Assembly: GCF_902729405.1 (NCBI RefSeq)
Contig: NZ_LR746496.1
Location: 434,001-498,000 of the forward strand
Direction: 5' to 3'
Length of the DNA stretch: 64,000 nt
DNA from: Acididesulfobacillus acetoxydans
Lineage (GTDB): Bacteria > Bacillota > Desulfitobacteriia > Desulfitobacteriales > Desulfitobacteriaceae
Part shown: piece by piece, positions 1-64,000 of the stretch
Layout: each line of letters opens with the position of its first letter
Position numbering within the stretch: position 1 is the first letter of the stretch
Program-made: the position numbers and the translations under genes
The notes under the pieces: generated by a model
Seen by the model: only the letters and a program-made list of their open reading frames with translations
The model's database searches: none
Told to the model about the DNA's origin: nothing

Positions 1-242
1 TTACCCCAGATGACTTTCCGGTTAACCCTCAGATAGTGATTCTCCCCGCAAAAAGCACATTGGTAAGATATATTAAATTGCCGGCGGTCGCTGCTCGCAA
101 GGTCGAGGATAGGGGCGCCGCAGTCACAGGCCAGCCTGATCCTTTCTCTCCCCGCCAGCGCAAAAAGCGACAGAGCCTGAAACTCCAACTGCCCGCAGCG
201 GGGACACTGAATTGCAACCGTTGCATTCGTCGCCAGAATCAT
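1..242 (-). CDS. Zinc-ribbon protein, truncated by window edge
   Basis: Reading the minus strand from an ATG at 242 gives an uninterrupted frame that runs off the left edge (80 codons visible). A good ribosome binding site (AGAGGTGG) lies just upstream. The peptide holds two Cys pairs, CPRC near residue 13 and CDC near residue 40, then CAFC near residue 63, which is the pattern of a small zinc-ribbon protein. It follows the spo0F-like gene on the same strand, about 100 bases downstream. The function is not known; zinc binding is inferred from the cysteine spacing only. Confidence 0.6.
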   Translation of the reverse strand, partial: MILATNATVAIQCPRCGQLEFQALSLFALAGRERIRLACDCGAPILDLASSDRRQFNISYQCAFCGENHYLRVNRKVIWG

Positions 243-345
243 TGACTTCCACCTCTTTCTAGCATATACTTCGGCACTCACTTAAAATTTCCTGCCGACT
301 CGCCGAAATCTGCCAAACGTAGGAGGCGGACCCCCAAGGATTCTG

Positions 346-732
346 TCAGCCGCCCGCCGGGAACTCTTGCCCTTTTCCCCCGAGAATCTCGGCGACCCTG
401 TCACGGAGTTCAAATAGGTCGAACGGCTTCGTCAAATAATGAACGGCCCCCAACTCCCTGGCCTGCTGCATGTTATGTATGTCCCCATAGGCGGTCATCA
501 TCATAACCTGGGCCGATATATTCAAAGACCGAATTTGCCGCAATGTCTCCACCCCGTTCATGCCGGGCATTTTCATATCCATCAGAATTAAATCCGGGCC
601 AAATTCCCTAGCCAACCGGATTGCTTCACTGCCGTTCGCCGCCATCTCCACCTCGTGCCGATCCTCCCGAAACGTCTCGTAGAGGAGCAGCCGCACGCCC
701 AGCTGGTCATCCACTACCAGAACCTTTGCCAA
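346..732 (-). CDS. spo0F: Spo0F-like single-domain response regulator
   Basis: A 128-residue stand-alone receiver domain with no output domain. The acidic pair is D9-D10, the phospho-acceptor is D52 (in LMDMKMPGMNG), the switch threonine is T80 and the conserved lysine is K102 (in TKPF). Stand-alone receivers of this kind pass phosphate from sensor kinases to Spo0B/Spo0A in sporulation phosphorelays. The position near pyrG matches spo0F in Bacillus. The start is a TTG preceded by GGGG. It lies 15 bases after alr on the same strand and is probably cotranscribed. A full phosphorelay in this organism is not shown, so a CheY-like role elsewhere remains possible. Confidence 0.8.
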   Translation of the reverse strand: MAKVLVVDDQLGVRLLLYETFREDRHEVEMAANGSEAIRLAREFGPDLILMDMKMPGMNGVETLRQIRSLNISAQVMMMTAYGDIHNMQQARELGAVHYLTKPFDLFELRDRVAEILGGKGQEFPAGG

Positions 733-747
733 TTTCTGTCATCCCCT

Positions 748-1983
748 TCAGTCCGCAGTATCCGCTTTCCCGTTCATCCCGGCCGGATCATCTCTCAGCA
801 TAGGGTATTCTTGGTCAACTCGGGAAAATCCTTCTTTCAAGCGGCGTTCCGCAAATATTCTTCCCTCACGCAGGTACAGGCGCAAAAGCCGGGGATTCGC
901 CGACGTCCTGCGTAAAGGAAGGCACACCTCATCCCCGGGGCGGCATTCATCCAAGCCCACGTCCAGAATCGTCAGCTGCATGCCGATCTTCCCGGCCACA
1001 CGCACCGTGCGCCCGCACAAACTGACCTTTTCCCGGCCCAGCACTACCCCGAACATGAGGGCCAAATTCTTAACAATAATTTTCAGCAAGTCCACCCAGC
1101 CTTGCGGCACCAGGCGGGGTTCGAGACCGAACCCGTCGGCATACCCCACGGGGATCACCGCCAGCTGGGTCTCTGCCCCGGTCCGGTAAGTGCTCTGATA
1201 GCCAACGCACGTACCTTTAGCCACACGGCGCACACTCAGCACCCGGCATTTCACCGCCCAGGGGTCCCGGAGCGTGACACGCCCGTGAAAACCGGCTCCG
1301 GGCAAATGCCCGACCAAAAGCGTGCCTAAACGGACAAAATCCAGATGCCAGTCGGGAAAGTCCAAAAAAGCCGCACTGTTGCACACATGTTTCCATTGCG
1401 GCCGCACTCCGGCGCTTGCCAAGCGCGCCGTTGCGTCAAGAAAAACCTTGTACTGCCGTTCCGTGTAGGTGCGATCCCGCTGAGCCGCCCGGGCAAAGTG
1501 GGTATAAACCCCCATAACCGCCAGATTTTCGGCCTCCCGCAGTCGGGAAGCGAGCTTTTCCATCTCCGTCGGGGGAAAGCCCGTGCGCCCCATTCCTGTT
1601 TCCAATTTAATATGAATTTCCGCCCGCACTCCCAGTTTGCCGGCGAGAGCATCCAATTCAGCGACGGAGGTTTGATCGGAAATGCTAAGCTGCAAACCCG
1701 AGGAAAGAGCCGCTGTCCATTCGGTACGCATACTCGGCCCTAAGACGAGAATGATCCCTTTGACCCCGTGCTCACGCAACACCAAACCTTCTTCGACCGA
1801 GGTCACGGCAAACGCTTGGCACCCGCATTCCTGCAACACGAGAGCAACCTGAACCGCCCCCAGTCCATAGCCGTCCGCCTTGACCACAGCCATACAGCGC
1901 GACCCGGGCCGCAAAAGTTTAACCGCGGCCCGGTAATTGGCGGCGACTGCGTCAAGGTTCACTTCGATCCATGCCCGCGCCAT
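748..1983 (-). CDS. alr: Alanine racemase
   Basis: PLP enzyme that interconverts L- and D-alanine for peptidoglycan. The 411-residue frame starts with the family N-terminus ARAWIEVNLDAVAANY. The PLP lysine is K35 in AVVKADGYG, and PVGYADGFG is the conserved later segment. I chose the ATG at 1983 because GGAAGG sits nine bases upstream; a GTG at 1992 touches that same site and is less likely. The C-terminal barrel domain appears slightly extended. It lies between the FemAB-type gene and the spo0F-like gene, all on the minus strand, so wall synthesis and sporulation genes are neighbours here. Confidence 0.93.
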   Translation of the reverse strand: MARAWIEVNLDAVAANYRAAVKLLRPGSRCMAVVKADGYGLGAVQVALVLQECGCQAFAVTSVEEGLVLREHGVKGIILVLGPSMRTEWTAALSSGLQLSISDQTSVAELDALAGKLGVRAEIHIKLETGMGRTGFPPTEMEKLASRLREAENLAVMGVYTHFARAAQRDRTYTERQYKVFLDATARLASAGVRPQWKHVCNSAAFLDFPDWHLDFVRLGTLLVGHLPGAGFHGRVTLRDPWAVKCRVLSVRRVAKGTCVGYQSTYRTGAETQLAVIPVGYADGFGLEPRLVPQGWVDLLKIIVKNLALMFGVVLGREKVSLCGRTVRVAGKIGMQLTILDVGLDECRPGDEVCLPLRRTSANPRLLRLYLREGRIFAERRLKEGFSRVDQEYPMLRDDPAGMNGKADTAD

Positions 1984-2085
1984 ATCTTTCACCCTTCCGC
2001 CTCTAAGACAGTTTTCACGTTCCCGGCACCATATCGGTGAACTCGTTCGGCTAAAGCTAAAGATCGCGGCGGTGTCCTGTAGACA

Positions 2086-3234
2086 CTACCGCCGAGCGCG
2101 ACTTAGGCCATTCTTCACCTCGCCGCTCGTTCTCTCCTGCCCACTCTTCCCGGAGCCGCCTCTCCGGCGGCGCAGCCGGCTGATGAGGCCCTTTATGAGA
2201 TCGGAGACGACCGGCTCCAGGTGCCGCCAGAGAAAGTAGACGAATGGCCGGCAGACCAAATCCCACTCCCCGATAAATTCGGTATACTCGCCGTTGAAGC
2301 CTTTCTTAAACCGATAAAGCCCGTAAAGGGGGTTGTCCTCCGTTAAATGCCCGGGGACGCCCCGGAAATCATACATCGTACAGCCCAGAGACTTGGCCCA
2401 GCGGATCATTTCCCATTGGATTAGGTAATTTGGCATCACATTTCTGTGGCTGTTGGAAGACGCCCCATAAATATACCAAGCTTTGTCCCCCAGGGTAAAG
2501 GCTAGGGTTCCCGCCACAACCTGACCTTGGTACTCACCTATGAAAAGTTCCGCCAAGCCAGCCGGTACCAGGGTATCAAACATATCCTCAAAATAAGAAT
2601 AAGCGCGGACGAGAAAACGATCTCTTTCGGTCGTCTCTTTGAGCACACGGTAAAATTCGGGCAAATCCGCCCGTTCCCCGCGTCGGATCTGCACTCCTTT
2701 TTTTTTAGCTAAACGGATATTATAGCGCGTTTTTTGATGCATCCCGGCCAGCAGTTCCTCTTCCTCCGGGGTTATGTCCAGGCGGAATACATATTTTGGC
2801 TGTACCCCCTCAAAACCCTTACCCGTTTCCGCCGAACGGAAACCCCGGCTGCGCAAAAACTGCTCCGGTTCCCGGTCGGAGGAGGGGATATCCGGGTCGA
2901 TTTTCAGAAAGATCGCACCCCTCTTTTTCGCCAACCCTTTAATCGCCCCCAGCACCGCATCGAAGAGTTCCTGATCATGCCAAGTCAGGACGGGGCCGCG
3001 CGGAACATAAAAAATAGGCATTCCCAGCACCGGAAGCTTCCGCTCCAACACCGAAGCGGCCGCTTTAATCTCTCCGCCCTCTTCCAGCAGCAGCCGCCAA
3101 GGCCGCCAGCCCGTACGGCTCTTGATCTCTCCCCATTCCCAGGTCTGCAAAACGTGTCCTTTAGGGTGTTGAGCTAAAAAATCGTCGAAGCGCACCCGTT
3201 CATTTTCATTAATCCATTTTGCGGCATAGGCCAT
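2086..3234 (-). CDS. FemAB/FemX-family peptidoglycan bridge aminoacyltransferase
   Basis: A 382-residue protein of the FemABX family, built from two GNAT-like folds. These enzymes use aminoacyl-tRNA to add amino acids to the peptidoglycan stem or cross-bridge. Visible family features are the N-terminal LQTWEWGEIK, the VPRGPV segment, the basic KTRYNIRLAKKKG stretch, and the C-terminal MYDFRGVPG and GLYRFKKGFNGE. The last 30 residues are very basic (RLRRRRG). The ATG at 3234 has GGAGG upstream. It lies upstream of alr on the same strand, which fits a joint role in wall building. The amino acid added cannot be told from sequence. Confidence 0.85.
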   Translation of the reverse strand: MAYAAKWINENERVRFDDFLAQHPKGHVLQTWEWGEIKSRTGWRPWRLLLEEGGEIKAAASVLERKLPVLGMPIFYVPRGPVLTWHDQELFDAVLGAIKGLAKKRGAIFLKIDPDIPSSDREPEQFLRSRGFRSAETGKGFEGVQPKYVFRLDITPEEEELLAGMHQKTRYNIRLAKKKGVQIRRGERADLPEFYRVLKETTERDRFLVRAYSYFEDMFDTLVPAGLAELFIGEYQGQVVAGTLAFTLGDKAWYIYGASSNSHRNVMPNYLIQWEMIRWAKSLGCTMYDFRGVPGHLTEDNPLYGLYRFKKGFNGEYTEFIGEWDLVCRPFVYFLWRHLEPVVSDLIKGLISRLRRRRGGSGKSGQERTSGEVKNGLSRARR

Positions 3235-3437
3235 GCCCCGAATCCTCCATTCCTGCGGGAAAAACTGTTCCTATCACAAGTCTTGCCTTCATCCCGGTCT
3301 CCCTAGTCCTGCCCCCGCTATTTCCGACCCTTAGAGCCGGTTTCGTCCGCACGGCTATCTTCATCCTGTAAGGGTCGCGGCCCTGATTTCCGGCGCCCAG
3401 GGCTGTTGACGCCCAAATGAAGCGCCTGACACCGGTG

Positions 3438-5173
<1,736 letters not shown>

Positions 5174-5195
5174 ATTATTTTTCCTATTGCTTTGT

Positions 5196-5224
5196 ATTCT
5201 AGCCTTATTCAAAAGACCTGTCAA
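5196..5224 (-). promoter_or_regulatory. SigmaA-type promoter of pyrG
   Basis: The -35 box TTGACA (5219-5224) and -10 box TAGAAT (5196-5201) are 17 bases apart on the minus strand. They precede the leader terminator and pyrG. Transcription should begin near 5189. Confidence 0.8.
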
Positions 5225-5264
5225 GAACCAACCTGCCGCTTCTGTTGCTTCGGCGAGGTCTCCC

Positions 5265-5747
5265 TTACCACCGGCCTTTAGGTCCGCCTCCGTCTTCTTC
5301 CTCCTCATCTTCCTCTTCCGTGTCTTCCTGATCTTCATCCTCCTCATCATCCAAAGCATCTTCCGCCTCGCCCAGATCCCCTTCGCCCTCATAACGATGC
5401 TCCCCGTTTTCCGGATCCTCCCCGTCCGGGAGAGACGTTTTAGCCGTATCTTCATCATCATAAGCAACAGACTTATTCATCAGGGTGATGGAAGGCATAC
5501 GTTTTGAAGTACGAGTGGGAAGCCAAACCTTCAAACCCCATTCCCCTGATCCCGCATAAGCAAAACGGGTGTCAAGGTTTATTTGGGTCAGCATGGCGGA
5601 TATCCGTTCCGGACTCTCGGGCAGTTCCTTTTTCTGCAGAATCAGCCCGATCAAATCCCGATAGTTCATCGGGCGACCGTGGCTTTGCAAAAGTTCATAG
5701 GCAATATCGGTGCCGGAGAGCTTCCCTTGGTCAAAAGATTGCGCCAA
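5265..5747 (-). CDS. rpoE: RNA polymerase delta subunit
   Basis: A 160-residue protein with an N-terminal HARE-HTH domain (about residues 9-75, starting GTDIAYELLQSHGRPMNY) and a C-terminal tail made almost only of Asp and Glu (about residues 110-152). This is the layout of the Firmicute delta factor, which speeds RNA polymerase recycling and sharpens promoter choice. The start is a TTG with AAGGCGGTGG just upstream. It lies between argS and pyrG, the conserved order. A short-unit tandem array fills the gap between argS and this gene. Confidence 0.93.
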   Translation of the reverse strand: MAQSFDQGKLSGTDIAYELLQSHGRPMNYRDLIGLILQKKELPESPERISAMLTQINLDTRFAYAGSGEWGLKVWLPTRTSKRMPSITLMNKSVAYDDEDTAKTSLPDGEDPENGEHRYEGEGDLGEAEDALDDEEDEDQEDTEEEDEEEEDGGGPKGRW

Positions 5748-5769
5748 AATTCCACCGCCTTTCCTTAAA

Positions 5770-5949
5770 TATACACATTAACAAAGCAGAGACCTGCATT
5801 AATAAAGCAGAGGGCTACACTTAACAAAGCAGGGGTCTACATTAACAAAGCAGAGGTTTACACTTAACAAAGCAAAGGTTTACATTAACAAAGCAGAGGT
5901 TTACACTTAACAAAGCAAAGGTTTACATTAACAAAGCAAAGGTTTACAT
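5770..5949. repeat. Tandem array of 21/22-bp units between argS and rpoE
   Basis: About eight copies of a unit close to TACATTAACAAAGCAGAGGTT. Units of 21 bases (TACATTAAC...) and 22 bases (TACACTTAAC...) alternate through the middle of the array. The left units are more diverged, and the last unit overlaps the argS stop codon. The array fills the intergenic space. Since 21 bases is two helical turns, the copies lie nearly on one face of the DNA. Confidence 0.9.
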
Positions 5950-7629
5950 CCGTTCCGGCGCAGACACACCCAAAATCCCCAAAACATTGGCAATGACCTG
6001 TCGGGTTGAGCGAATTAAAGCCAGACGCGCCCTGCGCAAATCCTCTTCCTCGACCAAAACCCTGTGGCTGTTGTAAAACGTGTGAAAAAGCCCGGCCAAA
6101 TCAAGCACATAGCGCGCCAGGCGGTGAGGTTCCAGCAGTCGGGCCGCCAAAGAAATTTCATCGGGAAAATCCGCCATCTTTTTCAAAAGAGCCCGTTCTT
6201 CCTGACTGTCGAGAAGGAGTTCCAATTCCCGCTCGCCGGGAATCCCCGCCTCTGACTCCATTTCGCCGGCCTGGCGCAAAATGCTGCAAAGGCGGGCATA
6301 AGCATACTGGATGTAGTAGACCGGGTTATCAGCGGATTGGGATTTCGCCAAATCCAGATCAAATTCCACGGTGGAATCCGGGTCGCGCAGAATAAAGGTG
6401 AAACGGGCCGCATCCTTGCCCACTTCGTCCATTAATTCGCGCAAGGTGATATACTGACCGGAACGTTTGGACATCCTCACGACTTCGCCGTTCTGGATCA
6501 GACGCACCAACTGCATGAGAATGATCTGCAAGCGTTCCGGAGCAATGCCCAAAGCCGCCATCGCGCCTTTCATCCTTGCCACATGCCCGTGGTGGTCTGC
6601 CCCCCAAATATTGATCACTTGATCAAAGCCGCGTTCAAATTTGTTCCGGTGATAGGCAATGTCCGCCGCAAAGTAGGTCGGTATTCCGTTACTGCGCACA
6701 ACAACCTCATCTTTTTCGTCCCCGAACAAGGTGGACTTCAGCCAAAGGGCCCCCTCTTTCTCGTAGATATAACCCTTTTTCTCCATTTCCTCCATGGTGG
6801 AACGGACGAACCCGGAATCATGCAGGGATTGTTCACTGAACCAAACGTCATACTCCACTCCAAAATCTTTGAGCGTCTCCCTGATCTGCCCCATCTTTTC
6901 CGCCAAGGCGTAGCGTACGAGAAATTCCCGCCTCAACCCCGCATCCATACTTAAATATTTACTACCGTCCCGATCAATCAGCCTTTGAACAGTGTCCAAC
7001 AGATCCTCACCATGGTACCCGCCTTCGGGAATCGGGGCATCCTGTCCCAGAATCTGAAAATAGCGCGCTTCTAAAGAAAGGGCAAAATTGTGAATCTGAT
7101 TGCCGGCATCATTAATGTAAAATTCACGGCTCACCTCATAGCCGGCCATCTCCAACAGAGACGCCAGGCTGTCTCCAAGAGCCGCTCCGCGGGCATTGCC
7201 CATATGGAGGAGCCCTGTCGGATTAGCGCTGACGAATTCCACTTGAACCTTTTCTCCCCGCCCCAGATTCACCCGTCCATAGGCCTTCCCTTCCCGCAAA
7301 ACTTCGGGAATGACACCGCCCAGCCAACGCGGATTAAGCCGGAAGTTAATGAAACCGGGACCGGCAATCTCTGAGGACTCTATCCAAGTATTCTCCGTCT
7401 CCAAATGGCGGATTAAGATTTCGGCGACTTCCCGAGGCGAACGCTTAACCTGCTTGGCGAGAACCATGCCCAGATTTGTGGCCAGGTCCCCGTGCTGACG
7501 TTCACGCGGCTCTTCTAAAACGAAAGAAGGTAATTCCCCGAAATTCAACTCACCTTGAGTCTTAGCTTTCGCAGCCGCTTCCGCCAAATTGCGCTCAATC
7601 TTATGGGCTATCCGTGCATAGAGACTCAT
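5944..7629 (-). CDS. argS: Arginyl-tRNA synthetase
   Basis: Class I synthetase of 561 residues that charges tRNA-Arg. The HIGH-type signature is HMGN in VSANPTGLLHMGNARG, and the KMSKS-type signature is RMSKRSGQY. The N-terminal Arg-tRNA recognition domain and the C-terminal DALR anticodon domain (ending in the helix before SAPERM) are complete. The ATG at 7629 has AAAGGAGGAG upstream. The open frame extends further upstream only by crossing a dispersed repeat, so that part is not coding. It is preceded by DUF1934 and followed by rpoE, as ywiB-argS-rpoE in Bacillus. Confidence 0.97.
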   Translation of the reverse strand: MSLYARIAHKIERNLAEAAAKAKTQGELNFGELPSFVLEEPRERQHGDLATNLGMVLAKQVKRSPREVAEILIRHLETENTWIESSEIAGPGFINFRLNPRWLGGVIPEVLREGKAYGRVNLGRGEKVQVEFVSANPTGLLHMGNARGAALGDSLASLLEMAGYEVSREFYINDAGNQIHNFALSLEARYFQILGQDAPIPEGGYHGEDLLDTVQRLIDRDGSKYLSMDAGLRREFLVRYALAEKMGQIRETLKDFGVEYDVWFSEQSLHDSGFVRSTMEEMEKKGYIYEKEGALWLKSTLFGDEKDEVVVRSNGIPTYFAADIAYHRNKFERGFDQVINIWGADHHGHVARMKGAMAALGIAPERLQIILMQLVRLIQNGEVVRMSKRSGQYITLRELMDEVGKDAARFTFILRDPDSTVEFDLDLAKSQSADNPVYYIQYAYARLCSILRQAGEMESEAGIPGERELELLLDSQEERALLKKMADFPDEISLAARLLEPHRLARYVLDLAGLFHTFYNSHRVLVEEEDLRRARLALIRSTRQVIANVLGILGVSAPERM

Positions 7630-7646
7630 CGAGGAAGCTCCTCCTT

Positions 7647-7836
7647 TATCCAAACGTAAGACTCCCACTTCTACAAGTGGGAGTGGGTCCCACGTACCCC
7701 GCTTCGGTGGGGGTAGACTCCATCCTTCGGCACAAAAGCATAATTTCACGCTCTGTGCCTACGGCGATAGTCTCCACCGGAGACTATCGTCACCGAAGTC
7801 TCGATGTTCAGCGTAAGCCGAACGAGTTCACTACGA
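7647..7836 (+). repeat. Dispersed structured repeat, copy 1
   Basis: Starts with TATCCAAACGTAAGACTCCC and contains four hairpins in order: CTCCCACTT/AAGTGGGAG, CCCCGCTTCGGTGGGG, an 11-bp stem in CGATAGTCTCC/GGAGACTATCG, and GTTCAGC/GCCGAAC. Related copies lie at 30812 and 59237, with a truncated copy at 19911. The right end supplies the last codons and stop of the DUF1934 gene on the other strand. No coding capacity. Confidence 0.85.
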
Positions 7837-8272
7837 TTTCCAGGCCGTTATGGCTCACTAAGGCATCATCTGCAAAAAGATCATATTCTAGACTAATACG
7901 TCCCCCCGCAACTGTCAAGTCATATTCCAATTTGGTTGTCAACACGCTCAGCCAAAGTGTTCCGAAAGACGTGACATATCTCCCCCGGTGCAAAATCCCC
8001 GGCTGAAATTCCTGTTTCAGCTCCGCCTTTCCCATGCGGTTTAAGACAATATGCTTTCCTTCGATGCGGAGGGAAGTTGTGACTCCCGCCATACCGGTGA
8101 CTTCCGATTCGCGGTACAGCAAATAAAAGGCCCCCTGCCGCTCGTAAAACGCACCTGTTGTGACAAATTCCAGCGTATCTTTTTCTCCTTCAGAGAATCC
8201 CTGTGTTCCGACGACTCTAATCAAGACGTTCTTTTTGCCCGCTATCCTCCCGTCCGCATCCGAATTCTCCAC
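7808..8272 (-). CDS. ywiB: DUF1934 (YwiB-like) protein
   Basis: A 154-residue beta-rich protein of the DUF1934 family, a calycin-like barrel of unknown function encoded upstream of argS in many Firmicutes. The family run LRIEGKHIVLNRMG and the ending LEYDLFADDALVSHNGLEI are clear. The start is a GTG at 8272 with AAAGGAGG upstream. The last residues (VNSFGLR) and the stop codon come from the end of a dispersed repeat, so the original C-terminus was probably replaced. The group II intron ends about 80 bases upstream. Confidence 0.85.
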   Translation of the reverse strand: MENSDADGRIAGKKNVLIRVVGTQGFSEGEKDTLEFVTTGAFYERQGAFYLLYRESEVTGMAGVTTSLRIEGKHIVLNRMGKAELKQEFQPGILHRGRYVTSFGTLWLSVLTTKLEYDLTVAGGRISLEYDLFADDALVSHNGLEIVVNSFGLR

Positions 8273-8354
8273 ATGCCCCTCCTTTCCAAGCCCTCTCCCC
8301 GCACCGGGGCCTGCGGGCCCGACTTAGCCAATTCCGGCTGCCGCTTACTAAATA

Positions 8355-10257
8355 ATCGGGTAGGAGGCTGGTCATTAATTGGCCAGCCGACCTCCCACAG
8401 CACCGTACGTACCGTTCGGTATACGGCGCCTCCAAAGTTTACACGTTATTTGGCAGAGTAGCATTGACTAAAACTGGGGTATCCTGCGCGTTCGATGCGT
8501 TTGTTGGATAAGGACATTGTCAAAATGTGGCTATGGGCTACTCGCCAATAGCCCTTTCTTGTGTTTGCCCACATCCATGCTTGCTCCTTCTTGATGCCAA
8601 GCTTCTGCAAGTTCGCGTATCGTGTGCGTACTCTCTTCCATCGTTTCCATGTGACCATCCGAATTCGACTTCGTAGCCATTCGTCCATCTTTCCGAGTAA
8701 CGCTTTGGCGTCTGCCAGTTTAAAGTAATTGGTCCATCCTCGGATGATGTAATTGAGTTTTGCCTTTCTCTCCTCGATTCCCATCCCGTTGCTCCGTCCG
8801 GTGACTTTCCGGATCTTGTCCTTTAGCTTCAGGATGCTTTTCGGGTGGATTCTCAGTCGTCCTCTTCCTTTGTGGATGTAGAAGCCGTATCCCAGATACT
8901 TGACTTTCCTCACGTGTGCCACGCTTGTTTTCTCCTTATTGACTCTGAGGAATAGTTTCCCTTCGATATAAGGAACAATATGGTCTAGCGTTCGCCGGGC
9001 CGCTTTCTCGCTTTTGCAGAAAATCATCATGTCATCCGCGTAGCGTACGAAGCGATGCCCACGCTTTTCTAGCTCGTGGTCACAGACGTTTAGCATGACG
9101 TTTCCAAGTAAGGGACTAAGGGGCCCCCCTTGGGGTACGCCTTCCGGACTTTCTTCAAATAGTCCGTCCACCATAATCCCTGCTCTGAGGAATTTATGGA
9201 TTAGGGATATGACTCGTCCATCTTTGATGGTGTCTGAGAGGATTTGGATGAGTTTGCTTTGGTTGACCGTGTCAAAGTATTTCTCCAAGTCCATGTCCAC
9301 GACGTAGACAAAGCCTTCTGTGATATGCCTTTGACATGCTCTTAGCGCGTCGTGAGCGCTTCGTTGAGGTCGGAACCCATAGCTGTTGTCTGAGAATTGC
9401 CTTTCGAAGATTGGCGAAAGGACCTGGGTTATGGCTTGTTGGATCAGTCTGTCCACGACGGTAGGGATTCCCAGCTTTCTCATTTTCCCGTTCTCTTTGG
9501 GTATTTCTACCCTCCGTACGGGTTTCGGACGGTATTTCCCGTCCCAGAGGGCTTGCAAAAGTTCATCCTTGTGTCCTTTCAGGTAGGGTAGAAGTTCGTC
9601 CACCTGCATACCGTCGATTCCACCCGCGCCTTTGTTCCCCTTCACTCTGTAGTAGGCTCGATTAAGGTTCTCGGCGCTGAGAATTTCCTCTAGCAGTTTC
9701 TCTGTCTGCTCGTCTGTGTTGGTGTTGTCGGTTTTGGTCATCCTGGGTGGCACGCACACTTCTGCATACTCTCTCTGTTCCGCAGATGACCTTTGCAGAT
9801 AGTCTTTAAAGCAAAGTTGTCTGTGTTTTAAATTACCACCTTCGGTAACTTTCATTGACCCACACCTCCTTTGGTTCCGCCCTTCCGTCGGTGTCCGGGA
9901 CACCTCTGTACTATGGCTTCTGCTGACTCCTCACGACAAATCTTGTTTCAACCGGGCTTCTTACTCCGTTTCCACCCGTCCGTGAGGCCTCCCACGGTAA
10001 GACGATTCACTTTCATTCCATGTCCCCGCAACATTTACGCTGACGTGTCCGTGTAGCTTTTGGGCTTCAACTTGTATGGCAGTCTTACCCCACATTTCGC
10101 GCCTAATATTGTTCGTGTTCCTCGGGGCGGAACTTTGCCGCCGGCTTCCTTCAGATTCCATCTCGCAATGGACACCCTTGCCTTGAGCTAATGGTTGGTC
10201 GCTACATACCCCCATAACGGACTTTCACCGTCAAGTTAATCGTCATGCGTGGCGCAC
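8355..10257 (-). mobile_element. Group II intron with reverse transcriptase
   Basis: On the minus strand the element starts GTGCGCCACGC at 10257, the normal group II 5' end. It carries a reverse transcriptase-maturase gene. It ends with a domain V hairpin (GCGCCGTATACC...GGTACGTACGG, about 8400-8440) and a domain VI hairpin with GGTCGGCTGGCC/GACCAGCC, followed by CCTACCCGAT at 8355. About 1.9 kb, apparently full length. Boundaries are from consensus ends only. It lies just upstream of the DUF1934-argS genes. Confidence 0.88.
8446..9855 (-). CDS. ltrA: Group II intron reverse transcriptase/maturase
   Basis: Intron-encoded protein of 469 residues needed for splicing and retrohoming. The catalytic motif is YADD in FVRYADDMMIF; other RT blocks are YRVKGNKGAGGIDGM, YGFRPQRSAHDA, VDMDLEKYFDTVN and GVPQGGPLSPLL. 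A maturase domain X follows (IIRGWTNYFKLADAK), and there is no HNH endonuclease domain after it. The ATG at 9855 has the strong site AAAGGAGG, so I prefer it to an upstream extension. The C-terminus ERAGYPSFSQCY is also found, inverted, in a remnant at 62151. Confidence 0.93.
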   Translation of the reverse strand: MKVTEGGNLKHRQLCFKDYLQRSSAEQREYAEVCVPPRMTKTDNTNTDEQTEKLLEEILSAENLNRAYYRVKGNKGAGGIDGMQVDELLPYLKGHKDELLQALWDGKYRPKPVRRVEIPKENGKMRKLGIPTVVDRLIQQAITQVLSPIFERQFSDNSYGFRPQRSAHDALRACQRHITEGFVYVVDMDLEKYFDTVNQSKLIQILSDTIKDGRVISLIHKFLRAGIMVDGLFEESPEGVPQGGPLSPLLGNVMLNVCDHELEKRGHRFVRYADDMMIFCKSEKAARRTLDHIVPYIEGKLFLRVNKEKTSVAHVRKVKYLGYGFYIHKGRGRLRIHPKSILKLKDKIRKVTGRSNGMGIEERKAKLNYIIRGWTNYFKLADAKALLGKMDEWLRSRIRMVTWKRWKRVRTRYANLQKLGIKKEQAWMWANTRKGYWRVAHSHILTMSLSNKRIERAGYPSFSQCYSAK

Positions 10258-10268
10258 CATTATATAGT

Positions 10269-10296
10269 AGTATAGCAAAAGTCGCGCCGGAAGCAA
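10269..10296 (-). promoter_or_regulatory. Probable promoter of the DUF1934-argS unit
   Basis: TTGCTT (10291-10296) and TATACT (10269-10274) are 16 bases apart on the minus strand. The intron begins about 12 bases downstream of the -10 box, so the transcript would start almost at the intron 5' end. Inference from box match only. Confidence 0.45.
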
Positions 10297-10639
10297 CCGC
10301 CAAGGGAGTTCTGTTCTGAAAGGGCACAACCCGTGGATACCCTGATCACTGATTGTGCCGTCGTCACAGAATTCTCTTCAGAGAGAGCGTTGGAGAGCGC
10401 AAAATCTTTTTTAAAGTGCAATACGACGGACAAACCGGTCCAATAACGCAGACCGGGAGCAGCCTCATGGCCTGCCGCTCCCGGAACCACCCTATCTCGG
10501 CTTGACCGTTGCCAAGCTGTCTTCAGACCCAGAACGGGAAATAATCACGTTTTCCCGGCTGGGCGTGTCCGCGCGGGGCTGCTAAGGAAAGCGGGAGGAG
10601 CACTCCCCCGTTTCCATGGCTGAGTGTATCCGCGCCGAG
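10297..10639. other. Intergenic stretch with hairpins
   Basis: No gene with family features is seen here. The stretch holds a hairpin CCGGGAGC/GCTCCCGG at 10453-10484 and, at 10592-10610, a GC-rich hairpin CGGGGGAGTGCTCCTCCCG reading on the minus strand after ypeB and followed by CTTTCCTT, which may terminate the sleB-ypeB transcript. The T-run is weak. Confidence 0.4.
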
Positions 10640-12019
10640 CTACTGGATAAATTCCCCCCGCGGGGTGTAAATAACCCGTTCGATCTTTTCTTCTTTGCCG
10701 TTGAGCGCATCCACGTAAATCAGATATTCCTCACCCCGATATCGCCCCCGCAGTTCATAACACAATACCTCTCGGTTCCCGGGTCTGGGAATAACCGCGA
10801 GATGGGTGGAGGTAAGGCTGAAGCCGGCAGGAAGTTTCTTTTCGGCCTCCGGCAAGGTGACGCGCGGACCCGGAAAACTCCTGGTATGGTGGAAAGCCCA
10901 GTAAGCCGTAGCATCATAACCGACAAGCTGACCATTGTCCAAGGCTACCATCAGGCGGACTTTGTCCGGGTAATAATAGATTCCATTTTCCTCGCTGACC
11001 GCTTCCAACTGGATGTAGGACCCGTCATCCTGCACAGAGGTCAAAGCCAGATTCCAATGCATTGCATGAAGAACGGCCGCCGCTTTGCTCTTCCCCTGCG
11101 CCACACTGAGGGTGCGGGTCCCGATCGGCCTCTGATCGCGGAAGAGCAGCACCACACCTCCCTGGCGGCTGACCTCAAGATAAGCGGTCTTAGCGGTAAA
11201 CGTATAGGCTGCCAAAGGCCCCTTCGTCTCACCCGCGGGCACCGGCACCAGGCCTTGGTACCCGGCCTTAGTGAGAAAATCTTGAGCCACAGTCTGAGCC
11301 TGCTGCCGAGTGACCTGACCCGCCGGCAGACCCAGCGGTTTGGCGACAGAACGGGTAGAATACTCACCCTGATACTTGAGCGGAGGCAACTTTTCCAGAC
11401 TCGCGTCCAATTGCTCCAGACCGTTGCGCACAGAGCGGGGAGCCGACCCGGCCTGCCCTTCGGCCGCCGCCTCGGCCACCTGAGTCCGACCGAAAATCCC
11501 GGCAAGACTGAATCGGGCAGGAGTGCTTGTCCAGGCCAGGTTTTCCGTATTGCTGCGGACGAGCAGATCTTGTACCTTGCGGTTGACCTGGATAACCCTG
11601 GTGTGTATATCGCCGAGGGTTTTAGCCTCACCCGCCGAAATCGCCCCTCCCACCGCTACGCGCTGAGACAGGGAATTGGCGAAAGCCGCCGTTTGAGCCA
11701 AAAGCTGCCCCACATAACTTAGACCCGTTTGGTCTGCCGGCAATTGAGCTAAGTCGTGGTTAGCCGCCTCGCTTTGACTGGAGACACGACCCAGATAGAG
11801 CACCTGCTGATTGGCGGACCCCGCCACCGCACCCTTGGCCAGGTCAGTATCGAGTTGGTCCAGGTGACCGGCAAATCCCTGCAGTGAACGCTGGTGCTGA
11901 ACATCCAGAGCGGTCCGGAAATGTTTAGCCGCCTGGTATTCATTGACACCCCAAGCCAAAGAAACCAGCAAGGCGACTGCTAAAGTGCCGAGCCAAGCCT
12001 TGCGCATCCGATCGCGCAT
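10640..12019 (-). CDS. ypeB: Germination protein YpeB
   Basis: A 459-residue spore protein needed for placement and stability of the cortex-lytic enzyme SleB. The N-terminal signal-anchor (about residues 8-24, AWLGTLAVALLVSLAWG) is followed by a long helical domain and C-terminal PepSY-like repeats (for example LPEAEKKLPAGFSL and ELRGRYRGEEYLIYVDALNG). It starts 12 bases after the sleB stop with AGGAGGGAG upstream, the classic sleB-ypeB operon. Forespore (sigmaG) control is expected from the family but I could not pick a clear promoter. Confidence 0.93.
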   Translation of the reverse strand: MRDRMRKAWLGTLAVALLVSLAWGVNEYQAAKHFRTALDVQHQRSLQGFAGHLDQLDTDLAKGAVAGSANQQVLYLGRVSSQSEAANHDLAQLPADQTGLSYVGQLLAQTAAFANSLSQRVAVGGAISAGEAKTLGDIHTRVIQVNRKVQDLLVRSNTENLAWTSTPARFSLAGIFGRTQVAEAAAEGQAGSAPRSVRNGLEQLDASLEKLPPLKYQGEYSTRSVAKPLGLPAGQVTRQQAQTVAQDFLTKAGYQGLVPVPAGETKGPLAAYTFTAKTAYLEVSRQGGVVLLFRDQRPIGTRTLSVAQGKSKAAAVLHAMHWNLALTSVQDDGSYIQLEAVSEENGIYYYPDKVRLMVALDNGQLVGYDATAYWAFHHTRSFPGPRVTLPEAEKKLPAGFSLTSTHLAVIPRPGNREVLCYELRGRYRGEEYLIYVDALNGKEEKIERVIYTPRGEFIQ

Positions 12020-12031
12020 ATGATCTCCCTC

Positions 12032-12715
12032 CTAACTCGTGAAAATCTGCTGGCCGATTTTGGTGATCTCCGGCCGAGACCAAATATAGCGGTTGTTCGT
12101 CTTAGCCGGGTTGAAGAAATAGAGCGCACCGTGAGAAGGATCAACCCCGGAAAGCGCTTCGCGAGCGGCTCGAATCGAGGAAGCCGTAGGCTGTTTGTTG
12201 ACTTGGCCGTCGCTCACGCTGGAAAAAGCCCCCGGTTGATAAATTACCCCGGCGATGGTCTTGGGAAAAGCCGGATTCTTAAGCCGGTTGAGGACGACCG
12301 CCGCCACGGCCACCTGCCCGATGAACGGCTCCCCCCGCGCTTCCCCGTTCACGATGTGGGCCAGCAGGTTGACATCGGCACTCTTGTTCCCCAGCGCTGT
12401 CCCGGACGCATTGGTGCTGCTTCCGGTCAAACGGTTGAGTTCTCCGATCGTCTTGGGTCCCGCGATTCCGTCCACTTTCAGACCATGGCCCTGTTGAAAC
12501 TCGCGCACCGCATTTTCTGTTCTGGGGCCAAACTTCCCATCCAGCGGTCCGACCGGATAACCCAGCTGAATCAATTTGGCCTGCATCTCGCGCACATCCG
12601 GACCGTTGGTACCCCGCGACAAAAGCCGGCCACCCAAAGCCCCAAAGGCCACTGTGCTGAGAATGAGACTCAAGACGATACCAAGCGTTATGCCCCAACG
12701 TCTGCGACTAAGCAT
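12032..12715 (-). CDS. sleB: Spore cortex-lytic enzyme SleB
   Basis: A 227-residue lytic transglycosylase that degrades cortex peptidoglycan at germination. It has a basic N-terminus with a signal segment (about residues 5-28), a peptidoglycan-binding domain (about 37-95: VREMQAKLIQLGYPVGPLDG) and a C-terminal Hydrolase_2 domain. The likely catalytic glutamate is in HIVNGEARGE. Motifs VAAVVLNRLKNPAFP and GALYFFNPAKT are typical. It leads the sleB-ypeB operon. Length matches the family. Confidence 0.95.
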   Translation of the reverse strand: MLSRRRWGITLGIVLSLILSTVAFGALGGRLLSRGTNGPDVREMQAKLIQLGYPVGPLDGKFGPRTENAVREFQQGHGLKVDGIAGPKTIGELNRLTGSSTNASGTALGNKSADVNLLAHIVNGEARGEPFIGQVAVAAVVLNRLKNPAFPKTIAGVIYQPGAFSSVSDGQVNKQPTASSIRAAREALSGVDPSHGALYFFNPAKTNNRYIWSRPEITKIGQQIFTS

Positions 12716-12821
12716 ACCCTCACCTCACTTTTGGATTTCTCCCTTAGTGTGGCTTAAGGGTACCGCGATTATCCGGAATTACCTTTCAAAACGCAACTCT
12801 CGTTTTTTAAAAACGTGATTA

Positions 12822-12857
12822 AGGGCGGTGCCCTCAGAGATCTAAGAGCACCACCCT
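12822..12857 (-). terminator. Hairpin terminator downstream of a broken transporter gene
   Basis: On the minus strand the stem AGGGTGGTGC pairs with GCACCGCCCT around a 16-base loop, then TAATCACGTTTTTAA. It lies about 80 bases after the stop of the solute-binding-protein fragment and probably served that gene. Confidence 0.6.
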
Positions 12858-12935
12858 ATAAGTCGCCCCTTAACGAGATTCTGTCTTTCTTGCGCGGCCA
12901 GGGGGGTTTGCCGGAGGCTGCCCATCAGCGGTAGA

Positions 12936-13200
12936 TCACTTCACAGCCGCTTGCTCCGCTTTCTGGTCGATCCACATGGTCTAGTAGTAGAAATAGACAA
13001 AAACGGGATGCAACTCGGCGTTATGAACCCCGGGCTGACCCAGGAAATACTCCTCATCATGGTAAAGCGGCACAACCGCCCCAGCGGCAAGAATTTCTTT
13101 CTCGACCGCCCGATAACCGGGAATGGCTTTTTGTAGATCCGTTTCAGTCGCCAAAGTGGTCAGTTGCTTGTCGACCCCCGGATTGCTGTAACAAACGGAC
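12936..13200 (-). pseudogene. C-terminal fragment of a family 5 solute-binding protein
   Basis: Reading the minus strand gives YSNPGVDKQL, then AVVPLYHDEEYFLGQPGV, then HPVFVYFYY followed by an in-frame TAG, then TMWIDQKAEQAAVK and a TGA at 12936. This is the C-terminal end of a peptide/nickel-type extracellular solute-binding protein (SBP_bac_5). The rest of the gene is absent, and the internal TAG replaces a likely AAG. A hairpin terminator still follows. It is a decayed remnant. Confidence 0.8.
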
Positions 13201-13281
13201 TTCTCATTCCTGCAACATGTTCGTCATTTCTGCGAAGTCCGGCTTCCTCCTTCTTTACTAAGCTCCCCCCCTTGAGCCTCG

Positions 13282-13860
13282 TTAAATATTTGGAAAGACT
13301 GACTTTAAATCTATTGTGAGTTCTGGGAAAAGATTTACTTTAATTTGATCCTCTTCTGAATATACCTCTGGTCTTCCATATCTATTGTTTTCCTGCAAAG
13401 TAAAAACACTAATCAGCTTATTTTCAGGCTCGACAATCCAATATTCTCTAACTCCAGCCTTTTCAAATTTATTAAATTTTATAAGCTTATCTTTCCTTGC
13501 GGTTGACGGTGAGGAAATTTCAATGATAAGTGATGGCACGCCAAAATAGCCTGTTTTTCTAAGCTTACTTTCATCGCAAACTACAACGATATCAGGTTGG
13601 GAGATGATATTAGAAATATCCTCGTCCTTTTCATCATTTTCGGGGATACAAAGGTCAAAGGGCGCAGCAAATACCTTACACGGTTTATCAACCAAGTAAT
13701 TTGAAATTTGTCTGTACAGATCACCGGATATGCTCTGATGTTGCCAGGTCGGGGCGGACTGCATATAAGGCACTCCATCGATGATCTCCCATCTCTCATC
13801 TTCAGGCCAGGTCAGATAATCTGCATAGGTATTTTTCTCCTTTGGTTCCCGTATCGGCAT
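13282..13860 (-). CDS. Uma2-family (DUF820) endonuclease-like protein
   Basis: A 192-residue member of the Uma2/DUF820 family, which has a PD-(D/E)xK nuclease fold and spreads in many copies in some bacteria; the cellular role is not settled. Family features are YLTWPEDERWEIIDGVPYM, QPDIVVVCDESKL (catalytic Asp region), PSLIIEISSPSTARKD (Glu of the core) and KFEKAGVREYWIVEPE. It is clearly richer in A/T than its neighbours and lies among gene fragments, which suggests transfer. It appears intact and has GGAG upstream of the ATG. Confidence 0.88.
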   Translation of the reverse strand: MPIREPKEKNTYADYLTWPEDERWEIIDGVPYMQSAPTWQHQSISGDLYRQISNYLVDKPCKVFAAPFDLCIPENDEKDEDISNIISQPDIVVVCDESKLRKTGYFGVPSLIIEISSPSTARKDKLIKFNKFEKAGVREYWIVEPENKLISVFTLQENNRYGRPEVYSEEDQIKVNLFPELTIDLKSVFPNI

Positions 13861-13901
13861 AAACTCAACTCCTTTTTATTCTAAATTATATCCATTCACA
13901 T

Positions 13902-14010
13902 CTAGTTGCACATCTTTTTACCAGGGCCGGACATAATTTCTACTACTTGGTTAACAACCGAATCACTCACCGCACCTGGACCACCTAATACCACAAGTTT
14001 CGGATTTGGA
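13902..14010 (-). pseudogene. Fragment of a cell-wall-binding repeat 2 protein
   Basis: The minus strand encodes NPKLVVLGGPGAVSDSVV then NQVVEIMSGPGKKMCN and a TAG at 13902. The LGGPGAVSDSVVNQ segment is the hallmark of cell wall binding repeat 2 domains, as in the intact gene at 17561. Only about 36 codons remain, joined directly to a second fragment. Confidence 0.75.
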
Positions 14011-14306
14011 AAAGCGGGAGGAAATGTCTTTCACGTAGTCGGTCTATTTCTTGATCAGATACCGTGATTCCCTCTTTCTCTGCCTCTCGGAGCAGGAGAA
14101 CCTGGTTGACAATATCTTGGAGAACGTTTGCCCGGATGGCCGCCTCTTGTTACTTCGATGATGGGCCCTGGAAGTGTTGGGCTGCGACGATGCGGTTGAT
14201 GGCTGACTCCGGGACAGAAACGCCGTGGACAGTAACAGTGTTCATCGAGCAGCCGGTTAAGGCTAGTGCTAAGAGAACCGTGAAAAATGAGTCTCAGAAA
14301 CCGCAC
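14011..14306 (-). pseudogene. Broken SurA/PrsA-like lipoprotein gene
   Basis: The minus strand begins MRFLRLIF, then needs a frame change to continue as a lipoprotein signal with lipobox (TVLLALALTGCSMN). The frame meets a TAA after HFQGPSSK, and resumes as VLQDIVNQVLLLREAEKEG and ITVSDQEIDRLRE, the N-terminal domain of SurA/PrsA-type foldases. It then runs into the cell-wall-binding fragment and stops at 13985. At least one frameshift and one nonsense change, plus loss of the whole PPIase domain, make it a pseudogene. Confidence 0.75.
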
Positions 14307-14318
14307 CTCCGGCCTCTT

Positions 14319-15779
14319 TCACAACAGGCCGTATTTCTCCAGCCTGCGATAAAGAGTTGCCAGACTGATTTCCAATTCTTTCGCCGCACGCTTCTTGTCC
14401 GCCAAGGAGGCGCCCTTTGGCAAATACCCGGCCAAAAGACCTTTTTCGAATTCGGCCACTCTCTGCTCTAAGCTTAACCCCGAGGAGGGGGGAAGGTTTT
14501 CTTTGTCGATCAGATTATTGTCAACCAGATTGTAGGGCATCTCGGCGAAACTGACTTTATCACCCTGAGCCATATTGGCCAAGTACTCTACCACGTTTTC
14601 CAGTTGGCGCACGTTCCCGGGCCAACGATAATCCTTGAACCATTGCACCAGGCCTGGTTCAACTTCCCTAATTTTTTTCCCCAGCCTTTGGGCATATTTC
14701 CGCAGGAAATAGTACAGGTAAAGCTCTATATCTTCCTGCCGTTCCCGCAAAGGAGGAACGAAGAGCGGGATGACGTTAAGGCGGTAATAGAGGTCGGCAC
14801 GGAAAGCGCCGCTTTCCACCATACTTTCGAGATTACGGTTGGTTGCGGATATCACCCGCACATCGACAGGAATCGGTTCCCTGCCGCCGATTCTATCCAC
14901 GGTTCGCTCTTGAATGACCCTTAACAGTTTAGGCTGAAGAGAAAGCGGCAAATCTCCGATTTCATCTAAAAAAATCGTCCCGTGCTGGGCCAGTTCAAAC
15001 TTACCGGGTTTGCCGCCCCGACTCGCTCCCGTGAACGCCCCGCCCTCATAACCGAAAAGCTCGCTTTCCAACAGGTTATCGGGCAGGGAAGGACAATTGA
15101 CCACGACAAAGGGCCCGCCGCTGCGCTCACCGGCACTGTGAATAGCCCTAGCCAGCAATTCCTTACCCGTGCCGCTCTCTCCCCGGATTAAGACCGTCGA
15201 GGTTCCTGTCGAAATCCGAACGGCCTCTTCGACCAAACGCCGATAGGCCGGCGATTGTCCGAGCATTGTACCAAAAGACCGGTTGTGGCCGATAACCTCC
15301 ATTGCCGCCTGCACTTGATCTTGAAGCCTGTGGTTTGCTTCCACCAAGACAAGCTTGCTTTCCAGCAGGCTGCTCATGTGGGTAAGAAAATCAGTCAACC
15401 TATCCGAAGACCCTATGATTTTTTCCTTCTGCTCCCGATTCACAGCCATAATACCGATGACGCCGATCGGTTTGCCTTTTCTAACCACGGGGAAACCCAT
15501 CGTGGCTAATTCCAGGCATTCAGCCGCAATGGCACAATTCCGGCAGGCCGGATACCTGTCTTGGTCCCGGACAATCCCGTGCTCCCCCGTCTGCACGATC
15601 CGCTGAAACAAGGAACCGGAAGGGACAAATTGACCGATCTTCGCTTTATAGGGGCCGGTTCCGGCTATCCGGATACACTCCTCATCGACAATCGTGACGT
15701 CGACTTCCAATACCTGGGCTATGACCTCCGCATATTCCTGTACGAATGACTGGATTTGGGCTATCCCGGTCAATAACAT
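14319..15779 (-). CDS. Sigma54-dependent transcriptional activator with Cys-rich sensor
   Basis: An enhancer-binding protein of about 486 residues. The N-terminal sensor (about 1-160) contains a cysteine cluster YPACRNCAIAAEC and then a GAF/PAS-like segment. The central AAA+ domain has Walker A GESGTGKE, the sigma54-contact loop GAFTGA and Walker B IFLDEIGDL. The C-terminus has a Fis-type helix-turn-helix (KKRAAKELEISLATLYRRL). The exact start is unclear among TTG, GTG and ATG codons at 15791-15773; I give the ATG at 15779. It follows lysA but is separated by a terminator, so it probably has its own promoter. The ligand and target genes are unknown. Confidence 0.88.
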   Translation of the reverse strand: MLLTGIAQIQSFVQEYAEVIAQVLEVDVTIVDEECIRIAGTGPYKAKIGQFVPSGSLFQRIVQTGEHGIVRDQDRYPACRNCAIAAECLELATMGFPVVRKGKPIGVIGIMAVNREQKEKIIGSSDRLTDFLTHMSSLLESKLVLVEANHRLQDQVQAAMEVIGHNRSFGTMLGQSPAYRRLVEEAVRISTGTSTVLIRGESGTGKELLARAIHSAGERSGGPFVVVNCPSLPDNLLESELFGYEGGAFTGASRGGKPGKFELAQHGTIFLDEIGDLPLSLQPKLLRVIQERTVDRIGGREPIPVDVRVISATNRNLESMVESGAFRADLYYRLNVIPLFVPPLRERQEDIELYLYYFLRKYAQRLGKKIREVEPGLVQWFKDYRWPGNVRQLENVVEYLANMAQGDKVSFAEMPYNLVDNNLIDKENLPPSSGLSLEQRVAEFEKGLLAGYLPKGASLADKKRAAKELEISLATLYRRLEKYGLL

Positions 15780-15785
15780 CACCCC

Positions 15786-15827
15786 AAACAAAAGTCCTCT
15801 CCTGCATTATATAACAAGGAGAGGACT
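15786..15827 (-). terminator. Terminator of lysA
   Basis: A perfect 11-bp stem AGTCCTCTCCT/AGGAGAGGACT with a 13-base loop, followed by TTTGTTT, lies 14 bases after the lysA stop on the minus strand. The loop contains TATAAT, which could be a -10 box for the downstream sigma54 activator gene. Confidence 0.88.
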
Positions 15828-15840
15828 TTCAGGAAGGCAT

Positions 15841-17094
15841 TTACAGACCGCTGAAATCCAACGTGGCGAAGTGATCCTCCAGCGTTTCGGCCCGGCGAAT
15901 CAACTCCACCCGTCCCTCCGGCTTGAGCAGGAGTTCTGCCGAGCGCAGTTTGCCATTATAGTTAAAACCCATGGCATGTCCATGCGCCCCCGTGTCGTGA
16001 ATGACGATGATATCTCCGATGTCCACCCGCGGCAGCGGCCTCTGCACAGCAAATTTATCATTATTCTCGCAAAGACTTCCCGTCACATCATAGATATGAT
16101 CGAGGGGCCAATCCTCTTTCCCCATAACCGTTATATGGTGATAAGCGCCGTAAATGGCTGGGCGCATCAGGTTCGCCATACTCGCGTCCAGTCCGATATA
16201 GTCCCGATAGATCTCCTTCTTATGCAGAACTTTGGCCACCAGATAACCATGTGGCCCGGTGATCATGCGGCCGCATTCCATAGCCAGTTTTAAGGGATAT
16301 AAGTTATTGGCAACGATTTTATCCTCATACACTTCCCGAATTCCCCGGCCGACAAATTCAAGATCAACCGCCGCCTCTTCGGGCCGGTACGGTATGCCAA
16401 TCCCCCCGCCCAAATTGACCAGTTCAATCCGGATACCCAGTTCGCGGTAAATCTCAGCCACCAGATCAAACATCATCTTGGCGGTTTCAATAAAGTAGGT
16501 CGGATCGAGTTCATTGGATATAACCATCGTATGAATGCCAAAGCGGTGAACTCCCTTGGCTTGGGCAATCCGGTAAGCTTGGAAAAGTTGTTCCCGAGTC
16601 AGCCCATACTTGGACTCCTCAGGGTTGCCGATAATAGCATTTCCGCCCGCTCGCAGCGGCCCGGGATTATACCGGAACGAAAGCATCTCCGGCAGCCCAA
16701 CATAGTTTTCCAAGTATACGATATGGCTGATATCATCCAGGTTGATAATCGCGCCTAAGGCCCGCGCTTTTTCGTATTCTTCCGCTGGGGTATCGTTGGA
16801 AGTGAGCATAATGTTCTCCTCGCAGATCCCCGCTTTCTCCGCCAGAATGAGCTCGGCCAAAGAGCTGCAGTCCGCTCCGAATCCTTCCTCGCGCAAAACC
16901 TTGAGAAGGTAAGGGTTGGGGGTCGCTTTGACAGCAAAATACTCTTTGAACTCCGGCGCCCAGGCGAACGCCTTAATTAAACGACGGGCGTTTGTCCGGA
17001 TCGCCTGTTCATCGTAGATATGAAACGGTGAACCGTACTCGTCAATAATCTGCTCCAATTGTTCCTTCGTAAAAGGCAGGTTCTTTGCAACCAC
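15841..17094 (-). CDS. lysA: Diaminopimelate decarboxylase
   Basis: PLP-dependent last step of lysine synthesis, converting meso-diaminopimelate to L-lysine. The 417-residue protein is a fold type III decarboxylase: the PLP lysine is in EYFAVKATPNP, the glycine loop is VNLGGGIGIPY, and the second-subunit cysteine is in DVTGSLCENNDKFA. The GTG start at 17094 has GGGAGGA upstream; a longer frame reaches into the leader terminator. The lysine riboswitch and promoter just upstream confirm the assignment over related arginine or ornithine decarboxylases. Confidence 0.93.
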   Translation of the reverse strand: MVAKNLPFTKEQLEQIIDEYGSPFHIYDEQAIRTNARRLIKAFAWAPEFKEYFAVKATPNPYLLKVLREEGFGADCSSLAELILAEKAGICEENIMLTSNDTPAEEYEKARALGAIINLDDISHIVYLENYVGLPEMLSFRYNPGPLRAGGNAIIGNPEESKYGLTREQLFQAYRIAQAKGVHRFGIHTMVISNELDPTYFIETAKMMFDLVAEIYRELGIRIELVNLGGGIGIPYRPEEAAVDLEFVGRGIREVYEDKIVANNLYPLKLAMECGRMITGPHGYLVAKVLHKKEIYRDYIGLDASMANLMRPAIYGAYHHITVMGKEDWPLDHIYDVTGSLCENNDKFAVQRPLPRVDIGDIIVIHDTGAHGHAMGFNYNGKLRSAELLLKPEGRVELIRRAETLEDHFATLDFSGL

Positions 17095-17156
17095 GATTAG
17101 TATTCCTCCCTGTTGCTCCCGACGGTAGATTGTAAACATTGTCAATCCCCATAAGT

Positions 17157-17189
17157 AAAAGGCGGCCGCGAGTATCTCGCAAACCGCCC
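17157..17189 (-). terminator. Expression-platform terminator of the lysine riboswitch
   Basis: On the minus strand GGCGGTTTGCGAG pairs with CTCGCGGCCGCC around ATA and is followed by TTTT. It lies between the aptamer and lysA, and would form when lysine is bound. Confidence 0.85.
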
Positions 17190-17227
17190 AAAAATTCGGC
17201 CCCAGCCAATTTCAGCCCAGCCATGCG

Positions 17228-17400
17228 AGATAGCGCTCCATCCGGCCTTGAAGCCAAATGACAGTCAGACACCTCTTCGGTGCCGGACCAGCACGGACCT
17301 GTGGCACAAGCCGTACTTCGGCGGTTGTTCCTTTCCGCACTCCTCATCGTCTGCCAACTCCGGGTGCCTACTCTTAATCAACCGCGCCTCTATCCCTGAT
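17228..17400 (-). ncRNA. Lysine riboswitch (L box)
   Basis: The minus strand has the conserved L-box order: GATAGAGGCGCGG at the 5' side of P1, TTAAGAGTA, GGAAAGG, CCGCCGAAG, a GCTGG segment, GACTGTC, and the closing TGGAGCGCTATC that pairs with the start. It lies between a sigmaA promoter and lysA. Lysine binding should favour the downstream terminator and switch lysA off. Confidence 0.95.
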
Positions 17401-17418
17401 AGATTTAATTACTGTTTG

Positions 17419-17447
17419 ATTATCTAACCTAAAACCGCTTTTGTCAA
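17419..17447 (-). promoter_or_regulatory. SigmaA promoter of the lysine riboswitch-lysA unit
   Basis: TTGACA (17442-17447) and GATAAT (17419-17424) are 17 bases apart on the minus strand, about 20 bases before the aptamer. Start of transcription expected near 17412. Confidence 0.85.
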
Positions 17448-17560
17448 CCCATCGGGTGACTTTAAGCCGCTGCCCGCTTCAACAAAACTCATCCATAATC
17501 CAGTTTCTGTAAAGTCTATTTGAGTGGAGAAGTTCAATTGACCCATAAACACCCTCTCGC

Positions 17561-19693
17561 TTACGGCAAAATACGAGCCACGTCGTAATCCGGGGTGCCC
17601 TCAAATTGCCAGATTTCGGCTTGTTCATTCGTTTGAGGAAAGTTAACCCAAAACGGATTGGACGGGGTCAAGGCGTTTTGATCAGGATGTCCGCCCAGAT
17701 CGGGATAATCGGCCACCCAATAGTACCCCGGTGTCAAGGGCGCAAAATTTGACCCCATAGTCAGACTGCCCCACTCATGCGGACTGGAATAGGTCCCGGG
17801 TTTTACCATAGTGTTCTCTTTGAGCCAGTTGACAAAAGACGCATAAATCGCCCGGTTATTCGTGTAGTCCTTGCTGTCAAGACCACCGCCGCAGTCTTCA
17901 ACATCCGCAAACACAACCGGCTTTACTTTTGAACCATAATACTTGCTCAAATCCTGAAAGGCACGGTAAGCCAACTGTGCCTGTTCTTGCCCCCAGGCGG
18001 CCGCCGTTGTCCCCTTTGGCGCGGCACTGAGCCCGGACAACAGCCAGTAACCGTAAATCCGAGTGGCTTTGGCAGCCCCGCTGCCGTTAAAATACCCGCC
18101 GCCGGAATCATCCCCGCCCGAACCGGGATCAAAGTGCTCGTGAGTTCCGTAGCCCAGCTGTCCGATATAAAAATCCTGCGCGAAAGCGGCACTGCCCGTA
18201 CCGGAATCGCTGCCATAATACATGTCTGTACCCGCCGTAACCGTTACCGTGGCAATAGCCGTCAGGGTGGAACCCGCGACTCTGCCAACGACGACAAAAG
18301 TTCCCGCCGAAGCGTATTGGCTTGGGCTCACTGCAGACCAGGCGACGGCAACGCTCTCGCTTGCCCCGTTACTCATCGTCGCCGTCAACGTCGTCGGTAA
18401 CACGGGCGGATTTCCGACGGTAGTCGTGATACTCACCGGCGGCAGACCCGTTACCGTCGGTGCGGAACCAGTCACCACCAGATTTGCTGTGGCTTTGATA
18501 GCCGAGCGCGCAATATCCCCGCTCACTACAAACGTTCCAGGGGCGGCGTACACACTCGCGTCCACACTTGCCCACGTCACCGCAACATTCTGAGTCGTGC
18601 CGTCACTCATCGTGGCCGCCACTGTAGCCGGCAATACGGGCGCCTGGCCCGCCTTGGTCGTCACGCTGACGGGCTGCACAGAGACTACCGTACCGGCGGC
18701 TTGCTGAGCCAAGGTCAGAATACCCTCGGGGAGAACCCCGCTGCCACCCAAACCGATAACCTGAGTACCGTACCTGAACTCCTTACTTACATCGGCGGGG
18801 AGCGGTCCGGTTGTGGCACTGTTAACCAAGACGATAGGGGAATCGGTCAGCGCGGCCAGGGATGAACCCGCCAGAGCGTCAACCATCGTCTCCCCGTTGG
18901 CCAAATAGACTTCGTCATATTTGAAGGGGAGACCGGTAATGATTTTCTCATTGGTCGCGTACCGGTCCGTCCCGGCCAGACGGGTGGCGCCCGGAATATC
19001 CGCGACTAATGAAGGCCCCCCTAGCATGTAGACTCCGCTGCCGGTAAAATCCGCCTCAGACGCGGGCAGAGTTCCATCGGGGTTGGCGATGAGAATGGCA
19101 TAACCGTTAGCGGCCGCATAAGAAGAGACGGATAGCGCGTCAGGAATGCCGTTATAGCCGACAACAAAAGACCCCCGGCTGCCGGTCAGCTGCTTCGCCA
19201 CCAAAGTGGCCGTGTCCGTACGGGACGCGCCTTGCAGCTGAATCACGTTCGCTCCGGCGATCCCTTTCAATGACTTAACGACAGAAGGGCTAAGCGCACC
19301 TATCGCATAGATGCGGGTTGCTTTCAAAGCCGTTATTTCCGCCGCGACCCGGGAATCCAAACCCGATTTGTAAGTGACGAGAATCGGTGCCTTTAGCTGC
19401 CCGGCCAGGGGAGCCGCCGACAGAGCATCCACTAAATTAGCTTGATCCGCGGGAACAACCACCACGTTTTGCGATCCGTCCGGCCATCCCGCCCGAGCGA
19501 CCCCGATGGCCGTCCCGATGCGATCAGCACCGGCAATACTGGCAGGGGGGGCCATGATGCCGGCGCTATTTGCCGATGTGGTAGCCGCAAAAACTCTCGG
19601 TGTAAACAAGAAACAAAAAACGACCGTCGAAATGACGGCCAAGAGGAAGTGGGCCCCGCGCATTCTTTGTCCTAAAACCTTGTCCACACTCAT
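17561..19693 (-). CDS. Secreted cell-wall-binding protein with Ig-like repeats and a glycosidase-like C-terminus
   Basis: A 710-residue exported protein. A signal peptide (about 1-36, ending RVFAAT) is followed by cell wall binding repeat 2 modules (about 50-335; marks ADRIGTA, YMLGGPSLV, GTDRYATNEKI, GLGGSGVLP). Two bacterial Ig-like domains follow (about 340-490, each with VSxTTxxGxxPVLPxT and VAVxW). The C-terminal 210 residues start DMYYGSDSG and contain AFAQDFYIGQLGYG, VVFADVEDC and GYYWVADYPDLGG, resembling GH25/DUF1906-like lysozyme-type barrels; an Asp/Glu pair in FADVEDC may be catalytic. A wall or spore-coat remodelling role is inferred. It has a long structured leader. Confidence 0.82.
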   Translation of the reverse strand: MSVDKVLGQRMRGAHFLLAVISTVVFCFLFTPRVFAATTSANSAGIMAPPASIAGADRIGTAIGVARAGWPDGSQNVVVVPADQANLVDALSAAPLAGQLKAPILVTYKSGLDSRVAAEITALKATRIYAIGALSPSVVKSLKGIAGANVIQLQGASRTDTATLVAKQLTGSRGSFVVGYNGIPDALSVSSYAAANGYAILIANPDGTLPASEADFTGSGVYMLGGPSLVADIPGATRLAGTDRYATNEKIITGLPFKYDEVYLANGETMVDALAGSSLAALTDSPIVLVNSATTGPLPADVSKEFRYGTQVIGLGGSGVLPEGILTLAQQAAGTVVSVQPVSVTTKAGQAPVLPATVAATMSDGTTQNVAVTWASVDASVYAAPGTFVVSGDIARSAIKATANLVVTGSAPTVTGLPPVSITTTVGNPPVLPTTLTATMSNGASESVAVAWSAVSPSQYASAGTFVVVGRVAGSTLTAIATVTVTAGTDMYYGSDSGTGSAAFAQDFYIGQLGYGTHEHFDPGSGGDDSGGGYFNGSGAAKATRIYGYWLLSGLSAAPKGTTAAAWGQEQAQLAYRAFQDLSKYYGSKVKPVVFADVEDCGGGLDSKDYTNNRAIYASFVNWLKENTMVKPGTYSSPHEWGSLTMGSNFAPLTPGYYWVADYPDLGGHPDQNALTPSNPFWVNFPQTNEQAEIWQFEGTPDYDVARILP

Positions 19694-19880
19694 TGTTCGT
19701 CAAAATCTCCTCCATTAATTTTCCAATAACGCTGCCGACACAGCCCACCTCCTTCTCCCGGTTCCGGGTTCTCCCGGATTCGCGACTTTGTCTCACGAGA
19801 GGCCGCTTTAAGAGGGCACCTCCAAAGCGCCGCGTTTATTGATTCGACAAAAGTCTTAGGAATTCCTCCCCAATTCATGC
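19694..19880 (-). promoter_or_regulatory. Structured leader of the cell-wall-binding protein gene
   Basis: The minus strand upstream of 19693 has no gene but several strong hairpins: CGCTTTGGAGG/CCTCTTAAAGCG, CTCTCGTGAGA, and CCGGGAGAACCCGG, followed by GAAGGAGGTGGG and the GGAGGAG ribosome binding site. The layout suggests a regulatory leader. It does not clearly match a riboswitch class I know. Confidence 0.4.
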
Positions 19881-19910
19881 CAAAATACGCAAAAGTGACG
19901 ATGCTTTGGC

Positions 19911-19937
19911 AAAAGTGGGAGTCTCACGATTGGATGA
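19911..19937 (-). repeat. Truncated left end of the dispersed structured repeat
   Basis: Reading the minus strand gives CATCCAATCGTGAGACTCCC then ACTTTTG, matching the first 27 or so bases of the repeat copies at 7647 and 59237. The rest of the element is missing. Confidence 0.6.
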
Positions 19938-20024
19938 ACCGCTTGCAAAATCCTGCGGTTAATCTTAGCATGGACGCAGTGGGTTTGGCCTAGACTTGCC
20001 ACACTAACGGAGGATATTTTCGCC

Positions 20025-20501
20025 ATGAACTTCACTGTTTACCTCTTAGGGGGAAAAATCGGGGGTTTCTACGTTGAAGCTCTGCATGAGTACGAAAAAC
20101 GCTTAAGCCGGTATTGCCGAATACGCCGGGTCTGCTTCGCGTCCGGCGAACAGCTGACGAGTGCTCTCTCACCCCGAACCCACAAGATCCTGATATCCCG
20201 CCGCGGCGGAAAATCGCTGTCCTCCGAAGCATTGGCCGACAGGATCAACACTTTAACCCTAGCGGGGATCTCGGAAACCGCCTTGATCCTGAGTGCGCCA
20301 GACTTGCTTCCTGCCCGGGCCGGGCCGTTCCCGAGCTCGCCCCTGAACGTCCCCGAGAAAACCGGCCTATCCCCTGGCGCGGACTATGAAATACTGACCC
20401 TGACTGCTTTGGACATGAACTTGGGCTTGCAGGCCACGCTGGTATACGAACAGATCTATCGCGCTTTTCGTATTCTCAGGCATGAACCTTACCACAAGTA
20501 A
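20025..20501 (+). CDS. RlmH-family paralogue lacking the SAM-binding loop
   Basis: A 158-residue protein that aligns end to end with RlmH (23S rRNA pseudouridine-1915 methyltransferase). N-terminal match: EALHEYEKRLSRYCRI. Middle match: KILISRRGGKSLSSEALAD. C-terminal match: YEQIYRAFRILRHEPYHK, the invariant RlmH tail. Where RlmH has the SAM loop (FxIGGSxG) this protein has LILSAPDLLPA, and where RlmH has TFPHQL it has ALDMNLG, so it should not bind SAM by itself. GGAGG lies 11 bases before the ATG. It faces the canonical rlmH, which lacks the tail. The function is unknown; a partner role is inferred. Confidence 0.8.
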   Translation: MNFTVYLLGGKIGGFYVEALHEYEKRLSRYCRIRRVCFASGEQLTSALSPRTHKILISRRGGKSLSSEALADRINTLTLAGISETALILSAPDLLPARAGPFPSSPLNVPEKTGLSPGADYEILTLTALDMNLGLQATLVYEQIYRAFRILRHEPYHK

Positions 20502-20503
20502 AA

Positions 20504-20551
20504 CCAGGGCTCTCCCTGGCTGGAGCCTGGCTGAAGCCGGGGGCATGCGGC
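20504..20551 (-). mobile_element. Orphan IS200/IS605-type end
   Basis: On the minus strand GCATGCCCCCGGCTTCAGCC is followed by AGGCTCCAGCCAGGGAGAG. This looks like the subterminal hairpin of IS200/IS605-family right ends, where the guide RNA of TnpB/IscB elements also ends. No transposase or TnpB gene is near. It lies just after the RlmH-like gene. Confidence 0.4.
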
Positions 20552-20671
20552 GAAGATCTTCGTCTGTACACACCGCCCCTCTGTCCTTGGATGGCACAAA
20601 CTTGGCCGAACCGGATTCAGCCCCGCGACTCTCTGCAGGTAAACTTTCACCGGCGAACACCGGGAAAACAT

Positions 20672-21139
20672 TCATTCCGGTTTCCCGACCAGGGTCCTGT
20701 CGAGCTGCTCCAATAGTGCCAAGCGTATCAGTTGATGGGGAAAAGTAAGCCGAGAGAAAGACCAGCGAAAATCGGCCCTCCTCCGCACCCTTTCAGCCAC
20801 CCCCAAAGAACCTCCGATAATAAAAACAAGGCCGGTCTTCCCCCGCTCCGCCACACTCTTCAGCATCCGCGCAAAGGCCGGGGAATCCATTTCCCGGCCT
20901 TCAACATCCAAGAGAATCACAAAATCGTCCGCACAAACTCTGCCCAGCAAACGCTCCCCTTCCCGGACCTTAACATTTTCCTCCTCCGCCCGAGAAAGCC
21001 TGGGTGGGCAGGGTTCATCCGCCACCTCCACGATATCCACCCAGGCGTATGCGGCCAGAGACCGCCGGTAAGCCACAATCCCCTCTTGCAAGTAACGTTC
21101 GCGAATTTTGCCGGCCGCTATGATTTTGATCCGAAGCAC
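20672..21139 (-). CDS. rlmH: 23S rRNA pseudouridine-1915 methyltransferase RlmH, C-terminal tail missing
   Basis: SPOUT methyltransferase of 155 residues. The N-terminus LRIKIIAAGKIRERYLQEG, the SAM loop LVFIIGGSLGVAERV and SFSRLTFPHQLIRLALLEQ match RlmH closely. After LLEQ the family continues YRAF..RGEPYHK, but this protein ends LDRTLVGKPE. I read the other two frames past that point and found no tail, so it is not a simple frameshift. The GTG at 21139 is the likely start. Upstream on the same strand are htrA and walJ, the usual Firmicute order. The missing tail is provided by the convergent RlmH-like gene at 20025, which may form a heterodimer with it. Confidence 0.9.
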   Translation of the reverse strand: MLRIKIIAAGKIRERYLQEGIVAYRRSLAAYAWVDIVEVADEPCPPRLSRAEEENVKVREGERLLGRVCADDFVILLDVEGREMDSPAFARMLKSVAERGKTGLVFIIGGSLGVAERVRRRADFRWSFSRLTFPHQLIRLALLEQLDRTLVGKPE

Positions 21140-21269
21140 AGCACAACCCACCCCCTCCCCATGTCGCAGACGGCTGCCGGCGGCGCCCCAGCCCCACGCG
21201 GGCGCGGGCACCGGTCATGGGCTGCCGGGCCGGGCGTTCGACTCAGAGAATCAAGGTTGTGCGCCTCCG

Positions 21270-22415
21270 CTAAGACTTGAGCTCCGACAGAACCACCGGG
21301 ATGTTGATCGAAGTGCCGTTACGGTAAACCGTTACGGTTACTTTTTCTCCCGCTTTATATTTGAACAGTTCATGGGTCAGCTCAAGAGAATTACGGATTC
21401 GCACCCCGTTGACCTCAGTGATCACATCCCCGGGTTTGATCCCTGCTTGGGCCGCAGGCCCGCCGACGTTAACCTGCGCTACGTAAGCGCCTTGCGGCCA
21501 ACCCTCCTGGGAGGCGTATTCGGCATTATAGCGCGAATCGATAGTGACCAAAAGCGCGGGATGGCTGGCGTACCCTTTTTCAATCAACTGCTTGATCGTG
21601 GGCAGAGCATCCGAGATCGGGATGGCAAACCCCATCCCTTCAAAGCCGGGCTCCTGGTTTTTAGCCGAATTGATTCCGATCACAAGCCCCTGATAGTTCA
21701 CCAAAGGTCCGCCGCTGTTGCCCGGATTGATCGCGGCATCCGTCTGAATCAGATTAAAACTGGCTTCTCCTTGCAGATTCAAAACCCTGTTTGTCGCGGA
21801 AACGACCCCCACCGTGACGGAACGGGCAAATTCCTGCCCTCCCGGGTTCCCGATCGCGACCACCGGCTCACCGACCTGCAGTTTGTTGGAATCGCCCAAT
21901 TGCGCAGCCGTCAGATTATTCGCGCTAATCTTTATGACCGCCAGATCCGTGCGGGGATCGCCCCCGACGACCTTCGCCTCGAGATTGCGGCCGTCCGCTA
22001 AGCTCACAACTAATTTCCGGGCTCCGTCAATAACGTGGTAGTTGGTCACGATATACCCATTTTTTGCATCAATAATAAACCCGGAGCCGCTTCCGTACTC
22101 GCTCAGACCCTGCCCCCCGAACAGACCGCCCGAGCCTTGGAAATTGGCAATCCCTACGACCGTGGGGCCGACAGTCTTGGCGATCTGCACCGCGGGGAAA
22201 TTGGGCTGGCCGCCGGAAGTCACAGGCGGAGCACTGGATTGCGTGATTGTCACCGGGTTTCCCGGCGGTTGTACCGCCCGGTTTCCATAGAGGGAATGGC
22301 CCAAGCCGAGCGCCAAAATTCCGCCGAGCAGGGCACTGAACAAAGCCACCACCGCCGTCGGCAAAAGGCGGGGTCCCCTGCCAAAAGAGTAGTTTGATCC
22401 CTTGTAATAGCCCAT
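21270..22415 (-). CDS. htrA: HtrA/DegP-type membrane serine protease
   Basis: A 381-residue trypsin-like protease with one transmembrane segment (about 15-38) and an outward catalytic domain. The triad is His in TNYHVID, Asp in PRTDLAVIK and Ser in PGNSGGPL. A C-terminal PDZ domain (about 285-375; GPAAQAGIKPGDVI) binds substrate termini. The ATG at 22415 has GGGAGG upstream. It degrades misfolded exported proteins. It lies between walJ and rlmH, the conserved order near the yyc locus of Bacillus. Confidence 0.95.
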   Translation of the reverse strand: MGYYKGSNYSFGRGPRLLPTAVVALFSALLGGILALGLGHSLYGNRAVQPPGNPVTITQSSAPPVTSGGQPNFPAVQIAKTVGPTVVGIANFQGSGGLFGGQGLSEYGSGSGFIIDAKNGYIVTNYHVIDGARKLVVSLADGRNLEAKVVGGDPRTDLAVIKISANNLTAAQLGDSNKLQVGEPVVAIGNPGGQEFARSVTVGVVSATNRVLNLQGEASFNLIQTDAAINPGNSGGPLVNYQGLVIGINSAKNQEPGFEGMGFAIPISDALPTIKQLIEKGYASHPALLVTIDSRYNAEYASQEGWPQGAYVAQVNVGGPAAQAGIKPGDVITEVNGVRIRNSLELTHELFKYKAGEKVTVTVYRNGTSINIPVVLSELKS

Positions 22416-22434
22416 AGCTTCTACCTCCCTTAAT

Positions 22435-23244
22435 CTATTCTTCACGCAAATAGATAAGTTCATGCGGAGTATGGCGGGGTGCTACCCTCAAACGAAGTTC
22501 CGGATTCTCTTTGGCAATACGGGAACCCCTCAACGCGCGCAGAACGGCGGTCAAGGCAGCCTCCGGAGTATTATTCTCCTCGCTCAAATGGGCCAGAACG
22601 ACCCGCTGTGTATTTTCCCCGATCCAGCTCAACAGACCCTCGGCAATCTGGCCGTTCTCCAAATGGCCGTAAATTCCCGCGATCCGCCTTTTTAGAGGCC
22701 AGGGGTAACGCCCTTGCCAAAGCTTCTCCTCGTCGTGGTTAGCTTCAACCACCAAGGCATCACAGCCGCGCAAGTGCTCATGCATCGCTTGCGTAACCGT
22801 TCCGCTGTCCGTCGCGATCCCTAAGCTCAGCCTTTTGTGGCCGGCGGTTTGACGCGTAATCTTCAGTCCGTAGCTTTCCCTGCTGTCATGCGATGTCGGA
22901 AAAAGCTTAATATCAAGACCGGCCAGGGAAACTTCCGCCGGGATAATAATCTTTTGTTCATCCTTCAGCGGACCCGCGGCTTGGCGGATCTCTTCCCACA
23001 GTCCGGCCGTAGCCAAGATAGGAATTTTCAATTTACGAGCCAGGACTCCGATTCCTTTGATGTGATCGATATGTTCGTGGGTGACAATAATGCCTTCAAT
23101 CTGCTCCGGCGGAACGTTGAGGATCGCCAGGTTCCCCACCAGGCGCTTGGCACTGATCCCGCAATCGACTAAAAAACCCCTTTCCCCTTCCCCCACCAAA
23201 ATCGCATTCCCCGAACTTCCACTGGCCAGTGTCGCAAAGTGCAA
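22435..23244 (-). CDS. walJ: Metallo-beta-lactamase-fold protein WalJ/YycJ
   Basis: A 269-residue metallo-hydrolase of the YycJ family, linked to DNA handling and to cell wall and replication coordination in Firmicutes. The metal motif is VTHEHIDH, with SASGSSGN-type start (ATLASGSSGNA), DSGTVT and EANHDEEKL as further ligands. The TTG at 23244 has AGGGGTG eight bases upstream and matches the family start. It lies upstream of htrA with 19 bases between them, so they are probably cotranscribed. Confidence 0.9.
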   Translation of the reverse strand: MHFATLASGSSGNAILVGEGERGFLVDCGISAKRLVGNLAILNVPPEQIEGIIVTHEHIDHIKGIGVLARKLKIPILATAGLWEEIRQAAGPLKDEQKIIIPAEVSLAGLDIKLFPTSHDSRESYGLKITRQTAGHKRLSLGIATDSGTVTQAMHEHLRGCDALVVEANHDEEKLWQGRYPWPLKRRIAGIYGHLENGQIAEGLLSWIGENTQRVVLAHLSEENNTPEAALTAVLRALRGSRIAKENPELRLRVAPRHTPHELIYLREE

Positions 23245-23288
23245 AATCCCGTCACCCCTCAACAGCGCTTTTTCCCCGGCTCCCCCGG

Positions 23289-23933
23289 CTAGGGTTTCCC
23301 TTTTTGCAACCCTTCCACCTGTGCTATCAATTTTTTCAACTGGGCCGCGTTAGCATTGCCGGGATCCTCGGCCAGCGCCTTTTGCCACAGTTTCAGCGCC
23401 CCGGCATAATCCTGTTTGGCCTGCGCCAGAAACAGTCCGTAGCTATAGAGCACGTCAAAGGAATCCGGTTTTTGAGCCAGAGCCTCCTGATAACTTTTCT
23501 CCGCCAAACCGTTTTGACCGGCATAAAGGGCAGCCGTCGCTAAATCAAGCACGAGATTGGTATCTTTCTTAACCTTAAGAATCTCTTGGTAACCTTGAAC
23601 CGCCTTGGTGAAGTCCCCCCGCGCTTCGGCCGGCGCGCTTCGGGTCGCGGTCACGCCCAAATCATAATAAGCGTTGGCCAATTGTTCCTTCAAAGTCACA
23701 TCGTCCGGCTGACTTTTAAGCTTTTGCAAAAGGTCTTGCACTTGGCTCTGCGCCTGGTGATACTGTACCTCGGCCGCTGCCGCGGCCTCGGCTGAAGACG
23801 ACGGAGTGGCGGGTGAAGAAGGCGGAACGTTGAAACCCGGGTAAAACAAACTGAAGGCTGCCGAACCCACCATGCTCAGAGTCACAAACACGGCCAGAAT
23901 AATTGTCAGCGCCTTTTGCGTCCTTTTCTTCAA
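23289..23933 (-). CDS. Membrane-anchored TPR protein
   Basis: About 214 residues from a TTG at 23933 (GGGGAGGAGAG upstream). One transmembrane segment (ALTIILAVFVTLSMVGSAAF) is followed by a Pro/Ser/Ala-rich linker. Three or four tetratricopeptide repeats then follow, for example QLANAYYDLGVTA, LDLATAALYAGQNGLAEKSY and PDSFDVLYSYGLFLAQA. Such proteins act as scaffolds; the partner is unknown. It is upstream of walJ on the same strand. Confidence 0.8.
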   Translation of the reverse strand: MKKRTQKALTIILAVFVTLSMVGSAAFSLFYPGFNVPPSSPATPSSSAEAAAAAEVQYHQAQSQVQDLLQKLKSQPDDVTLKEQLANAYYDLGVTATRSAPAEARGDFTKAVQGYQEILKVKKDTNLVLDLATAALYAGQNGLAEKSYQEALAQKPDSFDVLYSYGLFLAQAKQDYAGALKLWQKALAEDPGNANAAQLKKLIAQVEGLQKGKP

Positions 23934-24032
23934 ACCTTCACTCTCCTCCCCCCGAAAGATCTCCCCCATGCCGGGCAAGCCGCGCCCAGTTCCCTTCTTC
24001 TTCCGGCCGGATAGGGCGGTAAAGCAGTCTAT

Positions 24033-24164
24033 CCCCGGAATGACCCGGAACTCCTCGGCACTCCCCGGAACTCCCCGGAATGACCCGGAACTACCCGAAA
24101 TGACCCGGAACTACCCGGAATGACCCGGAACCTACCCGGAATGACCCGGAATGACCCGGAACTC
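24033..24164. repeat. Tandem array of 10/20-bp CCCGGAA units
   Basis: About thirteen copies of CCCGGAA spaced by three to five bases; most form the pair CCCGGAATGA CCCGGAACTA repeated in tandem. It lies in the non-coding gap between the TPR gene and the molybdopterin oxidoreductase. A palindromic core (TTCCGGG/CCCGGAA) lets each pair fold. Confidence 0.9.
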
Positions 24165-24218
24165 CTCTGAGGAATTCCGGGGACCTCCCTACCGCCCGGG
24201 TCACCGAATGCTTCGCAC

Positions 24219-24262
24219 GGAAGCCCCTGGCTTTAGACCTTTAGGCATGGGGTGGTTGACTC
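24219..24262 (+). mobile_element. Orphan IS200/IS605-type end
   Basis: GGAAGCCCCTGGCTTTAGAC then CTTTAGGCATGGGGTGGTTGAC matches the right-end hairpin and terminal TTGAC typical of IS200/IS605-family elements with TnpB. No transposase gene is adjacent. It lies between the tandem array and the end of the molybdopterin oxidoreductase gene. Confidence 0.5.
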
Positions 24263-24281
24263 GTCATCTCTAGAGCCGTTT

Positions 24282-26282
24282 TTAGGCTCGGATGGTGGCT
24301 CGGACGGTGCAGCGCTCCTCATAATAAGACGTGCTCTCTCCCAAGTCCGACACCCGGCCCCCAATCAGCTGATTTACGCCCAGCCCCCCTGCCGTAACGC
24401 CCTCCGGAATGACAACACAGCTGGGATGAATAGCCTCCGAAACTGCCACAGGCGCCTGTAACTGCCCCCTGGCAGTCGAAACCAGAACCATATCCCCCGG
24501 TGAAAGTTTAAATCGTCCGGCCAGGGAGGGGTGAATAAAAACCCGCAATCCCTTTCCCTCCATAAATTGGGAGTGAATTCCTGCCGCAGGATGAGGCGTC
24601 AAAAGATAAAACGGAAATTCTCTCGTTTCTCCCTCAAGCCCGGAGCCATCTCCACCCGGGACATCGGGCCGCTCCCCGGTAAAATTCGCCATGGGGTCGC
24701 CCGATTCCTTCCGGGCCAATTCGGAAAATAACTCGATCTTTCCCGACGGAGTCGCAAATAGATAATCTCCCCAGGCCACCTCAGGAATATAGGGTGCCCG
24801 GAGAGGTCCTTCTTTCAACCGGCCTAAAGTGACCCCCTGTTGCGCCAGGGGCTCCAGCACGTATTCCAACCACTTTGCGGCCGAGAAGGGAAAATAGCGT
24901 CCCAAGCCCAGTCTCTGGGCCAATTCTGTAAAGAGAAGCGGTTCCGCTTTCGCTTCCCCTTGAGGTTCCAGTACTTTACCGGCATATTGGAGGAACGGAC
25001 TCCACGATGTGGCGATCAGGTCTTCTTCCTCGAAGACAGTCGTTACCGGCAGGACAAGATCCGACTGTTTTGCTGTCTCTGTCATGACCGTGTCAAGCAC
25101 AACTTTAAAACGAATCCCCTGCCAAACTTCCCGCCAAAGCAGGGAATCCGGCTGCTGAACCAGGGGATTGGAGCGTGTGACCAGGGCCAAGCGCACAGGC
25201 GGGTCAGCTTGCTTCAAGCTTTGCGCCAGGAGGGCATGGGGAAAGGCCCGGCTTTGCCAATCCCCCGGGGGAAGAAAAAGACTGTTCAAGTTCCTTTTAT
25301 GGTAGGCGTGAGCGAAGTGAACCCCCGCTCCCGGGCGCCCAACGTTGCCTGTCAGGGCAGCCAGGGCATCGACGGCGCGAACCGTATTGCCCCCATTAGT
25401 ATAGCGTTGCAGTCCGTAACCCAAAAGGAATGAAACCGGTTTCTCCCGACCCATCGACTCCGCCAAAAAGCGCATATCCTCCACACTCATTCCGGTCAGA
25501 GCGGAGACCTTTGCCGGAGGAAAATCTTTGACCCTGACGGCAAAAGCGGAAAATCCCTTAACATGTGCCTTGACAAAGTCTTGATCCAGCCACCCCCGAT
25601 CCAGAACAATGTGCGCCAAGCCCAGGGCCAAAGCCCCATCCGTGCCCGGATTAACCCTGAAGTAGGCGTCTGCGAAATCCGCACTCCTGACCCTGACAGG
25701 GTTAATGACAATAAGCTTCGCCCCCTGCCTTCTCGCTGCGCGCAAAAGGGGCTGGAGGTGAATGCTCGTAACGGCCGGATCGCGCCCCCAAAGAATGATC
25801 AACCCCGCCCGGACCAGATCTTGCCAAAGGCTGCTGCGAACCGCACCGAAGTCTATTTCCTGGGCCCGGTAACCGGCGCCCCAGCACATACTTCCCCTGG
25901 GTTCCGTTACGCCGCCCAAGGCCTGAAAAAACCGCCGGTCAAGCGCCCGCAAAACCCCGTTATGGCCGTAGTCGAAATGGTGAAAAATTCCCCAGGGGCC
26001 GGTTTCCTCCACGGTCCGCCGGATTTCCCCGGCCAAAAGTTTATACGCTTCCTCCCAGGATATCCGTTTCCAGGAGGTTCCCGCCCGAAGCTGAGGAAAC
26101 CGCAAGCGGTCGCGCGAAAACACCCTTTCGGCTAAGGCCCGCCCTTTGGCGCAAATAAACCCGCGCGTTATGGGGTTCTCCCTGTCACCGTAAACCCGCA
26201 GTCCCTGTTGGGTCTTTTCAACGAGAAAAGCGCAGCTGTCCGGACAGTTCAAAGGGCAAGCCGAACGAACAACCTCCGTCAA
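24282..26282 (-). CDS. Molybdopterin oxidoreductase of the DMSO reductase family
   Basis: A 666-residue cytoplasmic-type enzyme. The N-terminal iron-sulfur motif SACPLNCPDSCAF with a later Cys in FICAKGRALAE should bind a 4Fe-4S cluster. Next come the molybdopterin domains (GSMCWGAGYRAQ, ILWGRDPAVTS, VVLDTVMTETAKQSDLVLP) and the C-terminal dinucleotide-binding barrel (FYLLTPHPAAGIHSQ, VTAGGLGVNQL). There is no twin-arginine signal and no adjacent electron-transfer subunit. The candidate metal ligand near GSMCW is Cys, and I saw no in-frame UGA. The substrate is not predictable. TTG start with GGGGGGAG upstream. Confidence 0.88.
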   Translation of the reverse strand: MTEVVRSACPLNCPDSCAFLVEKTQQGLRVYGDRENPITRGFICAKGRALAERVFSRDRLRFPQLRAGTSWKRISWEEAYKLLAGEIRRTVEETGPWGIFHHFDYGHNGVLRALDRRFFQALGGVTEPRGSMCWGAGYRAQEIDFGAVRSSLWQDLVRAGLIILWGRDPAVTSIHLQPLLRAARRQGAKLIVINPVRVRSADFADAYFRVNPGTDGALALGLAHIVLDRGWLDQDFVKAHVKGFSAFAVRVKDFPPAKVSALTGMSVEDMRFLAESMGREKPVSFLLGYGLQRYTNGGNTVRAVDALAALTGNVGRPGAGVHFAHAYHKRNLNSLFLPPGDWQSRAFPHALLAQSLKQADPPVRLALVTRSNPLVQQPDSLLWREVWQGIRFKVVLDTVMTETAKQSDLVLPVTTVFEEEDLIATSWSPFLQYAGKVLEPQGEAKAEPLLFTELAQRLGLGRYFPFSAAKWLEYVLEPLAQQGVTLGRLKEGPLRAPYIPEVAWGDYLFATPSGKIELFSELARKESGDPMANFTGERPDVPGGDGSGLEGETREFPFYLLTPHPAAGIHSQFMEGKGLRVFIHPSLAGRFKLSPGDMVLVSTARGQLQAPVAVSEAIHPSCVVIPEGVTAGGLGVNQLIGGRVSDLGESTSYYEERCTVRATIRA

Positions 26283-26417
26283 GAAAACTCCCCCCTTAGT
26301 CAGCGCCTATCCTTCAGTGTCTGCACTCTTTCGGCCGCTCTCTTTCCGCCCAACCGCTCCTGCTCAACCGCTCCCATTTAACCGTTTTCATTTCGGCCCT
26401 TTTATAGAACATGCGCG

Positions 26418-26444
26418 GGAAAACCTCGGAATTCGATTCCGGGG
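26418..26444 (-). terminator. Terminator downstream of scfB
   Basis: On the minus strand CCCCGGAAT/ATTCCGAGG forms a tight hairpin followed by TTTTCC. It lies about 130 bases after the radical SAM gene and before the oxidoreductase gene. No gene is seen between 26283 and 26576. Confidence 0.65.
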
Positions 26445-26576
26445 ATGAGAACGCATCCGCTTAGATCCCCTTCACCAGGCCCGCTTTTTGGAAGCGGAGT
26501 TTGTCTGCGAAGCCGGGGAAAGTGCGGCGAAACCGGCACCAAACACCCAGGCCCTCTTCGGACTCCCTTGTTTGAA

Positions 26577-28007
26577 CTAACGGACCGTCTGCAGTTCTTT
26601 CGCCTTAAGGTACAGGGCGACCTCCAGCCGTTTTTTCTGGAACTCGCACCCCAAAGCATAAACTTCCGTCAAGCTTCCGCCGGCGGCGAAATTCGCGGCA
26701 TGACACCCTCCGCTGCAGGAGAAACGGGCCCAACAGACCCGGCAGGAGGCTTTGGCGTAAACGTGCGCGGCGCGGAAAGACCGAACCAAATCCCGGTTCA
26801 GTTCGAGCGGATCCGCGGCATAGAGAGAACCCATTTTAAACTGCTCCTGGCCGACGAACTGATGGCAAGGATAGAGGTCTCCTTCAGGGGAGATCGCCAC
26901 ATATTCATGACCCGCCCCACAACCCGCAAGCCGCTTGGGCAAACAAGGACCTTGTTCGAAAGCCATATTGAAATGAAAAAAGCTGAAATCCTCTCCTCTC
27001 GCTCTGCGCTCGATAATCTCCTCTCCCAAACGATCATAACTCTCCCTGATTGTCTCAAGATCATCCGGTTGGAAAGCGTAGGGCTCTTCCGGAGAAGCGA
27101 CAACGGGTTCCATCGATATCCGTTTAAGCCCCAAATCCAGCATGTGGACCACATCCCGGTCAAAATCCAAATTAAAATGCGTGTACGTTCCCCGTACATA
27201 ATAATATGTCCCGACTGCATAAGGAGAACTTTCCGGGCGTCTCCGGGCAAAACTCCGAATCGACGGGACCACCCGCTCATAACTTCCCTGCCCGTTGGCA
27301 AAGGGTCTCATTTTGTCATGCACTTCCGGCCGCCCATCTAAACTCAAAACGACGCTGATATCTTCCTTTTCCAGAAACTCCTCAATTTCCTTGGTCAACA
27401 GCACCGCGTTGGTGGTAAGCGTAAACTTCAAAGTCTTATGTCGCTCAGCCGCCGCCTGCCGCCCATAGCGAACCAATTCCCGAACGAGCGGAAAATTGAG
27501 CAGCGGCTCCCCGCCAAAAAAGTCCACCTCACAGTGATCGCGGTGGCCGGAAGCAGACAAGACAAAGTCGATTCCTCTCCTCCCGGTTTCCGCATCCATT
27601 AACATACGGCTCCCGCCAAAAGCCCCGGACCCGGCAAAACAGTAGCCGCAACGCAAATTGCAATCATGGGCCACGTGCAGACAGACGGCCTTGACCAAAG
27701 GTTTCTCCGGATAGCTCGGGCCTTGCTCCTCCGCTTCTTTTGAGAAAAGTACCCCCTCTTCTTTCAAGTCTGCCAGTTCATCCAGGACTTCCTGCGCAAC
27801 GGCCCAATCCACGGCGGCTCTCCCGAGCCCACGCTTAATTTCCGCCGCCGAAAGAACCGGCAAAGTCCCCATAACCCTTAAAATCCGGTAAGTCGGTTCG
27901 TCAACGACATGCAGAGAACCTGAATTTACATCATAAGCAATATTGAGGTCTCCTTGCCGAAACACATGTACATTTTTCTCCAGATTATAGCCGGTCAAAT
28001 CCAACAT
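26577..28007 (-). CDS. scfB: SCIFF-peptide radical SAM maturase
   Basis: A 476-residue radical SAM/SPASM enzyme that forms thioether bonds in the six-cysteine SCIFF peptide. An N-terminal peptide-recognition domain (about 1-95) precedes the radical SAM core with CNLRCGYC binding the 4Fe-4S cluster and SAM, then VDFFGGEPLLNF. The SPASM region has its cysteines in GPCLPKRLAGCGAG, LYPCHQF, KASCRVCWARFSCSGGCH and ALGCEFQ. The precursor gene scfA lies upstream on the same strand with a hairpin leader between them. The pair is a hallmark of Clostridia. The SCIFF role in the cell is not settled. Confidence 0.96.
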   Translation of the reverse strand: MLDLTGYNLEKNVHVFRQGDLNIAYDVNSGSLHVVDEPTYRILRVMGTLPVLSAAEIKRGLGRAAVDWAVAQEVLDELADLKEEGVLFSKEAEEQGPSYPEKPLVKAVCLHVAHDCNLRCGYCFAGSGAFGGSRMLMDAETGRRGIDFVLSASGHRDHCEVDFFGGEPLLNFPLVRELVRYGRQAAAERHKTLKFTLTTNAVLLTKEIEEFLEKEDISVVLSLDGRPEVHDKMRPFANGQGSYERVVPSIRSFARRRPESSPYAVGTYYYVRGTYTHFNLDFDRDVVHMLDLGLKRISMEPVVASPEEPYAFQPDDLETIRESYDRLGEEIIERRARGEDFSFFHFNMAFEQGPCLPKRLAGCGAGHEYVAISPEGDLYPCHQFVGQEQFKMGSLYAADPLELNRDLVRSFRAAHVYAKASCRVCWARFSCSGGCHAANFAAGGSLTEVYALGCEFQKKRLEVALYLKAKELQTVR

Positions 28008-28108
28008 GACAATCCTCTCTCTCCGAAAACCCTGCCGTTATCGCCGCCGGCTGCCTGCCAAAGGGATAGGCCGGCGCCTGAACCCGTGATACCATCATGA
28101 TCCAGGCA

Positions 28109-28154
28109 AGAGCGCCCCAGCTCGTGACTGAAGTCGCGAGTGTGCGGGCGCTCT
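28109..28154 (-). other. Long hairpin between scfA and scfB
   Basis: AGAGCGCC/GGCGCTCT closes a nested stem-loop (CTCGCGACTTCAGTCACGAG) in the 267-base gap between scfA and scfB. It lies just after a terminator-like hairpin and may set the ratio of maturase to peptide or protect the message. Confidence 0.6.
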
Positions 28155-28161
28155 GTCCATC

Positions 28162-28200
28162 AAAACAGAAACAGAACCCATCCCAGCCAGGGGTGGGTTC
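28162..28200 (-). terminator. Partial terminator between scfA and scfB
   Basis: On the minus strand GAACCCA/TGGGTTC with an inner CCCC/GGGA match is followed by TGTTTCTGTTTTG. It would let the short, abundant precursor message end before the maturase gene, with read-through giving less scfB. Confidence 0.65.
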
Positions 28201-28274
28201 CGAAGCCGTACCTGCGTCCTATTCCCTCCGCAACGGGATTAAGCACCGGTTTCCGCCGACAACGATATGAGCAT

Positions 28275-28415
28275 CTACTTGACACACACTTGATTCCCAA
28301 CCGTACAGGACGTTTTGCATGCTGACTGGCATGAAGTTTGACAGGCGCCACAACCCCCGGTCTTCACGCTGTCACTTAAATTCGTCCTAATCACGGTTTG
28401 AATATGTTTAGCCAT
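28275..28415 (-). CDS. scfA: SCIFF six-cysteine precursor peptide
   Basis: A 46-residue peptide from the ATG at 28415 (GGGGGGAG upstream). It begins MAKHIQTVI and ends with a cysteine-rich core: GGCGACQTSCQSACKTSC then TVGNQVCVK. The six cysteines are at 22, 25, 29, 33, 37 and 44. This is the SCIFF family (six cysteines in forty-five residues), the substrate of the adjacent radical SAM maturase, with a conserved leader and core. It lies upstream of scfB. Confidence 0.96.
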   Translation of the reverse strand: MAKHIQTVIRTNLSDSVKTGGCGACQTSCQSACKTSCTVGNQVCVK

Positions 28416-28452
28416 TCAAACTCCCCCCTTCGGTCTTACCTCTTTCTCACTG

Positions 28453-28462
28453 ATTATAGCAC
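28453..28462 (-). promoter_or_regulatory. Extended -10 promoter of scfA
   Basis: GTGCTATAAT on the minus strand is an extended -10 element (TGnTATAAT) about 40 bases before scfA. The -35 region is weak (CCTTTT), which fits the extended -10 type. Confidence 0.6.
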
Positions 28463-28523
28463 GATGCCACATACAAAAGGAAGCCCTTCCGGGCAGCCCG
28501 GCCAAATGTCAGGAGCCCCGGCC

Positions 28524-28694
28524 TCAGGCCGCATGTGCATCGATATCTCTCTCTAAAGCATAAAGCCGATTGACCAAGACATCAATTCGTTGACTGATCA
28601 TAAGAACTTCCGGGTCAGACAAGTCCTTGTCCGCAGCGACCGTATACATTCTGCATCGCCACGTTTCCAGCTCCTCCAACAACTCGCGCTCCAC
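28524..28694 (-). CDS. Spo0E-like aspartyl-phosphate phosphatase
   Basis: A short minus-strand frame starts at a GTG at 28694 (AGAGGGTG six bases upstream; another GTG at 28703 is possible) and ends at 28524, giving 56 residues. The segment LSDPEVLMISQRIDVLVNRLY fits the Spo0E family signature, SQxLDxLI, carried on a two-helix hairpin. Family members dephosphorylate Spo0A~P and delay sporulation. A GC-rich hairpin with TTTT at about 28480-28510 may terminate it. It lies between nhaC and scfA. Confidence 0.75.
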   Translation of the reverse strand: MERELLEELETWRCRMYTVAADKDLSDPEVLMISQRIDVLVNRLYALERDIDAHAA

Positions 28695-28848
28695 AATTTT
28701 CACCCTCTTTCTTGGGAGGTTTACCCACTGCTACAGGATACCTCTTTCCAGCCTCTGCCGCAATAGCATATATTGACTACTTTTGTCGCAACGCTGCCGA
28801 AACCCCCACCTTTTCCTAAATTCCGTTGCAGCCCGCCCCAGCTAAGCG

Positions 28849-30198
28849 TCAGCCGACTTTTTCCGTATGAGCTGCCCTTGCCTCCCGGACGGAACGAACA
28901 GCAAAATACATCATAAGCGTCAGAGGAAGCAGATACAGATAAAGCGCGTAAGGCAGGAACCCCACGCTGCTCACTTTCATTGTCACAGTCGGAACCAGGG
29001 CCGCAAGATTCCAGGGAATCAGGGCAGCCAGAACTTCTCCCGTATTTTCTAGATCTACGGCTAAATCATAGTTGCCTTTTTCGCTGCTTGCGTAGCTTTT
29101 CTTCATCAACTGGTCGGTAAGAACGAGACTAATGGACTGATTGGAGCCCAAAGCTGCCGTCACAAGGCTGACGAGCGCCGTGTAGCTAAAGAGCGCAAAC
29201 CTGCCCTTGGCCCGCAGGAGAATGGCCTCAATGCTCCCGAACATGCGGGTTCCTTCGAAAATTCCGGCCATGGCACAAGACACAAAGACGACAAACGAAG
29301 GCTTGAGCATGGAAATTATCCCGCCCCCCTGGACAATGGACCGAAGTGGGCTGGCCTTGTCCAAGCGGAACCCTAAAACAATATCCCGCACAACTTCGCT
29401 CAGATGCTGCTGCTGAAACAGAACACCGATCCCGGCCGCCACCAACACGCTCAGAAGCATAGCCAATTTGATGTCCAGTCGAAGCAGCGCCAAAAGCAGG
29501 ACGAGCAGCGCCGGAACCAACACCAAGCCATTAATCCGGAAAATATTTAGCAGTTCCGCGTCTAACCGGCCGACCACAAAGCTTAAAGGACAGCGCAGAG
29601 AAATAATATAATAAAGGACTAAGGACAGAACAAAAGCAGGAGCCGCGCTCTTAAACATATTCCTGATATTGGTATAGAGATTCGTCTCCGTCAGGTTAGC
29701 GACGAGGTTGGCGCTCGAAGACATGGGCGAACAACGGTCTCCGAAATAGGCTCCGGCTATAATCGCCCCCGCCGCAATATTGGCGTTGATATTTCCGTTC
29801 TTAGCCATGAGCATGAGGGCAACCCCTACCGTACTCACCGTGCCCAAGGAGGTACCCAGCAGAAATGAAACGGCCGAACTCACCACAAAGGCATAGAGTA
29901 TGAAGTAGTGCGGGTTCATGTATTTCATTCCGTAGTAGACGATCCCGGGCACCGTGCCGGAAGCCATCCAAGCCCCCGTGATCGCGCCGATCAGGATAAA
30001 GATCTTCAAGACTACGAACGCTTTTCTGGCGCCTGTGAAAGCCATCCGGACCACGTCCCGGAGCCGGAAGCCGCGCTCCCAGGCAATAAAGGCGAAGATG
30101 AGGAGGCAGAGAACCAGCGGATAACCGACAAAAGCCCCCCTCAAAATAAAGGCGACCAAAACCCCAATCGCTGCTATCATGCCCAAAACAAGATCCAT
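28849..30198 (-). CDS. nhaC: NhaC-family Na+/H+ antiporter
   Basis: A membrane protein of about 449 residues with roughly 11 to 12 transmembrane segments, exchanging sodium and protons. The core motif GAYFGDRCSPMSSSANLVA is the NhaC-family signature, and FLLGTSLGTVSTVGVAL is also typical. I prefer the ATG at 30198 because GGAGAAGG lies five bases upstream; an ATG at 30213 overlaps its own site. Amino-acid/amine antiporters of the same family (for example malate/lactate or lysine exchangers) cannot be excluded. Confidence 0.85.
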   Translation of the reverse strand: MDLVLGMIAAIGVLVAFILRGAFVGYPLVLCLLIFAFIAWERGFRLRDVVRMAFTGARKAFVVLKIFILIGAITGAWMASGTVPGIVYYGMKYMNPHYFILYAFVVSSAVSFLLGTSLGTVSTVGVALMLMAKNGNINANIAAGAIIAGAYFGDRCSPMSSSANLVANLTETNLYTNIRNMFKSAAPAFVLSLVLYYIISLRCPLSFVVGRLDAELLNIFRINGLVLVPALLVLLLALLRLDIKLAMLLSVLVAAGIGVLFQQQHLSEVVRDIVLGFRLDKASPLRSIVQGGGIISMLKPSFVVFVSCAMAGIFEGTRMFGSIEAILLRAKGRFALFSYTALVSLVTAALGSNQSISLVLTDQLMKKSYASSEKGNYDLAVDLENTGEVLAALIPWNLAALVPTVTMKVSSVGFLPYALYLYLLPLTLMMYFAVRSVREARAAHTEKVG

Positions 30199-30612
30199 CT
30201 CAGCCTTCTCCATTCTCCCCTATGCAGAGCGGAAGAACCAACACCCGTATCCGCAACGCCGGCCACACACCCCGGGGCTCTCCCCGCGGCGACATGTCTC
30301 TTCTCTCGGTCGTAGTGAACGCCGGCGAGCAATTCCGGCAGCGGCGGGGTTCTACCCCCCGAGGCGTTGCTCTGCTCTCTACCCCATGGCCCTGCCTCGT
30401 TCTACCCATTAACCTTCCAATCCTTGCACACGTCGATCCAGGCTCGGGCCTTTGAATATCTTATTCCATTGCCGGAAATATTCCTTTACTTGTTCGATAG
30501 CCAATTTAGCCTTCCTTGTACCTGCTATGCCCGCTCCCTGTCCGCGGCGTACGCGGCACTTGTCGTTGGCATACGCCGGCTTGTGTAACGCAGCAAACAC
30601 GCTGTGACGCAC
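30199..30612. other. Intergenic stretch between nhaC and a candidate small RNA
   Basis: No convincing gene. A minus-strand frame at 30409-30540 encodes KLAIEQVKEYFRQWNKIFKG, which looks protein-like, but it has no ribosome binding site or clear family and may be a fragment. GC-rich inverted segments lie at 30270-30380. Confidence 0.3.
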
Positions 30613-30712
30613 CAAAAATAAAAAAGTAGCCTCACCCGAGAAGTGCTACTTTTCCGTTTTCCCGGGGCCCTCTGCGTCCGGGTTAAACGGCGAGGATGTT
30701 CCCGCACATTAA
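30613..30712 (-). ncRNA. Candidate small RNA or leader RNA
   Basis: A strong promoter (30717-30745) is followed after about 60 bases by a perfect terminator (AAAAGTAGC/GCTACTTTT, then TTATTTTT on the minus strand). The approximately 100-base transcript holds a hairpin CCCGG/CCGGG and a very short frame MCGNILAV near its start. It could be a small RNA, or an attenuated leader of nhaC 400 bases downstream. No known class recognised. Confidence 0.5.
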
Positions 30713-30716
30713 TTTA

Positions 30717-30745
30717 ATTATATAGCTCGTCGAAGGATTGGGCAA
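30717..30745 (-). promoter_or_regulatory. SigmaA promoter of the candidate small RNA
   Basis: TTGCCC (30740-30745) and TATAAT (30717-30722) are 17 bases apart on the minus strand. Confidence 0.7.
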
Positions 30746-30811
30746 GTTTATGAAGAATGGCTTAAGCTCTGATATACGTTTCATGTTCTTCGAAATTCGC
30801 CCTTAACATTT

Positions 30812-31331
30812 ATCCAAAACGTAAGACTCCCACTTCTACAAGTGGGAGTGGGTCCCACGTACCCCGCTGCGGTGGGGGTAGACTCCGCCTTCGGCCGTCA
30901 TTGTCCACCGGACAATGACGCCTTCGCCGAGAAGTGTAATTTTGGGATAGGCGGCTTCGGCGAAACTCTCCACTGGAGACTTTCGTCACCGAAGACATCC
31001 TCACCGCACAAGTATGCGTTGAAAGCTCCCGCGGAACCCCCGGAGTTACCCACGGTAGTGGTATCCTCACCGCACAAGTATGCGTTGAAAGCTTGCGGTT
31101 CGGTGACAGTGTCCACAGGACACTATCGTGATGTTCAGCGTAAGCTGAACGAGTTCACTGGGATTCGCTGCCTTTTACCCTTTTTCGTTGTGATTGCAGT
31201 GCAAACTGCAGTACAGGCCTAACGGCGAGTGCATAGAGACCACTTGTACGGCCTGCCAGTTCAGCACTCAGCGAATACTGAGTGCCGGAACTTGGGAATC
31301 CTCGCGTTTCAACGCGGGGAGGAAGTCAACA
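30812..31331 (+). mobile_element. Mosaic repeat element with an IS200/IS605-type right end
   Basis: Copy 2 of the dispersed structured repeat. The left part (30812-30905) matches the copy at 7647 nearly base for base. Several palindromes of the type GTCTCCACYGGAGAC follow, then GTTCAGC/GCTGAAC (31133-31152). The right end at 31296-31331 reads GGAATCCTCGCGTTTCAACG then CGGGGAGGAAGTCAAC, the IS200/IS605-type subterminal hairpin. No transposase is present, so it resembles a non-autonomous element. It ends right at the hicB stop codon. Confidence 0.65.
30997..31093. CRISPR. Two-copy CRISPR-like repeat with one 35-bp spacer
   Basis: Two identical 31-base copies, 30997-31027 and 31063-31093, each starting ATCCTCACCGCACAAGTATG and ending CGTTGAAAGCT, flank a unique 35-base stretch (31028-31062). 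The repeat has a small internal palindrome (CGCA...TGCG) and a GTTGAAAG end, both usual in CRISPR repeats. There are no cas genes. It lies inside the mosaic repeat element, so an internal duplication of that element is an alternative. Confidence 0.35.
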
Positions 31332-31736
31332 CTACGGCCTGTCTACTCCAAGATATTCCTTTAATGCTGCCTGGGTAATCTGCGAAAAGTTTACTCCCTG
31401 TTTTTCGGCCAATTCCTTCAGCCATGCCGGCAGAGTTATATTTGTTTTTACTGACCGATTATCCATTTCATCCTTTACAACTTCTGGGAAAATCGTCACT
31501 GGAACGATGATTGCGCCGGCCGGGATATCCTCAAATGGCGGCTGGGTAGGATTCGCTGTGACATCACCGTCTTTCTCCATCCCCCAGAGATGAAGCCCTA
31601 AAGCCTCTGCGGCCATGGTCTGAGCATGATGAAAGTTATCCCCCATTGAAACGCACCCCGGCAGATCAGGAAAATACACACCGAAGCCTCCATCTTTTGA
31701 CGGTTCGAAGACTGCAAAATAAGTGACTTTACGCAA
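31332..31736 (-). CDS. hicB: HicB-family antitoxin
   Basis: A 134-residue antitoxin with an N-terminal degraded RNase H-like fold (FGVYFPDLPGCVSMGDNFHHA, AEALGLHLW) and a C-terminal ribbon-helix-helix-like DNA-binding part (SVKTNITLPAWLKELAEKQG). The TTG start at 31736 has AGGGG upstream. It lies behind the damaged hicA, about 60 bases downstream, in the order hicA-hicB. HicB normally binds HicA and represses the shared promoter. It appears intact, and its stop touches the end of the mosaic repeat element. Confidence 0.9.
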   Translation of the reverse strand: MRKVTYFAVFEPSKDGGFGVYFPDLPGCVSMGDNFHHAQTMAAEALGLHLWGMEKDGDVTANPTQPPFEDIPAGAIIVPVTIFPEVVKDEMDNRSVKTNITLPAWLKELAEKQGVNFSQITQAALKEYLGVDRP

Positions 31737-31795
31737 ATTAATTCCCCTATTATTATTTATTATTTTTAGTTCATCTTATAAGCAAGGCACAGGGT

Positions 31796-31979
31796 CTACT
31801 TGAACCCTGCCTGCTTCCATATGCTGCCGAGTGCCCCCGGACGGGATGTCGCCTTTGTGGTTCGGTAGGGTCACCTTACCCGGTTTTATCGGATGTATGA
31901 GCTGGATGTGCGAGCCCTTGGTTTCTTTGAGTATCGAACCGTCTTTGTTCAATACCCTTAGAACTTCCCGAACCGTCAT
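31796..31979 (-). pseudogene. hicA: HicA-type mRNA interferase toxin with a one-base frameshift
   Basis: Starts MTVREVLRVLNKDGSI with AAGGAGAG upstream, then ETKGSHIQLIHP (toxin His) and GDIPSG. A run of five G near 31838 then breaks the frame. With one G fewer, the frame continues ALGSIWKQAGFK and a TAG at 31796, the normal HicA C-terminus. As written, it ends in an unrelated tail near 31776. HicA is a small dsRBD-like ribonuclease, so the loss of the last helix should disarm it. A sequencing slip in the G run is an alternative. Confidence 0.85.
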
Positions 31980-32003
31980 TATTGATTCTCTCCTTCTAAC
32001 TGG

Positions 32004-32032
32004 ATTATACGCATTATTTATGCGTATATCAA
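32004..32032 (-). promoter_or_regulatory. hicAB promoter with overlapping palindromic operator
   Basis: TTGATA (32027-32032) and TATAAT (32004-32009) are 17 bases apart on the minus strand. The palindrome TATACGCAT-N5-ATGCGTATA (32006-32028) covers the spacer and both boxes, an ideal operator for autoregulation by HicB or HicAB. Confidence 0.8.
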
Positions 32033-32110
32033 TGGTCAAACGCGTAGTACGGTCAGTATCGGCACAACCAAGGTTACAAATGTTAACACTATGCTTAAGA
32101 CGGCAAAATC

Positions 32111-32140
32111 AAAGCCGGAAAACACCGGCTTTTTTCTTTT
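32111..32140. terminator. Bidirectional terminator between hicA and tRNA-Gly
   Basis: AAAGCCGG/CCGGCTTT with a six-base loop, followed by TTTTCTTTTT on the plus strand and by GATTTTG on the minus strand. It can end the tRNA-Gly transcript on the minus strand; the stronger T-run is on the plus strand, where no gene is seen. Confidence 0.7.
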
Positions 32141-32241
32141 TCGCCGGTTGCTGTAAGGTTGCTGTCAAATGTGTTTTACGAATTCCGCGCATAAAATGAA
32201 AAGGTACCGCAAACCCTTGCGATACCTGCATTTTCATATGG

Positions 32242-32314
32242 AGCGGATGACGGGATTCGAACCCGCGACCCTCGGCTTGGGAAGCCAATGCTCTACCAGC
32301 TGAGCCACATCCGC
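32242..32314 (-). tRNA. tRNA-Gly (anticodon CCC)
   Basis: The minus strand folds as a cloverleaf: acceptor GCGGATG/CATCCGC, D arm GGCTCAGCTGGTAGAGC, anticodon arm TTGGC-TTCCCAA-GCCGA with anticodon CCC, and T arm GCGGGTTCGAATCCCGT. CCA is not encoded. Discriminator U. Confidence 0.95.
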
Positions 32315-32519
32315 GAAATCCGCCGGCAAAATCAGCCACGATCTTGCCCACTGGACAAAACCAGGCGGAACACTAATTATTATATATCTTGCCCGCCAGC
32401 AAGTCAAGGCAACGGCAATAGACGATCAGGAAAACCGCAAAATCCTTGTGCCTACTCGTGTTCCTTCGCCGACACTTTTAAGGCATGGGAATCACCTGAA
32501 CAGTTGGCTCCTCTCCGGC

Positions 32520-33803
32520 TCAGAAAATTGCGCCTCGCACGATGGTCTGCTCCCGCCCCGGCCCCACAGCCACCAAGGTGACCGGTACGCCGGTGAGCTG
32601 TTCGATTTTCTCTATATAGAGGCGGGCGTTTTTAGGCAAATCCTCAAAATTACGCACTTCTGAAAGATCCTCCTGCCAGCCGGGAACTTCCTCATAAACC
32701 GGTTGGCTGCGCTGAAAGACTTTCTGACTTTGAGGAAACTCATAGAGAACCTCTCCGTCCACCCGATAGCCGACACAAATCCTTATGCTCTTCAAGCCTG
32801 TTAAAACATCGAGCTTGGTCATGGCTAAATCGGAGATCCCACTCACCCGCACGGCGTAGCGGGCGATGACCGCATCGAACCAGCCGCAGCGTCTGGCTCG
32901 GCCCGTCGTCGTGCCGAACTCACGCCCCTTATCCCGGATCCTTTCACCCGTTTCTTCCAGGAGCTCCGTGGGAAACGGTCCTTCTCCAACCCTAGTCGTG
33001 TAAGCCTTCACCACTCCGACCACCCGCTCAATCCGGGTCGGACCCACTCCTGCCCCGGTGCAAGCGCCTCCGGCAATGGGGTGCGACGAGGTCACATACG
33101 GATAGGTTCCGTGGTCCAAATCCAAAAGCGTCCCCTGTGCGCCCTCAAATAAAACCTTTTCCCCGGCCTGGATGGTTTCGTTAATCACCAGGGAAGCATC
33201 CACAACATACGGACGCAGAGCCTCCCCGAAAGCCAAGTACTCATCATAAATAGGCTGGAAGTCAAGGGGTTCCGCCCCATAGACCTTGGTCAGCAGCATA
33301 TTCTTTTCCTGCACATTTCGGCGCAGCTTAAAGGCAAACTCCTCCGGATCCAGAAGATCCGCAACCCGAATGCCGATGCGGGCCGTTTTATCCATATAGC
33401 AAGGGCCGATGCCTCGTTTGGTCGTACCAATCTTCTGCTCGGCTCGGGCTTCTTCTTCCAAACCGTCCAGCAACCTATGATAGGGCATGATGACCTGGGC
33501 ATTTCCGCTGATCAAAAGCTTACCGCTGCGGACGCCGCGTTCGCGCAACTGGCGCAGTTCATCGAGAATAACCGCCGGGTCGAGCACAACCCCATTGCCA
33601 ACGACACAGGTTTTCTCAGGATAAAGGATACCCGAAGGTATCAGGTGGAGTTTGAATTCTTCACCTTCCTTGACCACGGTATGGCCGGCGTTATTGCCTC
33701 CCTGGTAACGAACCACCATGTCTGCTTGGGCCGCCAAATAGTCCGTTATTTTCCCTTTCCCCTCGTCTCCCCATTGCACTCCGATCAAAACGACAGCTGC
33801 CAT
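32520..33803 (-). CDS. purA: Adenylosuccinate synthetase
   Basis: First committed step from IMP to AMP, joining aspartate with GTP hydrolysis. The 427-residue protein starts [17 protein letters not shown], with the GTP-binding and catalytic Asp/His regions (GNNAGHTV). Later signatures are [27 protein letters not shown] and [13 protein letters not shown]. The ATG at 33803 has GGGAGG upstream. It is downstream of dnaB on the same strand but has its own promoter. Confidence 0.97.
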
Positions 33804-33868
33804 TTCGTTTCCTCCCATCTTCCACTGGGCCCGCCCACCGGGGCCCGGATGGCCTCACAAACAGCTTA

Positions 33869-33897
33869 ATATTAGCAATCCCTCTCCCATATGTCAA
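33869..33897 (-). promoter_or_regulatory. SigmaA promoter of purA
   Basis: TTGACA (33892-33897) and TAATAT (33869-33874) are 17 bases apart on the minus strand, 65 bases before the purA start. No purine riboswitch or long leader fits in that space. Confidence 0.8.
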
Positions 33898-34058
33898 TCA
33901 AAATCCGAACATTTCTTGGTAATATTCATCTATTATTCGTATATTTCTTTGCCCCTCTGCCTAGATCCTCTCCCTTCACCGTTCCTTTTTCTTTTTTGTC
34001 TTCCCCACCTCTACCCTGCTCAGAACATCCGGGCGAAACCGCACCACTCAAAGCGCTT

Positions 34059-35429
34059 CTAAAAATGCTGAGCTTCTGCGTCAGCCACGCCCTGTTGGTT
34101 GGTCATGTGCTGCCGGTCAAGGTTAACAAACTTGGTAAACTCCTTGAGATAACCCAGTTCCACTGTTCCCACGGGACCGTTGCGGTGTTTGGCCAGAATA
34201 ATTTCCGCAATTCCTTTCTTCTCCGAGTCAGGGTGATAATATTCGTCCCGGTAAATAAAAGAGATCACATCCGCATCCGCCTCAATGGCCCCCGACTCCA
34301 GCAAATCTGACATGATCGGGCGTTTGTCCTGGCGTTGCTCGACTCCCCGGTTGAGCTGGGAGAGGGCAAGAACCGGGACCTTCAGCTCACGCGCGATTCC
34401 CTTGAGCCCGCGGGAGATCTGGGCGACTTCCTGCTGACGGCTTTCGGCCTTGCGTCCCAAAGTCATAAGTTGCAGGTAGTCGATAATCAGCATGCTCAAA
34501 CCGTTTTCCATTTTCAAGCGTCTGGCTTTGGAGCGCAACTCGGTCAGGGAAATGCCCACTGTATCGTCAATCCAAATCGGGGCTTCGGACAAAGGGCCGA
34601 CCGCTCTGGTCAGTTTCGGCCAATCCGTATCGACCAACTCACCTGTGCGCACCCTCTGCTGGTCAACCATTGCCTCCGAGCACAGCATTCTTTGTACCAG
34701 CTGTTCTTTTGACATTTCCAGACTAAAAAGAGCTACCGGCATTTTGGCCCGGACCGCCGCATTTTGGGCCATGTTTAAAACCAAAGCCGTCTTTCCCATC
34801 GACGGGCGGGCTGCGATGATAATAAGATCGGATGCCTGCCAACCCGATGTGAGATGATCTAATTGGCGGAAAAAGGTAGGCACCCCCGTGAGGTTTCCCT
34901 TGTTGCTATAAAGATATTCAATCTTCTCGAAGGTCTCGAGCAAAACCGTGCGGATCGAGACAAATCCTTCTTTACCCCTTCTCATGGAAAGGTCCAGGAT
35001 CATCTTCTCCGCTTCGGCCAAAAGAGTTTGAACCTCTTCTCCCGGTTGATACCCCCGCTCGACGATTTGACCGGACGCCTTGATAAGTTGGCGCAGCAAA
35101 GATTTTTCCGAAACAACCCTGCTATAGTACTCCACACCGGCACTGGAAGGAAGCGAACGGGCCACTTCCGCGACCGCGGCCATCCCTCCGACCAGGCTCA
35201 GATGCTCCTGACTTCTCAAAGTCTCGGTTACGGTCACCAGGTCAATAGGGTCTCCTTTGTCAAAAAGTTCACGTATCGCCGCAAAAATCAACCGGTGACT
35301 GTCCCGATAGAAGTCCTCCGGTTGAAGTATTTCAAAAACGGAGCCCGCCGCTCCGGGATCGAGCATCAAAGCGCCCAAAACCGACTGCTCCGCCTCCAAG
35401 TTGTGGGGCGGAACTTTCATGAGTTCCAT
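34059..35429 (-). CDS. dnaB: Replicative DNA helicase
   Basis: A 456-residue hexameric helicase that unwinds DNA at the fork. The N-terminal DnaB domain begins PPHNLEAEQSVLGALM. The RecA-like domain has Walker A AARPSMGKTA, Walker B LSMLIIDYLQLM and the C-terminal DQRQ-type loop seen in SDLLESGAIEADADV. The ATG at 35429 has GGAGGAGA upstream. It lies between lonB and purA, part of the rplI-lonB-dnaB group of Clostridia. No intein is present. Confidence 0.97.
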   Translation of the reverse strand: MELMKVPPHNLEAEQSVLGALMLDPGAAGSVFEILQPEDFYRDSHRLIFAAIRELFDKGDPIDLVTVTETLRSQEHLSLVGGMAAVAEVARSLPSSAGVEYYSRVVSEKSLLRQLIKASGQIVERGYQPGEEVQTLLAEAEKMILDLSMRRGKEGFVSIRTVLLETFEKIEYLYSNKGNLTGVPTFFRQLDHLTSGWQASDLIIIAARPSMGKTALVLNMAQNAAVRAKMPVALFSLEMSKEQLVQRMLCSEAMVDQQRVRTGELVDTDWPKLTRAVGPLSEAPIWIDDTVGISLTELRSKARRLKMENGLSMLIIDYLQLMTLGRKAESRQQEVAQISRGLKGIARELKVPVLALSQLNRGVEQRQDKRPIMSDLLESGAIEADADVISFIYRDEYYHPDSEKKGIAEIILAKHRNGPVGTVELGYLKEFTKFVNLDRQHMTNQQGVADAEAQHF

Positions 35430-35478
35430 CTTTATTCTCCTCCGGCCAAATCACAAGCGACAAAGACCCGGCTGGAAA

Positions 35479-37368
35479 CTAAAATGCGATTTTGGCCGCC
35501 TCTTCGTAATCGCTGACAGGGATTATCTCTATCCCCTTGATACCCCCCGGGACATCGGCCAGGTTGTCCGCGGGAATAAGGATGGTGCGAACTCCCGCTT
35601 GCTTAGCCCCGAATATCTTTTCGTAAATGCCGCCTACCGGTTTGACCTTGCCTTGGATAGAGATCTCGCCGGTAACGGCCAGGTCCTGTCTCAAAGGAGC
35701 GTCCTGTATGGCACTGAAAAGAACCAGAGTTATAGCCAAGCCGGCTGACGGACCGTCAATTTTTCCGCCCCCAACCACGTTAACATGGACATCATAATCC
35801 CGCAGGTCCGCGCCCGTGATCCGGCGAATCACGGCAGTCGCGTTAAACACGGAATCCCTGGCCATACTGCCGGCGGTTTCGTTAAAACGAACGGTTCCCT
35901 TTCCCGCCATACCGCCGAAGGCAATGGCTTCAATCTCCAGGACGGAGCCGAGAAAACCCGCCACTCCCAAGCCCAGAATGCGGCCGACTTCCTGCTTCGG
36001 CGCAGACTTGCGCAAGACACAGGGGGCCAAACGGGCCGAACGCAGGACCTCAAGGACGTCCTCCACCCGTACTCTGGCCCTTTCCGCCTCCGGCCTGCGG
36101 TAACGAACCAAGCCGTAAGCATCTGTCAGGATGCCGGTGGCTTTGCGCCCTTCAATCACGTATTCACTGATGACCTCGGCGACGTCCTCTTCTAAGTCAA
36201 GATCCAGCTTCTTCGCTGCCTGACGAACGATCTTCTGCACATGTTCCGGTTCCAAGGGAACGAAATAAACCTCCGAGCACCTGGACCGCAAAGCCGGACT
36301 CAGAGCAGCCGGCTCACGCGTCGTCGCCCCTACCAAGACAAAATCCGCGGGCGCCCCTTGTTCGAACAGATTCTTTATGAACTGCGGCACATTGGGATCA
36401 GCCGGGTCATAATACGAAGAATCGAAAAACACTCTTTTGTCTTCAAGCACTTTGAGCAGCTTATTGAGCAAAAGGCCATCCATTTCAGCTATTTCATCGA
36501 TGAAGAGAACACCCCCGTGGGCTTGGGTCACCAAGCCGGGTTTTGGTTCGGGAATCCCGGTTTCGGCGTAGTCGCGTTTTGCCCCCTGAAAAATAGGGTC
36601 ATGGACAGAACCCAAAAGGGGATTGGTCACATCCCGCGGATCCCAGCGCAAACTCGTGCCGTCTGCTTCGACAAAAGGCGCGTTGGGCGCGAACGGAGAA
36701 TTAGCATGCCCCTTGACCGTTTCCAGCGCGGCCCGAACCGCCGAAGTCTTGCCAACCCCGGGCGGCCCGTAGATGAGGATATGTTGGGGATAGGGAGTAG
36801 CCAGCTTGGCCAGGAGGGACTGAACCCCTTGTCCCTGGCCTATAATCTCCCCGACAGTCTGGGGCCGCAAAACCTCCGCGGCGCAACGACCCAGCCGGGT
36901 GCGATTCATTCTTTCCAACAGACCGAGTTTTTTCAGAGTCTGGGCGTTCTCCGGTCCGGCAGCCTCTTTCAGGACCTGCATTTTGATCTCTTGCACATAA
37001 TCCTTATGCCGTTCCTGCATACGATCCTCGATTTGCCTGTCAAGGCGCTCCTCCACCGAACGGCGGGCCAGCAAGTCGGCTATCCCGTCCTCAATTCTTG
37101 CCAGCCGCTCAGGAATCTGCGCCTGCGAAGGAAGGAGACGCGCTACCGGATCGTTGGAAACAATTTTCTCCAGGGCGGCAACCCTCTCCGCAAGGTCCGG
37201 CGAACGCATTAAGGCCAACGCATCCAGTTTGCTCGCTTTTAAGACCAGCCGATCCGCACCGTAAAACTCGGCCAGAAAGGAATAGAGGGCCTCCACTTCC
37301 CGTTTTAACCCCGCCTCGTCCGCCGCACTCGCATCGCCCTGCAGCCATTTCGTTAATATTTCTTTCAT
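35479..37368 (-). CDS. lonB: ATP-dependent protease LonB
   Basis: A 629-residue Lon-family protease of the short LonB type found in spore formers, where it acts in the forespore. An N-terminal coiled-coil-rich region (about 1-150) precedes the AAA+ module with Walker A YGPPGVGKTS and Walker B VLFIDEIAEMD. The C-terminal protease domain has the Ser in KIDGPSAGLA and the Lys in GGIYEKIFGAKQAG. Length matches LonB rather than LonA. It lies between rplI and dnaB on the same strand, the conserved order in Clostridia. Confidence 0.93.
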   Translation of the reverse strand: MKEILTKWLQGDASAADEAGLKREVEALYSFLAEFYGADRLVLKASKLDALALMRSPDLAERVAALEKIVSNDPVARLLPSQAQIPERLARIEDGIADLLARRSVEERLDRQIEDRMQERHKDYVQEIKMQVLKEAAGPENAQTLKKLGLLERMNRTRLGRCAAEVLRPQTVGEIIGQGQGVQSLLAKLATPYPQHILIYGPPGVGKTSAVRAALETVKGHANSPFAPNAPFVEADGTSLRWDPRDVTNPLLGSVHDPIFQGAKRDYAETGIPEPKPGLVTQAHGGVLFIDEIAEMDGLLLNKLLKVLEDKRVFFDSSYYDPADPNVPQFIKNLFEQGAPADFVLVGATTREPAALSPALRSRCSEVYFVPLEPEHVQKIVRQAAKKLDLDLEEDVAEVISEYVIEGRKATGILTDAYGLVRYRRPEAERARVRVEDVLEVLRSARLAPCVLRKSAPKQEVGRILGLGVAGFLGSVLEIEAIAFGGMAGKGTVRFNETAGSMARDSVFNATAVIRRITGADLRDYDVHVNVVGGGKIDGPSAGLAITLVLFSAIQDAPLRQDLAVTGEISIQGKVKPVGGIYEKIFGAKQAGVRTILIPADNLADVPGGIKGIEIIPVSDYEEAAKIAF

Positions 37369-37478
37369 CGCGGGACCGGTTCCCCCCTAGCCGAAAGCCA
37401 AAAGCCTGAGGCCGCAAGCCGTGCACCCCCGCTTCTGGCACCCCCGGATCTTTTTTATCTCAGCGTCCGTCCGGAAAC

Positions 37479-37925
37479 TCAACTGGCAATCACCCGGACC
37501 CGGAACTCCGCGCTCACATCGGGGTGGAGCCTGGCGTGAACGGAGTAGGTTCCCAGGGCTTTGATGGGCTCCCTTAGCTCAAGCTTCCGCTTGTCTACAT
37601 CCAACGCGTATCTTTGCTTGAGCGTATCGGCAATTTCCTTGTTGGTAACTGAGCCAAATAGGCGGCCGGCCTCGCCGGTCTTGGCGCCGACCTCGACGAC
37701 AAGGGGCCGGAGTTTGCCGGCCAAGTCTAGGGCCAACTGCTTTTCTTTTTCTTTGCGCTTTTCCTCCGAGGCCTTTTTGTTGACCAAATCCTGCATGTTG
37801 CTCTCCGTGGCCGCCAACGCCAATCCCCTGGGAAAAAGAAAGTTGCGTGCGTATCCGTCCGCCACCTCCAAGACCTGGCCTTTCTTGCCCGTCCCCTTGA
37901 CATCGGATACCAGTATGATTTTCAT
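37479..37925 (-). CDS. rplI: 50S ribosomal protein L9
   Basis: A 148-residue two-domain ribosomal protein. The N-terminal domain reads [18 protein letters not shown] with [16 protein letters not shown], then the long linker helix, then the C-terminal domain ending [12 protein letters not shown]. It binds 23S rRNA and supports translation accuracy. GGAGG lies before the ATG. It is downstream of DUF2232 and upstream of lonB, all on the minus strand. Confidence 0.97.
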
Positions 37926-37991
37926 CGCTTCAAACCTCCTTCCGGGAGTATACCCCCAGCCGCAATGCGGACTATTTCTTGCGCTATTGCG

Positions 37992-38933
37992 CTAGCCCTC
38001 TGTTTCCGGCAGCTTCCGGAAATTAAAAACCACATCAAACAAGCCAAACATCATAAGCGCCACGAGGCTGAAGAAGAAGAAAAACAAATTCACCATGAGC
38101 AGAAGCCATTTGACAAAGCGGGGTACTTTGGCGGATTTGAGCACATACCCGTAAACAGCCACCCCCAGCACGAGCGCTGCCACGCCATACACCACCATCA
38201 CATTCATGCCGACCGTTTTCCAGGCAAACCAGCCGAACTGGTCCCCCAACAGATAGGAGGCGATACCCAGAATCGCGCCCCAGACTGCGTACCACGGCAG
38301 ACGCCAACGGGAAAAAGGTACTTTGGCCCGACCCCTTTCAGGCAGGAGACGCCCGGCAATATAAGAGGCCAAGCCAAATTTCACCAAACCGGACAAAGCC
38401 GCGAAGCTTGGGATCAGAGAAAAATAAACGGGCAGCATTTTTTCCAGCCCCGCTTTTAACTGGCTCTCCGTGACTCCCAGCTGTTGGGCGGCAGCCAGCA
38501 TTCCCGAAGACTTATAAGAAGCCAGACTGCCGCTCACGATTTCCTTCAGCATCGCCGGATCCAAGCCCTGACGCACAAAGCCGATTAAGGGCAGAGCCGC
38601 CAGGAACCCTGTCACCGCCAAGCTCCAAAAGGTATTCACACTCTGCGGCCAGTGCCGTTTCCAGCCCGCCACTGTGAGCAGGCCGGCAAAAGGAATATAC
38701 CCCATCTGTTCCAGTCCGCTCCAGCGAAATGCCAGGGCGGCCGACCCGTACCCGACCACCAGAAGGAGCGCGGTAATCTCCCAACCCCGGCGCAGTCCCA
38801 GCGAAAAAACGGCCAGTAAAAGGAGAATCTCCCAAATCCAGCCCCAAAGTCCCCATGCCACGCCGGCCAGCGGAAAAGCGATCAGAACTATGCCCGCCAA
38901 GAAGTCCAAACTTTTGCGATCACTCCAATACAT
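37992..38933 (-). CDS. yybS: DUF2232 (YybS-like) membrane protein
   Basis: A 313-residue integral membrane protein with about eight transmembrane segments, of the DUF2232 family encoded between rpsR and rplI in many Firmicutes. The fold resembles ECF transporter S components. Visible marks are LLAVFSLGLRRGWEITALLL and, near the end, LGVAVYGYVLKSAKVPRF and LVALMMFGLFDVVFNFRKL. Its role is unknown. Confidence 0.88.
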   Translation of the reverse strand: MYWSDRKSLDFLAGIVLIAFPLAGVAWGLWGWIWEILLLLAVFSLGLRRGWEITALLLVVGYGSAALAFRWSGLEQMGYIPFAGLLTVAGWKRHWPQSVNTFWSLAVTGFLAALPLIGFVRQGLDPAMLKEIVSGSLASYKSSGMLAAAQQLGVTESQLKAGLEKMLPVYFSLIPSFAALSGLVKFGLASYIAGRLLPERGRAKVPFSRWRLPWYAVWGAILGIASYLLGDQFGWFAWKTVGMNVMVVYGVAALVLGVAVYGYVLKSAKVPRFVKWLLLMVNLFFFFFSLVALMMFGLFDVVFNFRKLPETEG

Positions 38934-39006
38934 TGCCTTGCTCTCCTATCCGCTCGTCAGTCTCGTCCAAACGCCCTAACCTCCCCAAGACGGGGACCCG
39001 ACCGCC

Positions 39007-39324
39007 TTACTCCTCCGGGGCCAAATAATCGAGCAGCAAGCTGACGTCTCCCCAGCGCTCCTCAAATTCCGCCTTATCCGTCTTTCTCCAGGCTTCCAAG
39101 CGTTGCAAGAGGACCCGGTCGAGCCGCGCAAAATCATAACCGAGCCTCCTAGTCAAGAGGTAGCTGAGGCCCACCAGGTCGGACAGGGCCTCCAGCGTCT
39201 CAGTCTCCGAGCCGGCCAAAGCGCCTTGCTGCAACTGCCACAGCGCCTTGAGCAACTCAACCTTGAGTTCGTCAATTGCCTTCATTCCCTTGACTACATC
39301 CACTTCAACCGATTCCACTGCCAT
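39007..39324 (-). CDS. MazG-like protein
   Basis: A 105-residue all-helical protein of the MazG-like family. The segments VVKGMKAIDELKVELLKALWQ and LEALSDLVGLSYLLTRRLGYD suit an all-alpha NTP-pyrophosphatase fold, but the acidic metal-binding motif of true MazG is not obvious, so activity is uncertain. The ATG at 39324 has GGAAGGA nine bases upstream. It lies after rpsR but behind a terminator, which limits read-through from the ribosomal genes. Confidence 0.75.
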   Translation of the reverse strand: MAVESVEVDVVKGMKAIDELKVELLKALWQLQQGALAGSETETLEALSDLVGLSYLLTRRLGYDFARLDRVLLQRLEAWRKTDKAEFEERWGDVSLLLDYLAPEE

Positions 39325-39341
39325 CGGGCTCAGTCCTTCCC

Positions 39342-39372
39342 TAAAATACAAAAAGGGAGCACCTTGCTCCCT
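39342..39372 (-). terminator. Terminator of rpsF-ssb-rpsR
   Basis: GGGAGCAAGGTGCTCCC followed by TTTTTGTATTTT lies six bases after the rpsR stop on the minus strand. Confidence 0.92.
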
Positions 39373-39377
39373 TCGGC

Positions 39378-39608
39378 CTACTCAACCATGTATGGCAATA
39401 AGGCTATGCTGCGAGCCCTTTTAATTGCCAAGGTCACTTGGCGCTGGTGTTTCGCACAATTGCCGGAAATCCTGCGCGGCAAAATCTTGCCGCGTTCTGT
39501 CACATATTTGCGCAGTTTGTGTGTTTCCTTGTAATCGATCGACTCCACTTTATCGACACAGAAACTGCACACCCGCTTCCGGGGACGCCGTCCGCGTTCG
39601 CGTTTCAT
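39378..39608 (-). CDS. rpsR: 30S ribosomal protein S18
   Basis: A 76-residue ribosomal protein with a basic start ([17 protein letters not shown]) and the conserved [20 protein letters not shown]. It binds together with S6 on the 30S platform. Two cysteines (CSFC) and a later NC are zinc-type in some lineages. Last gene of the rpsF-ssb-rpsR operon. Confidence 0.97.
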
Positions 39609-39628
39609 GCTTCAATCTCACCTTCCCT

Positions 39629-40066
39629 TTAGAATGGGATATCATCATCCAGACTTACCTCATGACCGAAGGATCCTACCCCCCCAAAAGAGCCGCCGCT
39701 TGCGGAAGGCCCGGCGCTCCCGGCCGCCCCGCCTGCCGAGCTTCCTTCTTTCGGGCTGAGAAAACGCACGTCTTCAGCCACAACTTCGGTGGACCAGCGC
39801 CTCTGTCCATCCTGCCCGGTGTAAGAGCTCACCTGAATACGACCGTCCACGGCCGCCAATTTCCCTTTGGCCAGATAGTTCGAACAGAGTTCAGCCAGCT
39901 GACGATAGGTCACCACCGGAATAAAATCGGTTTCCCGCTCACCCTGAGCGTTTTTATACTTGCGGTCAACCGCCAGCGAAAAGGTTGCCACAGCCACGCC
40001 GTTCTGAGTATAACGGAGTTCGGGGTCTTTGGTTAAACGGCCAATCAACACGACCCGGTTCAACAC
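39629..40066 (-). CDS. ssb: Single-stranded DNA-binding protein
   Basis: A 145-residue OB-fold protein starting [19 protein letters not shown], with a Gly/Ser/Ala-rich linker and the acidic C-terminal tip LDDDIPF that recruits replication and repair proteins. It lies between rpsF and rpsR with short gaps, the usual operon in Firmicutes. Confidence 0.97.
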
Positions 40067-40082
40067 TTCAGCCCCTCCTAAC

Positions 40083-40370
40083 CTAATCTTCCTTTTTCGT
40101 CGTCAAAAAGCGAAGAACATCATCGGAGATCTTCATCATCCGCTCCAGTTCCTGCGCCGTACGGGCTTCACCGTCAAAGTTCATCAGGACATAAAAACCT
40201 TCCCGATAATCCTTAATTTCGTAAGCCAAGCGGCGTTTACCCCATTTGTCAGCCGTGACATTTTCCCCACCGTTGTTGGTTACAACGGCGGAAAACTTGT
40301 CCACAGCCGCGGCAAGCGCCTCATCATCCAGATCTGGCCGGATGATATACAGATTTTCGTACGCTTTCAT
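40083..40370 (-). CDS. rpsF: 30S ribosomal protein S6
   Basis: A 95-residue ribosomal protein ([39 protein letters not shown]). First gene of the operon. The leader (about 70 bases) holds GGCCGCAGTCCGGGGG, which may be the S6:S18 binding site used for feedback in many bacteria, but I did not establish the full fold. GGGAGG precedes the ATG. Confidence 0.97.
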
Positions 40371-40439
40371 CTTGCACCTCCCCCCGGACTGCGGCCCCGT
40401 AGAAACGGAGCAGGGATTGTTTTAGACTTACAAGAAAAA

Positions 40440-40468
40440 ATTATACCATTTTACTAGAAAAAAAACAA
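40440..40468 (-). promoter_or_regulatory. SigmaA promoter of rpsF-ssb-rpsR
   Basis: TTGTTT (40463-40468) and TATAAT (40440-40445) are 17 bases apart on the minus strand, with a T-rich spacer upstream. Confidence 0.8.
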
Positions 40469-40475
40469 CTTACAA

Positions 40476-41576
40476 CTACACATTGAAACGGAAATGTACG
40501 ATATCCCCGTCATTCATTACGTACTCTTTCCCTTCCAAGCGGACCAATCCCTTGTCCTTGGCGCCGTTAAGCCCCCCGCAACGGACGAAGTCCTCATAGC
40601 TCACCACTTCTGCCCGAATGAAGCCCCGTTCAAAATCCGTGTGGATGGTCCCCGCCGCCTGAGGCGCTTTGGTTCCCAGCCCGATGGTCCATGCTTTCAC
40701 TTCCATGGGGCCGGCCGTGAAAAATGTCATAAGCCCTAAAAGATGAAAGGCAGTCCTGATCAGGCGGTCCAAACCGGGCTCCTGTAAACCCAGATCCCGC
40801 AGAAAAAGGGCCTTCTCTTCCTCGTCCAGTTCAGCAATCTCCGCTTCGATCTGGGCGCAGATGACGACGACCCCGGCTCCCTCTCCGGCGGCCACCTCCC
40901 GCACCTTCAGTACGTAAGGGTTTTCCTCCGCCGCGGCCAAATCCGTCTCACTCATATTGGCCGCATATAAGACCGGCTTCAGCGTCAGCAAAGGAAAGGA
41001 TCTCAAAATCTCCTTTTCCTCGGGGTCGTAAGAAAGGGTGCGCGCGGCCTTACCTTGATCAAAGGCCTCTTTCAAACGATCGAGCAAGTTGAGTTCCACC
41101 TTCGCCCGCTTGTCCCCCGCCTTCAACATCTTGGCAACCCTGTCCCCGCGTTTCTCCACACTTTCTAAATCCGCCAGGATCAGTTCCAAGTTAATAATTT
41201 CGATATCACGCCCCGGGTCAATACCACCCTCAACATGGATGACGTTGTTGTCTTCAAAGCAGCGGACCACATGGACAATCGCGTCAACCTCGCGAATGTG
41301 GGACAAAAACTTGTTGCCCAATCCTTCCCCTTGGCTGGCTCCTTTCACTAACCCGGCAATGTCGACAAACTCCACCGCCGCAGGTACGATGCGCCCCGGG
41401 TGCACCATACCGGCCAAGACCTGTAAACGCTCGTCCGGTACCCGGACAATGCCGACATTCGGATCAATCGTGCAAAAGGGGTAATTTGCCGCTTCCGCTC
41501 CCGCCTGGGTAATAGCATTAAACAACGTCGATTTTCCCACATTAGGCAAACCGACGATTCCCGCGCGCAGAGTCAT
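40476..41576 (-). CDS. ychF: YchF/OLA1-family ATPase
   Basis: A 366-residue P-loop protein of the Obg superfamily that prefers ATP. The G1 motif is VGLPNVGKST, G3 is in FVDIAGLVKGAS, and G4 is changed to NMSE (AANMSETDL), which explains ATP use. A coiled coil and a C-terminal TGS domain (about 282-366; ending GKEYVMNDGDIVHFRFNV) follow. It associates with ribosomes and affects stress responses. GGGGGAGG lies before the ATG. Confidence 0.97.
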   Translation of the reverse strand: MTLRAGIVGLPNVGKSTLFNAITQAGAEAANYPFCTIDPNVGIVRVPDERLQVLAGMVHPGRIVPAAVEFVDIAGLVKGASQGEGLGNKFLSHIREVDAIVHVVRCFEDNNVIHVEGGIDPGRDIEIINLELILADLESVEKRGDRVAKMLKAGDKRAKVELNLLDRLKEAFDQGKAARTLSYDPEEKEILRSFPLLTLKPVLYAANMSETDLAAAEENPYVLKVREVAAGEGAGVVVICAQIEAEIAELDEEEKALFLRDLGLQEPGLDRLIRTAFHLLGLMTFFTAGPMEVKAWTIGLGTKAPQAAGTIHTDFERGFIRAEVVSYEDFVRCGGLNGAKDKGLVRLEGKEYVMNDGDIVHFRFNV

Positions 41577-41606
41577 GTTCTACCTCCCCCGGCCAATATC
41601 CTCCCT

Positions 41607-41819
41607 TCAGGTCTCTCCCTCCGGCTCAGGAACATCGGCCCTTTTCAAAATAGTTTTCAGCTGCCTTTCCAACTTCACTCTCGAGATCCAGGCCTGGTGT
41701 CCGCAGCCAAGACATTCAATACGAAAATCCATGCCCGTGCGCCTGATCCTCCAATCCGTGCTGCCGCAGGGATGGGGCTTACGCAGGCGCACTATATCGC
41801 CGAGATTCAGCCCGACCAT
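41607..41819 (-). CDS. yyzM: DUF951 (YyzM-like) zinc-ribbon protein
   Basis: A 70-residue protein of the DUF951 family: NLGDIVRLRKPHPCGSTDW then GMDFRIECLGCGHQAWI with cysteines likely to bind zinc. The family is encoded next to ychF in Firmicutes. The function is unknown; a nucleic-acid role is inferred from its small basic fold. Confidence 0.9.
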   Translation of the reverse strand: MVGLNLGDIVRLRKPHPCGSTDWRIRRTGMDFRIECLGCGHQAWISRVKLERQLKTILKRADVPEPEGET

Positions 41820-41843
41820 AAAACCACCCTCCTCAATACCGCC

Positions 41844-42734
41844 TTACGGCCCGCTCTGAGGGTCTCCGGATGCACTGAAATCCTGGGGCACCGGGACACG
41901 GACTCCCTCGCGCAGAAACGCCCGGTGGATTCTCCGCCTCAATTCCCTTTCCAGTTCCCATTGGGCATTGGCCTTCGTGTAAGCCACTGCGCGCAAAACC
42001 GCATTGCGTTCACCGAATTGAATCACACCCTGAACGCTGGGAGCCTCGACAATGTTAGCGGAATATTCCCGGCCCACCTCCGTACAGACCGAATCCATAA
42101 CTTCCAGAGCGTGATCCAGATCCTGATCATAGGGAACATGGATATCCACTAGAGCCCGCATTCTACCGCGGTTAAAATTCGTCACACCGCTGATGCTTCC
42201 GTTAGGCAGGATATGGAGTTCCCCGCCCCAATCGCGCAGCCTGGTCGTCCTCAGTCCAATCTCTTCCACAACCCCGGAAAATGTTCCGGTTGTAATATAT
42301 TCACCGACGGCAAACTGGTCCTCAAAAAGGATGAAAAAGCCGCCGATAATGTCTTTGACCAGGCTCTGCGAACCGAAACCCAAAGCCACTCCCAAGACGC
42401 CCGCCGAGGCCAGGAGTGTCCCCGTGTTAAAGTGAAAAACCCACTGTAAGATATTCACCAGCACGCTGAATGTAATAACATAAAAAACGATGCTGCGCAA
42501 GAGTGGAAAGAGCGTATTGGCTTTTCTCTCATCCAGCAGCACTTTCCTTTTTCTCTGGACCAGCACCCTTCTCAGGAAATAGACAATGAGAACGTAGAGG
42601 ACTCTGGCCGCCAGCAAAACTTCCGCGATATAGATGAGCCCGTCGATACTCGCTGCCGCCACTTGACGCCAATCAAAACCCAGCCACTGTGTCCACCCCA
42701 AAAACTTCTCCTCCCCCGTCATTTCCGCCATCAC
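41844..42734 (-). CDS. MscS-family mechanosensitive channel
   Basis: A small-conductance mechanosensitive channel of about 296 residues with three transmembrane segments and a beta/alpha cytoplasmic vestibule. The pore helix (TGTLLASAGVLGVALGFGSQ) and the following SLVKDIIGGFFILFEDQFAVG are typical. The start is unclear among a TTG at 42740, a GTG at 42734 and an ATG at 42731. It relieves osmotic pressure. Its position before ychF-DUF951 matches the yyaF region of Bacillus. Confidence 0.88.
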   Translation of the reverse strand: MMAEMTGEEKFLGWTQWLGFDWRQVAAASIDGLIYIAEVLLAARVLYVLIVYFLRRVLVQRKRKVLLDERKANTLFPLLRSIVFYVITFSVLVNILQWVFHFNTGTLLASAGVLGVALGFGSQSLVKDIIGGFFILFEDQFAVGEYITTGTFSGVVEEIGLRTTRLRDWGGELHILPNGSISGVTNFNRGRMRALVDIHVPYDQDLDHALEVMDSVCTEVGREYSANIVEAPSVQGVIQFGERNAVLRAVAYTKANAQWELERELRRRIHRAFLREGVRVPVPQDFSASGDPQSGP

Positions 42735-42777
42735 TATCAAGTATCCTTTAAGCCCTTTCGCACCAAGTTTTTCCTCA

Positions 42778-43515
42778 TCACCGGCCCAGAATATTCGTCC
42801 ACTGGGCGAGCCCCGGCGCCTTGGAAAACCACTGTAAAGAAAACATCCTATCCAGTCCCTGAAAAATCCTCACCAGCAAGGGGTAAAAATATGAGTTTTT
42901 CATGACCGCCACCTCCGGACCCGCGCCGAGCGTGAGAAACGGCGACAACAACCCCGCAAGCACCGCCAGGACAACAGCGGCCGTCAGACCTCCCAGAATC
43001 AGGCCCGCCCCGTGATTCAGCGTTCCCCCCAAAGGGAGGAGGGGAAGGAGCAAACCGGCACCCAGGTGAACGAGAAGCACCACAGCGTAAAAAACGAGCC
43101 CGAACGCCATGAGCCGCAACAGATTGTCGGTAATGACCGTGGACAAATTCTGAGCGGCCTGTACTAAAACCCCCCGGCTCACAGACTGCAGGGATGACAG
43201 ACCGGTAGTCCCCGGAAAAGACTTGAACAAGGCGGAAAAGCCCCCCAGAATTTTCGGTAGTACTCCCCCGTCCGGAGTCTGGGCTTGACTCTGAATTTGG
43301 GACCAGACGACCCTATATACGAAAGGCTCTAACCAATTATGCACAGGAAAATACCGTTCTATCCAGGCTAAAACGGCTTGATAGCGGAACGATGCAATCA
43401 GGAAACCGAGTAAAGTACCGATGAGATTGACGGCCCCGCCCAGAAGCCCCTGCCGGTAGCCTTTGAGGGCACCCAGCAGAATGAGCCCGATTATCAGTAC
43501 GTCGATGATGTTCAT
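42778..43515 (-). CDS. CvpA-family membrane protein
   Basis: A 245-residue membrane protein whose N-terminus matches the CvpA family (NIIDVLIIGLILLGALKGYR, GLLGGAVNLIGTLLGFLIA). Four or five transmembrane segments are visible. In Firmicutes such proteins have been linked to envelope and peptidoglycan processes. It lies upstream of the mscS gene. Confidence 0.8.
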   Translation of the reverse strand: MNIIDVLIIGLILLGALKGYRQGLLGGAVNLIGTLLGFLIASFRYQAVLAWIERYFPVHNWLEPFVYRVVWSQIQSQAQTPDGGVLPKILGGFSALFKSFPGTTGLSSLQSVSRGVLVQAAQNLSTVITDNLLRLMAFGLVFYAVVLLVHLGAGLLLPLLPLGGTLNHGAGLILGGLTAAVVLAVLAGLLSPFLTLGAGPEVAVMKNSYFYPLLVRIFQGLDRMFSLQWFSKAPGLAQWTNILGR

Positions 43516-43628
43516 TTTCAGATTTTACCCTCCTTTCCGTTCTGATTCGTTCCCCAAGACCCGAAATCCTGCTTCCCACGTCCAAAGCTCCAAATTTGTC
43601 CTCACCGCGTCCCGGCAGCCGCAAAACC

Positions 43629-43659
43629 AAAGCCTCCCCAAAGGCCCGAGGAGGCTTTT
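43629..43659 (-). terminator. Terminator downstream of tRNA-Sec
   Basis: AAAGCCTCC/GGAGGCTTT with an 11-base loop and GGTTTTG on the minus strand. No gene is seen at 43516-43824 other than this hairpin, so it most likely ends the selC transcript. Confidence 0.6.
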
Positions 43660-43824
43660 GCGCCGGAGCCGTAGGCCGTCTGCCTCGGCCTGACGCCAAC
43701 GCTCTAACATTCTTAAAGACGAATTCTTCGCCGGGTAATAATTCAGGCAACTGTCACAGCGGGTGCTCAGAAAAAATCACAAAGACCCCTGCGGGCGAAA
43801 CGGAACCGGCGTAAGCGAGAAAAT

Positions 43825-43922
43825 TGGCGGGGATGCGTGCGGATCGAACACACCTCGGAACGTTCTGCGTCCCGACACGCGGATTTGAAGTCCGGGGGCA
43901 GCACCAGCCACCATCCATCCCC
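43825..43922 (-). tRNA. selC: tRNA-Sec (selenocysteine, anticodon UCA)
   Basis: A 98-base tRNA with the special long acceptor (GGGGATGG/GCATCCCC region), a short D loop, anticodon loop CTTCAAA (anticodon UCA), a very long variable arm (GTGTCGGGACGCAGAACGTT...), and an encoded CCA. These are the marks of selC. selB lies at 54956; selA and selD are not in this window. Confidence 0.93.
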
Positions 43923-43959
43923 AAAAAGCAAAAAAACCATGCGCCTACTGCACTTCAGT

Positions 43960-43988
43960 AGTGTAGCATACTTTTTTCAACTTTTAAA
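43960..43988 (-). promoter_or_regulatory. Probable promoter of tRNA-Sec
   Basis: TTTAAA (43983-43988) and TACACT (43960-43965) are 17 bases apart on the minus strand, about 40 bases before the mature 5' end. Moderate box match. Confidence 0.5.
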
Positions 43989-44128
43989 GTCTGCGCGCTG
44001 ACTCAGGGACATCTTCTTGCGCAGCTTTCCCCAACCCCCAACCTGCCCGCAACGGGAGTATACCCCGGCATCCTTTGGGGAAAGATACGAAGACGACCTG
44101 ATTGCTCTTAAGAAAGGCGGTTTGTCCA

Positions 44129-45157
44129 GTGTCACCAGAAACCTCCGCTGCCGATACGGATTTCCCGACCGCGGTCGATCCGGCCCCCTTAACTTCCCCT
44201 TCGCTTCTTTCCACTCCCGAATGGGAGCTCTTCCGCAAACATCTTCATGACAGCCTGGTTCATTTGGAATCTTCCCTCGGCCCCTCCGTTTCCCTGCTCC
44301 AAACCTCGAACGGGAAACAGTTGCGGCCTCTTTTGGTTTTTTCCGCCGCCGCTCTTTTCTCCCCCCCGCGGGAGGAGACTGTTCAAGCCGCCGTCGCCGC
44401 CGAACTGATCCACTTAGCCTCCCTGGTCCATGACGATGTCATCGACCAGGCCCCCCTGCGGCGGGGACAACCCAGTATCAATGCCGCTCAGGGAAATCAG
44501 ACCGCCGTGCTGGCAGGCGACAGTTTGTTTGCCGAAGCCTTCCGGGTGCTGTCCGCGCCCGGGCTTATCCCGGTTATGCCTTATTTTGTCGCAGCCATTC
44601 AGGCGATGTGCGCCGGCGAAATAAGGCAGGGGCAAAGCCAATTTGCCCTGGACCGTTCTCGCCGTGATTACCTGCACCGCAGCGGCCAAAAAACCGGCTC
44701 CCTGATCGAAGCCTGCTGCCGCGCCGGCGCAACCATAGCGGGGGCAGACAAAACCGATGTCAACCGGCTCGGTAAATTCGGCCGCTTCTTGGGAATTGGA
44801 TTTCAGGTCGTCGACGATGTCTTGGACTTCACCGGCCAAGAGAAAGAACTGGGCAAACCGACCGGGAATGACTTCCGCCAAGGTAACCTCACCTTACCCA
44901 TCATCTACCTGCTGCAAGACCCAACTTATGGCACCTGGTTCAGGGAAACCCTTGAGAAGAAAACCTGGCCCCCGACCCTGGCTTTTCAGACTTATAAGGC
45001 CCTGGAACAGAGCGGCGCTCTCGAGCGCAGCCGAGACACTGCCGAAGCCTATATAGCCAAGGCCAAAAAAGTCCTCTCCCCCTTTCCGCCCTCGGCAGCC
45101 CTGGATCTTCTTTCCGAAATTACTCAGGGAATCTTAGACCGGCTGCCTGCCTCCTAA
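44129..45157 (+). CDS. Trans-polyprenyl diphosphate synthase
   Basis: A 342-residue prenyl chain-elongating enzyme of the heptaprenyl synthase (HepT) type. The first Asp-rich motif is LVHDDVIDQ and the second is VVDDVLDF; GKQLRPLL and DSLFAEAF are typical for long-chain synthases. The GTG at 44129 has GAAAGGCGG upstream. The nearby DUF2600 gene at 46118 uses a C35 prenyl chain in Bacillus, so this enzyme could supply quinone side chains, terpene precursors, or both. Confidence 0.85.
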   Translation: MSPETSAADTDFPTAVDPAPLTSPSLLSTPEWELFRKHLHDSLVHLESSLGPSVSLLQTSNGKQLRPLLVFSAAALFSPPREETVQAAVAAELIHLASLVHDDVIDQAPLRRGQPSINAAQGNQTAVLAGDSLFAEAFRVLSAPGLIPVMPYFVAAIQAMCAGEIRQGQSQFALDRSRRDYLHRSGQKTGSLIEACCRAGATIAGADKTDVNRLGKFGRFLGIGFQVVDDVLDFTGQEKELGKPTGNDFRQGNLTLPIIYLLQDPTYGTWFRETLEKKTWPPTLAFQTYKALEQSGALERSRDTAEAYIAKAKKVLSPFPPSAALDLLSEITQGILDRLPAS

Positions 45158-45212
45158 GAGACCGGCCTCCCGCGCCCAAAGCCATTATACTTAAAAAGGC
45201 TTCTAAATACTG

Positions 45213-45255
45213 AATCTTCCCCATAGCTAAAGCCGGCCAAAGCCAGGGGCATGCG
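45213..45255 (-). mobile_element. Orphan IS200/IS605-type end
   Basis: On the minus strand CATGCCCCTGGCTTTGGCCG then GCTTTAGCTATGGGGAAGATTCA matches the subterminal hairpin of an IS200/IS605 right end, like the copies at 20504 and 24219. No transposase is near. It lies between the prenyl synthase and the HEPN/MNT pair. Confidence 0.45.
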
Positions 45256-45282
45256 GCTGAGCCTCTTGGTCAATTAAACCGG

Positions 45283-45609
45283 TCAGAGGGTTGGGGGAAC
45301 GTTAGCCCGGTCGTAAAATACCACTCCCACCCGATCAATATGGCTTTTTAGTTCCTGATGAGTCAAATGAGAGTAATCGACAATATCAAAAAAATACGGC
45401 AAAGGGCTTTCATCCTCAAGCCTGGCATGCAACCTTGACACCGTGGAAAAGGTAACGTTGTCACCCCACACGGCAATGTCGACATCAGAACCGGGTTTAT
45501 GGCTTCCTTTGGCACGGGAACCAAAAATAGCCGCTTTTTCGATCTCTGCAAAGGGTTGCAGCGCCTTAACGATATAGGCTATATCTTCCTGACGAAGTCC
45601 AAAATTCAT
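45283..45609 (-). CDS. MNT-type minimal nucleotidyltransferase
   Basis: A 108-residue protein with the polymerase-beta nucleotidyltransferase motif GSRAKGSHKPGSDVDIAV, ending in the DxD metal pair. It overlaps the partner gene by four bases (ATGA). In HEPN/MNT toxin-antitoxin modules the MNT protein transfers AMP to the HEPN toxin and silences it. This is the second gene of the pair. Confidence 0.9.
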   Translation of the reverse strand: MNFGLRQEDIAYIVKALQPFAEIEKAAIFGSRAKGSHKPGSDVDIAVWGDNVTFSTVSRLHARLEDESPLPYFFDIVDYSHLTHQELKSHIDRVGVVFYDRANVPPTL

Positions 45610-46007
45610 TTCGCACCCTCTAAATATTCATACAATTCCCGGAGCATACCAAAATAATGTTCACGAATCAGACGTTCCGCTTCATCCGCCAATCCTTCAT
45701 CATAGGTATGTGCCATGAGATTTCTCTTCTCCAAAGCATCGAGCCAAACATGTCCGTCAGACACTAATTGCATCTGAAAGCCGGTCTGGATGGCCATGCG
45801 GGGACTTCTAACCATAAAACCCTGGTCTTCCAAATAATCCTTCATCGTCTTCCACGCAAGTTCAAACGTATACTCAAAACACTGAATCAGGCCCTGCTTC
45901 TCAAACTTGTTGAGCTCCGGCTTCTCCACGAATTCTGTCAACTGCTGCAGAGCCTTGGAGAAGTTCGCCAACCTTTGCCGCCAGCGTATATCCTCCGCAT
46001 TTTCCAT
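45606..46007 (-). CDS. HI0074-like nucleotidyltransferase substrate-binding (HEPN-type) protein
   Basis: A 133-residue all-helical protein: WRQRLANFSKALQQLTEF, IQCFEYTFELAWKTMKDYLE and LDALEKRNLMAHTYDE. This is the HI0074-like partner of MNT proteins; RNLMAHTY resembles the Rx4-6H catalytic motif of HEPN toxins. It is translated first, with the MNT gene overlapping its end. Confidence 0.88.
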   Translation of the reverse strand: MENAEDIRWRQRLANFSKALQQLTEFVEKPELNKFEKQGLIQCFEYTFELAWKTMKDYLEDQGFMVRSPRMAIQTGFQMQLVSDGHVWLDALEKRNLMAHTYDEGLADEAERLIREHYFGMLRELYEYLEGAK

Positions 46008-46052
46008 TAAGTCTAACCCCCAGATTCATGCGCCAGTGCCCTTCCTATAAAT

Positions 46053-46081
46053 ACCATATCACATTTGTCGGCCTCAGGCAA
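46053..46081 (-). promoter_or_regulatory. Probable promoter of the HEPN/MNT pair
   Basis: TTGCCT (46076-46081) and TATGGT (46053-46058) are 17 bases apart on the minus strand, about 45 bases before the first gene. Confidence 0.45.
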
Positions 46082-46117
46082 CGGGCGCTGTCCCGCAAAT
46101 AAGGGGCAACAACGGGA

Positions 46118-47161
46118 TCAAATAATCCGCTTTCGTCGTAAGAGCCGGCTGATTATGAAAAGCAAACGCGCAAAACCCCCGGCTTGAGCCAATAAGCGCG
46201 CAGTGACCGCCCTGTTTTTCCCTTGGGAAGCTTTAGGATCCGAAAGATACATAGCCGCAAGTCCCTCGAGAACGAGGATGTGGAAGCGTGGATAACTAAG
46301 GAAACGGACCTGCTCCCGGGACCTTCGGTAAAAAAGACAGAGCCGTTGACCCAGCTCGCCGTCATCGGCGTAATTCTGAACGAAATTCAGATCGCCGTGC
46401 TCCAAATCCTCCTGCCTGTCAATAAAATAGTCCAGTAAAATATGAAATCCCTGAATCCAGGGAAAGTAAGCCTCCTCCCCTTGAGCGGCCGGAATACCAC
46501 CCTTTGCCAAAGCCGCAAAATAGAATATTCCCAGGGTGGAACCTGTGGCGGCTTCGATTTCCCAAGGATACAGCCCGGGCCACTTCCCGGCAAGCGAACC
46601 GATCCATTGAGACAAGGCCTGTTCGCGCTCTCGCGGGGAGATATGCTTATAAGTTTGCAATTGAGAATAGAGGGCCGCCCATTGCCTCATCGCGGACAGC
46701 AAAGGGCCCGGGACGGAATCCCCCAAGCGGTCCCTGCAGGTCTCAACCAGGGTTTTCAGATATCCCCCGTCATCATGATAAGGATAGTTCGCATAGTAGT
46801 CGGAAAGCGAAACACCGGAATTAAGCGCTTCATCCAGCGCCAGATGAAGTTGTCTGAAAGCCTGAGCTTCTTTTACTCCCGCCCGGTCGCACAAATTATC
46901 CAAGTAGTCGCTGATCGTTTGATAAGCGACAATGAACCCTACCAGGTCCCGCCGCCGAGCGGCAGTGAGCCCCGGGTGAAGCGCGTAAACCGCGCCGCCC
47001 TGAGCATGGAAACGTTTTTCCGTCAAACTTGCCAGAGCGAGGTCCCTCAGTTCTTGGCAGGAAATTTCCATTGCCAGCTTCTTCCAGCCTTCCAACTCCC
47101 GGTCGACCAGCGGAAAAACCCCGCGCACGAACTCGTAAATTGAGGCGAGTTTAAAAAACAC
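46118..47161 (-). CDS. DUF2600 (YtpB-like) terpene synthase-type protein
   Basis: A 347-residue protein of the DUF2600 family. In Bacillus the member YtpB makes tetraprenyl-beta-curcumene from heptaprenyl diphosphate, a precursor of sporulenes. Acidic motifs likely to bind magnesium are ISDYLDNLCDR and LLDYFIDRQEDLEHGD. Other marks are YALHPGLTAARRR and YPWEIEAATGSTLGIF. The GTG at 47161 is the best start (GGAG ten bases upstream). The prenyl synthase gene lies 960 bases away, pointing at it. No second cyclase (SqhC) is in the window. Confidence 0.85.
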   Translation of the reverse strand: MFFKLASIYEFVRGVFPLVDRELEGWKKLAMEISCQELRDLALASLTEKRFHAQGGAVYALHPGLTAARRRDLVGFIVAYQTISDYLDNLCDRAGVKEAQAFRQLHLALDEALNSGVSLSDYYANYPYHDDGGYLKTLVETCRDRLGDSVPGPLLSAMRQWAALYSQLQTYKHISPREREQALSQWIGSLAGKWPGLYPWEIEAATGSTLGIFYFAALAKGGIPAAQGEEAYFPWIQGFHILLDYFIDRQEDLEHGDLNFVQNYADDGELGQRLCLFYRRSREQVRFLSYPRFHILVLEGLAAMYLSDPKASQGKNRAVTARLLAQAGGFARLLFIISRLLRRKRII

Positions 47162-47298
47162 AACCAAACATCTCCTGCTCCCGTCATCCGATTCCCACCT
47201 TGCGCTTTACTTCTGTCTATACCGGATCTTCATGTATATCTTTGCCGGTTCCGGGACAAAATAAAACCGAATGCTTGGATAAGGAAGGAGGAAAATCG

Positions 47299-47430
47299 AT
47301 GCCAGCCAATTCGTTTCCCGTCGCCAATCTGACGGAACAGGAAGTTGCGGAAATTAAGTCGCTGGAAAAAGCACTGAATCGAACCAAACCCAATGGCGAA
47401 AAAATCTTAGTCGCTTACAGTAAGGCCTGA
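47299..47430 (+). CDS. Small conserved-looking protein of unknown function
   Basis: A 43-residue peptide starting MPANSFPVANLTEQEVAEI with AAGGAGGA six bases before the ATG, ending GEKILVAYSKA. The strong ribosome binding site and helical, charged sequence support a real gene. I do not recognise the family. It is divergent from the DUF2600 gene. Confidence 0.6.
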   Translation: MPANSFPVANLTEQEVAEIKSLEKALNRTKPNGEKILVAYSKA

Positions 47431-47529
47431 TCCGGTCGCAAAGACGGCCGAAAAGTTGACCGAACCGGGAAAAATGTCATCGGGAACCGGCATCCGGCGA
47501 GTGTAAACGCAAATTGTTTCTGAAGATGA

Positions 47530-47967
47530 TCAGCCCTTATTCCGGCGGAAATGGTAGCAGGAACCTTTGAGATAGTCTTCGACATAAGCGCTGAGTTCCG
47601 GCTCCGGTGTGGTTAGGCGTAAAAGGCTGAAGCGCGCTTGAACAAAACCCTTAACACACTCCAACGCAAGATCCATAAGGTGAGTGCAGCCTTGTTCTTG
47701 TCCGACAGCTTTCTGTATTTCTTTGCGCACCCCGTGGGTCAGCTTCAGCCCGACCAGCCCCTGAGCCCTTTTCTCCACCTGAGCGCAGTCGGTATGCGGG
47801 GCCCTGCGCCACTCCGCCGTGGCGGCCGTGACCTCAAAGGTGCCCAGATCGACACTGAAATCCAAGCAAAGTTCATGATGACTGTCCAAAAATACCCCGC
47901 TTACCTGGGCCGATTTGTAATCTTGGCTTTGTACATTGACAATAATGGACCGATTAAACAGATGCAT
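47530..47967 (-). CDS. DUF2889-like protein
   Basis: A 145-residue protein with LFNRSIIVNVQSQDYKSAQV at the start and GCTHLMDLALECVKGFVQA near the end; the GCTHL segment is typical of DUF2889 proteins, whose function is unknown. It is preceded upstream (right) by a 16-bp tandem array. Confidence 0.6.
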   Translation of the reverse strand: MHLFNRSIIVNVQSQDYKSAQVSGVFLDSHHELCLDFSVDLGTFEVTAATAEWRRAPHTDCAQVEKRAQGLVGLKLTHGVRKEIQKAVGQEQGCTHLMDLALECVKGFVQARFSLLRLTTPEPELSAYVEDYLKGSCYHFRRNKG

Positions 47968-48025
47968 TCTCTACTCCATCCTTTTCCCATATGGATTAAA
48001 GCAGGAGGGCCATGTCCGCCCTCCT

Positions 48026-48125
48026 GTTCGTGTGTTCCTCTCCGCGTGTGCTTCTCTCCGTGTATACTCCTCTCCGCGTGTGCTCCTCTCCGCGTATACT
48101 CAGCTCCGCGTGTTCCTCTCTGAAA
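48026..48125. repeat. Tandem array of 16-bp units
   Basis: Six copies of a unit close to GTGCTCCTCTCCGCGT. The unit start varies between GTG and ATA. It lies in the gap between the DUF2889 gene and the CBS-domain gene and has no ribosome binding site for a frame through it. Confidence 0.9.
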
Positions 48126-48209
48126 GTACAACTCTCCCGCAGGAGTAAGAAACCCTGCGCCTGCCGCCTTCCTTGAGAACTTGGCACCGGCTGGGTTTTG
48201 CCGGCCGGG

Positions 48210-48833
48210 TTATCCGATCCGATATCCTTTCGCCATCAAGGCCTGTATGGCCTCGTCCGCCCTGGTCCCGTTCAGGCGCGCCAAGATCTGAACAATGTCG
48301 CCTGAACGGTGAAACATCGTCAGGCTGGCAATATTAACATCATAGTTCTTGATCGTCTCCGACATGTCGGAAATCACGCCCACCTCATCTTTGGTTTCCA
48401 CGACAATACGCTGGCCCGGACTGCGGAAGCCAAGGGCATCCAGAAAAGCGTCAAAAACGTCGGTCTGAGTTATTATTCCGGCCAGTTGTCCGTTCTCTGT
48501 CACCGGCAGGCCGCCGATTTTATGTTCCCTCATCAACAGAGCCGCATCCTCGAGCAGGGTGTCCGGGGTGCAAGTGACGACTTTCTTGACGGCAACTTCC
48601 CTAATTGCGGTTTTGGCGACCAAATAATTCAGCTCAAAAATACTCAAGGTGGTCGCGGGAGAGGGAGAAATCTCTCTCAAGTCCCCGTCGGTGACCAACC
48701 CGACCACCCTGCCCTTCTCCACGACCGGACAGCGGTTAATCTTTTTCTCTCTCATTAGCGCAATGGTATCCGCGATGGTATCATTGGGGTGAACCATTAT
48801 GACCGGAGTGGACATGAATTGCCTGACATACAT
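48210..48833 (-). CDS. CBS-pair and ACT-domain protein
   Basis: A 207-residue protein with two CBS domains (about 1-130; IADTIALMREKKINRCPVV and ALLMREHKIGGLPVTENGQ) and a C-terminal ACT domain (about 138-205; IVVETKDEVGVISDM). This layout is that of AcuB-like regulators, which bind nucleotides and amino acids. The ATG at 48833 has AAAGGGGCGG upstream. It is immediately downstream of the liv transporter genes, so it may sense a branched-chain amino acid; this is inference. Confidence 0.85.
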   Translation of the reverse strand: MYVRQFMSTPVIMVHPNDTIADTIALMREKKINRCPVVEKGRVVGLVTDGDLREISPSPATTLSIFELNYLVAKTAIREVAVKKVVTCTPDTLLEDAALLMREHKIGGLPVTENGQLAGIITQTDVFDAFLDALGFRSPGQRIVVETKDEVGVISDMSETIKNYDVNIASLTMFHRSGDIVQILARLNGTRADEAIQALMAKGYRIG

Positions 48834-48922
48834 GCAAACCGCCCCTTTCTTCATCTCCCCGGCCGGACCGAGTTGCCGGACCGATGGGGGAGAAGGATTC
48901 CCTCCTTAAGTTCCGCCTGCCG

Positions 48923-49627
48923 CTAGGCGCCTAAATAAGCCTTGCGCACATCCTCACTTGCCGCCAGTTCCTGAGCCATGCCGCCAAGAGTAATTTTGCC
49001 GGTCTCTAAGACATAAGCCCTGGTGGCAACGGACAAGGCCATGCGGGCATTTTGTTCCACCAGAAGAATTGTCGTTCCCTGAGCATTAATGTCTTTAATA
49101 ATGTCAAAGATCTGTTTCACCAAAAGGGGAGACAATCCCATCGACGGTTCGTCCAAGAGCATGAGCTGGGGTTTTGACATGAGCGCCCGTCCCATCGCGA
49201 GCATTTGCTGTTCTCCGCCCGAGAGGGTGCCGGCCACCTGCCCCTTGCGTTCCCGCAAGCGCGGAAAAATGGCAAAGATCCGCTCGAGGTCTTTTTTGAT
49301 TTCCGGCTTGTCCTTGCGCAGATAGGCCCCCATGTCCAGATTTTCCGACACGGTCATATTGGCAAAAATACGGCGGCCCTCCGGAACCTGCGAAATTCCC
49401 CGGCCAACAATTTTTTGGGCCGGCATACCCGTTAATTCTTCGCCGTTGAAGCGAATTTTTCCTTGTTTGGGACGCAATAATCCGGAAATAGTTTTAAGGG
49501 ATGTGCTTTTCCCGGCCCCGTTGGAACCAATCAGAGTCACGATTTCCCCTTGGTTTACCTGGAAGGAGATTCCTTGCAGCGCGTGAATAGCCCCGTAATA
49601 GACGTGCACATCTTCAATTGCCAGCAA
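48923..49627 (-). CDS. livF: Branched-chain amino acid ABC transporter ATPase LivF
   Basis: A 234-residue ABC ATPase (Walker A GSNGAGKST, signature LSGGEQQM, Walker B LMLLDEPSMGLS). It ends the operon livK-livH-livM-livG-livF. The TTG at 49627 has GGAGG upstream. It couples ATP use to branched-chain amino acid uptake through LivHM. Confidence 0.95.
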   Translation of the reverse strand: MLAIEDVHVYYGAIHALQGISFQVNQGEIVTLIGSNGAGKSTSLKTISGLLRPKQGKIRFNGEELTGMPAQKIVGRGISQVPEGRRIFANMTVSENLDMGAYLRKDKPEIKKDLERIFAIFPRLRERKGQVAGTLSGGEQQMLAMGRALMSKPQLMLLDEPSMGLSPLLVKQIFDIIKDINAQGTTILLVEQNARMALSVATRAYVLETGKITLGGMAQELAASEDVRKAYLGA

Positions 49628-50392
49628 CTATATTGCCTCCTCTCCCAAGTAAGCCTCTATCACTTTCGGGTCAGTTCTAATCTCCTCCGGCGTTCCGGAT
49701 GCGATGATCATGCCGTAATCCAGGACATAGATACGCTCGCATACCCCCATAACCAAGGACATATCATGCTCAATCAACAAAATGGTCAACTGAAAATTGT
49801 CCCTGAGCCAGCGAATCAGTTCCATCAAGCCCCGTGTCTCTTGCGGATTCATACCCGCGGCCGGCTCATCCAGAAGCAAGAGCCTGGGTTCGGTCGCCAT
49901 GGCCCGCGCGATCTCTAAACGCCTCTGTTCACCGTAAGGGAGATTCTTGGCCACCTCCCCGGCCCTGCCCCGCAAATGAAATACCTCGAGCAAAGCCAAG
50001 GCTTTACTCTCCATCTCGTCTTCACTGCGGAAAAAACTCGGCAGGCGCAAGATGGCACTGAAAGCCGAATATTTAGCGTGTTGGTGAAAAGCTATTTTTA
50101 CATTGTCAATTACACTCAGATCCCCGAAAAGCCGGATATTTTGGAAGGTGCGGGCGATACCGCGGTGGGTTACTTGATAGGGCCTCAGCCCGCCCACATC
50201 TTTTCCCGCGAAGATCATTTTCCCTTCACTGGGCTCGTAGACCCCGGTTAAGAGGTTAAAAACCGTCGTTTTTCCCGCCCCGTTCGGCCCAATCAAACCG
50301 ACCAACTCACCCTGGCCGATCTCTATATTAAGATCAGCCACAGCTTTGAGACCGCCAAAGGACTTGGAAAGATGCTCCAGCTTAAGCAGCAC
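49628..50392 (-). CDS. livG: Branched-chain amino acid ABC transporter ATPase LivG
   Basis: A 254-residue ABC ATPase (Walker A GPNGAGKTT, signature-type LPYGEQRRLEIARA, Walker B LLLLDEPAAGMN) with the C-terminal extension usual in LivG. I prefer the GTG at 50392 because AAGAAGG lies nine bases upstream; a GTG at 50401 touches that site. It overlaps the end of livM by a few bases and touches livF. Confidence 0.94.
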   Translation of the reverse strand: MLLKLEHLSKSFGGLKAVADLNIEIGQGELVGLIGPNGAGKTTVFNLLTGVYEPSEGKMIFAGKDVGGLRPYQVTHRGIARTFQNIRLFGDLSVIDNVKIAFHQHAKYSAFSAILRLPSFFRSEDEMESKALALLEVFHLRGRAGEVAKNLPYGEQRRLEIARAMATEPRLLLLDEPAAGMNPQETRGLMELIRWLRDNFQLTILLIEHDMSLVMGVCERIYVLDYGMIIASGTPEEIRTDPKVIEAYLGEEAI

Positions 50393-51323
50393 GGCTTTCA
50401 CCCTTCTTTCCCAGAAAACCGAGGTTGAACTCTTTGGTGCCCAGCAGCCCCGAAGGGCGGAACAGCATTACAACTATGAGGAGTAAAGCGGTCAAGACCA
50501 TGCGCCATTCGGGGAACTGGGACAAGTAGGCGGACAAAACGGTCATAACCACAGCCCCGACAATACTCCCGGTCATACTTCCCAGCCCTCCCAAAACAAC
50601 CATTACCAGGATGTTAAATGAGGTAAGAAAACTGAACGTTGTCGGTTGAATGAGGTACATATAATTCGCGTACAGCCCCCCGGCGAGCCCGCCCAAAAAG
50701 GAACCCAGGGTAAACGCCATGACTTTGTACTTGGTGCTGTTAATGCCCATGGCCTCCGCTGCGATTTCATTCTCCCGCACTGAAATGCAGGCCCGCCCAT
50801 GGGTTGAGTTAGTGAAGTTGTGAATAATTACGACCGAGATGACGGTGAGCCAAAAGGCCCAGGTCCAATTGACCGTTCTTGGAACAGTGAAGCCGGCCGC
50901 CCCGCCTACATAATTGGTATTAAAAAAGACAACCTGGACGATCTGACCGACACCCAGAGTAGTGATCGCCAAGTAATCTCCTTTGAGCCTGAGGGTTGGC
51001 AGGCCCACCAAAAAGCCCACCGCGGCTGAGACGATACCGCCTGCCAGGATAGCCGCTCCCAGCGGCCCGTGCAGTTTAACGCTGACGATAGCGGACAAGT
51101 AAGCCCCAATGGCCATGAAACCCGCGTGGCCGATTGAAAACTGGCCCGTAACCCCATTGATCAAATTCAGACTGGTGGCCAGAATGACATAGACACAAAT
51201 CAGCATCAGATTTACGCTGTAGAAAGGCGGAATGAGACGGGCGGCAATGGCGGCCTGGACGCCGCCGTAAACAACCAGCACGGCGAGCAGGATCACCAGA
51301 TTTTTCTTATTCAACACCTTCAT
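50382..51323 (-). CDS. livM: Branched-chain amino acid ABC transporter permease LivM
   Basis: A 313-residue membrane protein with about nine helices. Family marks are FSIGHAGFMAIGAYLSAI, LRLKGDYLAITTLGVGQI and AGGLYANYMYLIQPTTFSF. The ATG at 51323 lies ten bases after livH. It forms the channel with LivH. Confidence 0.94.
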   Translation of the reverse strand: MKVLNKKNLVILLAVLVVYGGVQAAIAARLIPPFYSVNLMLICVYVILATSLNLINGVTGQFSIGHAGFMAIGAYLSAIVSVKLHGPLGAAILAGGIVSAAVGFLVGLPTLRLKGDYLAITTLGVGQIVQVVFFNTNYVGGAAGFTVPRTVNWTWAFWLTVISVVIIHNFTNSTHGRACISVRENEIAAEAMGINSTKYKVMAFTLGSFLGGLAGGLYANYMYLIQPTTFSFLTSFNILVMVVLGGLGSMTGSIVGAVVMTVLSAYLSQFPEWRMVLTALLLIVVMLFRPSGLLGTKEFNLGFLGKKGESRAA

Positions 51324-51333
51324 CTTTGGACAC

Positions 51334-52224
51334 CTACACTTTCTCGCGGACATTCTTGCCAAAAAGGCCGCTCGGCTTCAGGATCAGGACCAGGATGAGA
51401 ATCAGGAAAGCCACCGCGTCGCGCCAGGTGGAAGCACCCAGCGCGCTGACCGCCGACTCCGTCAGCCCCAGCACCAGCCCGCCGACCACCGCCCCCGGTA
51501 TAATCCCGATCCCGCCCAGGACAGCCGCTATGAAGGCCTTCAGTCCCGGAATGATGCCCATCAACGGGTCAATCGTATTGTAATAAGCACCGTAGAGAAC
51601 GCCGGCGGCGGCGGCCAAAGCCGAGCCTATGGCAAACGTCGCTGAGATGGTTGAGTTTACGTTAACGCCCATCATAAGGGCCGCGTCTTTGTCGAACGAG
51701 GCCGCCCTCATGGCTTTGCCTATCTTCGTATACCGAACGGTAAGTGTAAGCAGGATCATGAGGATAATCGTGGTGGCAAAGATAACAATAGCCCCGTATT
51801 GCAGATATACGCCGCCGACCTTGTAAGAGACGCTCGGAAGCACCGGCGGATAAGAGCGAACCTGGGCCGAGGCGACCAGCATATTTCCGTACTCCAGAAA
51901 CAAGGATACGCCAATCGCGGTGATCAAGGCGGCAACCCGTGTCGCGTTACGCAAGGGCTTATAAGCGATACGCTCAATGATCACGCCCAGAAGGGCGCAA
52001 CTCGCCATCGCCAGCAACAGGGCCGGCACAAAGGACATATGCAGCCTGGACGTGGCCAGCCAGCCTACATAGGCCCCGATCATCATAACATCTCCGTGGG
52101 CAAAATTGATCAATTTCACGATCCCGTACACCATGGTGTAACCCAAGGCGATTAAGGCATAGACACTTCCCATGGACAATCCGTTGACAACTTGCTGCAA
52201 CCCTTCACGCAACACATGTCCCAT
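51334..52224 (-). CDS. livH: Branched-chain amino acid ABC transporter permease LivH
   Basis: A 296-residue membrane protein with about eight helices. Marks: GSVYALIALGYTMVYGIVKL, INFAHGDVMMIGAY, and IPGLKAFIAAVLGGIG. The ATG at 52224 has AGGAGG upstream. It pairs with LivM. Confidence 0.95.
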   Translation of the reverse strand: MGHVLREGLQQVVNGLSMGSVYALIALGYTMVYGIVKLINFAHGDVMMIGAYVGWLATSRLHMSFVPALLLAMASCALLGVIIERIAYKPLRNATRVAALITAIGVSLFLEYGNMLVASAQVRSYPPVLPSVSYKVGGVYLQYGAIVIFATTIILMILLTLTVRYTKIGKAMRAASFDKDAALMMGVNVNSTISATFAIGSALAAAAGVLYGAYYNTIDPLMGIIPGLKAFIAAVLGGIGIIPGAVVGGLVLGLTESAVSALGASTWRDAVAFLILILVLILKPSGLFGKNVREKV

Positions 52225-52366
52225 GTTTCATCCTCCTGTCAGTCAGACCCGCGGGCAGGAAAGTTCGTCCGCTCCGCGCCCGCTCAAGTGAGCGGCCGCT
52301 TGAAGCAAGACGGCGCCCACCCCCGGCTCCGCGAATCCGCACGGTTTTTTAGCAATATGGGCGAGA

Positions 52367-52387
52367 AGGAGGGGGCATGCCCCTCCT
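52367..52387 (-). other. Hairpin between livK and livH
   Basis: AGGAGGGGCATGCCCCCTCCT-type hairpin (near-perfect stem of eight) without a T-run. Such hairpins between the binding-protein gene and the permease genes often stabilise the upstream message, giving an excess of binding protein. Confidence 0.6.
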
Positions 52388-52434
52388 GACACTCGGCAGA
52401 ACCTGCGCCGGTCTGCCTGACATCCCGTTCGCCT

Positions 52435-53607
52435 TTAGGATGGTGAAACACTGGTTAGGTAGATGCCTTTGCCGTTTTTGTTCTCTTTGATGACGGCTTT
52501 CTTTTGGGGATTGTGTGTATTGGGATCAATAGTTATTTCCCCGGTTACACCTTTGAATCCGGTCAACTTATCCAGTTCCGCCGTGATCTTCGCCGGATCC
52601 CCACTGTTGGCCGTCTGAATCGCGTTAATAATCATGTTGGCCGCATCATAGGAGAGTGCCGACATAGCGTTGGGCTCATGGCCGTATTTTTCCTTGTAAT
52701 CCTTGACAAACTGAACCATGTCCGGAGAATCGTTGGCGACATGGTCGACATAGTAGGTATCGTTTAGAGCCGCCGGAGTGCCAATCGTGAACAGCGAAGG
52801 ATCGTCCCAGCCGTCCCCGCCCGCGAAGGGCATCTTCATGCCTAAGTCGCGGGCTTGCTTGACGATGAGCCCGTCGTCATTATAGTAGCCCGGCAGCCAG
52901 ATCAAGTCCGGGTTGGTACCTTTAATCCGGGTGAGGATACTCGTGAAGTCCTTATCGCCTGACGCATATTTTTCCTGATCGACAATTTTGCCCCCGCCCG
53001 CTGTAAAGTTCGAGATAAAAGTATCGGCCAACCCTTTAGCGTAGTCGCTTTTCTGGTCGACGATGACCGCCGCGGTTTTGGCGTGCAAAGTGCCCAAGGC
53101 AAATTTGGCGCCCACCTGTCCCTGGAAAGGATCGATGAAACAGGGCCTGAAGATATAAGGCTGCACTTTGCCCCCGGCCGCCATCGTAAGTTTGGCATTC
53201 GTGCCGCTGGGGGTAATCAACGGTACTTTGCTGTCAGTGACGACCGGTGTGGCCGCGGCCACAAGGGAACTCGTCATGGGTCCGATGACGGCCACCACGT
53301 TGTCACCGACCAACTTGGTCGCCGCGGTTGTCGCTTCTCCCGGGTCGGACTTGTTGTCAGCCACGTCGAGTGCCAGTTTCTTTCCGCCCAGCACTCCGCC
53401 TTTGGCGTTAATTTGATCAAACGCCATCTTGATCCCGTTTTGGGCCTCCTGTCCAAACATGGCCTGCCCGCCCGTAAGTTCGAGATCGCCACCCACCTTA
53501 ATCGTTCCGCCGCCGCCGTTTCCGGCCGCCGCACCCGTTGTGCCGCAGCCGCCGGCCAATGATAGACAGAGAATCCCCACCGTCAAAAAAGCAAAAATCT
53601 TCTTCAT
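52435..53607 (-). CDS. livK: Branched-chain amino acid-binding lipoprotein LivK
   Basis: A 390-residue periplasmic-type binding protein anchored as a lipoprotein: signal peptide with lipobox LSLAGGC at residue 21. The Peripla_BP_6 fold is seen in IKVGGDLELTGGQAMFGQE, NGIKMAFDQINAKGG, AVIGPMTSSLVAAA and SYDAANMIINAI. It captures the substrate for LivHMGF. Ligands other than Leu/Ile/Val (for example short amides) are possible for this family. Confidence 0.94.
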   Translation of the reverse strand: MKKIFAFLTVGILCLSLAGGCGTTGAAAGNGGGGTIKVGGDLELTGGQAMFGQEAQNGIKMAFDQINAKGGVLGGKKLALDVADNKSDPGEATTAATKLVGDNVVAVIGPMTSSLVAAATPVVTDSKVPLITPSGTNAKLTMAAGGKVQPYIFRPCFIDPFQGQVGAKFALGTLHAKTAAVIVDQKSDYAKGLADTFISNFTAGGGKIVDQEKYASGDKDFTSILTRIKGTNPDLIWLPGYYNDDGLIVKQARDLGMKMPFAGGDGWDDPSLFTIGTPAALNDTYYVDHVANDSPDMVQFVKDYKEKYGHEPNAMSALSYDAANMIINAIQTANSGDPAKITAELDKLTGFKGVTGEITIDPNTHNPQKKAVIKENKNGKGIYLTSVSPS

Positions 53608-53778
53608 TTCTTTTCTTTCCCCTCCTTTGTAACTCTCACCCGAACGAGTCCCCGCGTCGTATTTTCTCGCCTGATTCCCCCTCTCTTACATAATAGTGGG
53701 GTCTGTGCCAAAAACCGCTACATTTGACAAAGGCCCCTTTGACTTCCAAATTAGAAACAGTCTTCTAATTTTAACCAC

Positions 53779-53807
53779 ATTTTATATTTTCTATAGCAGC
53801 ATGTCAA
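53779..53807 (-). promoter_or_regulatory. SigmaA promoter of the liv operon
   Basis: TTGACA (53802-53807) and TAAAAT (53779-53784) are 17 bases apart on the minus strand, about 170 bases before livK. Between promoter and gene the leader holds AAATTAGA/TCTAATTT, a possible operator or hairpin. The 53608-54029 gap contains no gene beyond this and the divergent promoter region. Confidence 0.75.
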
Positions 53808-53988
53808 CGCGGTATTCTGTCTTTGAACGGTCTTTCGTAAGCAGAACGTTTCCCATCGCTCAGTCAAGTCCCCCGTCACGGGTTCCCCTCCCTGATTTCT
53901 GCCCGCCCCGTGGATTTAACAGAACTTTCGCTTAAACTTCAATGAATTTTCACATCCGGTATTTATACTAAGAGAAAACCGTATGTGT

Positions 53989-53994
53989 TATAAT
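53989..53994 (+). promoter_or_regulatory. Probable -10 box upstream of the Bax-inhibitor-like gene
   Basis: TATAAT lies 36 bases before the plus-strand gene at 54030; the -35 region is weak. Low certainty. Confidence 0.35.
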
Positions 53995-54029
53995 ATATCA
54001 AGACTTGACTGCTGAAAGGGTGAAAGAAG

Positions 54030-54755
54030 ATGCCATATAATGATTTTTCTTCCCGTTCCAATTATTACCCGCCTGACAATATTGTGGATATCAAGAAGGA
54101 TAGGCCGGTCTCTTTGACTCAGGTAATGGGGCTTTTATCCTTTATGTTCCTGGCCATGGCCGCGGGGGCGTTCCTTGTTCCCCCTCAATATTTCATGCCG
54201 GCTGTCATTTTGGAATTTGTTCTGCTCTTTGTCATTCCCTTGATGAACCGGCGGGATCTTATACGCGAGCAGGATCCGGCCGCCGGTCTGACCGGTGCCC
54301 TTTCCCTGCTTTTTGCCGCTTGCGCGGGAGCCGTGCTCGGCCCCTTGGTGCAGGTCTTAATGGCGGATGCGGCCGGACGTTTGGTCCTGATCCAGGCCGC
54401 TTTGGTTACGTTTGTAGTTTTCGGAGCTTTCGGCCTTTACGGACTCGTGACCAGGCGCAATCTGGGAGTCATGGCCAAGGCGCTTTTCATCGGCTTAATA
54501 GCGCTTCTCGGGGTCATGATTCTCTCTGTATTCTTCAGCAGTTTCATGAGCCCGTTCGGCTTGTTAATCGGGATTGGGGGAGCCGTTCTTTTCAGTTTAC
54601 TCACAGCTCTTGATTTTCAGCGGGTTAAGTACAGCTCAGCCGACAACGCCGTTTTGATTACCCTCAGTATCTTTTTGGACTTTGTCAACCTCTTTTCCTT
54701 CATCCTCAATATTTTCTTGCTCTTGGGCGGCGGAGGCGGCCTGAGAAAACGTTAG
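54030..54755 (+). CDS. Bax inhibitor-1 family membrane protein
   Basis: A 241-residue protein with seven transmembrane segments and the BI-1/YbhL-like pattern (LTGALSLLFAACAGAVLGPL, GVMAKALFIGLIALLGVMI, LDFQRVKYSSADNA, and SIFLDFVNLFSFILNIF at the end). Bacterial members are pH-sensitive calcium leak channels or interact with FtsH. GAAAGGGTG lies before the ATG. It is divergent from the liv operon. Confidence 0.85.
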   Translation: MPYNDFSSRSNYYPPDNIVDIKKDRPVSLTQVMGLLSFMFLAMAAGAFLVPPQYFMPAVILEFVLLFVIPLMNRRDLIREQDPAAGLTGALSLLFAACAGAVLGPLVQVLMADAAGRLVLIQAALVTFVVFGAFGLYGLVTRRNLGVMAKALFIGLIALLGVMILSVFFSSFMSPFGLLIGIGGAVLFSLLTALDFQRVKYSSADNAVLITLSIFLDFVNLFSFILNIFLLLGGGGGLRKR

Positions 54756-54858
54756 ACAGAGAAAGGGGCACGGCGGCCCAGCTTCGTCAAGGGCGCCGGA
54801 TAGTATGAGAGGTCCCCTGGCCCAACTTGAGGGTCATGCTGTCTACCCCCGGAATTCT

Positions 54859-54893
54859 AAAAGACCCGGCACCGTTTTGGCGTCGGGTCTTTT
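54859..54893. terminator. Bidirectional terminator between the BI-1 gene and selB
   Basis: AAAAGACCCGGC/GTCGGGTCTTTT with an ACCGTTTTGGC loop region and T-runs on both strands, placed between two convergent genes. Confidence 0.85.
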
Positions 54894-54955
54894 GGTCGTT
54901 GGCCGGCAGGTACAAAATTCATGGGTGCACGAGCCGGATTATCTTTAGGGGTGGA

Positions 54956-56851
54956 TCAATACATCGTGCGTTTGTCCCCCTGACGACGGGTCACGTGTTT
55001 CTGGTCGAAGTATTCCAGGAGGGGAACCGCATACTTGCGTGAGGTCTGCCAGAGCGCCCGAGCCTCCCCCACGCTGACCTCGCCGTGTTCTTTAAGGTAT
55101 TTGACTAAGCTGCTTTCGGCCTCTTCCAGGGCCGCTCTGTCAAAATAAACTCCGCTGGCCACTGTCCACTTCCCGGACTCACAGAGAAATTGGGCATATT
55201 CCAACGCGTCCTGAGGGCGGATTTTGCATTCGGCCGCCACTGACTCCAAGTCCGGGGGAGCGAGTCCCGCTTTGAGCCAGTGTCCGCTGAGACAGGCAAG
55301 GCGCTTTGCCAGCTCGATCGGCAGGGGCGCGTCTTCCCGCGGTAAGACTTTCCCCCCGGAGAAACGGCAGAGGCCTTGTACAGCCCCTGCTTCCAGGATT
55401 GACTGCCAGATCTGGTGGTTCCAGGTCACACCAAGGCGGGTCTTTAACTCTTCCCGGCCCACACCCCGGCGCAGCGGGAAGGAACTGACATAGCGCTCCA
55501 CTGTTTCCGTCAGCCGCGTGCGCCAAGCAGAGGCAGCCGCCTTGGACCAGTATAGGGTTTGGCCGTTCAGCTGTGATTCTTCCAGGCGTTCTTGCTCTCT
55601 CAGGCTCTTAATCAGACCGGCAATCTCCGCGGGCGGCAGATGGAAGTGCGCGCTCAACTCGGCGGAGGTTCTTGGCTCGTTGAGCTCCCGCTCCAATAGA
55701 TCAAGAGGGTTCCCTTGGTCCATAAGGCGCAGGCGGGAGAGTTCGGCGTCTTTGTAGCGTTTGTGCTTGTATTGGGCGACTGCCAATACTTTACCGCCCG
55801 CGATGGTATGGGCCGGAGAATAGAAGCGCAGAACAAAGCGGTCTCCCGCAGCCGCCAGAACCGGAGATTCGAGGAGAATCTGCGCATACCCTTCGTCACT
55901 TGGGTTAAGTTCGTCATGATCCAAAAGGTGAATTCTGCCCAGGATCTCCGCCGTCCCCAAATGAAAGCGGAGGCGTTGCCTTTGCACGATCGACTTCCCC
56001 GCTGAGGCCAGGGCCTGGACCTTAGTGTCGAGGATCGTTCCCACAGAGAAGGAGCCCGGTGTGGCCAAGACCGCCCCCTTGGCCACCTCCGCTACTTCCA
56101 GGCCGGCCAAGTTCACGGCTACCCTTTGCCCAGCCACCGCTTGCTCCACTTTTTGGCCGTGCACTTGCAAGGAGCGTACTTTGCTGGCGCGGTGAACCGG
56201 TTCAATCACCACATCTTGTCCAAGTTTGAGAGTTCCGCTGTAGAGTGTGCCCGTTGCCACCGTACCGAAGCCCTGAATGCTGAAGACACGGTCCAGTGGC
56301 AGACGCACGGGTCCGTTCGAGTTTTTGCTCACCGCTTCGTCCAGGATTCGGTCGATCTCCTGTTTTAGCTCGGCAATCCCTTCCCCGGTCTGAGCCGAAA
56401 CGCAGCACAGCGGGCAGCCGGCAAACACGCTGTCTTTTAAATCCTCCCTAACCTCCTCCTTGACAAGTTCAAGCCATTCTTCGTCGACCAGGTCGATCTT
56501 GTTGAGCACCACAATCCCGCGCTCAATCCCCAGAAGTGTCAGAATATCCAAATGCTCTCTGGTTTGGGGCATTGTCCCTTCGTCCGCGGCTATGACAAGA
56601 AGGACGAGGTCCATCCCCGCCGCGCCTGCCAACATTTGTCGAACAAAACGTTCATGCCCGGGCACGTCGACAATCCCTATTTCCCTGCCGCTCGGCAGGA
56701 CCGCGTGGGCAAAGCCCAGTTCAATAGAAATGCCCCGTTGTTGTTCTTCTTTAAGGCGGTCCGTGTTAATGCCGGAAAGGGCCCGAATAAGTTCGGTTTT
56801 CCCGTGGTCGACATGGCCGGCTGTACCGACGAGATAATGTCTTTTCTCCAT
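54956..56851 (-). CDS. selB: Selenocysteine-specific elongation factor SelB
   Basis: A 631-residue GTPase that delivers Sec-tRNA to UGA codons marked by a SECIS hairpin. G1 is AGHVDHGKT, G3 is DVPGHER, G4 is NKIDLV. After three EF-Tu-like domains, the C-terminal winged-helix modules (from about residue 375) bind SECIS RNA (NEPRTSAELSAHFHLPPAEI, GEVSVGEARALWQTSRKYA). Length is normal. tRNA-Sec is at 43825. selA and selD are not in the window, and no UGA-containing gene was found here. Confidence 0.95.
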   Translation of the reverse strand: MEKRHYLVGTAGHVDHGKTELIRALSGINTDRLKEEQQRGISIELGFAHAVLPSGREIGIVDVPGHERFVRQMLAGAAGMDLVLLVIAADEGTMPQTREHLDILTLLGIERGIVVLNKIDLVDEEWLELVKEEVREDLKDSVFAGCPLCCVSAQTGEGIAELKQEIDRILDEAVSKNSNGPVRLPLDRVFSIQGFGTVATGTLYSGTLKLGQDVVIEPVHRASKVRSLQVHGQKVEQAVAGQRVAVNLAGLEVAEVAKGAVLATPGSFSVGTILDTKVQALASAGKSIVQRQRLRFHLGTAEILGRIHLLDHDELNPSDEGYAQILLESPVLAAAGDRFVLRFYSPAHTIAGGKVLAVAQYKHKRYKDAELSRLRLMDQGNPLDLLERELNEPRTSAELSAHFHLPPAEIAGLIKSLREQERLEESQLNGQTLYWSKAAASAWRTRLTETVERYVSSFPLRRGVGREELKTRLGVTWNHQIWQSILEAGAVQGLCRFSGGKVLPREDAPLPIELAKRLACLSGHWLKAGLAPPDLESVAAECKIRPQDALEYAQFLCESGKWTVASGVYFDRAALEEAESSLVKYLKEHGEVSVGEARALWQTSRKYAVPLLEYFDQKHVTRRQGDKRTMY

Positions 56852-56908
56852 AACTACCCTACCCCCTGAGTCCTTGCGTCATCCGCTATATTTAAGTGTA
56901 ACTGATTT

Positions 56909-57940
56909 TCACGATTTACGCCAACGGTAGATCAGCGTGGGCAGAACCACCAGGCCGATATAGCCGAAAAGTGGATAGACAAGTCCGACAAAGCTGGAAA
57001 ACTTTACACCGGCAAAAGCCAGACTGACGCCTACAAGGAGGGTCATCGCCGCGGTGTAGCTAATTCGGCCTGTGGCAACCATTCTGCTGGTGAGACTGAA
57101 GGCGTTGCCGATGGCGGCGGTCGCCAGAGCCAGCCACAAAACTGCGGCATAGAAAAAAGCCGGCCAGTCCCCAAGTTTACCGGCAACGGCAACCATGGGT
57201 ATTTCCAGACCGTTGACTTCCGGAAAACGCAAAAGGGCCGCCCCGATAACCCCCGCGAAGGCACCCAGCGCCATCCCTCCCACCGCGGCCCCCGTGCGGG
57301 CTCCCGTCTGCCGCACCTCTTTGCCCAGTGAGGCGAAGACGACCATAGCCAAAGTCAAGTTGAAAGAGACATAGAGTACACTTGAGAGAAGCCAGTGGTT
57401 AATGAGGTGAGAGCGATAAACCGGCAATCCTTCTCCTTCCCCGGGGTGGGCCAAAAAGGCGGCCGCAAGGCCAATGCCCAGGCAGAAGAGGAACTTCAGA
57501 GGAATCAAGGCGCTGTTAATCCAGAGTACTCCTTCTCCCTTGAACCAAAGCGCGAGGACCATCAGTCCCGCGGTCAAAACTACCCCAAGCCAGCGGGGCT
57601 GCCCAAAGAATTCATAGAAGAGAGCTCCCCCCGCCGAAATCATGGCAACCATGCCCACGAGGAGCAGGGCACTGACCAGCCAATCCAAAGTTCGGCCCAG
57701 CCTGCGCCCGAAGAGACCTTCAAAGAAGACGGTATAATTCGCTACCCGCCAACGCTCCTGCAGGTCGATCATTACCCAGCCAAGGAAAGAAAACAGGAGG
57801 GCGCTGACGGCAATTCCGACCAGCCCCAAGCGTCCGAACCTGACAAAAAACTGCTGGATCTCTTGTCCGGAAGCGAATCCGGCCCCCATGACCGCGCCTA
57901 CGTAAGTCGCAGCCACCTGAAAAGTCGTGCGCTTATGCAT
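56909..57940 (-). CDS. YkvI-like membrane permease
   Basis: A 343-residue membrane protein with about ten helices and the N-terminus VAATYVGAVMGAGFASGQEI, typical of the YkvI family related to amino-acid permeases with the LeuT-like fold. The substrate is unknown. It lies between selB and yyaC. The ATG at 57940 is preceded by GGGGG. Confidence 0.8.
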   Translation of the reverse strand: MHKRTTFQVAATYVGAVMGAGFASGQEIQQFFVRFGRLGLVGIAVSALLFSFLGWVMIDLQERWRVANYTVFFEGLFGRRLGRTLDWLVSALLLVGMVAMISAGGALFYEFFGQPRWLGVVLTAGLMVLALWFKGEGVLWINSALIPLKFLFCLGIGLAAAFLAHPGEGEGLPVYRSHLINHWLLSSVLYVSFNLTLAMVVFASLGKEVRQTGARTGAAVGGMALGAFAGVIGAALLRFPEVNGLEIPMVAVAGKLGDWPAFFYAAVLWLALATAAIGNAFSLTSRMVATGRISYTAAMTLLVGVSLAFAGVKFSSFVGLVYPLFGYIGLVVLPTLIYRWRKS

Positions 57941-58053
57941 GTGCCACCCCCTTACCCATCCTTATGGCAGGTTGAGGCAGGTAATGCATAAAGGAAGCGC
58001 AGATTGGAAATATTCTAAGAGACTGGATTTCTTGACAGGGGGTTGCGGCAAGT

Positions 58054-58659
58054 TTGAGTATACTTTCCGTCTTTGCTGAAACAGAAAAAGTCAAGGCCCA
58101 TATTGATGACCCCGAGGGAAGGCAAAGACTGAAAGTGCGTCTGATCGAATGCTTTCAAAAAGCCGGACGCCGTCCCTTTCTGATTCTCTGTATCGGAACA
58201 GACCGTTCAACCGGGGACGCGCTGGGGCCTCTGATAGGTACTCAGCTGGCCCGGGCGGGCCTGCCGCGCTTACATGTCTGGGGGACCTTGGATGAGCCTG
58301 TGCATGCCACTAATCTGGCGGAGAAGATTGCTTCCATAAGGGACTCCCTTCTCAACCCCTATATAGTGGCCATTGACGCCTCGTTAGGCAGGCTCGATTC
58401 AGTCGGCTGCGTCACGCTGGCAGACGGTCCCCTGCGGCCGGGAGCTGGAGTTCATAAGGATTTACCGGCCGTAGGCGACGTAAACATTACGGGAATAGTC
58501 AATGTCGGCGGGTTTATGGAGTATATGGTCCTGCAGAACACCCGTCTTAATCTTGTCTGGCACATGTCCGAACGTATTAGTGAGCTGATTGCCGACGCCT
58601 ACCTTCAGACAGAAGTGTGTGCGCCTGCCGAGGCGGAAGCTTTTCGGGAGAGACGCTGA
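58054..58659 (+). CDS. yyaC: YyaC-like spore protein (GPR-endopeptidase-like fold)
   Basis: A 201-residue protein with CIGTDRSTGDALGPLIG and VAIDASLGRLDSVG, then the GAGVHKDLPAVGD region, as in the YyaC family that is linked to spore protease folds. It is part of the soj/spo0J neighbourhood in Bacillus. The TTG at 58054 is the likely start; TTGACA at 58035 and TATACT at 58061 suggest a promoter nearby, which could move the start downstream. Confidence 0.85.
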   Translation: MSILSVFAETEKVKAHIDDPEGRQRLKVRLIECFQKAGRRPFLILCIGTDRSTGDALGPLIGTQLARAGLPRLHVWGTLDEPVHATNLAEKIASIRDSLLNPYIVAIDASLGRLDSVGCVTLADGPLRPGAGVHKDLPAVGDVNITGIVNVGGFMEYMVLQNTRLNLVWHMSERISELIADAYLQTEVCAPAEAEAFRERR

Positions 58660-58710
58660 AGCGCGGGTCGGCCAGGTTGTCTTGCCGGTGGCAGGTTTCG
58701 GGCGGATAAG

Positions 58711-59214
58711 CTAGCGCGCCGTAGTTCTGAGAGCCTTGGCGATGGCATCTCTTTCTTCTTCAGTCAAAGGGTAGCGCGATTCACCCTGCACTAGCGGCTT
58801 GGCATAGACTCTTGACTCGTCCCTGCTGTTTATTGAGGAGAGAACCAGTCCCGATCCTTCCTCATTGAGCAAAGCCAGAGAGAAACTCAAATCACTTCCC
58901 ATGTTGGGAAAGGCATTGAAGCGAACCAGTGCCGCTTTATCTACGGCACTTTTCAATTTTTCCTCGGCCCTTGCGAGACGCAAGCGCGTGTCTTTCATGT
59001 TCGTTTCCAGTACTTCGGACTTGGTCGAGTATTCGTTGAGGAAATCCTCCAGATCCGCCCCGGATAGAGAAGTCAGAAGAACTTTGTGCGCGGCCTGGAA
59101 CTTCTTCAGTTTATTTGCCAGTCTTGCGGTCGTAATCAACATTATAAGAATCATGATGGCGAGAGCGGCCAAAGTCCACCACGCCGGAATGGTAACGCTG
59201 GTCAAGGTAGTCAC
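58711..59214 (-). CDS. DUF4446 membrane protein
   Basis: A 167-residue protein with one N-terminal transmembrane segment (WWTLAALAIMILIMLITTA) and then a coiled-coil region. The core RFNAFPNMGSDLSFSLALL with SGLVLSSINSRDESRVYAK is the DUF4446 signature, found near spo0J in Clostridia. The GTG at 59214 has AAGGAG upstream. A longer frame reaches into the repeat at 59237 and is not coding. Confidence 0.82.
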   Translation of the reverse strand: MTTLTSVTIPAWWTLAALAIMILIMLITTARLANKLKKFQAAHKVLLTSLSGADLEDFLNEYSTKSEVLETNMKDTRLRLARAEEKLKSAVDKAALVRFNAFPNMGSDLSFSLALLNEEGSGLVLSSINSRDESRVYAKPLVQGESRYPLTEEERDAIAKALRTTAR

Positions 59215-59236
59215 TTTCTTCTCCTTCCACGCTGGC

Positions 59237-59379
59237 TCATCCAACCGTGAGACTCTCAGTTCTACAAGTGGGAGTGGTTCCCCCGTTGCTTCGGTGGGGG
59301 TAGACTCCATCCTTCGCCGCGAAGCGTAATTTTGGGATGGGCGGCTTCGGTGTTCAACTTTAGTTGAACGAGTTTACTA
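59237..59379 (+). repeat. Dispersed structured repeat, copy 3
   Basis: Starts CATCCAACCGTGAGACTCTC and ends GTTCAAC-TTTA-GTTGAAC then GAGTTTACTAG. Compared with copies at 7647 and 30812 the last hairpin keeps pairing although bases changed (GTTCAGC/GCTGAAC to GTTCAAC/GTTGAAC). Its end provides the stop codon of the DUF554 gene on the other strand. Confidence 0.8.
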
Positions 59380-60093
59380 GGCACCCAGATGTAAGTGAGT
59401 AAACAAAATTGTCAGGGGTATACTGAAGAAAATGCCCGGCAATAGGTTGCCCACTTTAATTTCTTTGATTTCGAGAATATTAAAGCCGATGCCCAAGATA
59501 AGGAGCCCTCCGGTCGCACTCATTTCGGCGATAACGTCTGGGGACAGGATGCCTTGCAAGAGCCCGGCCAACAAAGTTAACCCCCCCTCGTACACAAGTA
59601 CCGGCAGGGCTGCGGCCAGAACTCCGATTCCCATAGAAGAAGCAAACACTAGCGCCGAAATTCCGTCCAACATCGATTTTGCGTAGAGTATACTATTGTT
59701 GCCCTTGAGTCCACTTTCCAAAGATCCCATGATAGCCATGGCGCCTACGCAATAGATCAAGCTGGTGGTGACAAAGGCCTTACTAAAATTGCCGGCTCCG
59801 CGAACATGTGAAAGTTTACGCTCGAACCAGGTCCCCAACTGTTCCAGCCTCAGTTCAATGTTGATCCATTCTCCCACGAGGCCACCGAGTACCAGACTTG
59901 CAATAACGGTCAGGGAATTTTTGGTTTCTAGGGCCATGTTTACTCCAATGAGTAAAACTGACAAGCCAATTCCCTGGATGACTGTTTTTTTCATTCGTGC
60001 AGGCAAAACTCTGCCTGAGATCAGACCAAGTAGACCCCCCAGCAGTATCGCTGCCGTATTTACTACTGGTCCAAACATACCGGTTATCGTCAT
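59377..60093 (-). CDS. DUF554 membrane protein
   Basis: A 238-residue membrane protein with about six helices and the family start MFGPVVNTAAILLGGLLGLISG, GDVINIE-like segment (GLVGEWINIELRLEQLG) and GDGISALVFAS-type segment (LDGISALVFASSMGIGVLA). The function is unknown. It lies upstream of DUF4446 and downstream of the parS sites. Confidence 0.85.
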   Translation of the reverse strand: MTITGMFGPVVNTAAILLGGLLGLISGRVLPARMKKTVIQGIGLSVLLIGVNMALETKNSLTVIASLVLGGLVGEWINIELRLEQLGTWFERKLSHVRGAGNFSKAFVTTSLIYCVGAMAIMGSLESGLKGNNSILYAKSMLDGISALVFASSMGIGVLAAALPVLVYEGGLTLLAGLLQGILSPDVIAEMSATGGLLILGIGFNILEIKEIKVGNLLPGIFFSIPLTILFTHLHLGA

Positions 60094-60142
60094 GAGGCCA
60101 CTCCTTCGTTATTCCATTAGGAGCACGATTATGATCTTTCAG

Positions 60143-60158
60143 TGTTCCACGTGGAACA
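60143..60158. promoter_or_regulatory. parS: parS site 1
   Basis: TGTTCCACGTGGAACA, a perfect 16-bp palindrome matching the Firmicute parS pattern (TGTTNCACGTGAAACA type), bound by ParB/Spo0J. It lies 37 bp from a second identical copy. Confidence 0.92.
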
Positions 60159-60179
60159 TTTCATCTGCGGTCGCGGCAT

Positions 60180-60195
60180 TGTTCCACGTGGAACA
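60180..60195. promoter_or_regulatory. parS: parS site 2
   Basis: Identical 16-bp palindrome TGTTCCACGTGGAACA. The two sites lie just after the parB stop, between parB and DUF554. Confidence 0.92.
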
Positions 60196-60243
60196 TTTTA
60201 CAGACGCCCTCACAATCACAGCGAAACATTCCCTTCTCCAATC

Positions 60244-61095
60244 CTACTCTACATTGACTTGCCAAAGCTCCAAGAGTCGATTCAACTCGTCGGCGGAAAA
60301 AAACTCAATCTCGATCTTGCCTCGCTCTGAAGACCCTTTCACCTTAACCTTTGTCTGCAGGCAGGCACGCAGCGCCTCCTCCAATCTAAGCCAATCTTCC
60401 GAAGGACGCCCCTTTCCGGGTTTGGCCCCCCGCCCCTCTGTCACTTTCTTGATCAACTCTTCTGTCTCACGTACGGACAACCCGGCCTCTGCCGCCTTCC
60501 TGCCCACTAAAACCTGAACGGAACTATCGCCGAGCCCGGAAAGCAACTTACCATGACCAAGAGTCAACTTTCCTTCACGCAGCAACACCAAAAGCGGAGG
60601 AGGCAGTTCGATTACCCGCAACAAGTTAGCAACCGTTGCCCTTCCTTTACCAACGGCTTGCGCCACCTGTTCCTGCGTTAACCCATATTCCTTCATTAAG
60701 ACAGCATAGGCACGGCCCTCTTCCACAGGAGACAAATCAGTTCTCTGCAAGTTTTCAACCAGCGCTTTTTCCGCCATCTCGCGTTCATTGCACTCAAGCA
60801 CCAGACAATTGATTCGTTCCATTCCAGCCAACTGCGCAGCCCTGAACCTCCGCTCACCGGCGACGATTCGGTACCCGCTGTCCAAAGGCCGTACCAAAAT
60901 TGGCTGCAACAGGCCATGCAACCGCAACGAATCGGCCAGAGCCATAAGTGAATCTTGATCAAAATCCTTTCGGGGCTGGTCCGGATTCGACGTTATCTCA
61001 GACAGTGGAATCTCGAGAACCTGTAACCCGCTCTCTTCCCTCACATTGCTAGCCAACAATGCCTCTAACCCACGCCCCAAACCCTTCTTAGACAC
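60244..61095 (-). CDS. parB: Chromosome partitioning protein ParB/Spo0J
   Basis: A 283-residue CTP-dependent DNA clamp that loads at parS. N-terminal SKKGLGRGLEALL, then the CTP motif GERRFRAAQLAG, the helix-turn-helix (LTQEQVAQAVGKGRATVANLLR), and a C-terminal dimerisation domain. The GTG at 61095 has AAGGAGG upstream and overlaps the end of parA. It organises the origin region and works with ParA/Soj. The parS sites follow immediately. Confidence 0.95.
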   Translation of the reverse strand: MSKKGLGRGLEALLASNVREESGLQVLEIPLSEITSNPDQPRKDFDQDSLMALADSLRLHGLLQPILVRPLDSGYRIVAGERRFRAAQLAGMERINCLVLECNEREMAEKALVENLQRTDLSPVEEGRAYAVLMKEYGLTQEQVAQAVGKGRATVANLLRVIELPPPLLVLLREGKLTLGHGKLLSGLGDSSVQVLVGRKAAEAGLSVRETEELIKKVTEGRGAKPGKGRPSEDWLRLEEALRACLQTKVKVKGSSERGKIEIEFFSADELNRLLELWQVNVE

Positions 61096-61849
61096 GCTCC
61101 AAAACCTCCTTGGCCAAATCCCGATACACTTCTGCTCCACGTGAGCGCGAATCGTAAGTCACAATGGGCTTACCATGACTCGGAGCCTCGCCGAGACGGA
61201 CATTTCGAGGAACGATCGTCTGAAAAACCTTGTTCCCAAAAAACCGCTTCACTTCTTCCACAACTTGAATCGCCAAGTTAGTACGCCCGTCAAACATTGT
61301 CAAAAGTGCCCCCAGAACAGCCAGATGCGGATTTAGGTGCTTCCTGACCCGGTTCAACGTATTCATCAAGAGGGATAACCCCTCCAGAGCATAATACTCA
61401 CACTGGATCGGAATCAAAACGTAGTCAGCGGCGGTCAAAGCGTTCAGCGTCAACAAACCCAAGGAAGGGGGGCAATCGATGAGGATGAAATCGTACTCCT
61501 TTTCAGCCTTGAGCAGCGCCGCCTGCAAACGCGACTCTCTTGACATCAAAGAAACCAGCTCTATCTCAGCGCCCGCTAACTCAATTCTAGCCGGAACCAG
61601 CTTCAAGTTTTTGACGTCGGTCTTCAAGATGACCCGATCCAGCGCCACCTCGTTAATCAAAACATCATACACACAATGCGACAGCCTTCCCTTAGACACA
61701 CCCAACCCGCTGGTGGCATTGCCTTGCGGATCCAAATCGACCAACAGAACCTTTTTCCCCACCTCAGCCAAACTCGCCCCCAAATTAACCGCAGTGGTCG
61801 TCTTCGCGACTCCTCCTTTCTGATTCGCAATTGCTATCACGTTTGCCAA
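61088..61849 (-). CDS. parA: Chromosome partitioning ATPase ParA/Soj
   Basis: A 253-residue ATPase with the deviant Walker A KGGVAKTTTAVN, Walker B DFILIDCPPSLG, and the LDPQGNATSGLG region. It drives origin segregation with ParB and, in Bacillus, regulates DnaA. I prefer the TTG at 61849 (GGAGG nine bases upstream) to a GTG at 61858 that touches that site. Part of the mnmG-rsmG-parA-parB cluster near oriC. Confidence 0.95.
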   Translation of the reverse strand: MANVIAIANQKGGVAKTTTAVNLGASLAEVGKKVLLVDLDPQGNATSGLGVSKGRLSHCVYDVLINEVALDRVILKTDVKNLKLVPARIELAGAEIELVSLMSRESRLQAALLKAEKEYDFILIDCPPSLGLLTLNALTAADYVLIPIQCEYYALEGLSLLMNTLNRVRKHLNPHLAVLGALLTMFDGRTNLAIQVVEEVKRFFGNKVFQTIVPRNVRLGEAPSHGKPIVTYDSRSRGAEVYRDLAKEVLERV

Positions 61850-62150
61850 ACTGCGCACCCTCCCCCGTGGAGTTGAGCGAACACCCCGGTGCGATACCCC
61901 GCTCCACCGTTGACCTCAACTCCCTTAAATTATATACTCTCCCGCCCCATAAAGAAAGCTCAATAGGCGCCGGAATCGCTCAAGTCAGCAGCCTCCGGGA
62001 TCCTTAAAGAATCGAAACCCGCCCTGAACCCCGTGGTTTCAACCAGAGGCAAAAGGCGGGTCTGTTCCCGGCTGAGCCACAAACCTGAGGAAACACTTGG
62101 AAAGGCTGCCGGCGCGCAGGCACCTCTTGACAATATCTCCGGCTTGCGCC
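61850..62150. other. Non-coding stretch with parA promoter region
   Basis: A TATAAT at 61929-61934 on the minus strand is a likely -10 box for parA; the -35 region is weak. Between it and parA an inverted repeat GGAGTTGAG/CTCAACTCC spans 61866-61923. Nothing else recognised. Confidence 0.4.
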
Positions 62151-62302
62151 CTATTTCGCAAGGTGACACTGACTAAAACCGAGGTGTCCTGCGCGCTCGA
62201 TTCCTTTGTCGGATCGTTGGAAGCGCCGTATACCGAACGGTACGTAAGCCGTGTACGAGGGGAAGGTTCAGCTGACCAAATAATGGTCAGCCTCCTACCC
62301 AA
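62151..62302. mobile_element. Scrambled group II intron remnant
   Basis: 62151-62213 on the minus strand encodes SDKGIERAGHLGFSQCHLAK, the C-terminus of the reverse transcriptase found at 8446. 62217-62302 on the plus strand is the matching domain V and VI (GCGCCGTATACCGAACGG, GTCAGCCTCCTACCCAACTAG-like end). The two pieces are in opposite orientation and joined at about 62215, so the intron end was inverted and the rest lost. Confidence 0.8.
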
Positions 62303-62310
62303 CTAGTACA

Positions 62311-62386
62311 GGGAAAGGGAAAGGGAAAAGGAAAGGGAAAAGGAAAAGGAGAGCGAAGCGCAAAGCGAAAGGGAAAGCACCGAAAC
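62311..62386. repeat. Purine-only GGGAAA-type tract
   Basis: About 55 bases of pure G/A in GGGAAA/GGAAAA units followed by a mixed GCGAAGCGCAAAGCG part and AAAGGGAAAGC. It lies directly downstream of the rsmG stop. Confidence 0.85.
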
Positions 62387-62388
62387 TT

Positions 62389-63108
62389 TCACATCAACGG
62401 CTTTTTCCCTGGGACCCCGGCTCTGCGCGGGTAACCAGCAGGCGTCTCCTTAACCTTTCGCACAAGAATCAACGCGCGGTGTTCAGCTTGCGGCCCCAAG
62501 CCAAAATCCCGTATGTCTTCGATCTCCCCTCCCAACTCCGCCAAAGCCCTGCCGCTCATCGCCACCTCTTCCGCCGCCCGCGTCCCTTTTAAAGCAAAAA
62601 AAAGGCCACCCCGTTTCAGAAGCGGAAGCACATACTCGAGAACCACCGGCAGTACGGCAACACCTCTCGCGGCGGCACTGTCAAATCGGCCCCGCGCTCC
62701 GCCGACATACCCCAGATCTTCCGCCCGCATCTGTAAACATTCCACCTGCTTTAAACCCAGCTTTGCGCACACCGCTTTCAGAAAAGCAACTTTCTTCCCC
62801 AGAGAATCCACCAACGTCACCTTCAGATCCGGCACAGCGATTTTCACCGGAATGCCGGGAAAACCGCCACCCGTACCCACGTCACAAAACCTATCGCCCA
62901 ACTCGTACCCCGCCAAAACCAGAGAATCCAAAAAATGCTTCACAATCACATCGCCCACTGATGTAATCCCGGTCAAATTCACACGGGCATTCCACTCCAA
63001 CAACATCTCCGCATAAACGGAAAACTGTTCCACTTGTTCCTCATTGAGAGATAGTCCAAGTTTTCCCTCAGCCATCTCCGCCAGGCGAACCATTTCCTCA
63101 TTCCACAA
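62389..63108 (-). CDS. rsmG: 16S rRNA m7G527 methyltransferase
   Basis: A 239-residue SAM-dependent methyltransferase of the GidB family that methylates G527 in 16S rRNA. The SAM loop is FCDVGTGGGFPGIPVKI and the family segment YAEMLLEWNARVNLTGI is present. The TTG at 63108 has GGAGGCGG upstream and overlaps the mnmG stop. It has a short basic C-terminal tail. Confidence 0.95.
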   Translation of the reverse strand: MWNEEMVRLAEMAEGKLGLSLNEEQVEQFSVYAEMLLEWNARVNLTGITSVGDVIVKHFLDSLVLAGYELGDRFCDVGTGGGFPGIPVKIAVPDLKVTLVDSLGKKVAFLKAVCAKLGLKQVECLQMRAEDLGYVGGARGRFDSAAARGVAVLPVVLEYVLPLLKRGGLFFALKGTRAAEEVAMSGRALAELGGEIEDIRDFGLGPQAEHRALILVRKVKETPAGYPRRAGVPGKKPLM

Positions 63109-64000
63109 ATTTTCCGCCTCCCCGCCGGACTTGTTCCAGATACACCATCAGCACCGAAACATCAGCGGGCGTCACACCCGTAATCCGCGACGCCTGCCCA
63201 AGATTCCGCGGCTGTGTCTGAGATAAACGTTCTCTCCCTTCAACCGACAGTCCCCGGATATCGGCAAAGTCGAGATTAACCGGAAGAGCGCGTTCCTCCA
63301 TCCTCAAAAATCTGCCAATCTCCAACACCTGTTTTTCGATATACCCGGCGTATTTGGTCTCCACCTCCGCCTCGGCCAAGACCTCAGCCTCCACTGTTCC
63401 CAGGTCCGGCATCAACTCCAGGATTTCCTTCACGCCAATTTCGGGCCTCCTAATCAAATCTTCCGCCTTAATTCCCGATTTCAAAGCCGAAGACCCACTC
63501 CGCGCCAACACACCGGCAACCGCATCGCTTCCGGGGCCGAAAGTCGTCCCCCGCCAAATATCCCTGACATGCTCCAATGCCTCCACCTTTTCCTGAAACC
63601 GCCTCCACCTTTCCTCCCCGACAAGCCCGACCGCTCGACCCCGTTCAGTCAGACGCAAGTCCGCGTTATCCTGCCTCAAAACCAAACGATATTCCGCACG
63701 CGAAGTCAGGACGCGATATGGCTCCACAACACCTTTCGTCACCAAATCGTCTGCCAAAACACCTATGTACCCCTCAGAGCGCTTTACTACAAATTCTTCC
63801 CTGCCCAAAACCTTCATCGCAGCGTTGATTCCCGCCAATAATCCCTGGGCCGCAGCTTCCTCATACCCGGATGTCCCATTCAGCTGACCCGCAGTAAACA
63901 GCCCTGTGATACTCCGTACCTCCAAGCCCAGAGAAAGCTGATGGGGTTTCACATAATCATATTCAATCGCGTACCCGGGACGTAACATCTTCACTCTTTC
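63098..64000 (-). CDS. mnmG: tRNA uridine modification enzyme MnmG, partial
   Basis: The C-terminal approximately 300 residues of MnmG (GidA), which with MnmE adds carboxymethylaminomethyl groups to wobble uridines. Marks: MLRPGYAIEYDYVKPHQL, GLFTAGQLNGTSGYEEAAAQG and ITGVTPADVSVLMVYLEQ. The frame continues past the right edge. It is upstream of rsmG with overlap. Confidence 0.95.
   Translation of the reverse strand, partial: ERVKMLRPGYAIEYDYVKPHQLSLGLEVRSITGLFTAGQLNGTSGYEEAAAQGLLAGINAAMKVLGREEFVVKRSEGYIGVLADDLVTKGVVEPYRVLTSRAEYRLVLRQDNADLRLTERGRAVGLVGEERWRRFQEKVEALEHVRDIWRGTTFGPGSDAVAGVLARSGSSALKSGIKAEDLIRRPEIGVKEILELMPDLGTVEAEVLAEAEVETKYAGYIEKQVLEIGRFLRMEERALPVNLDFADIRGLSVEGRERLSQTQPRNLGQASRITGVTPADVSVLMVYLEQVRRGGGKFVE

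Follow-up and report, generated by a model that had tools for sequence, protein, structure and literature searches.

Neighbouring RlmH-family genes with complementary losses: a probable split of the rRNA methyltransferase RlmH in some Firmicutes

Two genes of the RlmH family face each other in the window, as we call the whole stretch of 64,000 nucleotides from Acididesulfobacillus acetoxydans analysed here, which is where the original prediction had placed them (Table 1). The minus-strand gene, rlmH-alpha, is adjoined by htrA and begins with a GTG that stands behind GGGGAGGGGG. It was said to keep the SAM loop and to lack the C-terminal tail, and indeed its match to the Pfam family SPOUT_MTase (PF02590, 1.3e-41) covers the profile only from position 1 to 144 (of 154). 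The plus-strand gene, rlmH-beta, had been described as aligning with RlmH over its whole length, with the tail present and the SAM loop missing, a description that also holds: its PF02590 match extends to the end of the profile, and its residues 2-158 match the solved RlmH structure of B. subtilis (1to0) with an E value of 1.4e-10. In addition, beta is devoid of the loop of about 20 amino acids that follows the second strand and carries K42 and R43 in E. coli.

Table 1. Features of the RlmH-family gene pair (window coordinates)
Feature	Position	Strand	Remarks
rlmH-beta, diverged RlmH paralogue, 158 aa, ATG start	20025..20501	+	no SAM loop, catalytic tail present; PF02590 2.7e-15
Ribosome-binding site of beta, GGAGG	20008..20012	+	
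Variable Pro/Ser-rich stretch of beta, in place of the SAM loop (bight 2)	20301..20378	+	longer in CEB3
Catalytic tail of beta, YEQIYRAFRILRHEPYHK, then stop	20445..20501	+	equivalents of E138, R142, Y152, H153 and R154 all present
rlmH-alpha, RlmH-family (SPOUT) protein, 155 aa, GTG start	20672..21139	-	SAM pocket intact, C-terminal catalytic tail missing
C-terminus of alpha, TLVGKPE and stop, in place of the expected YRA..RGEPYHK tail	20672..20695	-	tail absent in 17/17 alphas
TFPHQL of alpha	20729..20746	-	T126 and H129 of E. coli RlmH
SAM-binding glycine loop of alpha, FIIGGSLG	20801..20824	-	equivalent to E. coli GGPEG 103-107; role from PMC5430550

Both proteins belong to the RlmH family by PF02590, with 142.6 bits for alpha and 57.1 bits for beta against a cut-off of 27. 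The identity of alpha to the intact RlmHs of relatives reaches 57%, and that of beta to the nearest intact RlmH is about 40%. With NF000985, alpha scores 173.5 and by these figures narrowly passes the cut-off of 172; with TIGR00246 it scores 117.4, below the cut-off of 149.7. In annotation alpha may pass for a complete enzyme, and beta scores far under the NCBIfam equivalog cut-offs at which the RlmH name is given. The Pro/Ser-rich stretch of beta is of low complexity and varies in length, from 26 amino acids in the window to about 57 in Peptococcaceae bacterium CEB3. An AlphaFold model of beta, with two sequences as input, was poor (pLDDT 44), and a scan for promoters near the pair gave nothing above chance.

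A frameshift or a recoding event that would restore the alpha tail was ruled out, as no tail sequence lies downstream of LDRTLVGKPE in any frame of the window, nor in the other frames of CEB3 (G001). This genome, which belongs to the same genus as that of the window, carries the same convergent pair, with identities of 79% for alpha and 72% for beta, and the pair recurs in 15 further species, which argues against sequencing error and chance as its source. Nor does the genome hold a third rlmH that could make up for the losses, an outcome that would have spoken against the original prediction: no other PF02590 gene was found in the assembly, a single contig of 4.52 Mb and 98% complete. Alpha and beta together make up one complete set of RlmH catalytic parts in a genome with no other RlmH.

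The distribution of the pair was surveyed with PF02590 over 249 genomes spread evenly over the phylum, followed by inspection of coordinates, and with a profile built from six betas over 398 genomes, where betas reach at least 118 bits and ordinary RlmHs at most 96. Beta is present in 17 species of six families, and in all 17 a tail-less rlmH adjoins it. Conversely, among the matches listed for about 240 genomes, no tail-less RlmH was found without beta, save for copies at contig ends or decayed ones. The co-occurrence that had been proposed as a check is therefore as predicted, with neither partner found alone. Outside the family of the window, the pair lies in five more families: f25 (G103), f41 (G119), f63 (G306 and G452), f72 (G360) and f126 (G460). 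The two genes are in tandem in G119 and G460 and convergent elsewhere; since both orientations occur, the link between alpha and beta is no by-product of a convergent overlap. Four further candidates were not counted as pairs: G010 and G169 are contig-edge cases, and G308 and the second copy of G183 are frame-broken genes with the tail kept. A contig search with a three-beta alignment returned CEB3 and one weak match (27%), in the gammaproteobacterium SCGC AG-212-F23 (L042).

Some relatives have a single complete rlmH, but these are without beta and so leave the idea of a split enzyme standing. Within the family of the window, G016, of another genus, has the pair, and G004, G012 and G018, of the same genus as G016, each carry a single complete rlmH without beta. 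In family f63, beta is present in all ten genomes of genus g194, each with a tail-less alpha, and absent from the nine genomes of genus g102. The family of the window also contains genomes at the other extreme. RlmH was not detected in any of the roughly 31 genomes of genus g6, complete ones included; G003 retains decayed remnants of alpha and beta together, still convergent, and both G003 and the related G005 have rlmH remnants only. The modification made by RlmH seems to have been lost repeatedly in this family, and the function is dispensable there, as genus g6 lives without a detectable RlmH; the pair could therefore have changed its role.

These absences and remnants could also be taken as a sign that RlmH is on its way out in these lineages and that the pair is a passing pseudogene stage. 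We consider this hardly credible, because the losses are reciprocal and not random, the pair is kept in ten of ten species of genus g194, and dN/dS ranges from 0.16 to 0.27 for both genes. Between the window genome and CEB3 the ratio is 0.20 for alpha and 0.27 for beta (the latter with the insert left out), and the medians within genus g194 are 0.16 for either gene. Such low values indicate that both genes are maintained under purifying selection.

What each protein has lost is best read against the enzyme of E. coli. RlmH (YbeA/OrfX, COG1576, PF02590) is a homodimeric methyltransferase acting on N3 of pseudouridine 1915 of the 23S rRNA, in the decoding region of the ribosome, and both alpha and beta show homology to it from end to end; htrA, which lies next to alpha, also adjoins rlmH in several relatives. 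Koh et al. (2017, PMC5430550) showed that the two subunits of the E. coli dimer contribute differently to a site, the SAM pocket being supplied by one and the C-terminal tail by its partner. Activity was not detectable in the mutants E138A/Q, Y152F, H153F and R154A, and kcat/KM of R142A was at least 30-fold weaker (PMC5430550). The RNA-binding patch proposed for this enzyme is likewise composite: K11, K42 and R43 belong to the subunit that gives the SAM pocket, and R25, R26, R142 and R154 to the one that gives the tail (PMC5430550).

We aligned 50 intact RlmHs, nine alphas and nine betas with E. coli RlmH and scored positions taken mostly from the published work, to which Y141 and P128 were added as nearly invariant in intact RlmHs. 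On the tail and RNA side, positions 25, 26, 141, 142, 152, 153 and 154 are invariant in the 50 intact proteins (154 being K or R). As the cells were chosen with the alignment in view, the following counts are descriptive and no formal test: on this side beta keeps 63 of 63 cells and alpha 13 of 63, and on the SAM side (103, 104, 107, 123, 126, 128 and 129) alpha keeps 59 of 63 and beta 14 of 63. G103, G107, T126 and H129 of the SAM pocket are kept in all nine alphas of this table, and G107 and H129 are lost in nine of nine betas and T126 in eight. The catalytically essential Y152-H153-R/K154 are absent from all alphas and kept, together with E138 and R142, in nine of nine betas; E138 does not discriminate between the two proteins, as all alphas keep it too. 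Judged from this alignment, alpha has lost the tail plus much of the remaining tail-side surface, and beta the SAM side plus the K42/R43 loop. The reciprocal losses therefore reach past the motifs noticed at first, to the RNA-contacting R25/R26 and to Y141/R142 in alpha.

This pattern bears directly on a second reading, offered from the outset as an alternative, in which beta is a regulator or decoy that pairs or competes with RlmH, and alpha functions as a homodimer that can do without its tail. Beta does lack the SAM loop, and convergent genes could allow antisense or expression control. However, a decoy would have no reason to retain the whole set of 63 cells of the catalytic tail and the RNA contacts when alpha gives them up, tail loss was seen only where beta is present, and tail mutants of the E. 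coli enzyme are inactive (PMC5430550). With every catalytic tail-side residue kept by beta, this role has become very improbable.

The proposal of a split enzyme, in contrast, gains support from the sequence comparisons, that is, from the missing third copy, the co-occurrence and the reciprocal losses. Most probably, alpha and beta would form an obligate heterodimeric RlmH with one composite active site that methylates pseudouridine 1915 of the 23S rRNA. Alpha would bind SAM in its knotted pocket; beta would bind none and would lend its C-terminal tail (the equivalents of E138, R142, Y152, H153 and K154), along with the RNA-contacting KR pair, to the pocket of alpha. Each dimer would then hold one complete composite site, directed at pseudouridine 1915, and an opposite site devoid of both halves. 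A single site per dimer would be enough because each ribosome has only one target to methylate. Reduced activity remained in an engineered SPOUT dimer in which one subunit was dead (PMC4409310), and a review infers that a single cofactor site of RlmH is used in catalysis (PMC9508554). The physical association of the two proteins, their activity and pseudouridine 1915 as the current substrate are inferred.

A third reading accepts the heterodimer and gives it other work, either on another site or RNA or as an assembly factor that binds the ribosome. Beta is diverged (the closest intact RlmH is about 40% identical to it) and has no K42/R43 loop; moreover, the SPOUT heterodimer mt-LAF5/6 of the Trypanosoma brucei mitoribosome was seen on an assembling ribosome, in a structure where its orientation does not suit methylation (PMC12123411). 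Against a new target stand the presence, once in the pair, of every residue needed for RlmH catalysis, the conserved SAM pocket of an alpha under purifying selection and a genome without any other RlmH. We therefore regard a change of target as unlikely, although less so than a regulatory role for beta.

The evolutionary paths of the two genes differ. When alphas and intact RlmHs were placed on one tree, with the tail columns left out, the alphas did not form one clade (rejected with p-AU 3e-6) and were scattered among the ordinary RlmHs of their own lineages: the G016 alpha clusters with the complete rlmHs of its genus, as does the G119 alpha with the complete RlmH of G331, from the same family. 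The alpha state requires seven changes on this tree, at least three of them forced by well-supported branches. This dispersion, with a single clade rejected, indicates that the tail was lost several times, and the split of RlmH has probably happened several times independently in some Firmicutes. Betas, in contrast, are one clade (support 100/99), a grouping that could be helped by shared deletions and in which several betas sit on long branches. Identities between families are higher for beta than for alpha (54% against 44% between the window genome and G119, for example), which may fit a lateral movement of beta or merely reflect its lost variable loops.

The history that we would favour, with rather less assurance than the heterodimer itself, is that a single beta gene derived from RlmH settled beside complete rlmHs in several lineages of the phylum. 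Beta would have arisen once and perhaps moved between lineages; beside it, the tail of each resident rlmH would have become redundant and decayed. With that decay the pair would have become obligate, a parallel passage from homodimer to obligate heterodimer.

Trm6-Trm61 and METTL3-METTL14 are eukaryotic Rossmann-fold methyltransferases, unrelated to SPOUT enzymes, in which SAM binding has been lost in one subunit. They resemble the present pair as two-subunit RNA methyltransferases made from related subunits (PMC5007650 for Trm6-Trm61; PMC10908127 for METTL3-METTL14). Closer by fold are mt-LAF5 and mt-LAF6, two SPOUT methyltransferases that naturally pair as a heterodimer on the large subunit of the T. 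brucei mitoribosome; however, they come from a eukaryotic organelle and are likened to 2'-O-ribose methyltransferases (MRM3, RlmR) instead of RlmH, and no reciprocally divided composite site is described in the available portions of both reports (PMC12123411, PMC8316566). Mixed dimers of the nosiheptide-resistance methyltransferase also methylate RNA with one inactive subunit, so that one working subunit is enough, but they are engineered, carry one point mutant and have reduced activity (PMC4409310). A SPOUT heterodimer has further been suggested for yeast Ygr283c/Ymr310c (PMC1829167). In a search that was not exhaustive, mt-LAF5/6 was the only natural SPOUT heterodimer found described, and no heterodimeric or split RlmH was found in the literature.

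The composite site, with the SAM pocket of one subunit and the tail of the other, is the working principle proposed here as in RlmH; the difference is that the known enzyme is a homodimer of complete subunits, and here each subunit misses one half-site. The novelty thus appears to lie in the split architecture and its apparent parallel origins, the chemistry and the fold being as known. Since each subunit appears to keep its own half only, the pair is a natural counterpart of a complementation experiment on a two-subunit site that had been defined by mutation. With it, the composite-site model can be tested directly, as can the question whether a dimer with a single active site is sufficient for work on the ribosome; the parallel, repeated loss of the tail beside a single paralogue makes a clear-cut example in which to study how obligate heteromers evolve from homomers.

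Three minor observations concern rlmH 3' ends and extra copies. In most of genus g194 (L053, L072, L119-L125), the 3' ends of alpha and beta share 10 bases on opposite strands, which places the final codons of alpha antisense to those for HK and stop in beta. G183 has a second, frame-broken rlmH copy (G183:C1:2442771-2443246; L057/L065) some 7 kb away from its intact rlmH. Finally, in G168 a diverged piece of rlmH, comprising roughly its last 30 codons (G168:C1:2792850-2792945; L062, also L048), lies some 2.5 kb downstream of the complete gene, in the same orientation. Staphylococcal SCC elements insert at the 3' end of rlmH, and this fragment could be the scar of an element inserted at that site.

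Follow-up and report, generated by a model that had tools for sequence, protein, structure and literature searches.

A probable in-place inversion of 74 bp in a decayed group II intron end between rsmG and parA of Acididesulfobacillus acetoxydans

Introduction

Truncated fragments of group II introns are known from bacteria, both from the review PMC4424553, in its passages on such fragments, and from the corresponding account of Thermosynechococcus fragments (PMC2882425), in which the TeI3g fragment retains some 340 nt from the 3' portion. In yeast, the portions of PMC8604942 on inverted repeats describe inversion of the spacer by template switching, in cases whose arms exceed 9 bp and whose spacers span a few bases. 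Here, we describe a group II intron remnant located between rsmG and parA in Acididesulfobacillus acetoxydans (GCF_902729405.1, contig NZ_LR746496.1), in a window of 64,000 nt that comprises the whole stretch of DNA analysed (positions 434,001 to 498,000).

Results

The intact reference for this remnant is a group II intron at 8355..10257 on the minus strand (Rfam RF00029, RF02001 and RF01998), one of nine full copies in the genome, for which identity is shown as 100%. Its intron-encoded protein (IEP; 8446-9903, 485 aa) matches TIGR04416, PF00078 and PF08388, the reverse transcriptase (RT) and maturase domains being its only Pfam matches at E up to 0.001. The near identity of the nine full copies suggests recent activity. 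The 3' flanks of these copies differ from site to site. Partial copies account for 11 further rows at 10 loci of the genome, the remnant included, with two of these rows being weak matches (E 5e-5 and 0.007). In G001, the other genome of the genus that was compared, there is no full copy among 6 matches, and its scraps (L033, L048, L089, L110, L112 and L120) are 22-52 nt long, each being just a 5' end, just a 3' end or a portion of domain V. Twelve partial loci of both genomes were scanned with Rfam at the gathering threshold, with L124, L129, L132 and L134 outside the scan; as none of the twelve (L110, L112, L120, L125, L126, L128, L130, L131, L133, L033, L048 and L089) matched a group II family, they have the appearance of scraps and not of ends of complete introns. 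Among the matches listed for relatives, with at most 7 candidates scored per genome, there are 5' ends, 3' ends, internal pieces and full copies.

An earlier note on this DNA held that an RT C-terminus on the minus strand is joined here to domain V-VI on the plus strand, in opposite orientation, and blastn (61859-62600 against 8201-10400) bears this out with two opposed matches at 62152-62214 and 62217-62300. In a 14.5-kb comparison set, 62152-62214 aligns with 8447-8509 plus/plus (50/63, E 2e-10) and 62217-62300 aligns with 8435-8358 plus/minus (66/84, E 4e-14). A genome-wide search with just the domain V-VI piece finds the full copies at E 2.8e-12 or 6.3e-11. The homology of the remnant pieces to the 8355-10257 family is thus above chance; the note had called the two introns closely related, which in figures amounts to 79% identity for both pieces. 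Identity over domain V-VI is 77-79% to the nine full copies in the same genome and 85% to introns of another genome (G007), and over domain VI alone it reaches 97% (35 nt) and 92% (36 nt) with two G001 scraps. Because it is closer to the G007 introns and G001 scraps than to its own genome's copies, the remnant probably derives from an older or different intron subfamily.

From left to right, the remnant can be read as four intron segments. Segment A (62121..62140, plus strand) corresponds to the RT codons just upstream of the inverted block, in sense, with 14/20 positions identical and 19/20 in the same purine/pyrimidine class. Segment C' (62141..62151, minus strand) corresponds to the inverted 11-nt spacer that separates domain V from the stop codon of the IEP (5/11 identical, 10/11 in class, no gaps). 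Segment B' (62152..62214, minus strand) is the final 20 IEP codons and stop, inverted, and its counterpart of the intact C-terminus SNKRIERAGYPSFSQCYSAK-stop reads SDKGIERAGHLGFSQCHLAK-stop on the minus strand. After a 2-nt filler, CG, placed by alignment at the right break point (62215..62216), segment D (62217..62302, plus strand; 79% identical to 8358-8435 over 62217-62300) follows in sense, consisting of a degenerate domain V, with small insertions in the alignment, and domain VI. On this reading the inverted block is 74 bp long, equivalent to 8436-8509 of the intact copy, and extends from within the final codons of the IEP to where domain V begins. Segments A (20 nt), C' and B' align free of gaps, and their 25 mismatches comprise 20 transitions and 5 transversions. 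Natural flanks lie on both sides of the block, D on the right and A with C' on the left, with A being weak against most relatives' introns.

Inversion in place predicts that the reversed 11-nt spacer, and then the preceding RT codons in sense, should lie to the left of the flipped piece. Segments A (20 nt) and C' (11 nt) taken together are identical at 19/31 positions and agree in purine/pyrimidine class at 29/31, at the predicted spacing. Outside the intron and the remnant, the window offers 123,260 positions, of which 2 reach this number of identities, 0 reach the class matches and 0 reach both; with A shortened or lengthened to 10, 15, 25 and 30 nt, the positions reaching both number 1, 0, 0 and 0, respectively. 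C' by itself is not significant, with 306/123,380 positions reaching both of its values, and gains its support only together with A.

An alignment model composed of A, the inverted spacer and IEP end, and D scores 179, compared to 157 without A and 84 without the inversion. No shuffle of A reached 179 (0/2000, best 174), nor did any of 734 other 70-nt intron stretches put in its place; scores of 164-177 belong to stretches overlapping A, and 163 is the maximum among the 706 free of such overlap, with all high scores located at A itself. Nowhere in the intron does segment A fit better than at the position assigned to it, and one antisense place equals that fit. In a local-alignment shuffle test of 62099-62151, A has a shuffle fraction of 0.001 against its own intron and of 0.015 (L102), 0.043 (L100) and 0.056 to 0.24 (the rest) against eight other intron ends, values that are somewhat optimistic, like the other statistics for A, since the match was spotted by eye before testing. 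C' was not significant in this test against any of nine intron ends (0.28 to 1.0). The earlier note had set the extent of the remnant at 62151-62302, which includes the core pieces and is too short on the left, where the alignments support intron sequence well to 62121 and perhaps to about 62099. Possible extra RT sequence at 62099..62120 (plus strand), in a gapped alignment with about 7 nt deleted, is uncertain because it adjoins the edge of a dispersed repeat at 62098.

The gap between rsmG and parA measures 533 nt here and 175 nt in G001, from which the insert is absent. Besides the intron scrap, the extra DNA includes a purine-rich tract and a copy of a repeat confined to the genus. The tract (GGGAAA/GGAAA, about 62310-62378) lies close to the rsmG stop, beside the scrap, and is absent at the G001 site. 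The repeat, a dispersed intergenic element of roughly 110 nt, occupies 62002-62098 of the window and is also found at L084, L085, L086, L091, L092 and other loci, with at least 8 matches in the A. acetoxydans genome and at least 15 in G001 (some of just 28-40 nt) and none in 39 other genomes, making it genus-only. Its consensus shows short inverted repeats by eye, and no Rfam match covers it in the loci scanned. On a wider scale, rsmG was found in 56/61 genomes, and among the 30 rsmG loci listed parA is within reach in 12 (this genome and 11 relatives, whose gaps are 116-418 nt) and not within reach in 18, all of one genus (g6).

Seven ORFs, from mnmG to the ORF at 58054, keep the same order and relative orientation in G001. 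Gene order beside the remnant is thus unchanged against this relative, and the suggestion in the earlier note that the remnant records recombination close to the origin is not borne out, since these neighbours are collinear in a genome that has no insert. Nothing points to a larger chromosomal rearrangement. The note had also raised possible recombination between intron copies, which is not supported, both break points being internal to one intron end; the pieces fit a single flipped end, so no second copy is needed. Recombination between copies or across the origin is rejected on account of the conserved gene order and of the natural spacing at which the pieces stand.

Among 61 genomes, the 181-nt query in its full length found a match in its own genome and none in the 60 relatives, and the junction pattern at up to 3 mismatches was likewise confined to its own genome among 82 genomes. 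The inversion reading had been open to refutation by the same arrangement in relatives as part of a complete intron of another class, and none was found in these sets of 61 and 82 genomes. No plasmid matched the arrangement at E up to 1e-5, and no viral contig matched an exact 24-mer of it. In the literature, the matches listed include no title on inverted group II intron relics, and those listed for 'group II intron' paired with 'twin priming' all concern retrotransposons such as LINE-1.

In the remnant's predicted minimum-energy fold the domain V hairpin of the intact copy is missing, while the domain VI helix GCTGACC...GGTCAGC is kept, and the 3' end CCTCCTACCC aligns to that of the intact copy. 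Rfam gives no match to the remnant at E up to 1, and domains I-IV and the RT/maturase core are not recognisable, leaving only the last 20 codons with the stop and about 20 nt before the block. A group II intron lacking the RT core and 5' domains is not expected to splice or move. Given the loss of the predicted domain V hairpin and the lack of an Rfam family match, the remnant is very probably dead, and we infer that it is a scrap without function. A chimeric domain V was considered and rejected: the odd 3' arm GCCGTGTACGAGGGGAA had suggested another intron class, and at up to 1 mismatch it was matched only here in 61 genomes. As this arm occurs nowhere else in that set, plain decay would be its more likely origin.

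Inverted junctions occur at 2/10 partial loci in the genome, the second being at G000:C1:2644446-2644528 (L131 1501-1583), where intron positions 922-974 are followed directly by 884-852 on the other strand. No retained flanks above chance were seen by eye at this relic (L131/L132), with 11/40 identities on the left, 8/37 then 9/36 for an in-place inversion and 12/36 for direct continuation. With flank identities at chance level, the in-place model is unsupported there.

Discussion

It is likely that an intron end between rsmG and parA decayed and that a 74-bp block of it was flipped in place with a 2-nt filler. A group II intron, kin of the present nine-copy family, would have inserted between the two genes, and most of it would have been lost, leaving about 180-200 nt of the 3' end. 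The 74-bp block would have been flipped in place, with the filler at one junction. Two breaks followed by religation could have done this, as could template switching over a short range in DNA replication near TCCAA/TTGGA. The rest of the intron end may have decayed by substitution, mostly transitions, with domain V also gaining small insertions. At the two ends of the block in nine intron ends stands a 5-bp inverted repeat, TCCAA/TTGGA, although the ends were picked by these letters. Its presence at the block ends of intact copies hints at template switching. Both repeat copies are retained at the right junction of the remnant, an outcome not expected of a clean exchange within the repeat; template switching is therefore unproven and break-and-religate is equally possible. 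We infer a repair or replication mechanism, and the order of inversion and truncation given here is likewise a reconstruction. The earlier note had proposed that part of the intron end was inverted and that the remainder was lost afterwards: inversion (74 bp, in place, with intron on both sides) and loss are both supported, and the loss may have come before or after the inversion. The remnant has the look of a common relic left by DNA damage or a copying error, not by a chromosome rearrangement.

Other histories were weighed against this one. A LINE-1 product of twin priming consists of an inverted upstream piece followed by a sense 3' piece, and no sense-oriented upstream sequence is expected to the left of the inverted segment. 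The remnant shows the same order, and could on that ground be a twin-primed, 5'-truncated insertion in which D was copied from the RNA 3' end, a second primer copied B' in the opposite direction and the two cDNAs were joined; the short 3'-end-only scraps of the family in G001 also agree with it. Such an insertion does not, however, predict the sense upstream sequence or the reversed spacer that lie to the left of B' at natural spacing, the other inverted relic (L131/L132) has its pieces in the wrong order, and 5'-end-only scraps also exist, which means that loss is not confined to the 5' side. We regard this origin as improbable. More doubtful still is the idea that inverted junctions recur in intron relics because the reverse transcriptase of the intron itself switches strands in the course of insertion, which if true would be a bacterial counterpart of LINE twin priming.

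It is similarly unlikely that two separate intron scraps came to lie head to head, by adjacent insertion or by recombination between copies. The many partial copies that accompany the 9 full ones in the genome (11 rows at 10 loci) provide material for such an event, and the site also carries a copy of the dispersed repeat; this reading leaves unexplained why A, C', B' and D stand in the order and spacing of one flipped end, and gene order on both sides is unchanged in G001. An assembly artefact joining two places is highly implausible for this junction, which is known from the assembled sequence; the remnant pieces differ by about 21% from the genome's full copies and so are not a mis-join of them. 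The reading that we retain, an in-place flip within one decaying intron end, means that an opposed order of RT and domain V need not imply recombination between copies or chromosome rearrangement. Its significance beyond the rsmG-parA locus is small, and the remnant represents ordinary decay of a mobile element.

Like known group II introns (RF00029/RF02001; TIGR04416), the remnant has pieces that align to the 3' end of an intact member (8355-10257), and unlike them it has no 5' part, RT core, predicted domain V hairpin or Rfam match, and its 74-bp block is inverted. It resembles yeast spacer inversion, as treated in the inverted-repeat portions of PMC8604942, in that the reverse complement has taken the place of a local sequence next to short inverted repeats, and differs in having a 5-bp repeat, a 74-bp block and both repeat copies at one junction. 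The bacterial intron fragments in the relevant passages of PMC4424553 and PMC2882425, whose main texts contain the word 'inversion' 0 times, are described in terms of truncation and large deletions, whereas the remnant between rsmG and parA probably has an inversion, suggesting that small in-place inversions are part of bacterial group II intron decay, besides deletions and truncations.
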